A stretch of 31,486 bases of DNA from a virus. A program made the translations under genes and the position numbers. Shown in pieces: positions 1 through 31,486 of this stretch. The stretch lies in IMG/VR virus record IMGVR_UViG_3300046514_000934, positions 1 to 31,486 of that record. One strand, 5' to 3'. The notes beneath the pieces were generated by a model. It was not told the origin of the DNA. It saw only the letters and a program-made list of their open reading frames with translations, and did not search any database. The first letter of the stretch is position 1; each line of letters opens with the position of its first letter.

Positions 1-42
1 GGGTGCGCTCTTGAGCGATTCCGGACATTCCCGGCGGCGGCG

Positions 43-2313
43 TTGATTCCCCCCAAGCCCGTCCCGCTCTCGCTCGTCCTCGACGGCGTCCCGCCGTCCA
101 TGCGCGGCGAGCGGCGCTGGGTCACGTGGCGCTACGTCTGGCGAGAGGGCGAGGGCGGCAAGCCGGGCAAGTGGGACAAGCCGCCGTTCGTCGCCGGCGA
201 GGAGCGCGGCGCGGACTCCACCGACCCGTCCACGTGGCGCACGTTCGAGGAGGCGGTCGCCGCCTACTCGCGCGGCTTCGCCGACGGCGTGGGTTTCGTG
301 CTCGGCGACGGGTGGGTCGGGTTCGACTCCGACGAGGGCGCGGGCCACGCCGCGGCGCTGGACACGTACACGGAGACGTCCCCGAGCGGGCGCGGGGTGC
401 ACGCGATCGCCAGGGGCCGCAAGCCGGGCGGCCGCTGCCGCGTCGGGCCGTACGAGCTGTACGACCGCGGCCGCTACCTCACGGTCACCGGGCGCCGGAC
501 GGAGGGCTCGCGCGAGGAAGTCGAGGAGCGCACGGCGCAGGTCGCGGCGCTGTACGCCACCCTGTTCCCGGACGACGAGAGGACCCCGCTCCCCGCCGTC
601 CCGCCGCCGCGGGCGGCGGCCCCGGACGACGGCCAAGTCCTCGCGCTCGCGCGCGCGGCCAAGAACGGCAGGAAGTTCGCCGCCCTCTGGGCCGGCGACG
701 CGTCCGGGCACGGCTCCCATTCGGAGGCCGACGGCGCGCTCGCCATGATCCTGGCGTACTGGTGCAACCGCGACCCGTTCCAGGTCGACCGCCTGTTTCG
801 CCAGTCCGGGCTGATGCGGGAAAAGTGGGACGAGCGTCGCGGCGAACTGACGTACGGCCAAATCACGGTCAAGTCGGCGTGCGAGAACGTCGCCGAGACG
901 CACGTGCCGGCGTTCGAGCTCAACGACGTCGGCAACGCCGAGTTCTTCGCCGCGTACTACGCGCGGCAGGTGTCGTACGACGCGCGGCGGGCGCGGTGGC
1001 TCATCGTCGAGAACGACTCCGGCCTGTGGCTCCCGGACCCGCTCGACAGGCTCAGGGGCTACATGGCCGTCGCGATGCGCGCCCGCCGCCTCGAGGCCGA
1101 CGCCGTCGAGGACGCGGGCGCCCGCGAGGCGGCCTGGAAGTGGGCGCAGGGGAGCCTGTCGACGGCGCGGCTCAACAACCTCACGAGGGAAGCCAGGACG
1201 CAGCCGGCGATCGCCAACGACTGCGAAAAGGAACCGTGGGACGCCGATCCCGCCATCCTGGGCGTGCCCGGCGGCGTCGTCGACCTGCGAACCGGGACGC
1301 GCAGGAAGGCCGAGCCGCGCGAGCGCGTCACGATGCGGGCCGGCGCCGAGTGGGATCCGGACGCGCGGTCGCCGCTCTGGGAACGCGCGCTGCTGGACAT
1401 CGCCGACGGCGACCGGGATTGGGTCGCGTACGTGCAGCGCCTCGGCGGCTACACGGCGACCGGCGACGTGAGCCAGGACAAGTGGTTCATCAAGCACGGC
1501 GCCCGCGGACGAGAGGGAAAGGGCACCATCGACGGCGCGTGGACCGGCGCGCTCGGCGACTACGCCCTCGAGCTGCCGTCGGCGGTATTCGAGCTCAGGC
1601 CGCGGGGGAACCCCGACTTCGACCTGTCCTACCTCCCGCGCAAGCGGTTCGTCCTGTCCAGCGAAACCGGCAACACCATCCACCTCCACCACGACCGCAT
1701 CAAGCACATGACGGGCGGCGGGCGCATGCGCGTCGCCAACAAGAACGAGAAGTCGTACGAGTTCGAGCCGAGCTGCAAGCTCTGGCTGGCGTGCAACGAT
1801 CTGCCCACGGTGACGGACGACAGCGCCGCGTTCTGGGCGCGCGTCCTGGTCGTGCCGTTCAGGCGGTCGTTCCTCGGCAAGGAGGACGCCGCGCTCCGGC
1901 CGACGCTGCAGAACGACCCCGCGCACCGCCGCGCGGTGCTCGCCTGGCTCGTCAAGGGCGCGATCGACTACTTCAGGGAAGGGCTCGGGGATCCGCCGAA
2001 GGCGGTGCGCGAGGCCACGGAATCGTTCCGCGACGTCGCGTGGCCGCTCACGCCGTTCGTGCGCGAGGACTGCGTCGCGGGCCCGGGTGCCCACGCGTCG
2101 GTCGGCGACTTCAACCTCGCCTACCAGCGCCACTGCGAGCGGCAGGGCGTCCCCGTCGGCAAGCGCCTCGGCTGGAAGCGCGTGCTCGCGCTCATGGAAG
2201 CCCGCCACCCGACGTACGCGACGGACGAAACGGTCGACGGGCGCCGCATTAGGGAAAAGCACTACGACGGCATCGGGCTCCGGGAACCCGTGCGCCGGCC
2301 GGAAGACTTCTAG
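43..2313 (+). CDS. P4/D5-family primase-helicase
   Basis: Predicted replication protein combining a primase-like N-terminus with a superfamily 3 helicase. The first 60 residues (RRWVTWRY, a KPP motif, then STDPSTWRTFEEA) match the start of phage primase-polymerases. Residues of about 110-165 (TETSPSGRGVHAIARG, RYLTVTGRR) resemble the archaeo-eukaryotic primase core. A D5_N-like region follows, then the helicase: a Walker A-like GARGREGKGT at about 486-495, a Walker B-like FVLSSETG at about 536-543, and the sensor LACNDLP at about 582-588. The Walker A spacing is one residue longer than usual. The chosen start is TTG at 43; ATG at 100 is also in frame. The reading frame is open to base 1, so the gene may begin outside the window. 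No clear ribosome site precedes either start. Its role would be opening and priming the origin, perhaps in the repeat region just downstream. The family is secure and the start is not. Confidence 0.88.
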   Translation: MIPPKPVPLSLVLDGVPPSMRGERRWVTWRYVWREGEGGKPGKWDKPPFVAGEERGADSTDPSTWRTFEEAVAAYSRGFADGVGFVLGDGWVGFDSDEGAGHAAALDTYTETSPSGRGVHAIARGRKPGGRCRVGPYELYDRGRYLTVTGRRTEGSREEVEERTAQVAALYATLFPDDERTPLPAVPPPRAAAPDDGQVLALARAAKNGRKFAALWAGDASGHGSHSEADGALAMILAYWCNRDPFQVDRLFRQSGLMREKWDERRGELTYGQITVKSACENVAETHVPAFELNDVGNAEFFAAYYARQVSYDARRARWLIVENDSGLWLPDPLDRLRGYMAVAMRARRLEADAVEDAGAREAAWKWAQGSLSTARLNNLTREARTQPAIANDCEKEPWDADPAILGVPGGVVDLRTGTRRKAEPRERVTMRAGAEWDPDARSPLWERALLDIADGDRDWVAYVQRLGGYTATGDVSQDKWFIKHGARGREGKGTIDGAWTGALGDYALELPSAVFELRPRGNPDFDLSYLPRKRFVLSSETGNTIHLHHDRIKHMTGGGRMRVANKNEKSYEFEPSCKLWLACNDLPTVTDDSAAFWARVLVVPFRRSFLGKEDAALRPTLQNDPAHRRAVLAWLVKGAIDYFREGLGDPPKAVREATESFRDVAWPLTPFVREDCVAGPGAHASVGDFNLAYQRHCERQGVPVGKRLGWKRVLALMEARHPTYATDETVDGRRIREKHYDGIGLREPVRRPEDF

Positions 2314-2352
2314 GCCGACGACGGCGACGTCGGCCATTTCCGGACCCGAAAA

Positions 2353-2370
2353 ATGGGCGACATGGGCGAC
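2353..2370 (+). repeat. Tandem 9-bp repeat ATGGGCGAC x2
   Basis: Two exact head-to-tail copies of ATGGGCGAC lie 40 bases after the primase stop. They share the ATGNNNGAC pattern with the ATGACTGAC repeats further downstream, so they may be a diverged part of the same array. Function unknown. Confidence 0.6.
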
Positions 2371-2386
2371 TCGCCTCGGCAGTAAG

Positions 2387-2404
2387 TCGTGAAACTTTTC
2401 ACGA
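2387..2404. repeat. Palindrome TCGTGAAA-CT-TTTCACGA
   Basis: A perfect 8-bp inverted repeat with a 2-base centre. The loop is too short for a good RNA hairpin, so a dimeric protein-binding site is more likely than a terminator. It lies in the region between primase and terminase. Confidence 0.6.
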
Positions 2405-2413
2405 AGTTGCCGG

Positions 2414-2426
2414 AACGCTGAGCGTT
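2414..2426. repeat. Palindrome AACGCT-G-AGCGTT
   Basis: A perfect 6-bp inverted repeat around one central base, followed by TTTT-C. As RNA it could fold only a 5-bp stem with a 3-base loop, so it would be a weak terminator at best. It may instead be an operator half of the palindrome cluster. Confidence 0.5.
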
Positions 2427-2435
2427 TTCGTCGAC

Positions 2436-2538
2436 GTCAGTCATTGTCGGTCATGTCGGTCATTTACGACTTTATTCCCTATAGAAATCTTACCTATACG
2501 CGGGGTTGAAAATGACTGACATGACTGACATGGCTGAC
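2436..2538. repeat. Inverted array of 9-bp iterons; candidate replication origin
   Basis: The left arm (2436-2463) has three units, GTCAGTCAT, GTCGGTCAT and GTCGGTCAT, with one extra T between the first two. The right arm (2512-2538) has the same unit on the other strand: ATGACTGAC, ATGACTGAC and ATGGCTGAC. The arms flank a 48-base, AT-richer centre (2464-2511). Arrays of short iterons beside a primase-helicase gene are known in phage P4, whose alpha protein binds repeats at its origin. By analogy this could be the primase binding site or origin. The repeats are seen directly and the role is inferred. A transcriptional operator is the main alternative. Confidence 0.7.
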
Positions 2539-2539
2539 G

Positions 2540-2572
2540 GGAAAAAATATTTCCTGAAAGATTATTTTTTCC
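2540..2572. repeat. AT-rich inverted repeat GGAAAAAATA/TATTTTTTCC
   Basis: A perfect 10-bp inverted repeat (2540-2549 with 2563-2572) around a 13-base spacer, directly after the iteron right arm. A second pair, TTCCTG (2551-2556) and CAGGAA (2576-2581), interleaves with it. In such GC-rich DNA this A/T tract stands out and could be an easily melted element next to the iterons. A terminator role is possible but would need a different strand or stem arrangement. Confidence 0.55.
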
Positions 2573-2594
2573 GTCCAGGAATCTCCCGTTCGTG

Positions 2595-2606
2595 GCACAA
2601 TTGTGC
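2595..2606. promoter_or_regulatory. Perfect 12-bp palindrome GCACAATTGTGC
   Basis: A perfect palindrome without spacer, typical in form of a binding site for a dimeric repressor. It lies about 80 bases upstream of the small terminase gene. No regulator gene is in this window, so the binder is unknown. Confidence 0.5.
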
Positions 2607-2622
2607 ACGGGCCGGTTCGAGG

Positions 2623-2657
2623 CGCTAACATTCGCTAACGCTAACATTTTGTTAGCG
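2623..2657. repeat. CGCTAAC repeats ending in a palindrome, upstream of terminase
   Basis: Three direct copies of CGCTAAC start at 2623, 2633 and 2639, and an inverted copy TGTTAGCG covers 2650-2657. The last copy and the inverted one form GCTAACA-TTT-TGTTAGC (2640-2656). The array ends 26 bases before the terminase start. It could be an operator for the late genes, a packaging (cos/pac) recognition site for the small terminase, or part of the origin. Position favours terminase binding or control; this is inferred. Confidence 0.6.
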
Positions 2658-2683
2658 GAGAATTCCGCGCGGGCGCTGATTTT

Positions 2684-3073
2684 ATGCCAACTGACGACGC
2701 GATCGAAGGATCCGGCGATATAAAAACCGTTCGAAAACACGGCTGGACGCAGGCGGGCCCGGGCCGCCCGAAGGGCAGGCAGAACAACCGCACGCTGCAG
2801 CAGAAGGAGTTCGCCGACCGCGTCCTCGGCGCGCAGGGATCGCCCGAGTTCGACGAGTTCGTCGCGTCCGTGCGCCAGCAGCTGATCGCGGGAAGCCTTC
2901 CGCCGGCCATCACGACGCTCCTCCTGCACTACGCGTACGGCAAGCCGAAGGAGATCGTCGAGGTCGAGGGCGGGCCGATCGAGATGATCAAGATCGTCCG
3001 CGTCGTCGTCGACCCGGCGGCGATGAACGGCGACGAAACGGCGACAGAAACCCGGGACGAGATCTTTCACTGA
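2684..3073 (+). CDS. Putative terminase small subunit
   Basis: A 129-residue protein placed directly before the large terminase, where the small subunit normally sits. Residues of about 25-40 contain GPGRPKGRQNNRT, an AT-hook-like basic segment common at the N-terminus of small terminase-like phage proteins. The middle is helical and includes the family-like stretch LLLHYAYGKPKE at about 85-96. The tail is acidic. The small subunit recognises the packaging site and recruits the large subunit; the CGCTAAC repeats just upstream are a natural candidate site. The start is ATG at 2684 with no good ribosome site (GGAG is 24 bases upstream). It ends with TGA followed by C, and the next gene continues in the same reading frame. 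The name rests mainly on context and the basic motif. Confidence 0.65.
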   Translation: MPTDDAIEGSGDIKTVRKHGWTQAGPGRPKGRQNNRTLQQKEFADRVLGAQGSPEFDEFVASVRQQLIAGSLPPAITTLLLHYAYGKPKEIVEVEGGPIEMIKIVRVVVDPAAMNGDETATETRDEIFH

Positions 3074-3097
3074 CGCAGAACGGAAGGGACGCCCGAT

Positions 3098-4306
3098 ACG
3101 CCCGCCGAGACGCTGGAACTCGAAATACGGACGGCGCGGGCCTACCTGCCCCTGCTCGCGCCCCGAAAGCGCTACCGCGGCGCGCGTGGCGGCCGCGGCT
3201 CCGCGAAAAGCTGGTTCTTCGCCGAGCTGATCGTCGACCGCTTCATCGAGAACCTCAAGACGCGTGCCGTCTGCGTGCGCGAGTTTCAGAAATCCCTCGA
3301 GATGTCCGCCAAGCGGCTGATCGAGGACACGATCCAGCGCCTGGGCATCGGGCACCTCTTTCGCATCCTCAACACGCACATCGAGACGCACCAGGGCGGC
3401 GTGATCCTCTTCCAGGGCATGGCGACGCACACGGCCGAGTCGATCAAATCGTTAGAAGGGTTCTCGCTGGCGTGGATTGAAGAGGCGCAGTCCCTCTCGC
3501 AGCGCTCATTGGACCTCTTGCGTCCCACCATTCGCGAGGAAGGCTCGGAGATCTTCGCCAGCTGGAACCCTCGCTTCGCCACCGACCCGATCGACCGGCT
3601 GCTCTGGGGCGGCGACGCGCCACGGGACATCGCGGTCGTGCACACGACGTACCGCGACAATCCGTTTTTTCCCGACGTGCTGCGCCGGGAGATGGAGTGG
3701 GACCGGGCGCGCGACCCTGAGAAGTACGCGCACGTGTGGCTGGGCGAGTACGAGCGGCACTCGGAGGCGCGCGTCTTCAAGAACTGGACGATCGACGAGT
3801 TCGACGCGACTGAAGGCGCGACGTTCTACTATGGCGCGGACTGGGGGTTCTCCATTGATCCAAGTGTATTGGTCCGTTGTTACGTCAACGGCCGCACCCT
3901 CTATATTGATCACGAAGCCTATCGTGTTGGTGTCGAGGTTGACTATCTTGGCCAGTTGTTCGATCGCGTCCCCGGCGCGCGCGACTGGCCGATCACGGCC
4001 GACTCTGCGCGGCCGGAGACGATCTCCTACCTGCAGCGCAACGGCTTCCCGAAGATGGAAGCGGCGAAGAAGGGCAAGGACAGCGTCAAGGAAGGCGTCA
4101 TCTTCCTGCAAAACTACGACATCGTCGTGCACCCGCGCTGCGTGCACACGATCGACGAGCTGACGATGTACTCGTTCAAGACCGACAAGACGACCGGCAT
4201 GGTCACGCCGCTGCTCGAGGACAAGAAGAACCACGTGATCGACTCGCTGCGCTACGCGGTCGAGAAGCTGCGGCAGCCGCCGGTGGCGACATGGGTGAGC
4301 TGGTGA
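3098..4306 (+). CDS. terL: Terminase large subunit (Terminase_3 type), no standard start codon
   Basis: ATP-driven DNA packaging motor and nuclease. Counting from 3098: Walker A GARGGRGSAKSW at 28-39; Walker B SLAWIEEAQ at 123-131 with Glu128/129; nuclease aspartates in GADWG (Asp248), TADSARPE (Asp302) and NHVIDSLRYA (Asp382). About 402 residues is normal for the family. The first in-frame ATG/GTG/TTG is GTG at 3275, which would remove Walker A, so it cannot be the real start. Between the upstream TGA (3071-3073) and 3275 the frame has no standard start. The best candidate is ACG at 3098, nine bases after the ribosome-site-like GGAAGGGA (3081-3088). Other options are CTG at 3113, readthrough of the small terminase stop (same frame), or a sequence error. 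The family call is very secure and the start is uncertain. Confidence 0.93.
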   Translation, partial: TPAETLELEIRTARAYLPLLAPRKRYRGARGGRGSAKSWFFAELIVDRFIENLKTRAVCVREFQKSLEMSAKRLIEDTIQRLGIGHLFRILNTHIETHQGGVILFQGMATHTAESIKSLEGFSLAWIEEAQSLSQRSLDLLRPTIREEGSEIFASWNPRFATDPIDRLLWGGDAPRDIAVVHTTYRDNPFFPDVLRREMEWDRARDPEKYAHVWLGEYERHSEARVFKNWTIDEFDATEGATFYYGADWGFSIDPSVLVRCYVNGRTLYIDHEAYRVGVEVDYLGQLFDRVPGARDWPITADSARPETISYLQRNGFPKMEAAKKGKDSVKEGVIFLQNYDIVVHPRCVHTIDELTMYSFKTDKTTGMVTPLLEDKKNHVIDSLRYAVEKLRQPPVATWVSW

Positions 4307-4506
4307 GGCACGGTGATCGCCATTTCGCCGGTGGTCAAATGCACCCAGCGTCGATGCGAGTGAGTGAACTTCCCGTTAAGAATCCCGTCTGCGTGCACGA
4401 GTGGCAACTGTTGTCGAATCAGTTCGCGTTCGAGTGTAAGCATTGTGGGTATGTAGTCACGATGCGCGAGTTGCACCAGCCGCATGAGGGCGAGTTGAAT
4501 GGCTGA
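4291..4506 (+). CDS. Small zinc-ribbon-like protein
   Basis: A 71-residue protein overlapping the end of the large terminase by 16 bases and the start of the portal by 8. Residues of about 34-54 hold CVHEW followed by CKHCG, a C-x-H/C-x-x-C arrangement that could bind one zinc ion. Tight overlaps on both sides suggest a coupled, real gene. A later start at ATG 4339 (residue 17) would keep the zinc motif. Base use is less GC-rich than the neighbours. Function unknown; small zinc proteins between terminase and portal could be packaging accessories, but that is a guess from position. Confidence 0.6.
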   Translation: MGELVRHGDRHFAGGQMHPASMRVSELPVKNPVCVHEWQLLSNQFAFECKHCGYVVTMRELHQPHEGELNG

Positions 4507-6241
4507 AACCTTCGAAACCGACGCCCAACTCCGCGCCCTCGACACGGCCATCCTGCTCGACCGCCTGCAGTTCATGCGGCAGGCAGGTATAACTTTTGGG
4601 GGCGCGCGCGACACGTACGAGCTGTTCGGCTACGACCGCGTCATCACCGCCAAGCAGTACCGCGACACGTACGCGCGCGGCGGCATCGCGAAGCGCATCG
4701 TCGAGGCGTACCCCAAGGCCACGTGGCGCGGCGGCGTGGAACTCTTCGAAGATGAGGACCCGGAAGTCATCACGGCGTTCGAGCAGGCGTGGAAGGACCT
4801 CGTCGCCAAGACGCACGTCTGGCAGCGCTTCCAGCAGGCCGATATCCTGGCGGGCCTCTCGACCTACAGCGTGATGCTCATCGGCGGCCCTGGCAAGGAC
4901 CTGAGTACCGAGCTGCCCAAGGGCAGGCCAGGGCAGGTGCTCTACGTGGCGCCGTTCGCGGGCGGTGGTGGGCCAGGACCGAATCGCCAAGTCAGCGGCG
5001 ACAGCAACTACGTCGACGCCAGCATCTGGACGTTCGACACCGACACGAGCAGCGAGCGCTTCGGCCTGCCGTTGATGTACCAGCTGCGGCGAACCGACTT
5101 CACGAGCCCGCAGCTCCAGCAGCCCGTGCACTGGAGCCGCATCATCCACGTCGCCGAAGGGACGCTCGACAACGACGTGTACGGCCAGCCGACCCTCGAG
5201 AACGTCTGGAACCTGCTCTCGGACCTGGAGAAGGTCACGGGCGGCGGCGCGGAGGCGTTCTGGCTGCGGGCGAACGCCGGCCTCCAGGTCGACATCGACA
5301 AGGACATGGCGCTGCCGCCGGACCCGGCCGAGCTGGCGAAGCTCAAGGACGACGTCGAGGCGTACAAGCACAACATCACGCGCATCCTCCGCACGCGCGG
5401 CGTCAACGTCAACCAGCTCGGCTCCGACGTCGCGAACTTCGCCCTGCCCGCCGACGCCATCATCAAGCAGATCGCCGGGAGCAAGGGTATCCCGATGCGC
5501 ATCCTGACAGGCTCGGAGATGGGCCAGCTGGCCTCGGGCCAGGACGCCGACAACTGGATCACGGCCGTCATGGACCGGCGCACGGGCTACGCCGGACCGA
5601 GCATCGTGCGGCGCTTCGTCGACCGGCTGGTCGAGTACGGCTACCTCCCGACGCCGAAGCAGTACGAGGTGGGGTGGCCGGTCGAGGGCGACCTGACGGA
5701 GCTCGAGCGCGCGCAGGGCGCGCAGCAGATGGCGCAGGTCAACCAGACGGCCGGCTACATCATCTTTACCGGCGACGAGATCCGCGACAAGTGGTACGAC
5801 ATGCCGCCGCTCGAGCCCATCGAGAACGAGCAGTGGCGCGCGGACCTCGCCGCGAAGATGGCGCTGACGAACAAGAACGAGGGCGCCGTCATTTTCACGA
5901 ACGACGAGATTCGCAAGCTGGCCTACGGCTGGGCGCCGCTGACGCCAGAGCAGAAGGTCCCGCTCACGGCGCCCGAGCGCGTGACGGCCACGGCGCCGAC
6001 GCCGAGCGTGGATGCGGAAGGCAACCCGCAGCCGCCGAAGCCGCAGGTGGACCTGTACACGGGCCTGCCGAAGGCGCCTGCGCCGGTGCCGGTCATCAAC
6101 GCGCCGCCGAAGCCCGCCGCCGTGCCGAAGGCGGCCGAGGACCACGACGAGATGCTCGCCGTGCTGGCGGAGGCGATCGCGGCGAAGAACATCGAGGTCA
6201 TCGACCGCATCCTTGGGATCACGCACGAGGAGCCGACATAA
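4499..6241 (+). CDS. Portal protein (DUF1073 / Phage_portal_3-like)
   Basis: A 580-residue protein with the pattern of the DUF1073 portal family. An N-terminal helical region (DRLQFMRQAG, YARGGIAKRIVEAYPKATWRG) is followed by the wing with PVHWSRIIHVAEG at about 213-225, then the long-helix region with SKGIPMRILTGSEMGQLASG at about 329-348. Twelve copies form the ring at the capsid vertex through which the terminase pumps DNA. The C-terminus from about 495 is proline- and alanine-rich with a short helical end. It begins 8 bases inside the preceding zinc-ribbon gene and follows the large terminase closely, the usual packaging order. The family is confident. Related sequences have sometimes been filed under an anti-CBASS Acb1-like domain name, but this one has portal length and context. 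Confidence 0.9.
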   Translation: MAETFETDAQLRALDTAILLDRLQFMRQAGITFGGARDTYELFGYDRVITAKQYRDTYARGGIAKRIVEAYPKATWRGGVELFEDEDPEVITAFEQAWKDLVAKTHVWQRFQQADILAGLSTYSVMLIGGPGKDLSTELPKGRPGQVLYVAPFAGGGGPGPNRQVSGDSNYVDASIWTFDTDTSSERFGLPLMYQLRRTDFTSPQLQQPVHWSRIIHVAEGTLDNDVYGQPTLENVWNLLSDLEKVTGGGAEAFWLRANAGLQVDIDKDMALPPDPAELAKLKDDVEAYKHNITRILRTRGVNVNQLGSDVANFALPADAIIKQIAGSKGIPMRILTGSEMGQLASGQDADNWITAVMDRRTGYAGPSIVRRFVDRLVEYGYLPTPKQYEVGWPVEGDLTELERAQGAQQMAQVNQTAGYIIFTGDEIRDKWYDMPPLEPIENEQWRADLAAKMALTNKNEGAVIFTNDEIRKLAYGWAPLTPEQKVPLTAPERVTATAPTPSVDAEGNPQPPKPQVDLYTGLPKAPAPVPVINAPPKPAAVPKAAEDHDEMLAVLAEAIAAKNIEVIDRILGITHEEPT

Positions 6242-6682
6242 ATGGGTACCGCACAAGCGTCGGCGTTCCTCGAGAACATGATCATCGACTGGATCTTCCG
6301 CACGCGCACGCCCGCGAAGCCGACGGCCCTCTACGTCGCCCTGTTCACGTCGGCGCCCACCGAGTCGGGCGGCGGCGTCGAGGTGAGCGGCGGCAGCTAC
6401 GCGCGCGTGAACCTGGCGCCGCTGGACGCCAACTGGCGCGCGACGCAGGGCGGCAACAGCGGCAACAGCACTGGCACGAGCGGCCTGACGGCGAACGCCT
6501 CCATCATCACGTTCCCGGCGCCGACGGCCAACTGGGGCCCGGTGACGCACTTCGCCCTCTTCGATGCCATCACGTCGGGCAACATGCTGGTCTGGGACGC
6601 GCTCACCAGCCCGCGCACCATCAACAACGGGGACCCGGCGCCGTCGTTCGCCGTGGACGGCCTGCAGGTGAGCATCGACTAG
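6242..6682 (+). CDS. Gp80-like phage structural protein, copy 1
   Basis: A 146-residue beta-rich protein starting directly after the portal stop. It shows the recurrent phage surface pattern: ALYVALFTSAPTESGGG near residue 30-45, VSGGSYARVNL, an aromatic/Gly core WGPVTHFALFD at about 99-109, and a closing SFAVDGLQVSID. Such proteins appear in many phage structural modules and are usually listed as tail- or head-fibre-like (Gp80-like); their exact role is not settled. Two further relatives occur at 11690 and 19528. The start is ATG at 6242, immediately after TAA. Confidence 0.75.
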   Translation: MGTAQASAFLENMIIDWIFRTRTPAKPTALYVALFTSAPTESGGGVEVSGGSYARVNLAPLDANWRATQGGNSGNSTGTSGLTANASIITFPAPTANWGPVTHFALFDAITSGNMLVWDALTSPRTINNGDPAPSFAVDGLQVSID

Positions 6683-8014
6683 ATGGCCTTCACCGACTCC
6701 TTCGATCGTTCGACGGGACTTGGCTCCAACTGGGAGACGGTCTCGGGCCTCGCCTGGTACATCGAGGCCACCAACCAGTGGATGAAGCCGAAGTCCACCA
6801 ACCTGAAGACGGCCGTGCGCGTCGTCGGGTCATTTCCGAACGACCATTACGCCGAGGTCTGGGTCGACATCCCGCTTGACACCGTCCCGCCGAGCCACAC
6901 GCGTTCGCTCTGCGGGCCAGCCGTGCGCGTCGGCGCGACCGGCGACTGCTACTACGTGCAGTTCAACATCGCGGGCCTGGGCCTCTATCGCCGCCAGGGC
7001 TCGGTCGACACCTTCCTCGGCGACTGGGCCGGCACGCAGCCGAGCGACACGTTCGTCAAGGTCAAGTTGGAGGTCATCGGCACGACGCTCACCGTCTACG
7101 TCGGCGGCACGCTGCGGCTGACGCGCACCGACGCGACGCTGACGAGCGGCAACCCGGGCTGCGCCGGGCTGACGGGTGAGACGGCGCTGATGCCGTTCTT
7201 CAACGACTTCGCCAGCACGGACCCTGGCGGCGCGGTCGTCGGCGCGGGGCTGGCGATCGGCGGCGCGGTCGTGCTCGGCGTCAGCCAGTCGGTGTACGTC
7301 GGCGTGGGGTCGGCGGTCGGGTCCGCTGCCGCGCAGTTCCAGAGCAACCAGCCGTTCACGGACAACTTCAACCGCTCGACGGGCCTTGGCCCCAACTGGG
7401 CGACGGTCGAGGGGAACTTCAACTGGGACATCATCGCCGACACGGTGCTGAAGCCGGTGTCGGTGTTCCGGCACACGGGCGTCCGCTGCGTCATCGGCGC
7501 GTTCCCGGACGACCAGTTCTCGGAGTTCTGGACCGAGGTCCCGACGATCGTCGGCAGCAACAAGTCGCTCGGCGGTCCCGCGGTGCGCGTCGGCCCCACG
7601 GGCGACTGCTATTACGTCCAGTTCGTCAAGACGGGCGTCGCGCTCTACCGGCGTCAGGCGGCGGTCGACAACTACGTCGGCGACGCCACGTTCACGAACC
7701 CCAACGACGTGATGACGAAGGTGCGGCTGGAGGCGATCGGCACGACGCTCAAGGTCTACGTCAGCGACGTGCTGAAGCTGACGAGGACGGATGCCAACAT
7801 CACGTCGGGGAACCCCGGCGCGCACAGCCTGACGGGTGAGACGGCATACATCCCGCGCTACGACGACTTCTCGTGTACGCCCTCCGTCGCGTCTGGCATT
7901 GGCGTCGGGTCGGCGGTCGGCGCGGCCATCGTCACGGGCTTCAGTTCGTCGTCGGTCGGCGGTGGCGTCGGGCAGAAGGCGGAGATTTCTGAGCGCCGCC
8001 GGAGGGCGAACTAG
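6683..8014 (+). CDS. Duplicated lectin-like (concanavalin/LamG-type) surface protein
   Basis: A 443-residue protein made of two copies of one domain of about 175-190 residues. Copy one starts with FTDSFDRSTGLGSNW at residue 3 and copy two with FTDNFNRSTGLGPNW at about 221. Both share GPAVRVGxTGDCYYVQF, LYRRQ, a V-D motif and LKLTRTDA or LRLTRTDA. This pattern is that of laminin-G/concanavalin-like jelly rolls that bind sugars. Each copy ends in a Gly/Ala/Val-rich linker containing GVGSAVG. It is probably a virion surface protein that holds host polysaccharide. Stop TAG overlaps the GTG start of the next gene by one base. The fold call is from pattern only; the tandem duplication is plain. Confidence 0.75.
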   Translation: MAFTDSFDRSTGLGSNWETVSGLAWYIEATNQWMKPKSTNLKTAVRVVGSFPNDHYAEVWVDIPLDTVPPSHTRSLCGPAVRVGATGDCYYVQFNIAGLGLYRRQGSVDTFLGDWAGTQPSDTFVKVKLEVIGTTLTVYVGGTLRLTRTDATLTSGNPGCAGLTGETALMPFFNDFASTDPGGAVVGAGLAIGGAVVLGVSQSVYVGVGSAVGSAAAQFQSNQPFTDNFNRSTGLGPNWATVEGNFNWDIIADTVLKPVSVFRHTGVRCVIGAFPDDQFSEFWTEVPTIVGSNKSLGGPAVRVGPTGDCYYVQFVKTGVALYRRQAAVDNYVGDATFTNPNDVMTKVRLEAIGTTLKVYVSDVLKLTRTDANITSGNPGAHSLTGETAYIPRYDDFSCTPSVASGIGVGSAVGAAIVTGFSSSSVGGGVGQKAEISERRRRAN

Positions 8015-10233
8015 TGGCCATCCGCACGGTCGGTCCCATTCGCGACTACACGACGGTGCAGGCGGCGATCAACGCGGCCGCTGGCGGCGACATCATTCAG
8101 TGCGACGCCGGGCGGCTGTTCTCGGAGTGGCTGACGCTGCCGAACAAGGGCGTACTGACGCAGGACATCCTCATCACGACGAGCGCGACGCCCGCGCAGC
8201 TCCCTCCGGCGGGCGTGCGAACGGACCCGTCGTACGCGGCCTTCATGCCGACGATCCAATCTCCGGGGTCGGGCCTGACGACGGTGCAGGTGGCACCGGG
8301 CGCGAATCACTATAAGTTCCAGCACGTGCACTTCCCCGAAGTGCCTGGCGGCTTCAACGCCATCATCAGCATCGGGAAGGCCGGACTGCCGCAGGAGTTC
8401 TACGCCGACGAGCCACATCACATCACCGTCGACCAGTGCTACATCCACGGCGGCATCGTCTGCGGGCAGAAGCTCGGCGTGCAATGCAATGGGCGCTACA
8501 TCTGGGTCACGAACAACTACTTCAACGACATCAAGAGCGTGGGCCAAGACTGCGGCAGCATCACGGGCCTGAACGGGCACGGGCCGTTGGTGGTGATCAA
8601 CAATCGCCTCTGCGGCGGCACCGAGCCGTTCATCTTGGGTGGCGGCGACCCGTCGGTGCGCACGTTCATGACCATCACGGGTGGCGCATCCTCGACGGGC
8701 GCCAACGTGACGTGCTTCGATCCAGGCCACACGCTGTCGGAGCTGCTCATCGGGCAGGGCATCAGCGTGTCGGTGGCGGGCGTCTACACGTTTGCGACCA
8801 TCGCCACCATCACCGGCACAGGCGCCAGCGGCTCGATCACGTTCTCGTCGGTCGGCGGGACGCCGGACGCCGCGTCGCTCATCAAGACGGGCGTCATACT
8901 GGGGATGGAGGGACCGGGCTTCGGCCTCACCTTCCAGCGGAACTGGGTGCTGAACGACCCCTCGTGGGCGAACGGTGTACTGCAGCCGGTGTCTGGCGTC
9001 GTCGCGACGCCGCAGACGGGCCTCGGCGGGACGCTGCCAGCCCAGACGCACTACTACACGGTGCAGGGGTTCAGCACGGGCGGCTACCAGGGCCTCACCG
9101 TCAGCGGCGCGGAGTCGGTCCAGGTGGCCGCCATCCTCACCGCGACCGGGCGCGTGTCATTGTCGTGGACCGCCATCCCCGGCGCGACGAGCTACCGCAT
9201 CTGGCACGCCGACATTTCCGGCACGCGGAACAAGTACGCCACGTCGACGAGCAACAGCTACATCGACGACGGCACGGCGATGACGGCCGCGACGCCGGGC
9301 GGGGCGACGTTCCACCAGATCAAGAACATCTTCGAATTGAAAGCGGTGCAGAACGCCCAGATCGACTCGAACATCTTCGAGTACGCGTGGCGCGGCAACG
9401 GCAACGGGTGGGCGCTCTGGTTCAAGTCGGTCAACCAGAACGGCGACGCGCCGTACCTTCAGACGAAGAACATCGTCTTCGAGAAGAACATCGTCCGGCA
9501 CTGCTACGGCTTCATGGAGGTGCACGGGCGTGAGCGCGGGTCATCGGCGTATCCGTGGGCGGCACCGGTGACAAACCTGATGATACGCAACAACCTGCTG
9601 TACGACTCCGGTGGCGTGTGGGCGCAGGGCGGGTCGCAGTACGACATGAACTGCCTCGAAGGCATCACCAACATGACCATCGACCACAACACGCTGATCC
9701 ACGTCGGCAGTGGCAGCATGGTCGTGGACGCGACGCAGCTGACGCCGATGCTCGGGTTGGTCATCACCAACAACATGATGCGGAAGGAGAGCTTCGGCAT
9801 CAAGTCGGGCGGCTTCGCCTCTGGCACGGCCTCCCTGAACGCGGTGACCTCGGGCGGCTATACGTTCGACCACAACGCGATCGCGGACTCGAACAGCGGC
9901 ATCGACGGTGCAGGGAACTTTTACGAATCGGCGGCACTGTGGCAGGCGGAGTTCGTCAACTACGTCTTCGACGGTAGTGCAGGGGCGGACTTCCACATCA
10001 AGCCAGGGAGTGCGTATCACAACGCGGGGCTGGACGGCAAGGACATCGGCTGCGACGTCGACCTCGTACTGGCGGCGACGGCGAACGTGACGACGTCCGG
10101 CTCCGGCGGCAGCCAGTTCGCGGCGCAGGCGGGCATGCTCGTCGCGGCGTCTGGCACGCTCGCGGCCCTGCCGCCCGCCGTCGACCAGCGCGTGCAGTTG
10201 GCACATCCCGGGAACCGCGTGTATGCGCGATAG
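8014..10233 (+). CDS. Beta-helix tailspike with inserted fibronectin-like domain
   Basis: A 739-residue protein starting at GTG 8014 inside the previous stop codon. The N-terminus (RTVGPIRDYTTVQAAINAAAGGDII) is the classic opening of pectate-lyase-like right-handed beta-helices. Later rungs show repeated asparagine ladders such as NNYFND, IRNNLLYD, IDHNTLIH and ITNNMMRK. Residues of about 328-423 form a fibronectin type III-like insertion with VSLSWTAIPGATSYRIWHAD. Such proteins usually bind or cut host surface polysaccharide. No catalytic residues can be assigned by eye. The last 70 residues are Ala/Gly-rich (LVAASGTLAALPP). It is grouped with the lectin-like protein and may share a receptor-binding role. 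Confidence 0.82.
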   Translation: MAIRTVGPIRDYTTVQAAINAAAGGDIIQCDAGRLFSEWLTLPNKGVLTQDILITTSATPAQLPPAGVRTDPSYAAFMPTIQSPGSGLTTVQVAPGANHYKFQHVHFPEVPGGFNAIISIGKAGLPQEFYADEPHHITVDQCYIHGGIVCGQKLGVQCNGRYIWVTNNYFNDIKSVGQDCGSITGLNGHGPLVVINNRLCGGTEPFILGGGDPSVRTFMTITGGASSTGANVTCFDPGHTLSELLIGQGISVSVAGVYTFATIATITGTGASGSITFSSVGGTPDAASLIKTGVILGMEGPGFGLTFQRNWVLNDPSWANGVLQPVSGVVATPQTGLGGTLPAQTHYYTVQGFSTGGYQGLTVSGAESVQVAAILTATGRVSLSWTAIPGATSYRIWHADISGTRNKYATSTSNSYIDDGTAMTAATPGGATFHQIKNIFELKAVQNAQIDSNIFEYAWRGNGNGWALWFKSVNQNGDAPYLQTKNIVFEKNIVRHCYGFMEVHGRERGSSAYPWAAPVTNLMIRNNLLYDSGGVWAQGGSQYDMNCLEGITNMTIDHNTLIHVGSGSMVVDATQLTPMLGLVITNNMMRKESFGIKSGGFASGTASLNAVTSGGYTFDHNAIADSNSGIDGAGNFYESAALWQAEFVNYVFDGSAGADFHIKPGSAYHNAGLDGKDIGCDVDLVLAATANVTTSGSGGSQFAAQAGMLVAASGTLAALPPAVDQRVQLAHPGNRVYAR

Positions 10234-10242
10234 GACCCTATC
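10229..10242 (+). promoter_or_regulatory. Hairpin over ribosome site of next gene
   Basis: GATAG-GACC-CTATC folds a 5-bp stem with a 4-base loop and ends directly before the ATG at 10243. The only ribosome-site-like bases, AGGA (10232-10235), lie within it. It also covers the TAG stop of the tailspike gene, so passing ribosomes could open it, giving coupled translation. The fold is seen and the role inferred. Confidence 0.4.
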
Positions 10243-11043
10243 ATGGATTTGAGAGAAGGCACAGTCGTCACCATCACGCTCGGCCCGTTCCTCGACAAGG
10301 CCGACGCCCTCACGCCGCTGACGGCCATCACGCCCGCCATCAAGGTCGCCAAGAACGGCGGCACGATGGGCGCGCGGAGCAGCGCGGTGGCCGTGACGCA
10401 CGACGCCGACGGGTACTACAAGGTGGGGCTGGACGCGACCGACACCGGCACGCGCGGCGTGCTGAAGGTGATGTCGACGGCGGCGGCGACCTTCTTCCCC
10501 GTGTGGCAGGACTACAACGTGCTGTCGGCGGCGGCGTACGACGAGAAGTACCTGGCGGCGTTCGCACTGCAGTCTGCCGCAGGCAGCACGGCGACGCTCG
10601 ACGCGAGTGCGAGCGCGGTCGACGACTACTACAAGGACATGTTCCTGGTGATCACAAGCGGCACCGGGTCGGGACAGACGCGGCGCATCATCGGCTACGT
10701 GGGCAGCACGAAGGTGGCGACGGTCGACCGGGCTTGGGGCACGAACCCGACGACCGGCAGCACGTTCCGCCTCGTGGCGAACGGCTCCATCGTCACGACG
10801 CAGGCCGAGCGCGACCTCGTGGCGACGGCCCTGCTCGACCTCGCCAACAGCATCGAGACCGGGCTGACGTTCCGGCAGGCGCAGCGGCTGGCGTCGGCGG
10901 TGCTGAACGGGAAGCTGAGCGGCGCGACGAACGGCCCCGGGACGGTGGTCTTCCGCAACGCGGTGGCGGACAGCAAGAACAGGGTGACGGCCATTCAGGA
11001 CATCTACGGCAACAGGACGACCGTCACGAGCGACGCGACATGA
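10243..11043 (+). CDS. Putative fibre/spike-associated structural protein
   Basis: A 266-residue protein. The N-terminus looks like a phage beta-sandwich (VTITLGPFLDKADALTPLTAI, then YYKVGLDATDTGTRGVLKV), followed by VWQDYNVL. The middle (DDYYKDMFLVITSGTGSGQTRRI, STKVATVDRAWG) is a compact beta domain often seen in phage tail-module proteins. The end from about 205 has GLTFRQAQRLASAVLNGKLSG and a small beta tail (NRVTAIQDIYGNRTTV). All three parts recur together in environmental phage structural genes, but I cannot name a tested function. It overlaps the next gene by four bases (ATGA). Likely part of the surface fibre assembly with its neighbours. Confidence 0.6.
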   Translation: MDLREGTVVTITLGPFLDKADALTPLTAITPAIKVAKNGGTMGARSSAVAVTHDADGYYKVGLDATDTGTRGVLKVMSTAAATFFPVWQDYNVLSAAAYDEKYLAAFALQSAAGSTATLDASASAVDDYYKDMFLVITSGTGSGQTRRIIGYVGSTKVATVDRAWGTNPTTGSTFRLVANGSIVTTQAERDLVATALLDLANSIETGLTFRQAQRLASAVLNGKLSGATNGPGTVVFRNAVADSKNRVTAIQDIYGNRTTVTSDAT

Positions 11044-11375
11044 ACATGTTCACGGTGATCGACCTCATCTTGGGTGCGATCAACAAACGATTCGACGACA
11101 TGAGTGTGCAATTAACGCAGCTTTCACAGCAGGTGACAACCATGGATGCAGCCACGCAAGCAGCACTCGACGCCCTCAGCGCGGAAGTCGCGCGCGAGAC
11201 CACGATCGAAGCGTCGGTCAAGACGCTCCTTGAGGGCCTCGCAGCCCAGATCGAGGCGCTGAAGAACACGCAGACGGACCCGGCGGTCATCGCCGCGATT
11301 CAGGCGGCGGCGGACCTGGTGAAGGCGAACAACGACAAGTTCGCGGCCGACGTGACCGCCAACACCCCTACGTAG
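11040..11375 (+). CDS. Small coiled-coil protein
   Basis: A 111-residue protein starting at ATG 11040, overlapping the previous stop in an ATGA junction, which supports coupled translation. The sequence has heptad-like spacing (LTQLSQQVTTMDAATQAALDALSAEV, split by short polar runs) and no Cys or Trp, fitting a long alpha-helical coiled coil. Similar small proteins occur in phage structural regions. Role unknown; it may trimerise and support a neighbouring fibre. Confidence 0.65.
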   Translation: MNMFTVIDLILGAINKRFDDMSVQLTQLSQQVTTMDAATQAALDALSAEVARETTIEASVKTLLEGLAAQIEALKNTQTDPAVIAAIQAAADLVKANNDKFAADVTANTPT

Positions 11376-11401
11376 CCGTGGTCAACGTTCCAGGGTGGCC
11401 G

Positions 11402-11431
11402 CCGCAGCACGGGTCGTCCACCTCGCTGCGG
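11402..11431 (+). promoter_or_regulatory. Inverted repeat CCGCAGC/GCTGCGG
   Basis: A perfect 7-bp inverted repeat with a 16-base loop, in the short gap after the coiled-coil gene. There is no T tract, so a rho-independent terminator is unlikely. It could be an RNA structure before the next start or chance in GC-rich DNA. Confidence 0.25.
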
Positions 11432-11460
11432 TTCATCGGGTGGGCGTGGAGGATGCGGTG

Positions 11461-11685
11461 GTGAAGGCAGAGCAGGTCGGGCCCGACATCGTGATGCAGA
11501 TGCAGTTCGCGCAGGCTATGTTGAAAATGTCTCCGTCGGATGGCATCGGCGTGGCACTGTCCTATTTGCTCTTGATGTCGGAGCTCGAACCAGCGAGGGT
11601 CCGCGCGATCTTGAATGAGAAAGTCGTTCGCGAAGGGTTCGTCGGCGTTTCGATGATCGAGACGCTGAACAGGATTTGCAGGTAA
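11461..11685 (+). CDS. Small hypothetical protein
   Basis: A 74-residue, mostly helical protein (VMQMQFAQAMLKM, IGVALSYLLLMSELEPARV, SMIETLNRICR). The frame is open from 11395, but the GTG at 11461 is preferred because GGAGG (11448-11452) sits eight bases upstream; GTG at 11440, 11446 and 11458 are alternatives. It ends four bases before the next gene. Not recognised. Its placement among virion genes suggests a minor structural or assembly protein. Confidence 0.5.
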   Translation: MKAEQVGPDIVMQMQFAQAMLKMSPSDGIGVALSYLLLMSELEPARVRAILNEKVVREGFVGVSMIETLNRICR

Positions 11686-11689
11686 CCAA

Positions 11690-12142
11690 ATGGCCAAAAG
11701 TACTGCCTACGCGAACAGCTTGCTGCTGCTGATGTTCAACATGACGGCCTTCGCCACCATGGCGAAGAAGACGTCTGACGTTTCGGGCGTCACGGACGTC
11801 GCCAGCATCTTTGCCAGTTTGCACACGGCTGACCCCGGCACGACCGGGGACCAGACGACGAGCGAGATGACCGTCGGCGCATACAACACGTACGCGCGCG
11901 TGGCGGTCGTGCGTTCGGCCAGCGGGTGGACAATCACCAGCAACTCGTGCAGCCCGCTCGCCCAGGTTACGTTCCCCGCTGGCGTCAGCGGATCGGGTGC
12001 GTCGGCCGGGTGGTTTGGCCTTGGTACGTTGACGTCAGGCGCTGGCGTGCGCATGTACTCTGGTACGATCACGCCGCCCATCGCGTGCGGCGCGGGCGTC
12101 ACGCCGGGGCTGTCGACGGCCTCGACCATCGTGGAGACGTAG
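11690..12142 (+). CDS. Gp80-like phage structural protein, copy 2
   Basis: A 150-residue beta-rich protein with the same outline as the 6242 gene product: a helical N-terminus (ANSLLLLMFN), a segment IFASLHTADPGTTGDQ matching the ALFTSAP region, then EMTVGAYNTYARVAV, a WFGLGT core and a final TITPPIACGAGVTPGLS. This order fits the family found in many phage head/tail modules. The three copies in this window are strongly diverged, so they probably do different jobs rather than being recent duplicates. It overlaps no neighbour and lies one base before the following start. Confidence 0.7.
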   Translation: MAKSTAYANSLLLLMFNMTAFATMAKKTSDVSGVTDVASIFASLHTADPGTTGDQTTSEMTVGAYNTYARVAVVRSASGWTITSNSCSPLAQVTFPAGVSGSGASAGWFGLGTLTSGAGVRMYSGTITPPIACGAGVTPGLSTASTIVET

Positions 12143-12143
12143 C

Positions 12144-12506
12144 ATGGCAGTCGTGACCGGACACGCCATCGCCGCGCAGTCGCAGTACGACCTCGTCGTG
12201 CCGGGCGCGTCCATTCGCCTGCAGAAGGCGATGGAAGAGGCAGTGCTGACCGCGAACCGCGAGGGCATCGCGAACGAAGAGCAGAACTCGCCCATCATCA
12301 AGCGGCGCATGATGCTGGCGCATCAGAAGGAGCTGCGCGCGATCATGGTCGAGGCGCACGTGAAGCAGCGGCAGGAAGCCTTGTGGGCACTCGAAGCGAG
12401 GGTCAGCGAGCTGCTCGCGCAGCACATGGCCCTCGTCGTCGGCGCCGAGCAGGCGCACATTCAGGAACTGGCGGCCCTCGACACGAACATCGAGGAACTC
12501 ACGTGA
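12144..12506 (+). CDS. Helical hypothetical protein before MuF-like gene
   Basis: A 120-residue protein, almost entirely helical by composition, with long charged heptads (IKRRMMLAHQKELRAIMVEAH, ALWALEARVSELLAQHM). GGAG eight bases upstream of the ATG is a fair ribosome site. Its end overlaps the GTG of the head morphogenesis gene by four bases (GTGA), so the two are likely co-translated. I do not recognise the family. A coiled-coil partner or chaperone for head assembly is possible from context only. Confidence 0.6.
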   Translation: MAVVTGHAIAAQSQYDLVVPGASIRLQKAMEEAVLTANREGIANEEQNSPIIKRRMMLAHQKELRAIMVEAHVKQRQEALWALEARVSELLAQHMALVVGAEQAHIQELAALDTNIEELT

Positions 12507-13309
12507 CGACGTTCCCGCTTGCCCCCGAGGCCGGTGCACACCTGCTGGCGCAGGTACTGCGGACGCGGCTCCGTGCGGCCAAGCAGTACCGTCCCGAGAC
12601 GTTGGTCCACGCGGCGGCCGACAAGCACCTGAAGAAGATCAGCGTCGCCGTCCGTTACGCCTTCGCCGCCGGTCGTCGAGCCCTTGGGCACGCTGGGCAC
12701 CCGAACGTGGACGCGGCGGCGAATACCGTGCGGCTCGAGCTGATGCACGTGCTGCGGCAGCCGCTGCTGGATACGCTGGCGGCGGGCGGGAACGCGGCGC
12801 TGAAGATGCTGCCGCAGGCGAGGGCGGCAGAAGAGCGAGCCCTCGCCGACGCCAAGTTCACGATGCGCTTCGACGTCTCTGATCCCGAAGCCATCGCCTG
12901 GGCCAACGAGCACGCGGCGGAGCTCGCCCACGGCATCAGCGACACGACGCGGCAGCGCATCGCGAAGGCCGTCGCCGATGCGCTCGCGGGGGACGGCATC
13001 GAGGCGGCGTACAGCGAGATCGAGGACGCGGTCGGCGACGCGGACCGCGCGGAGATGATCGCCCGCACCGAGACGATGACGGCCGCGAACGAGGGTCAGC
13101 GCCAGGGCTGGGACCAGGCGGTCGAAAGCGGCCTGTTGACGGGCGACGAGAAGAAGGAATGGATCGCCACGGGCGACGCGAACGTGTGCCCGCAGTGCGA
13201 CGAGCTCGACGGCACGGTGGTCGGGTTGGACGAAGAGTATCCGAACGACGGCGGCGACGGGCCACCGGCGCATCCCGACTGCCGGTGCACGGAAGGGATT
13301 GTAGGGTGA
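12503..13309 (+). CDS. Phage Mu gpF-like head morphogenesis protein
   Basis: A 268-residue minor head protein. The C-terminal domain carries the family signature: IARTETMTAANEGQRQGW at 187-203, then KKEWIATGDANVCPQCDELDG and a closing HPDCRC. The pattern C229-x2-C232 with H257-x2-C260-x-C262 is the usual zinc-like site. Members are built into the procapsid next to the portal, and some are injected with DNA. The N-terminal 120 residues are helical and unrecognised. The start is GTG 12503, overlapping the preceding stop. The next gene begins by GTGA overlap at 13306. Confidence 0.9.
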   Translation: MTTFPLAPEAGAHLLAQVLRTRLRAAKQYRPETLVHAAADKHLKKISVAVRYAFAAGRRALGHAGHPNVDAAANTVRLELMHVLRQPLLDTLAAGGNAALKMLPQARAAEERALADAKFTMRFDVSDPEAIAWANEHAAELAHGISDTTRQRIAKAVADALAGDGIEAAYSEIEDAVGDADRAEMIARTETMTAANEGQRQGWDQAVESGLLTGDEKKEWIATGDANVCPQCDELDGTVVGLDEEYPNDGGDGPPAHPDCRCTEGIVG

Positions 13310-13593
13310 CGACGATGCGAAGCAACGTGTTCGCGCTCTCGTTCGTTGCGACGGTGCCGTACCTCATCGACAACGCGTTTCCGATCCTCAACTTCATCGG
13401 GATCATCCTCGTCCTCATCCTGTTTCAGTACATGCGTGCGGCGTGGGATGACATGAAGGCGGCGACGCTGGAGATGAAGAAGGCGCTCGACCTGATGAAA
13501 GCGGAGATTGCTTCCCGTACGACGCTCGCGGCACGCCTAGAACAGTACCTCACCCAACAGGCGCATGCGAACGAGGACGATGGACAACCTTGA
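13306..13593 (+). CDS. Small membrane protein 1 with coiled coil
   Basis: A 95-residue protein with two hydrophobic stretches at about 8-21 (VFALSFVATVPYLI) and 25-43 (FPILNFIGIILVLILF), followed by a charged helix rich in Lys/Glu. The GTG at 13306 is chosen over ATG 13315 because GGAAGGG (13291-13297) is eight bases upstream of the GTG and because it overlaps the previous stop. It is the first of three adjacent membrane proteins. Size and shape fit a holin-like or other lysis protein, but similar small membrane proteins also occur in head modules, so the function is open. Confidence 0.6.
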   Translation: MTTMRSNVFALSFVATVPYLIDNAFPILNFIGIILVLILFQYMRAAWDDMKAATLEMKKALDLMKAEIASRTTLAARLEQYLTQQAHANEDDGQP

Positions 13594-13948
13594 GATTGCC
13601 AAGGCCGCCACGGCCATTCCGCTTACGGCGTTGCTCCTCCTCGTCCTCATCGGCGGGTACATGGGGTGGTGGATCTATGGGTCGCTGCACCGGGCGCAGA
13701 TCCTGGAGAAGGACAAGCAGATCATCGACGAGACGGCCCGAGCCGACAAGTGGGAAGGACGGTTTCTGGAGTTGAACGCGAAGTTGGACAGTCTCCGGCG
13801 GGTGACGAACGCCATCGGCAACGCCGTCGACGGTACGGCGACCGTCGCGGCCGACAAGCTGGCCAACGTCGAGCAGACGCTGGAAACGGTGCGCGCCGAG
13901 CTGACCGAGATCAAGTCGCGCGGCCAGCAGCGGCGGCAGGGAGAATAA
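13580..13948 (+). CDS. Small membrane protein 2 with long coiled coil
   Basis: A 122-residue protein with one transmembrane segment at about 13-33 (IPLTALLLLVLIGGYMGWWIY), then about 85 residues of charged helix (LEKDKQIIDETARADKW, VEQTLETVRAELTEI). This single-anchor plus coiled-coil form resembles inner-membrane spanin subunits (Rz-like), though no partner lipoprotein was found. Start ATG 13580 has GAGG five bases upstream; ATG 13565 is also in frame. It overlaps the end of the previous gene. Confidence 0.6.
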   Translation: MDNLEIAKAATAIPLTALLLLVLIGGYMGWWIYGSLHRAQILEKDKQIIDETARADKWEGRFLELNAKLDSLRRVTNAIGNAVDGTATVAADKLANVEQTLETVRAELTEIKSRGQQRRQGE

Positions 13949-13949
13949 C

Positions 13950-14147
13950 ATGACGTTCATCGTCAGCTTATTGATTTGGATCCTGTTCTTCGTCCTCGTC
14001 GTGGTGCTCGTCAAGTGGGTGCTCGGCGAGGTCGGCGCCCCGGCCAACGTGCAGAAGATCGTGCTGTTGATCCTGGCGCTGCTCTTTGTGCTGTGGCTGT
14101 TTCAGGGCGCGATGATCATGCTGCCGATGCCCGTGAGGAGATTCTAA
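13950..14147 (+). CDS. Small two-helix membrane protein (holin-like)
   Basis: A 65-residue, very hydrophobic protein: one membrane segment at about 4-21 (IVSLLIWILFFVLVVVLV), a short loop, and a second at about 36-58 (IVLLILALLFVLWLFQGAMIM). It ends in MPVRRF, a short basic tail. Two-helix proteins of this size are typical of class II holins, but the family cannot be assigned by sequence. GGGAGA just upstream is a good ribosome site. Its TAA shares one base with the protease ATG. Confidence 0.6.
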   Translation: MTFIVSLLIWILFFVLVVVLVKWVLGEVGAPANVQKIVLLILALLFVLWLFQGAMIMLPMPVRRF

Positions 14148-15751
14148 TGCTTGAACCGAGCGGTCGTCACCTCCACCTCCTTCGCGCCACCGGCCAGCCG
14201 CGCAACGACATCATCGACGGCCGGACGCACCTCATCGTCCCGTGCGTCGCCCTCATGGAGGCCGTCATCCACGCGGTGAACAGCGACATCCCCGAGATGG
14301 TGCCGCTCGACACGCTGAAGGCGGCGGCGAAGAGCTGGGACGGCAAGCCGGTCCTGCTGGGCCATCCCATCCAGGACGGCAGGCAGATCCCCGCGGCGAC
14401 GGCGGGCGTCTTCGCCAAGCACGGCCTCGGGACGATCCGCAACCCGCGCGTCAGCGGGACGAAGCTGCTGATGGACGCGTGCCTGGACCCGAAGCTGGTG
14501 GAGAAGGTCGGCGGCTTGGCGTTCCTGAAGAGCATTCAGGACGGCACCGACCACATCGAGGTCAGCGTCGGGGCGTACGTCCACGCGGAGGACGGCGAGG
14601 GCGAGTTCGGCGGCAAGCAGTACAAGGCTACGTGGCGCGGGACGACCGGCGACCACCTGGCGCTGCTGCCGGGCAAGCGCGGCGCCTGCAGCGTCGAGGC
14701 CGGGTGCGGCACGCACCGCGCGGCGCAACGGTTTGTGGCGGCAGAGGAGTTTCGCATGGCGACAGATGAAGAAATGGCGACACTGGCCCAAGCTTCCGGC
14801 ATGATGGAGTGCCCCACCTGCGATGGTGAAGGAACATTCAAGGGCAACCCGTGTCCCACCTGCGACGGCGAGGGCGAGATTCCGATGAGCGAGAATCCGC
14901 GCATGAACCGCGACATCAGCCAGAAGATGCGCGACGAGATGAGCGGCTCGGACTTCGCCGGCAAGGGCGACTCGTTCCCGATCAAGGTGCCTGGCGACGT
15001 GCAGGCTGCCGCGCGGTCCATCGGCAGGGCGGGCGCGGACAACTACTCGACGGATCAGCTGAAGGCCAACATCATCAAGATCGCCCGTCGCAAGGGCCCG
15101 TCGTTCGTCGCGCAGCTGCCGGAGGCGTGGCAGAAGGACCTGAAGGCGGCCGAGGAGTTGGTCGGACTCCTCGGCAAGCGGAACTCCGCCAAGGACGTCG
15201 AGATCATCCAGAACGTGCACGACCACGCTGTCAGCCTCGGCGCTCGCTGCGACATGCAGAACATGAAGATGGCCGAGGCCAAGCCCGTCTACCTCTCGGC
15301 GAGCCTCATCGAGGACTCGCTCAACGAGCGGATGGACGACGTGCGTGAAGCCGTGCAGGCCGCGTATCCTGCGAACGTCGGGCAGATGGCCGCAAGCATG
15401 CCAGCGCCTTCCTATACCTACGTCGTGGCCGTCTACGACGACCACGTGATCATCAACACGGACGGCACGCTGTACTCCGTCGATTATACAGTCGGCAAGG
15501 ACGGCGAGGTCGTACTCAGCGACAAGCAGACGGAGGTCAAGCAAGCGTACGTGGCCGCGAGCGCCGTGGAAGACAAGCCGACGACCATCGTCCTCGAAGG
15601 CGGCAAGTGGACGATCAAGAGCAAGGACCAACTGCGGCGCCTCGGCAGCCACGACACGAAGCAAGAAGCGGAAGAACACGAGCAAGCCATCGCGCGAAGC
15701 CTCGCGCGACTACGGGCCGAGCCACCGACGTGCTCGTGCCAGAAACACTAA
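14147..15751 (+). CDS. Prohead protease (DUF2213-like) fused to zinc finger and C-terminal regions
   Basis: A 534-residue protein. Residues 1-200 match DUF2213 prohead proteases: PVLLGHP at 68-74 and HIEVSVGAY at 136-144, giving His73 and Ser140 as candidate catalytic residues, then GDHLALLP. The protease cleaves scaffold and capsid protein during maturation. Residues 222-243 hold two CPTCDGEG motifs, a DnaJ-type zinc-binding pair. Residues of about 250-320 (MRDEMSGSDFAGKGDSFPI) resemble a DUF6582-like helical domain. The rest is charged and may act as an internal scaffold. GAGGAG sits six bases before ATG 14147. An internal ATG at 14885 could in principle give a separate C-terminal product, as in some phages; this is untested. 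Confidence 0.85.
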   Translation: MLEPSGRHLHLLRATGQPRNDIIDGRTHLIVPCVALMEAVIHAVNSDIPEMVPLDTLKAAAKSWDGKPVLLGHPIQDGRQIPAATAGVFAKHGLGTIRNPRVSGTKLLMDACLDPKLVEKVGGLAFLKSIQDGTDHIEVSVGAYVHAEDGEGEFGGKQYKATWRGTTGDHLALLPGKRGACSVEAGCGTHRAAQRFVAAEEFRMATDEEMATLAQASGMMECPTCDGEGTFKGNPCPTCDGEGEIPMSENPRMNRDISQKMRDEMSGSDFAGKGDSFPIKVPGDVQAAARSIGRAGADNYSTDQLKANIIKIARRKGPSFVAQLPEAWQKDLKAAEELVGLLGKRNSAKDVEIIQNVHDHAVSLGARCDMQNMKMAEAKPVYLSASLIEDSLNERMDDVREAVQAAYPANVGQMAASMPAPSYTYVVAVYDDHVIINTDGTLYSVDYTVGKDGEVVLSDKQTEVKQAYVAASAVEDKPTTIVLEGGKWTIKSKDQLRRLGSHDTKQEAEEHEQAIARSLARLRAEPPTCSCQKH

Positions 15752-15775
15752 GTTCACAGTAAAGGAGACAGAGCT

Positions 15776-16354
15776 ATGGCCACCCCAGACAAGACGGCTC
15801 GTGCAGAACTCATCGCGGCGCTGGTGACGGATCGGTTCAGCGGCTTCAAGGACGGCGACGAGCCGTTGCTCGAGGCCTGCTCGGACTCGCGGCTCGAGGA
15901 CTTCCGCACGGCGTCGGAAGCCCGCAAGGCGGAGGTCGGGTCGCACGCGCGGCTCGAGACCGAGCACCGCAACGTGTCGGCGCGGCTGAAGGTCGCCGAG
16001 GACCGCATCAAGGCCGGCGAGCAGACGCTGAGCGAGGAAGAGTTCATCGAGCGCGCGCCCGAGAACATCAAGCTCGTCCTTCAGGAGCACAAGGCGGCGG
16101 AAGACGCGTTCCGTGCGTCGATGATCTCGCAGCTGAAGGACTGCGGCGCGAACACCGAAGAAGAACTCAAGGCGAAGTCCACGGCGGACCTCAAGACGCT
16201 GTCGGCCTACGCGAGGATCGAGGTCCCGAACTTCAGCGGCAAAGGCGTCGCCGTCGAGCGCAGCGCCGAGGGCAAGACGAGCTACGCGCCGCCGAATTCG
16301 TACGCGGCGGGACTCAAGGCGTTGAAAGAGAAGAACCAGAAGGCGGCTCACTAA
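15776..16354 (+). CDS. Scaffold-like charged helical protein
   Basis: A 192-residue protein with a strong ribosome site (AAAGGAG) upstream. It is rich in Glu, Lys and Ala with a probable coiled coil at about 45-110 (EARKAEVG, LKVAEDRIKAGEQTLSEEEF). The C-terminus is a flexible, Pro/Ser-containing tail ending in ALKEKNQKAAH. It lies between protease and capsid genes, the usual place for a scaffolding protein, so that role is inferred. A decoration or minor head protein is the alternative. Confidence 0.65.
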   Translation: MATPDKTARAELIAALVTDRFSGFKDGDEPLLEACSDSRLEDFRTASEARKAEVGSHARLETEHRNVSARLKVAEDRIKAGEQTLSEEEFIERAPENIKLVLQEHKAAEDAFRASMISQLKDCGANTEEELKAKSTADLKTLSAYARIEVPNFSGKGVAVERSAEGKTSYAPPNSYAAGLKALKEKNQKAAH

Positions 16355-16357
16355 ACC

Positions 16358-16371
16358 GACGGGTGACCGTC
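16358..16371 (+). promoter_or_regulatory. GTGA-tetraloop hairpin before decoration gene
   Basis: GACGG-GTGA-CCGTC folds a 5-bp stem with a GNRA-type loop and touches the ribosome site CAAGGAG. The same type of hairpin stands before the capsid gene (16835). It may protect or tune the highly expressed structural messages. Confidence 0.45.
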
Positions 16372-16384
16372 AAGGAGTAGCAGC

Positions 16385-16834
16385 ATGTCAATCACGAGAC
16401 TCGATCCAAACGTCATCTTTCTTGGAGGGGACCGCACGCAGATCAACGACGTCGCGTGCTCCATCGCCATCACGCCTGGGATGCTCGTCGAGCGGTTCAA
16501 CAACGCGGGCATCACGCGCTGGAGGCCCGCCACGACCAACGGGCTGGCCGGCCCGGCCGCCGTTGCAACGGATCACGCGATGGCCAACAAGGGCGTCAAC
16601 GACGTCTACAACATCAACGACCTGGTGGAGGTCTCGATCCTCCACAAGGGCGCGACGGCGTGGATGTTCCTGGCGTCCGGTTCCGGCAACGTCGTGTACG
16701 GGGACTTCCTCGGAGACAACGGCTCGTCCACGGCGGGGACGTTGAAGCTGTCGCCGACCGTGCCGCGGTTCGTCGCGCTCGAAGCGAAGAGCAACATCAA
16801 TACGTTGACGAGAATCCGCGTCGAGGCCATCTAA
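16385..16834 (+). CDS. Putative head decoration protein
   Basis: A 149-residue beta-rich protein immediately before the major capsid gene, with ribosome site AAGGAG upstream. The pattern DRTQINDVACSIAITPGMLV, a middle DLVEVSILHKGATAWMFLASG and YGDFLGDNG resembles small capsid-cementing proteins of the DUF2190 or lambda gpD type that sit on the capsid surface. Position and size support this. No specific family is proven by eye. Confidence 0.65.
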   Translation: MSITRLDPNVIFLGGDRTQINDVACSIAITPGMLVERFNNAGITRWRPATTNGLAGPAAVATDHAMANKGVNDVYNINDLVEVSILHKGATAWMFLASGSGNVVYGDFLGDNGSSTAGTLKLSPTVPRFVALEAKSNINTLTRIRVEAI

Positions 16835-16848
16835 GAGGCGTGAGCCTC
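16835..16848 (+). promoter_or_regulatory. GTGA-tetraloop hairpin before capsid gene
   Basis: GAGGC-GTGA-GCCTC forms a 5-bp stem with the GNRA-type loop, starting right after the previous stop and followed four bases later by the ribosome site AAGGAG (16852-16857). It has the same geometry as the hairpin at 16358, with different stem bases. Confidence 0.5.
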
Positions 16849-16863
16849 GATAAGGAGAATGCG

Positions 16864-17994
16864 ATGTCAAAGGAAATGAGATACCTGACGGAGCTTGACG
16901 CGAGCGGCAATTTCGGGAGGAAGAACAACCCGCTCGCTGGCGTCATCATGAAGGCGCTGCAGGAGTCTGGCGGATGGGACATCGAAGCCATGCGCCGGCC
17001 AGGGTTTCGACTGATGGAACAGGCGGCGGGCGAGATGGGAGCATTCCGCACCCTGGCTCCGTTGCAGGACAAGGCGCAGGTCGCCATCGACAACGCGGTC
17101 GTAGAAGTCGGGCTGCAGCGCCTGACGTTCGCGGCCGACATCATGGCGGCGGGCCTGACCTACCCGTTGACGGACCCACTCAGCATCGCGCAGCTGGAGT
17201 GGAGCTCGATCAACAAGATCGGTGCAGCGCAGAGGACGATGTCGCCTTCGGCACGCGGTGAGAACAAGATGCCGAACGTCATCCCCAACCGCTTGCCGAT
17301 CTACCTCACGACGGACCAGTTCGAGATCGACATCCGCACGCTGAAGACGTCTCAGCGCGTCGGCACGCCGCTCGATACCACCATCGTGAAGCAGTGCACG
17401 CGGGCCGTGAACGAAGCCATCGAGGACGCGGCCATCAACGGCGCGACGACCCTGGACGGCCAGAACCTGGTCGACTCGGGGTACACGGCGCCGGGACTGC
17501 TCAACGCGCCGAACGCGGCCACGCAGACCCTGACGGCGGCGGCCTGGACGTCGGTCCCGGTCGGCTCGACGGTGTTCAGCGAGGTGATGTCGATGATCAC
17601 CAAGCTGCAGGCGAACAAGAAGTTCGGACCGTACCGCCTCTACGTCGGCACGCAGATCGGCAACGCGATGGCCAACGACTACAACGCGACGAACAACGCG
17701 CAGGGCCTGACGATCGGTCAGCGCCTCCTGCAGATTGACTCGTTGGAGGCCATCCGGGTGGCGGACCTGATGCCAGCGGGCAACGGCGCGGTGCCGTCCA
17801 TCGGCAACAAGGTTGCGCTCGTGCAGATGACGCACGACGTGATCGACATGGTCGTCGGCCAGCCGCCGACGGTCATTCCGTGGACCTCGCTGGACGGCTT
17901 CACGATTCACAACCTCGTGATGGCCATCATGATCCCTCGGGTCCGTTCGGACCAGACGGGTCAGAGCGGGATCTGCATCGGGACGACGGCGTAA
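16864..17994 (+). CDS. Major capsid protein (HK97 fold, encapsulin-like)
   Basis: A 376-residue protein with the best ribosome site of the head module (AAGGAG six bases from the ATG). The pattern TLKTSQRVGTPLDTTIVKQ followed by RAVNEAIEDAAINGA at about 160-195 resembles the spine helix and P domain of encapsulin/linocin-type HK97 shells. The C-terminus (MVVGQPPTVIPW, FTIHNLVMAIMIPRVRSDQTG) fits the closing beta strands and reporter end of these proteins. It forms the icosahedral shell. Neighbouring protease and decoration genes agree. The HK97 capsid role is confident; the encapsulin-like subtype is my reading and less sure. Confidence 0.85.
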   Translation: MSKEMRYLTELDASGNFGRKNNPLAGVIMKALQESGGWDIEAMRRPGFRLMEQAAGEMGAFRTLAPLQDKAQVAIDNAVVEVGLQRLTFAADIMAAGLTYPLTDPLSIAQLEWSSINKIGAAQRTMSPSARGENKMPNVIPNRLPIYLTTDQFEIDIRTLKTSQRVGTPLDTTIVKQCTRAVNEAIEDAAINGATTLDGQNLVDSGYTAPGLLNAPNAATQTLTAAAWTSVPVGSTVFSEVMSMITKLQANKKFGPYRLYVGTQIGNAMANDYNATNNAQGLTIGQRLLQIDSLEAIRVADLMPAGNGAVPSIGNKVALVQMTHDVIDMVVGQPPTVIPWTSLDGFTIHNLVMAIMIPRVRSDQTGQSGICIGTTA

Positions 17995-18008
17995 TTGTTG
18001 ACCTGAGT

Positions 18009-18034
18009 CGCGCCATGTGACATCCCGTGGCGCG
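18009..18034 (+). promoter_or_regulatory. Hairpin CGCGCCA/TGGCGCG after capsid gene
   Basis: A perfect 7-bp inverted repeat with a 12-base loop between the capsid stop and the methyltransferase start. No T tract follows, so it is not a standard terminator; it might slow RNA decay from the 3' side or reduce readthrough into the sugar-modification genes. Confidence 0.4.
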
Positions 18035-18050
18035 GCCTTCCAAAGGACGT

Positions 18051-18632
18051 ATGAACACAGTCGAGCGGCGCGAGCAGGAACTCTATGGGGCTGTCTGGGA
18101 GTCTATCGACGCATACGACAACAACTCGCCGGGCGTGGCCTACAACAAGATATTTCGAGAGATCGTGCAGGGATCTGGTTCTGTACTGGACGCGGGCTGT
18201 GGCGCCGGGCGAGCCGGGCTGCTGTTGCAAGACTTTGGCTATCGCGTCCAGTGGTGCGACTTCGTGTCCGAAGGACTCAACGCGAGGGTGCCGCTGAAGT
18301 CATTCACGAAGGTCGCCCTGTGGAGCGACCTCCAGCGGCAGATTGGGTTCGTCGACTACGTCTACTGCTGCGACGTGCTGGAGCACATTCCCACCGAGCT
18401 GACGATGCTGGCCCTGTATCAGATGATGCGCATCGCGCGGCGCGGCCTGTTTCTGACCGTCTCGACGGTGCCGGACAACTTCGGGCAGTGGGTCGGCGAG
18501 CCACTGCACAAGACGGTGCAGCCGTTCACGTGGTGGCGAGACCGGCTGCGGATGCTGGGCACGACGGTCGAGGCGCGCGACATGCTCATTTCAGCCCTCT
18601 TCTACGTGGAGCCTTTGCATGCTGAACGCTAA
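18051..18632 (+). CDS. Class I SAM-dependent methyltransferase
   Basis: A 193-residue enzyme. SAM motif I is VLDAGCGAG at about 45-53, followed by the acidic strand end WCDFV. Motif II/IV is YCCDVLEHIP, and a later strand is LFLTVSTVP. These are typical of Methyltransf_11/23-type small-molecule, sugar or protein methylases. Start ATG 18051 has AAAGGA just before it; GTG 18027 is also in frame. It overlaps the DUF115-type gene by 14 bases, so both likely act together. Substrate unknown; it may methylate a sugar or lipid-linked intermediate. Confidence 0.8.
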   Translation: MNTVERREQELYGAVWESIDAYDNNSPGVAYNKIFREIVQGSGSVLDAGCGAGRAGLLLQDFGYRVQWCDFVSEGLNARVPLKSFTKVALWSDLQRQIGFVDYVYCCDVLEHIPTELTMLALYQMMRIARRGLFLTVSTVPDNFGQWVGEPLHKTVQPFTWWRDRLRMLGTTVEARDMLISALFYVEPLHAER

Positions 18633-19515
18633 GGATACGGTCGACGTCGAGGCGCTTCAGGTGCTAGACTACGCGAATCCCGTCGTCGAGCACGCGATGA
18701 AGCACGGCACGGTGAACGTGACGGACGAGGTCATCCTCGCGAACGTTCGGTCATCGATCCGGCGGGGCTATCCGCAGTTGCGGCCCTTTCCACCACAACC
18801 GGACGTCGTCTGTATCGTCGGCTCCGGGCCGTCGCTGAACGCGACGCTTCCAGAGTTGACGGAACTCTATTTTCAGGGGGCGAAGATCGTCACGCTCAAC
18901 GGGGCGTACCACTGGTGCATCGAGCACAACCTTCGGCCGTCGACGCAGATCGTGCTCGACGCGCGGGCGTCGAACGCGCGGTTCCTCAATCCGCCGATCC
19001 CGCGTTGCCGGTATGCGATCGCGTCGCAGTGCGCGCCCGAGGTATGGGACGCCGTCGAGGGACGTGACGACGTATGGATCTTTCACGCGGCCAGCGCGGT
19101 CGAGAACCCAGCGACGTCGCTGCTGGACGAGTTCTACGCCGGACAGTGGTTTGGAGTTGGGGGAGGTGTGACCGTCGCGACGCGCGCACTCTACCTCTTG
19201 TCGATGTGCGGGTGGCGGCGGTTTCATCTGTTTGGCATCGACTCCTGTTGGACCGGCGGCGAGCACCACGCGTTCGCGCAGCCGGAAAACCAAAAGGACC
19301 AGCGGTTCACGATTGTCGTCGACGATCCCGCGGTGCCGGGGTCCGCGAAGAAGTTCACGCTGTCTCCGTGGCACCTCAAGCAGGTGGAGGACTTTCTCGC
19401 CATCATGCGCGTCAGCGGCGATCATTTTCTCTTGTCCATTCACGGGGAGGGCATCCTCGCATACCTGATGACGATTGGCGCAGGTGCCAATTTGACGATT
19501 ACCGAGCAGGCGTAA
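18619..19515 (+). CDS. DUF115/MptE-like protein (possible glycosyltransferase)
   Basis: A 298-residue protein with the DUF115 core: VVCIVGSGPSLNATLPEL at 63-80, then AKIVTLNGAYHWCIEHNLRP and TQIVLDAR. Later it has WFGVGGGVTVATRALYLL and FHLFGIDSCW, both also typical of the family. Members include flagellin sialic-acid-type transferases (Maf proteins) and the archaeal MptE pterin enzyme; phage copies are of untested function. Overlap with the methyltransferase suggests one pathway, such as adding a modified nucleotide-activated sugar to a protein or glycan. Its final function is uncertain. Confidence 0.75.
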   Translation: MLNAKDTVDVEALQVLDYANPVVEHAMKHGTVNVTDEVILANVRSSIRRGYPQLRPFPPQPDVVCIVGSGPSLNATLPELTELYFQGAKIVTLNGAYHWCIEHNLRPSTQIVLDARASNARFLNPPIPRCRYAIASQCAPEVWDAVEGRDDVWIFHAASAVENPATSLLDEFYAGQWFGVGGGVTVATRALYLLSMCGWRRFHLFGIDSCWTGGEHHAFAQPENQKDQRFTIVVDDPAVPGSAKKFTLSPWHLKQVEDFLAIMRVSGDHFLLSIHGEGILAYLMTIGAGANLTITEQA

Positions 19516-19527
19516 AGGAGATTCATT

Positions 19528-19977
19528 ATGGCAGCACAGGCATGGCACCTCTACAACCTCGCCAAGAAGAAAATTGGCAACGCGACGCTCAACCTCTCGC
19601 TCACGGTGTTCCGCATTACGTTGCACCAGAGCGCGAGCAACTTCGCGACGCTGACGCTGGGCACGTACGTGTCGCTGACGTCGGAAGTTGGCTCAGGCAA
19701 CGGCTATAGCTCGTCGGGCAAGGCGCTGACGACCGAGGCCTGGACGGTGGGCGCGAACGCCAGCGCGTACAAGTTCGACGCCGACGACCCGCTGTGGACG
19801 GCGACGGGCGGCACGATCCCGAACATCAAGGGCGCGGTCATCTGGTTGTCGGCCGCCGCGACGGCGAACCGCCACTTGGTCTGCCGCGCGTCGTTGACCT
19901 CCACGCAGTTCACGCTGGGCATCGGCAATACGCTGACGCTTCAGATGAACTCGGGTGGCATCTTCACGATGTCGTAG
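19528..19977 (+). CDS. Gp80-like phage structural protein, copy 3
   Basis: A 149-residue beta-rich protein with a strong AAAGGAG ribosome site. It follows the outline of the other two copies: a short helical N-terminus (LYNLAKKKIGN), a strand with VFRITLHQSASNF, YSSSGKALTTEAWTV, and a WLSAAATANRHLVCRA core, ending in LTLQMNSGGIFTMS. Here the copy stands alone after the DUF115 gene and opens the second surface-protein block. Family membership is by pattern; the role is probably a virion surface component. Confidence 0.65.
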   Translation: MAAQAWHLYNLAKKKIGNATLNLSLTVFRITLHQSASNFATLTLGTYVSLTSEVGSGNGYSSSGKALTTEAWTVGANASAYKFDADDPLWTATGGTIPNIKGAVIWLSAAATANRHLVCRASLTSTQFTLGIGNTLTLQMNSGGIFTMS

Positions 19978-19981
19978 GGCT

Positions 19982-20110
19982 ATGACATACGCATGTCGCT
20001 ATTGTTGGAGAGTATTCGGCGGCCCGAATACAAGGCGTGCATGCGAGATGGAGCATGATCGGTGGCGTCGGTTCATGCACATATGGTCCAAAGCCATCGG
20101 ACGTTTATGA
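19982..20110 (+). CDS. 42-residue zinc-finger-like protein
   Basis: A short gene: ATG at 19982, stop TGA at 20108, which overlaps the next gene's ATG (20107) as ATGA. The product has C5-x2-C8 and C21-x3-H25 with basic residues between (RVFGGPNTRR), a layout like a single small zinc finger. The ATGA junction is the main support, because the upstream ribosome site is weak. Function unknown; it could bind nucleic acid or be a regulator or packaging aid. Confidence 0.5.
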   Translation: MTYACRYCWRVFGGPNTRRACEMEHDRWRRFMHIWSKAIGRL

Positions 20111-20376
20111 GTAGCATCATCATTCCGGGACCCTCACTTCTGTACGTGAAGTGGGGGTGCCGGCGCTGCGGACATCGGGACGGCATCGCGCGGACGACCG
20201 TGCCGCTCGTCGACGGGATGACGGAGCAGTCGGCCATCGTGCAGCAACTGCTCGTCGCGCTGCGCAAGAGGCTCGTGCGGAAGCACATGCGCGTCAGTGG
20301 GTGCATCGCGACGATGGACGACTTCATCCTCGAATCGACCGTGCCGAACGGCAAGCTGCTGGCGAAGAAGGTGTAG
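20107..20376 (+). CDS. Small protein with C-x2-C motif
   Basis: An 89-residue protein starting at ATG 20107 by ATGA overlap with the short zinc-finger gene. GTG 20062 is also in frame but would overlap that gene by 49 bases. It contains CRRCGH at about 18-23, a possible half zinc site that could be completed by Cys60 or by pairing. The middle is basic and helical (LLVALRKRLVRKHMRV). The next gene starts directly after its stop. Not recognised; function unknown. Confidence 0.6.
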   Translation: MSSIIIPGPSLLYVKWGCRRCGHRDGIARTTVPLVDGMTEQSAIVQQLLVALRKRLVRKHMRVSGCIATMDDFILESTVPNGKLLAKKV

Positions 20377-20742
20377 ATGTCCTATACGTTGCACGTCAGG
20401 CTCATCGACAAACAGAATCAGCTGCTCGGCTGGACGCAGGTGTCCGCGCGGGCGCGTGGCGACGGGCAGCTGTGGACAGACGAGCCTGTGCTGGCGGCCG
20501 TCGAGGTCGCTGGCATGCTTGATGTCATCTCGGTGCACTGGGTCGACGTGAACGTCGAGATACGAGCGGGCGTGCCAGAACCGGTGCACTTGGCGCCGGG
20601 TAAGATTTTCCTCATCTTCGAAGCGGGGCCAATCTTTCGCGTCGGCCCACAGGCTGGCGGGCTGCCGCCGATCGTCTTGAATACACCGGTGCGCGTCTCG
20701 CTGCCGTTGGGCGGCGCGACGCTGAGCGGGGTGCCGCTATGA
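20377..20742 (+). CDS. Beta-rich protein with one LPLGxATLxG repeat at its end
   Basis: A 121-residue protein, mostly beta in character (YTLHVRLIDKQNQLLGW, DVISVHWVDVNVEIRAG). Its last residues, VSLPLGGATLSGVPL, look like a single copy of the repeat that builds the 889-residue protein further on. Start ATG follows the previous stop without a gap, and the end overlaps the next gene by four bases (ATGA). Not a known family; perhaps an adaptor or cap for the repeat fibre. Confidence 0.55.
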   Translation: MSYTLHVRLIDKQNQLLGWTQVSARARGDGQLWTDEPVLAAVEVAGMLDVISVHWVDVNVEIRAGVPEPVHLAPGKIFLIFEAGPIFRVGPQAGGLPPIVLNTPVRVSLPLGGATLSGVPL

Positions 20743-23700
20743 AGTGGTTTATGTTGGCCATCGTGCTGGTGGCTCAGGGCACGCTGATCAAGAACGAGAA
20801 CGATACGCCTTCGCCGCCGTCCTTGCAGGATCTGTATCTCGCTTTGGCAGATGCCGGTGCTGCCAACGGGTCGAGCTGCGCGAATGCGCACGTCTACACG
20901 TGGTTCAATACCTCTGGAAACTGGGCTGGTTCATTTACAGTCGGGAAAGTCTCACCAGACACAGCCGTACATCTCTGCGGCACGTTCACGGGCGGCAACG
21001 CGACGACCTTTCTGACCGCTCAAGGAAGCGGAACGAGTGGGCATCCGATCACGGTGGTGTTTGAGTCTGGGGCCGTGATGCGCCCAAACTACTGTAACGC
21101 GAACGGCTGCATCGACCTGAATGGTAAGTCGTACCTCGTCATCAGTGGCGGCAGCACGCCGTGTGGTGCCGTGACGAAGTGGACGACAACCGCGTGTAAT
21201 GGGCAGATCGAGAATTATGCTATCGGCTCGACCTCACTGACGTGCCCGAACGGAAGCACGTGTTCGGCGCTGGCGGGGTCTATCAAGACGGTCGGCGTGG
21301 GGAGCAACACCGGGGACCCCTCGCACATCGAAGTCAAGAACATCAAGCTCGGGCCGTTTTATACTCGCAATACGTCGGACCATACGGACGGCGGACAGTC
21401 GGCGTATGGGATTGGCCTGTTCGGTGGCACGCTCGCGCAGGACATCACGCTGGACTATTCAGTCTGCGTCAGCGTGGCGAAGTGCTTCCTCGTCAGCCTT
21501 GGCAGTGCGTCCAGCACAGTGTCTGGCTACGTGATGCACCACGTCAACTCCAGTGACCAGTGCTGGGCGATGGGCGTCGGCGCAAACTCCACGACCCTGA
21601 ACGTCGCTGGCCTCTTGTTTCACGACAATGAAGTGAGCAATTGGGCGGCGTTCGCGGCTGGCAACGCGACGGGCGGAGAAGACTGCCATGCGAACGGTAC
21701 GATGTGGTTCAACGGCGACGGCGGGACCATTCATACGACAACGGGATTCATTGGCGACAGCGCGAGCGGCAGCTATAACAACTACCTGCACGGGGATCTG
21801 GATGGTGGGTATTCAGGAGCGAGTGCATCAGGGTTCTTGAGCTGTCAAGATAATTGCATCAGCGTCTACTTCGTGAACAACGTGATCGTGGATACGTGCA
21901 CGCTCAGCGCGTGCGGTGGCCCGTTCTACTTCAATGGCGCTGGTGGAGGCGGGCAGCGAGTTATCAACAACACCGTGGTGGCGACAGGTATCCCCAACTG
22001 CGTTCTTGTCACAGGCACAACGGGACCGACGGTCATCAAGAACAACATCTGTTCGACGGTTGCGAACTTCATCGGCATCCTTCAGAGCACGCTGACTGGC
22101 TGGACGACGTCGGACTATAACGACGTCTATAACCTGACAAACCCGTCGAACTGGGTCTGCCAGAATACAGCGACGTGCAACAGCCTCGCCACGGAACAGG
22201 GCGCGGGCCGTGATGTGCACAGCTTTACGACGAACCCTAACTTGACGGCAGACTATCACCTCAACGCGGGCTCGCCCGCGATTGGCACGGGCGTTAACCT
22301 GACGAGCCTCGGCATCACGGCGCTGAACAGCGACGTGGATGGGGTCGCGCGACCGGCCAGCGCTCCGTGGGATATTGGCGCTTCGCAGTACTCGACCCTG
22401 TTCTGTTCGGGCACCTGCTTCTATGTACGTTCCCTGTCCGCGTGTGCGAACAATGGCAATGGGACGTCGGCGAGCTGTGCAGCATCCCCTGGTGGCGCGG
22501 GCGCGTGGCGTGGGTTTGCTAACGTCTCATGGGGATCGGTGACAGGAGACACGACACTGAACCTCGTCGGCGGCGACACATACACGACGGGCCTCGTCAC
22601 GGGTTCGTCTGGGACATCAGGACATCCTGTCAACATATCCGTGGTGACGGGCACGAGCAATACGGCGACGATCGACCTAGGGAATACGGTTGGATCGATT
22701 GGGTTTCGGTTTAACGATAACTATGTGACGTTTGATGGCCGCATAGGGTGGGCAGCAACAGGAACGACCACTTACGGCATTCGGGTGATCAACATTGCCT
22801 CTGATAGTGGGACCAGTTCCTACTGCGGATATGCCGACAGTGTGCACCATGACATCATGCTCCACGTCGAGTGCAGCGGACATACTCAGGATTCGCACGA
22901 TGACGTCGGCGGAGGCGTCTACTTCCACACGGTGGCGGTCGAAGCCAGCAACGGGTTCGAGCTGGGCTATGGGTGGGTCCATAGTGACATTCCGCCGGTC
23001 GTAATCACGAACATCACGGAGTCGGGCACGACGGCGACGGTGACGACGGCGACGGCGCATGGGTTCCCCGGAGCGGGCACGTATTATGTTGGCGTGAAGG
23101 ATCCAAGCCTTGGTGGCCCCTGTTCGCCTGCTGGTAGCATTAACACCTGCCCTGGCTATGAAGGCACGCGCTGGATTGCGACGACGACCAGCCCGACAAC
23201 GTTCACGTATTCCATCGGGCGCACAATCGACGGCGCCCACGACACCATTCCGAGTGGACTTGGTACGTCGACAGGTGGACTGGCAATCTATCACTGGGAC
23301 GCCAATGGCGCCTACGTCACAACACACTCGACGAGCACGACGTTCAACGTCGGCAAGGTGCATGATACGCTCGTGGAGAACATCTTCCATGACGGCCTGA
23401 AGGGCGGCGCGAACCTCTCGATCTACAACAACGTGATCAAGCACGTCGAGGGGTCGGGCCATTCCGATTCGCTGCTGATTCAGTCCGGTGGCTATTCGCA
23501 GATTTACAACAACTACGTCGAGAAGTCTGCGGACCAGAACATCTACCTCGACAACCTCTACGATGCACCCTGTGCGCACCTTCGCGTCTACAACAACATC
23601 CTGAACAGCAACCTGGGGTTCGGGATCATCATCGACCCGGAAGGCGCAGCAGGCTCACCTCCGGCGTCGGCCAGCGGGTGCAGCGGCAGCAGTCCCTCGG

Positions 23701-24176
23701 CGTGGGACGACTTGGTGATCGCGAACAACACGTTCGTGTCGGCATCAAGCTCGCACATTCGCAAGGGGCGCAGCAACCCGATTACGAACCTTGTCATCCT
23801 GAACAACATCTTTGGTGGCGGTCAGGTAGGTGGAGATACGCTGACTGAGTTGTTCAACGGCTCGGCGGCATCATTCTTGAACTCGACGGCATGGGATTAT
23901 GATCTGAACAACGCTGCATCAGGCGACGCGATCAGCAACTGGTCTGGGTCGAACCAGACGCTCGCGCAATTGCAGGCGTTGTCACCGTCACGCGAAGCGC
24001 ACGGAACACTCGGTACGGCGACGTTCGTGAACGCGGGAGCTCACGATTATCATCTGTCGCCGAGCGATACGGCGGCGAAAGGGACAGGGGTGGACGTGAC
24101 GGCCACGTATCCCTATCTGGCGGCGGACAAGGACGGCCTCACGCGGGCGTCACCGCCAAACCGAGGGGCATACTGA
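20739..24176 (+). CDS. Double beta-helix surface protein with signal-like N-terminus, Cys-rich
   Basis: An 1145-residue protein. The N-terminus MKWFMLAIVLVAQG looks like a secretion signal. Two right-handed beta-helix units follow: residues of about 40-552, ending DSDVDGVARPASAPWDIGASQYS (split by short runs), and about 553-1145, ending DKDGLTRASPPNRGAY. Both units begin with a GSGTSGHPI or GTSGHPVNI motif. Residues of about 753-847 form an inserted small beta domain (SGTTATVTTATAHGF). About 30 cysteines occur across it, unusual for a phage structural protein and consistent with disulphides outside the cytoplasm. Base use is less GC-rich than the head genes. It may be a polysaccharide-binding or -cutting spike, or a secreted enzyme gained from a bacterium. 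No catalytic residues can be assigned. Confidence 0.75.
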   Translation: MKWFMLAIVLVAQGTLIKNENDTPSPPSLQDLYLALADAGAANGSSCANAHVYTWFNTSGNWAGSFTVGKVSPDTAVHLCGTFTGGNATTFLTAQGSGTSGHPITVVFESGAVMRPNYCNANGCIDLNGKSYLVISGGSTPCGAVTKWTTTACNGQIENYAIGSTSLTCPNGSTCSALAGSIKTVGVGSNTGDPSHIEVKNIKLGPFYTRNTSDHTDGGQSAYGIGLFGGTLAQDITLDYSVCVSVAKCFLVSLGSASSTVSGYVMHHVNSSDQCWAMGVGANSTTLNVAGLLFHDNEVSNWAAFAAGNATGGEDCHANGTMWFNGDGGTIHTTTGFIGDSASGSYNNYLHGDLDGGYSGASASGFLSCQDNCISVYFVNNVIVDTCTLSACGGPFYFNGAGGGGQRVINNTVVATGIPNCVLVTGTTGPTVIKNNICSTVANFIGILQSTLTGWTTSDYNDVYNLTNPSNWVCQNTATCNSLATEQGAGRDVHSFTTNPNLTADYHLNAGSPAIGTGVNLTSLGITALNSDVDGVARPASAPWDIGASQYSTLFCSGTCFYVRSLSACANNGNGTSASCAASPGGAGAWRGFANVSWGSVTGDTTLNLVGGDTYTTGLVTGSSGTSGHPVNISVVTGTSNTATIDLGNTVGSIGFRFNDNYVTFDGRIGWAATGTTTYGIRVINIASDSGTSSYCGYADSVHHDIMLHVECSGHTQDSHDDVGGGVYFHTVAVEASNGFELGYGWVHSDIPPVVITNITESGTTATVTTATAHGFPGAGTYYVGVKDPSLGGPCSPAGSINTCPGYEGTRWIATTTSPTTFTYSIGRTIDGAHDTIPSGLGTSTGGLAIYHWDANGAYVTTHSTSTTFNVGKVHDTLVENIFHDGLKGGANLSIYNNVIKHVEGSGHSDSLLIQSGGYSQIYNNYVEKSADQNIYLDNLYDAPCAHLRVYNNILNSNLGFGIIIDPEGAAGSPPASASGCSGSSPSAWDDLVIANNTFVSASSSHIRKGRSNPITNLVILNNIFGGGQVGGDTLTELFNGSAASFLNSTAWDYDLNNAASGDAISNWSGSNQTLAQLQALSPSREAHGTLGTATFVNAGAHDYHLSPSDTAAKGTGVDVTATYPYLAADKDGLTRASPPNRGAY

Positions 24177-24177
24177 C

Positions 24178-24882
24178 ATGGCATTCAGTCACGTTTCTGG
24201 TCAGGGAGCTGAAGCTGACCTGGCTGCAGGCACCGTGATCCTGACCCTACCTAATGCCCCTGCAGTCGGAAACCTCGTGCTGGTGGGCATCGGCTGGTAT
24301 GACGGCACAAACACTAGCTCAGTCCCGACCGTGCAAGATGGAAATGGCAATACGTATACCGTCGTCCCAGCGCATGCGGAAACGTTTAGTACCGTAGCTG
24401 GCTCAGCCTACCTTGCCTATTGGGTAGCGACCGGCACGCCGCATAAAACTATCACGGTTTCTTTTCCAATCAACGCGGCCGTCGCCGCTGAAGCATTCAT
24501 CGATGAATTCAGCGCGGGTGGCGCTGGAACGATCAGCTTGTCGAGCGGTTCAGATACTGCGGGCACTGGGACGGCAGGAACTTCAATCAACACGCCGACT
24601 GTTCCAGTGGGTGCGGCCGGGACGCTGGTGTACTTCGTGACAGCATCTGGGTCACAGGTTACTGGTTATGGTGGCGCTTTTACAGCAGGAGGCGGAGCAC
24701 CTACGTTGCCGACGGCGATGGGCATGGGCGTGTGTTATGCCCTCAGTCAATCGTCGAACACTACCAACGACATGACGCAAGCCGTGAACAGCGAGGAACA
24801 CTGGGATAGCGTGGGAGCTGCATTCATCATTTCGGCAGGCGGTGGCGGCACTCCGGCACGCATCATCATTACGCCCACATAA
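24178..24882 (+). CDS. Beta-sandwich surface protein
   Basis: A 234-residue protein with a jelly-roll-like beta pattern: VGNLVLVGIGWYDGTN at about 30-45, TYTVVPAHAET, YLAYWVATGTPHKTITVSF and a closing WDSVGAAFIISAG. The same general pattern is found in the first 215 residues of the next gene, so the two probably share a fold. Such domains are common on phage tail and environmental surface proteins. It lacks a signal peptide and catalytic motifs. Likely a virion surface component. Confidence 0.6.
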   Translation: MAFSHVSGQGAEADLAAGTVILTLPNAPAVGNLVLVGIGWYDGTNTSSVPTVQDGNGNTYTVVPAHAETFSTVAGSAYLAYWVATGTPHKTITVSFPINAAVAAEAFIDEFSAGGAGTISLSSGSDTAGTGTAGTSINTPTVPVGAAGTLVYFVTASGSQVTGYGGAFTAGGGAPTLPTAMGMGVCYALSQSSNTTNDMTQAVNSEEHWDSVGAAFIISAGGGGTPARIIITPT

Positions 24883-27552
24883 ATGGCTGTCGCCTACGAT
24901 ACATCGGTCGAGACCCCCACCGGGACGACGTTCACCGCGAGCGTCGCGACGATGGACATCTCCATCACGCCGTCGTCGAGCGTGAAGGGGCTGCTGGTCT
25001 TCGTCTTCACGAACGGCGTCACGACGGACGACGCGACGAGCGTCAAGATCAATCCCGCGGGCGCGAACATCGACGTCCCTGCGGTGGCGAGCGGTCGGGC
25101 GGTCGACACGGCGACGGAGCCGGGCAGTTGCAAGACGTACTTCCTTGGTCAGGGGCTGCCTGCTGGTGGCTCGGCGTGGACGGTCCGCCTCAACCGCACG
25201 AACAACACGGACGGCATGTACATGGTGGCCGTCACGGTCATCGCGAACAACAACACCGAGGTGACGGGCGTCTCGCTCGCGCAAGAGAATGGTGCGGTCG
25301 CCGAGGTCGCGACCGACGACGGGTCGAACGGCGTCGATTCGGTCCGCTTCGCCGGGACGTACTACGGCGGCACGAGCATCACGGCGGGTACCGCCTCGAC
25401 TGTCATCCAGTCGCTGCTCGCGTCGGCGACGGCGTGCGGCGTGGTGCGCGAGACGACGGCGGGACAGGGCTCGCGGAACGTCGGCTTCAACATGTCGACG
25501 GACGACAGGGCGGCCGTGTATCTGGCCGTACGCGAGATGGTCAAGACCGTCGCGGTTCCGTTGGGCGGATACGTTGCGGCTGGTCTGACGACCGCCCTCG
25601 CCTATACCAAGGCGATGGTCCTCGGCGGCATCGTCCTCGCGGGCGCGAAGCCTGCGGTCGCGTTCATCGGCCCTGAGATCGGGGCCGTCACGTATACGGG
25701 GCTGGCACCAACGGTCAACGTTGGGACTGGCGGCGCGACGACGATCGCCATGCCATTGGGGTCAGTAGCCTATGCTGGGCTGACTCCCAACCTGGCGTAC
25801 GTGCGGTCGCTTCCGCTTGGGTCGGTCACCTACGCGGGGCTCCAATCCAATTTAGCGTACGTCCGGGCGTTGCCGCTTGGCGCGGCGACGTACGCAGGAC
25901 TTACACCCAACTTGGCGTACGTCCGTGCGCTGCCGTTGGGTGCCGTGACCTATGCAGGCTTGGCGCCAACGGCGGGCGGCACGGTTACCATTTCGCTTCC
26001 GCTTGGTGCGGTCACGTATGCCGGGCTGGCGCCATCGACGGGTGGTGCCGTAACAATTGCGCTCCCACTTGGGTCGGTTGCTTATACGGGCCTCAGCCCG
26101 TCGCTCGCCTACGTCAGTACGCTGCCACTGGGCGCAGTTACCTATGCGGGGCTGACGCCGAACATTGCGCTTGTTCGTGCTCTACCCTTAGGTGCCGTGA
26201 CCTATGCAGGGCTGACGCCGAGCCTCGCCTACGTGCGTACGCTGCCGCTGGGCAGCTTGACGTTGACCGGACTGACACCAGCCCTCAGCGTGGCCTCTTC
26301 TGGCACGATCGTCATGCCGTTGGGAGCGCTGTCGGTCGCGGGCCTGAAGCCAGCCATCGCGTTCCTCGGGCCATCGACGGGCGCGGTCGCCTATACGGGA
26401 CTGGCGCCGACGGTCAGTATCGGCGGTGCTGGCGGCACGACGATTGCCATTCCACTTGGTTCCGTCACGTACACGGGCCTGACGCCGACGCGGGTGGTCA
26501 GTGGCACGGTGACGATTGCCATTCCAGCTGGCTCCATCGTCCTAACGGGCAACTACGTCGGCATCGCGTTCATCATTCCTCCGCCGGGACAGGTCACGTA
26601 TACCGGCTTGGCGCCGACGGTCGTCATCGGGAATACGGGCACGACGATTGCCATTCCGATAGGCACCGTCACCTACACAGGGAAGACGCCGAACCTCGCG
26701 CGGACGATCTTCCCCGGCCTCGGCGCGGCGACCTACACAGGGCTGACGCCGAACCTCGCCTTCGTCCGTACACTGCCGCTCGGCGCGGTCACCTATACCG
26801 GCCTGACGCCCACCGTCTCAGCAGGGGTGATGGTCGCGCTGCCGCTTGGCACGGTCACGTACACGGGCCTGACGCCGATCCGCGGCGGCTCGACGAACGT
26901 CGCGCTGCCGCTCGGGTCGGTGACATACGCAGGCCTCACGCCATCGCTGGCGCGCGTGATTACCCTGCCGCTTGGCGCGGTGACGTGGACTGGCCTGACG
27001 CCGATCGCTGGCGGCACGATGACCATCCCGGTGCCCCTCGGCGGCGTCGTGCTGCAGGGACAGACGCCCTCGACGGGTGGCCCGGTCATTTCGGTTCCGC
27101 CTCGAGCGGTAGCCCTCACTGGCCTGTTGCCGACCCTGGCCAGAGCGATCCTGATGCCGGTCGGCACGGTGGTGCTGACGGGCAAGCAGGTGGCGGTCGG
27201 CGGCCCGGTCCTGCTCGCGATGCCGCGTGGCTCGGTGACGTACACCGGCTACGTGATCGACATCACGGCCCCGATTGGCCATCAGGTGTTCCCTGGCGGC
27301 TTGGACGTGTTCCCGATCGGCATTCCCGGCGGCACAGATTATGATGCCGCTGGCTACCCGGCCGGAACGACGGCCCTCGCCACGCTAACAGGTGGCCTAA
27401 GCGACCTGACGCCGAGCATCGTCGCCGGGACGAGTGCCCTCGCCTCCGCATCGGCAGGGTTGGGCGTCATCATGCCGAACGCGGTTGGCAATGCCGCAGG
27501 CGGCGTCGATGTGTTTGCGACCGCTACCGCTGGACTCGATGATGTGCGATAG
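24883..27552 (+). CDS. Repeat-fibre protein with about 27 PLGxVTYxGLxP repeats
   Basis: An 889-residue protein. Residues 1-220 form a beta-sandwich head like the previous gene product (GLLVFVFTNGVTTDDA, YMVAVTVIANNN). Residues of about 223-790 are around 27 repeats of 19-24 residues with core LPLGAVTYAGLTPNLAYVR; variants replace the tail with Gly/Thr-rich loops. The alternating pattern fits short beta strands joined by turns, so a long shaft or solenoid is likely. The last 95 residues are Ala/Gly/Thr-rich without repeats. I do not know a named family. It could be a long adhesive fibre or surface stalk. Start ATG directly follows the previous stop. Confidence 0.75.
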   Translation: MAVAYDTSVETPTGTTFTASVATMDISITPSSSVKGLLVFVFTNGVTTDDATSVKINPAGANIDVPAVASGRAVDTATEPGSCKTYFLGQGLPAGGSAWTVRLNRTNNTDGMYMVAVTVIANNNTEVTGVSLAQENGAVAEVATDDGSNGVDSVRFAGTYYGGTSITAGTASTVIQSLLASATACGVVRETTAGQGSRNVGFNMSTDDRAAVYLAVREMVKTVAVPLGGYVAAGLTTALAYTKAMVLGGIVLAGAKPAVAFIGPEIGAVTYTGLAPTVNVGTGGATTIAMPLGSVAYAGLTPNLAYVRSLPLGSVTYAGLQSNLAYVRALPLGAATYAGLTPNLAYVRALPLGAVTYAGLAPTAGGTVTISLPLGAVTYAGLAPSTGGAVTIALPLGSVAYTGLSPSLAYVSTLPLGAVTYAGLTPNIALVRALPLGAVTYAGLTPSLAYVRTLPLGSLTLTGLTPALSVASSGTIVMPLGALSVAGLKPAIAFLGPSTGAVAYTGLAPTVSIGGAGGTTIAIPLGSVTYTGLTPTRVVSGTVTIAIPAGSIVLTGNYVGIAFIIPPPGQVTYTGLAPTVVIGNTGTTIAIPIGTVTYTGKTPNLARTIFPGLGAATYTGLTPNLAFVRTLPLGAVTYTGLTPTVSAGVMVALPLGTVTYTGLTPIRGGSTNVALPLGSVTYAGLTPSLARVITLPLGAVTWTGLTPIAGGTMTIPVPLGGVVLQGQTPSTGGPVISVPPRAVALTGLLPTLARAILMPVGTVVLTGKQVAVGGPVLLAMPRGSVTYTGYVIDITAPIGHQVFPGGLDVFPIGIPGGTDYDAAGYPAGTTALATLTGGLSDLTPSIVAGTSALASASAGLGVIMPNAVGNAAGGVDVFATATAGLDDVR
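25549..27255 (+). repeat. Degenerate tandem coding repeats, about 60-70 bp each
   Basis: About 27 coding repeats with a shared protein core (PLG-x-VTY-x-GL-x-P). At DNA level the Pro-Leu-Gly core uses many different synonymous codons (for example CCATTGGGG, CCGCTTGGC, CCCTTAGGT and CCACTGGGC), so the copies are old at DNA level but conserved as protein. Confidence 0.8.
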
Positions 27553-27561
27553 GAGACTGAC

Positions 27562-27900
27562 ATGGCCGTAGGCACGACACCGCTGACGTTCTATCAGGGT
27601 GAGAACATCGCACCCCGTTTCACCATCAACGATTCGCGCGTGACCGATGTCACGGGGTGGACGGTGACCTTCGTCATCAAGGACACGCCAGCGGAGGTTG
27701 ACCCGCCGCTCGTCTCGGCGAGCGCGGCCGTGATCGGCGGCTCGCCGTCGTTGGTCCTTGAGGTCGCCACGCTCCTGCCGCTGACGCTGCATCCCGGCAC
27801 GTACGTCTACAGCTTGCGGCGGACGAACGTCGGCTTCGACTGGCAGTTGGCGCAAGGGACGTTGACCATCCTTGACTCTGCGTCCAAGGACAACATCTAA
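27562..27900 (+). CDS. Small beta-sandwich structural protein
   Basis: A 112-residue protein with TAGGAG upstream. The sequence TFYQGENIAPRFTI, VTGWTVTFVIKDT, and PGTYVYSLRRTNVGFDWQLAQGTLTI (split by short runs) matches the Ig-like/BppU-type N-terminal beta sandwich of phage baseplate and fibre proteins. It shares one base with the next gene (TAATG). Likely a fibre or baseplate attachment protein; exact role unknown. Confidence 0.6.
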   Translation: MAVGTTPLTFYQGENIAPRFTINDSRVTDVTGWTVTFVIKDTPAEVDPPLVSASAAVIGGSPSLVLEVATLLPLTLHPGTYVYSLRRTNVGFDWQLAQGTLTILDSASKDNI

Positions 27901-28208
27901 TGGTCGCCGTCAAGCCGGGTGACAGCGTCACGCAGAACCGCGGCGACACCGTGGTCTACCAGCTGAAGTTCGCCGACTGGAGCGCGGACCTCGAGCGCCC
28001 GGACAACAAGAACGCCAGGATCGCGCTGAAGGTCCTGACGGGCGAGCCGCTGAACCTCAAGGTCCTCCCCTACGCGCCTGGCAGTCAGCTGCAGGAGGTC
28101 CGCATCTCTGGCGGCGGCAAGAAGCGCGGCGACTACCAGGTGACGCGGACGGTGAAGTCGAACGAAGAAGTACGCGTACGGAGCTTCTCATTGAAGGTGA
28201 TGCCCTAA
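27900..28208 (+). CDS. Small hypothetical structural protein
   Basis: A 102-residue beta-rich, positively charged protein (GDTVVYQLKFADWSADLERP, KKRGDYQVTRTVKSNEEV). It is joined to both neighbours by one-base TAATG overlaps, so it belongs to the same translation unit as the connectors. No family recognised. Position suggests a minor head-tail junction or fibre protein. Confidence 0.55.
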   Translation: MVAVKPGDSVTQNRGDTVVYQLKFADWSADLERPDNKNARIALKVLTGEPLNLKVLPYAPGSQLQEVRISGGGKKRGDYQVTRTVKSNEEVRVRSFSLKVMP

Positions 28209-28786
28209 TGGTGACGATCATCGCCACGCCAGGAGCAAGTAACGCTAACAGCTACATCACTGAGGTCGAAGCGGATGCCTACTTCGACGCGCGCCTGCCG
28301 CTCGTCCCGCCGTGGTCGGACGCCGCCGACCCGACGGCCGCGCTGGCGATGGCCACGCGGACGCTCGACGCGATGGCGCTGCCCTACAAGTACCTCGTCA
28401 AGGGGACGGGCGGCAGCATGTCCTACTACATCACGCGCCCGGCGTGGACCGGCACGCCCGCCACGGCGACGCAGCGGTTGGCCTGGCCGAGGATCGGGAT
28501 GTTCGACGGCAATGGGAACCCAATCCCCTCGAACGTTATTCCCGAGGAGTTGAAGGAAGCGACCGCCGAGTTCGCCGGGCAGCTGGTACAGTCGGATACG
28601 ACGCTCGACAACGCGGTCATCGTGCAGGGTCTGAAGTCGGTGAAGGCGGGCAGCGTGGCGCTGTCCTTCAAAGACATGATCGAGCAGCACGTCATCCCCG
28701 ACATGGTGTGGAACCTGATGCCATCGAGTTGGTTCACCGACGAGATCATCGAACCGGCGTGGCCGGCGATGTTTGACGTGCTGTAA
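28208..28786 (+). CDS. Head-tail connector, DnaT-like / gp6-type adaptor
   Basis: A 192-residue protein with the pattern of phage adaptor proteins annotated as DnaT-like: NSYITEVEADAYFDARLP near the N-terminus, ALAMATRTLDAM at about 51-62, LAWPRIGMFDGNG, and IPEELKEATAEFAGQLVQ. These form a ring below the portal in many phages. The DnaT name reflects a shared short domain rather than replication function. Overlaps with both neighbours fit an assembly operon. Confidence 0.8.
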   Translation: MVTIIATPGASNANSYITEVEADAYFDARLPLVPPWSDAADPTAALAMATRTLDAMALPYKYLVKGTGGSMSYYITRPAWTGTPATATQRLAWPRIGMFDGNGNPIPSNVIPEELKEATAEFAGQLVQSDTTLDNAVIVQGLKSVKAGSVALSFKDMIEQHVIPDMVWNLMPSSWFTDEIIEPAWPAMFDVL

Positions 28787-29175
28787 TGGGCAGCATCCTC
28801 GACGCGCTCCGCGCTGGCATCAAGGTCGCCGATCAGGTGACGAAGCCCTTGCAGCCTATCGTCTTGTACGAGCAGGTGACGGGGAAGAACGAGTACGGCG
28901 TCTTCCAGTACGCGTCGCCCTACTCGATGCACGCGATCGTCGAGGAGCATCCGCAGCGCGTGCCGACGCGGGAAGGAATCTTGACGGAAGCGAAGGCCAC
29001 GTTGACGCTGCTGAGCATCCTGGAACTGGTCGTGGCAACGAGCGGTGAGGGCATCGGCGTGAACGATCGGTTTACTGACACGCGGAACCGAAAGTGGTTA
29101 GTCGTCGCCCTCGGTCCCGACGTGATCGACGCCGGCACCGGCATCCCCCTCGTGACGACGGTGTACCTCGGATGA
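28786..29175 (+). CDS. Head closure / tail completion-type protein
   Basis: A 129-residue protein placed right after the adaptor, where head-closure proteins of the SPP1 gp16 type normally lie. It has a helical N-terminus (ILDALRAGIKVADQV), then beta segments with LYEQVTGKNEYGVFQY, and a late GIGVNDRFTDTRNRKWLVVAL. The last part resembles the beta barrel of such stoppers, including the typical D-x-F-T-D-T-R-N-R-K-W pattern. It ends in an ATGA overlap with the glycosyltransferase gene. Function from context and pattern. Confidence 0.7.
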   Translation: MGSILDALRAGIKVADQVTKPLQPIVLYEQVTGKNEYGVFQYASPYSMHAIVEEHPQRVPTREGILTEAKATLTLLSILELVVATSGEGIGVNDRFTDTRNRKWLVVALGPDVIDAGTGIPLVTTVYLG

Positions 29176-29927
29176 TCACCATCTGCTTCACGTATTTCAA
29201 GAGTTTGACGCTTGAGAATCTCCGCGCCGCGCTCTATTCTGTCCGAACTCAAGATTTAGCTCTGGCTTCTGAGCTCGTCATCGTAGATAATGCCACTGCA
29301 GATTCGGAACAGGACATCCAGGCCGAAATTGACTCTCAGCACTTTCCAATTCCGACGCGGCTCTGCTCGGTCAAGCACGGGGACCCGACACGGGAGCAGG
29401 CCTGGTCGACGAACCTTACGGTCCGACAGGGCCGCGGGTGGGTCTTCTATACACGCGCGGACTATCTACTCGACCCCTCGATCCTCAACAAGTTCTCTGC
29501 CGTCGTCGCCTGCAAGCCGACAGACTGGGATGGCTTCATCGTGAGCCACGGCTGCCACCTCGGGAACTCCATCGGCGAGGTGGAGCAGACGACGTGGCGG
29601 ACGAATGGCACGCGCGTGCTGAATGGCATCGTCTACGACTACACCGAGGTTGACTCCGGCGTGTGGATGGCGCGACGCGAGACGTTCGACCGCGTCGGCG
29701 GATTCGACGAGCGCCTGTCGTCGTGGGGTCACGCGCAGACGGAGTTCCAGTACCGGATGTTCGGCGCGGGCGTGGAGTTCGTGCGCATTCCAGAAACGCT
29801 CTTCTATCACCCGGCGCACGGCGGCGCGAAGGACATGGACCGCGCGAACCAGCAGCTGGCGACGGTCGGGACGAACCTGAAGATGATGTGGGCACGGTAT
29901 CACGGCGAGTCACCCTATGGCCGGTAG
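29172..29927 (+). CDS. Family 2-like glycosyltransferase (GT-A)
   Basis: A 251-residue enzyme starting at ATG 29172 in an ATGA overlap. Family 2-like features: the N-terminal strand ITICFTYFK, the LVIVDNATAD loop at 36-44, the motif FYTRADYLLDP at about 92-102 where the DxD-type metal/sugar site usually lies, GVWMARRETFDRVGGFDE at 163-180, and GHAQTEFQYRMF at 186-197. The Asp pattern is variant (RAD rather than DxD). It would move an activated sugar onto a glycan, lipid or protein. The first 180 bases are less GC-rich than surrounding genes. It overlaps the next methyltransferase by 11 bases. Confidence 0.8.
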   Translation: MITICFTYFKSLTLENLRAALYSVRTQDLALASELVIVDNATADSEQDIQAEIDSQHFPIPTRLCSVKHGDPTREQAWSTNLTVRQGRGWVFYTRADYLLDPSILNKFSAVVACKPTDWDGFIVSHGCHLGNSIGEVEQTTWRTNGTRVLNGIVYDYTEVDSGVWMARRETFDRVGGFDERLSSWGHAQTEFQYRMFGAGVEFVRIPETLFYHPAHGGAKDMDRANQQLATVGTNLKMMWARYHGESPYGR

Positions 29928-30606
29928 GCCCTACACGCGTTCGCTCGATCCTGGCGACTATCAGTACTTGTCGCATGCGCACTTCCTGCGGCTGTTCGTC
30001 GCGGAGATGACGCGGACCGGCGTGCCGCACCGCGAGTGGCACGAGCACCGGCTGTGGGAATACGCTAGCATCATGCAGCAGCTGGAGGACTTGAAGGTAC
30101 CGGAGGACGCGGAGATCGTCGACGTCGGCGCGGGCGCGAGCTTCTTCGATCCTTACTGCGCACGTCAGTATCCCAACCTCCTCTGCGTCGACAACATGCT
30201 GTATGGCGACATAACGCTGATGGTCGACGCGCAGCGCAAGGCGTACGGCGTCGCGTTGCCACTGCACGACGGCACGGCGACGCTGGCATCAGAGCACTTC
30301 GACGTGACGCTGTGCATCAGCACCATCGAGCACGCCGAGGACCACGACGCGGCCTTCGACGAGCTGGTCCGCATCACGAAGCCAGGCGGATTGATCATGC
30401 TCACGTCGGACTACTTCCGTGACCTGACCCAGTGGCAGAACTCGCCGAGCCGGCACCTCCAGGCGACGCCGTACACGCAGAAGTTCGTCGAGAGCCTGCC
30501 GGGCTGCTGGCCCGTGAGCTTCGTCGGCGAGACGGACCTCGAGTACCGCGGCGACTTCGTGCACAACTATTCGTTCTGTAACGTCTGCCTGAGGAAGTCA
30601 TGCTGA
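29917..30606 (+). CDS. Class I SAM-dependent methyltransferase
   Basis: A 229-residue enzyme with SAM motif I EIVDVGAGASFFD at about 66-78, acidic residue VDNM after the second strand, ISTIEHAEDHDAAFDEL at 134-150, and KPGGLIMLTSDYF at 155-167, a clear Methyltransf_11-type pattern. It overlaps the glycosyltransferase start-side by 11 bases and the following gene by 7, so the three genes are one unit. Likely target is a sugar nucleotide or glycan end. A different protein from the 18051 methyltransferase (different motif I). Confidence 0.85.
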   Translation: MAGRPYTRSLDPGDYQYLSHAHFLRLFVAEMTRTGVPHREWHEHRLWEYASIMQQLEDLKVPEDAEIVDVGAGASFFDPYCARQYPNLLCVDNMLYGDITLMVDAQRKAYGVALPLHDGTATLASEHFDVTLCISTIEHAEDHDAAFDELVRITKPGGLIMLTSDYFRDLTQWQNSPSRHLQATPYTQKFVESLPGCWPVSFVGETDLEYRGDFVHNYSFCNVCLRKSC

Positions 30607-31486
30607 TCACGGAACGACATTGCCGCGTCTGCCAACGGTCGCTGGTGACGGCCGTCGACCTCGGCACGCTGGCGCTGTCCGGATTCCCGCGGCAGCTTGA
30701 CGAGCCCGTCGTGGCGGCGCCGCTCGACCTGTGTCGCTGCCCGGCGTGCGGCCTTGTCCAGTTGCGGCACTCGGTGACGCCCGACGCGCTCTTCAAGCAG
30801 TACTGGTACAAGAGCGGCATCAACGAGACGATGCAGGCCGAGCTGGTCAACGTGGTCGCGGACGGCGTGGCGCACCTTGGGCAGCTGGAAGACGGGGACA
30901 TCGTCGTCGACGTCGGGGCGAACGATGGCACGCTGCTGGAAGCCTATGACAGTTACGGGCGCATTACGCGCCTCGCCTACGAGCCGGCGGAGAACCTGCA
31001 AGAACCGCTCAGTGCGCACAGCGACGCGCAGTACATGGAATACTTCCCCGGCGAGCATCTGCCCGAACGTGGAAGCGTTAGCCTATTGACCTCGATCGCG
31101 TGCTTCTATGCCGTCGACGACCCGATGGCGTTCGTGAGTGCCGTCAATGACGCCCTTACCTCGCATGGCATCTGGATTGTACAGTTTCAAGACCTTCATC
31201 AGATGCTGGTGGCAACTGCATTCGATGACATTTGCCATGAGCATCTATTCTATCCGAGCTTGGCTGCGATTGCTCGGATGGTAGCTCCGTTCGACCTGGC
31301 GATCATCGACGCTGAGCTGAGGTCAATCAACGGTGGCAGCCTGCGGCTGACGATTGGCCGTCGGTGGCGCCCGGTGTCGTCACGTGTCTGGGCCTTGTCG
31401 GTGGCCGAATACGGCTGTGAGCAGCCGGCGACACTGCGCGTCTTTGCCGATAAAGTCGACCTGACACGACTGACGATTCAGGAGAT
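30600..31486 (+). CDS. Sugar C-methyltransferase-like protein, 3'-truncated by window
   Basis: The frame is open from ATG 30600 to the last base (295 full codons), so the 3' end is missing. An N-terminal zinc region carries C8-x2-C11 and C47-x2-C50 (CRVC, CPAC) with GLVQLRH, as in Methyltransf_13. YWYKSGINETM follows at 68-78. SAM motif I is VVDVGANDGTLLEAY at 102-116. Residues 211-218 (ICHEHLFY) carry the His-Glu-His motif of the C-methyltransferase domain. This layout is that of TylC3/NovU-like enzymes that add a methyl group to carbon 3 or 5 of deoxy-sugar nucleotides. It overlaps the previous stop by 7 bases. The family is confident and the substrate is not. Confidence 0.88.
   Translation, partial: MLITERHCRVCQRSLVTAVDLGTLALSGFPRQLDEPVVAAPLDLCRCPACGLVQLRHSVTPDALFKQYWYKSGINETMQAELVNVVADGVAHLGQLEDGDIVVDVGANDGTLLEAYDSYGRITRLAYEPAENLQEPLSAHSDAQYMEYFPGEHLPERGSVSLLTSIACFYAVDDPMAFVSAVNDALTSHGIWIVQFQDLHQMLVATAFDDICHEHLFYPSLAAIARMVAPFDLAIIDAELRSINGGSLRLTIGRRWRPVSSRVWALSVAEYGCEQPATLRVFADKVDLTRLTIQE

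Follow-up and report, generated by a model that had tools for sequence, protein, structure and literature searches.

We found that a 31,486-bp virus record with a GC content of 64.6% (the whole stretch analysed, here called the window) carries an array of 9-bp repeats directly 3' of a gene assigned to the P4-family primase-helicases, and that this array is probably a phage replication origin, one of those that directly follow the gene for their own P4-family primase-helicase. Several features of iteron origins are present: the site lies in a noncoding region after the stop codon of the candidate initiator gene, its repeats exceed chance, they stand in opposite orientations about an AT-rich centre, and their placement is kept. 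The layout belongs to a known kind and is found here in an unstudied phage, so that a GC-rich environmental phage gains a concrete and testable candidate origin. The same phage occurs in another sample, where a second record (L015, 1-1178) adds 1178 bp on the left of the window and has 100% identity over the shared part; no match was found between this extension and the right end of the window.

The array is real, single in the window and far above chance. The coordinates of its parts and of the neighbouring genes are collected in the table. All the repeats and palindromes named in the first-pass annotation, together with the facing triplets and the A/T-rich inverted repeat, were found in place. 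Two elements had been overlooked: the unit GTCGGCCAT nearest to the primase gene and the CGCTAAC(ATT) family, whose copies at 2639 and 2651 form a hairpin immediately before the putative small terminase gene (terS). In the inner arrays three units face three across the A/T-richer centre, and the two ATGGGCGAC units are oriented against the left inner array. Nine of the 11 matches to ATGRSYGAC in the 31.5-kb window lie within 2329-2538, a stretch of 210 bp that directly follows the primase gene on its 3' side, whereas dinucleotide shuffles of the whole window gave 2.8 matches per sequence on average and never more than 7. This bears out the earlier claim that the region holds more structure than chance would give. 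A similar density of units elsewhere, which the same annotation had named as a point against it, was not found: with up to one mismatch allowed, 9 units per 220 bp were counted in the array and at most 3 at any other place in the window. In agreement, de novo clustering of 9-mers over 2314-2683 found 6 copies, against a maximum of 4 among 200 shuffles. Folding of the DNA gave a stem-loop over the centre (2435-2539) of -29.3 kcal/mol (z = -7.7) and a z of -8.0 for the whole intergenic region.

Table. Features of the candidate origin region and of the flanking genes in the window.
Feature	Position	Strand	Sequence, basis or remark
P4-family primase-helicase gene (assigned), open at the left end of the contig	1-2313	+	Pfam, TIGR01613 and structure matches
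Intergenic region 3' of the primase gene	2314-2683		Upstream of putative terS
Iteron	2329-2337	-	ATGGCCGAC, reading GTCGGCCAT on the + strand; ATGRSYGAC pattern count
Two tandem iteron variants	2353 and 2362 (spanning 2353-2370)	+	ATGGGCGAC; sequence and pattern count
18-bp palindrome	2387-2404		TCGTGAAACTTTTCACGA = TCGTGAAA-CT-TTTCACGA; inverted-repeat listing
13-bp palindrome	2414-2426		AACGCTGAGCGTT; read from the sequence
Left inner array, three iterons	2436-2463	-	GTCAGTCAT (2436) T GTCGGTCAT (2446) GTCGGTCAT (2455), as read on the + strand
A/T-richer centre, 48 bp	2464-2511		37.5% GC (contig 64.6%); candidate unwinding element or loop of the stem-loop
Right inner array, three iterons	2512-2538	+	ATGACTGAC (2512) ATGACTGAC (2521) ATGGCTGAC (2530)
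A/T-rich inverted repeat	2540-2572		10-bp arms GGAAAAAATA (2540-2549) and TATTTTTTCC (2563-2572), 13-bp loop
Second repeat family, CGCTAAC(ATT)	2623, 2633, 2639 and inverse at 2651 (spanning 2623-2657)
Putative small terminase gene (terS), 129 aa	2684-3073	+	Downstream boundary of the intergenic region
Large terminase gene (terL)	3125-4306	+	Terminase_3, 4.8e-34; 56% to Xanthomonas phage PBR31

Judged by its profile, domain and fold matches, the gene beside the array encodes a full-length P4-family primase-helicase. Its score against TIGR01613 (primase_Cterm, P4 family) is 173.7 bits, for a curated cut-off of 108.7, and PrimPol and SF3 domains are present, so the P4-type call made at first reading holds. 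The domain order is an N-terminal PrimPol, an NrS-1-type helix bundle, an SF3/D5 helicase and a predicted winged-helix-like C-terminal tail. Pfam matches of the reading frame ending at 2313 are NrS1-1_pol-like_HBD (2.5e-26), D5_N (1.6e-17) and DUF5906, and the fusion of the N-terminal PrimPol to the SF3 helicase is seen in fold and sequence matches to the NrS-1 PrimPol and to the SaPI5 primase-helicase. When a profile built from viral relatives was used, 7ola (E 1.8e-104), described as the SaPI5 primase-helicase, came out as the best solved full-length structure. The protein can also be aligned from end to end, including the tail, with the primases of phages phi-adh, A2, PSA, phi105, EV3 and SP119-3, at 24-28% identity over about 90%. 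In the predicted model (mean pLDDT 82, pTM 0.55), residues 691-760 form a strand-helix-helix-strand-strand succession with low-confidence spots, which may be read as a winged-helix-like tail; the 90-residue tail alone gave no sequence match in the PDB.

The placement of the array recurs in relatives of this primase. Two homologous sites, in A2 (NC_004112) and phi-adh (NC_000896), carry a rep_origin annotation that starts from the 3' end of the primase gene. Short facing repeats around an AT-rich centre lie 3' of the primase in all six phages named above, and the repeat count exceeded all shuffles in five of them (A2, phi-adh, PSA, phi105 and SP119-3) and equalled the shuffle maximum in EV3. 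Among uncultivated viruses, 80 IMG/VR relatives were chosen on protein similarity alone, 69 of which had enough sequence; an array was counted as significant when the 380 bp past the stop codon held more 9-mer copies than any of 20 shuffles. Such an array was found directly 3' of the primase in 36 of the 69 and in an upstream control stretch in 2 of the 69, about half of the relatives not passing the repeat test. Clear examples are L303, L239, L263 and L265. Twenty of the 35 arrays that were scored were fully facing, when random orientation would give about 14% each, and the centres commonly measure 60-80 bp, usually about 65 bp, with an AT content of 0.76 compared to 0.66 for the region. The candidate origin proposed in the first-pass annotation is thus supported by the annotated A2 and phi-adh origins at the equivalent site and by these counts. 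Its proposed check for conservation had a divided outcome: position and geometry are kept, whereas the unit sequence is not. Since unit sequences vary between lineages of primase relatives, conservation is limited to position and geometry. In this sense, position and geometry, and not the unit sequence, may serve to locate the origins that follow P4-family primases in uncultivated phages, and the occurrence of different units beside homologous enzymes in many lineages turns a change in the DNA specificity of the initiator tail into a testable question. We also noticed that an element like CCCTTGKGGNNGTAAG recurs 3' of the primase in the origins of phi-adh type phages (L226-L313), where 15 loci fit a loose pattern; the window has CTCGGCAGTAAG at 2375-2387, in a comparable place.

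From this arrangement we infer the events of binding, melting and loading, the direction of replication and initiation at the array as follows. The C-terminal tail of the primase-helicase would most likely bind the 9-bp units. As the inner arrays face each other, two hexamers could be placed head to head with the A/T-richer 48-bp centre between them. This centre, which could also form a stem-loop, would then melt, the SF3 rings, once loaded, would unwind the DNA outward, and on the exposed strands the PrimPol domain would begin DNA synthesis. GC skew showed no switch at the array, with only 2.3 kb of the contig lying to the left of the site.

Among the closest known systems, the phi-adh and A2 origins share with the window a homologous full-length primase (26-28% identity), an equal position, facing repeats, an AT-rich centre and extra outer repeats. 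However, their units differ from those of the window in sequence and length (GTGTAKRGTT in phi-adh, ACGGGAGGAT in A2), the window is GC-rich and has triple inner arrays, unlike both, and its centre is shorter than the size usual among relatives. Reading of iterons by the initiator itself has been described for the Rep helicases of SaPIs, whose C-terminal domain recognises iterons directly downstream of their own gene, and for Cch2, the SCCmec helicase, which like SaPI5 Rep is a Primase_Cterm protein and whose C-terminal domain binds direct repeats downstream of the operon (PMC7581432). The SaPI5 primase-helicase is the closest solved full-length relative, and these systems resemble the window in having iterons downstream of the initiator gene; nevertheless they are satellite and cassette elements and not phages, and their iterons differ from those of the window (AAGTG in Cch2). 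Replication of plasmid pRN1 depends on a 100-bp stem-loop located 3' of its PrimPol-SF3 gene, and a similar structure exists in phage BIP-1 (PMC4234260). The likeness is that of a stem-loop of about 100 bp placed 3' of a gene for a PrimPol-SF3-winged-helix protein (ORF904), that of the window spanning 2435-2539, although in pRN1 it is the stem-loop structure, and not an iteron set, that was demonstrated as needed. The NrS-1 phage polymerase starts at TTTGGTTA and GTG (PMC8718748). The enzyme of the window has an NrS-1-type helix-bundle domain, but this 8-nt start motif is absent from the array, with a single copy in the window at 11683, and it was rejected as a candidate.

Other functions of the array have to be weighed against an origin. 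The one suggested by its neighbours is a pac or cos packaging site with units bound by the small terminase, which we consider improbable. The putative terS begins 146 bp downstream of the array; it has no match in Pfam, PHROGs or NCBIfam and is partially similar to the small ORF before terL of PBR31. The large terminase shares 51-60% identity with its counterparts in Xanthomonas phage PBR31 and in several Manatee Spring phages. Also in favour of packaging is a second, unrelated phage group, found when three tandem units ATGRCYNAC were recovered in 34 IMG/VR contigs, most of which belong to it. This uncultivated group has a PolA-type polymerase and a DUF5906 helicase, some members also having a DnaN-like protein, and its 9-bp arrays lie upstream of terS and away from the primase in 97 of 103 loci, compared to 6 of 103 in a control stretch; in loci found from the helicase alone, 66 of 71 had an array there above all shuffles. 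Moreover, the divergence of its units is slightly better correlated with that of TerS than with that of the primase (Mantel 0.24 vs 0.15; 0.05 for the primase C-terminus), a signal that may however be mere linkage, and its contig ends are scattered relative to the array, which argues against a single fixed cut site there. Against a packaging role of the array in the window, five phages with 51-60% identical TerL, in which the replication genes are of other kinds, lack an array upstream of the terminase genes, whereas homologues of the window primase keep an array 3' of the primase even in phages where the genes that follow are not terminases. The array therefore goes with the primase and not with the terminase, and the packaging site was rejected.

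An operator or promoter array, at which a regulator would act on the expression of the terminase and structural genes or on the primase transcript, has an equally small probability in our view. Its support comes from phage L202, where three short cassettes, situated between small genes and next to terminator-like hairpins, contain palindromic copies of the unit of the window and look regulatory. The window has instead a single site, and the combination of facing arrays, an AT-rich centre and a position 3' of an initiator gene matches origins, two homologous sites being annotated as such; a dual role as operator and origin is possible. The L202 cassettes (at about 3376, 3963 and 4388) are near-identical, each combining a terminator-like hairpin with TTATCCACA and with a palindrome built from two plus two ATGACTGAC-type units. 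Least probable of all is a purely structural element, in which a transcription terminator or an RNA hairpin region would follow the primase gene and the repeats would be a by-product. The stem-loop potential of the region is strong, and in pRN1 a terminator hairpin separates the gene from the origin (PMC4234260), but a hairpin alone would not require nine near-identical 9-bp units, in tandem and in both orientations, and the large stem has no T-run after it. A replication origin remains the preferred reading of the array.

Whether the units themselves are shared more widely was considered as well. An inverted ATGGCCGAC array lies in an unrelated phage (L200, 114-290) directly 3' of a Prim-Pol/DUF3987 gene (277-2502, minus strand), with the layout of the window and another enzyme. 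A single family of 9-bp origin units (ATGRCYNAC and DnaA-box-like relatives) could then be common to phages with three unrelated replication enzymes, namely the P4-family PrimPol-helicase assigned in the window, the Prim-Pol/DUF3987 enzyme of L200 and those of the DUF5906-helicase/PolA group; if this were true, a common factor, perhaps of the host or DnaA-like, would read the units rather than each primase. We regard such a family as unlikely. As the second group was reached through the motif of the window, the overlap of units is weak evidence of kinship, and chance or convergence is its likely source, given that this group has dozens of different units. A DnaA-domain reader of the units was rejected, since 48 of the 50 records searched lack PF08299 (DnaA domain IV) and neither the window nor its extension L015 gave a match, in a record that may be incomplete. 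Triple units in bacterial genomes were also set aside, being mostly coding-repeat-like, one-sided and within long reading frames.

The arrays of the second group (L118-L197, L007-L055) contain units in both orientations, about 50-400 bp upstream of terS. TTGTCCACA is the commonest unit, followed by TGACCCACA, TGACCCAAA, TGACTTACA and TGACTAACA, and the units grade from the DnaA-box-like TTGTCCACA via TGACCCACA to TGACTNACA, and also into TTGTCCACA/TTATCCACA. Co-variation between the unit and the C-terminal segment of the primase was not significant in this group (r = 0.05), so we make no claim that its primase reads its array. In ten near-complete records, the third-position skew of coding sequences is unfavourable, if anything, to the idea of a bidirectional origin at the array. 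One member, L021 (MW202483), has a ATGTTTAC-type array upstream of terS and encodes, between the helicase gene and terS (7083-7379), a 98-aa protein made up of a DnaA domain IV (PF08299, 64 bits). Finally, the CRCTAAC repeats just upstream of terS, present in four copies in the window, occur in at least three copies in 15 of 106 second-group loci (among them L160, L197 and L043), with a density upstream of terS of 2.1 per kb compared to 0.17 elsewhere; they are possibly a packaging or late-promoter element.
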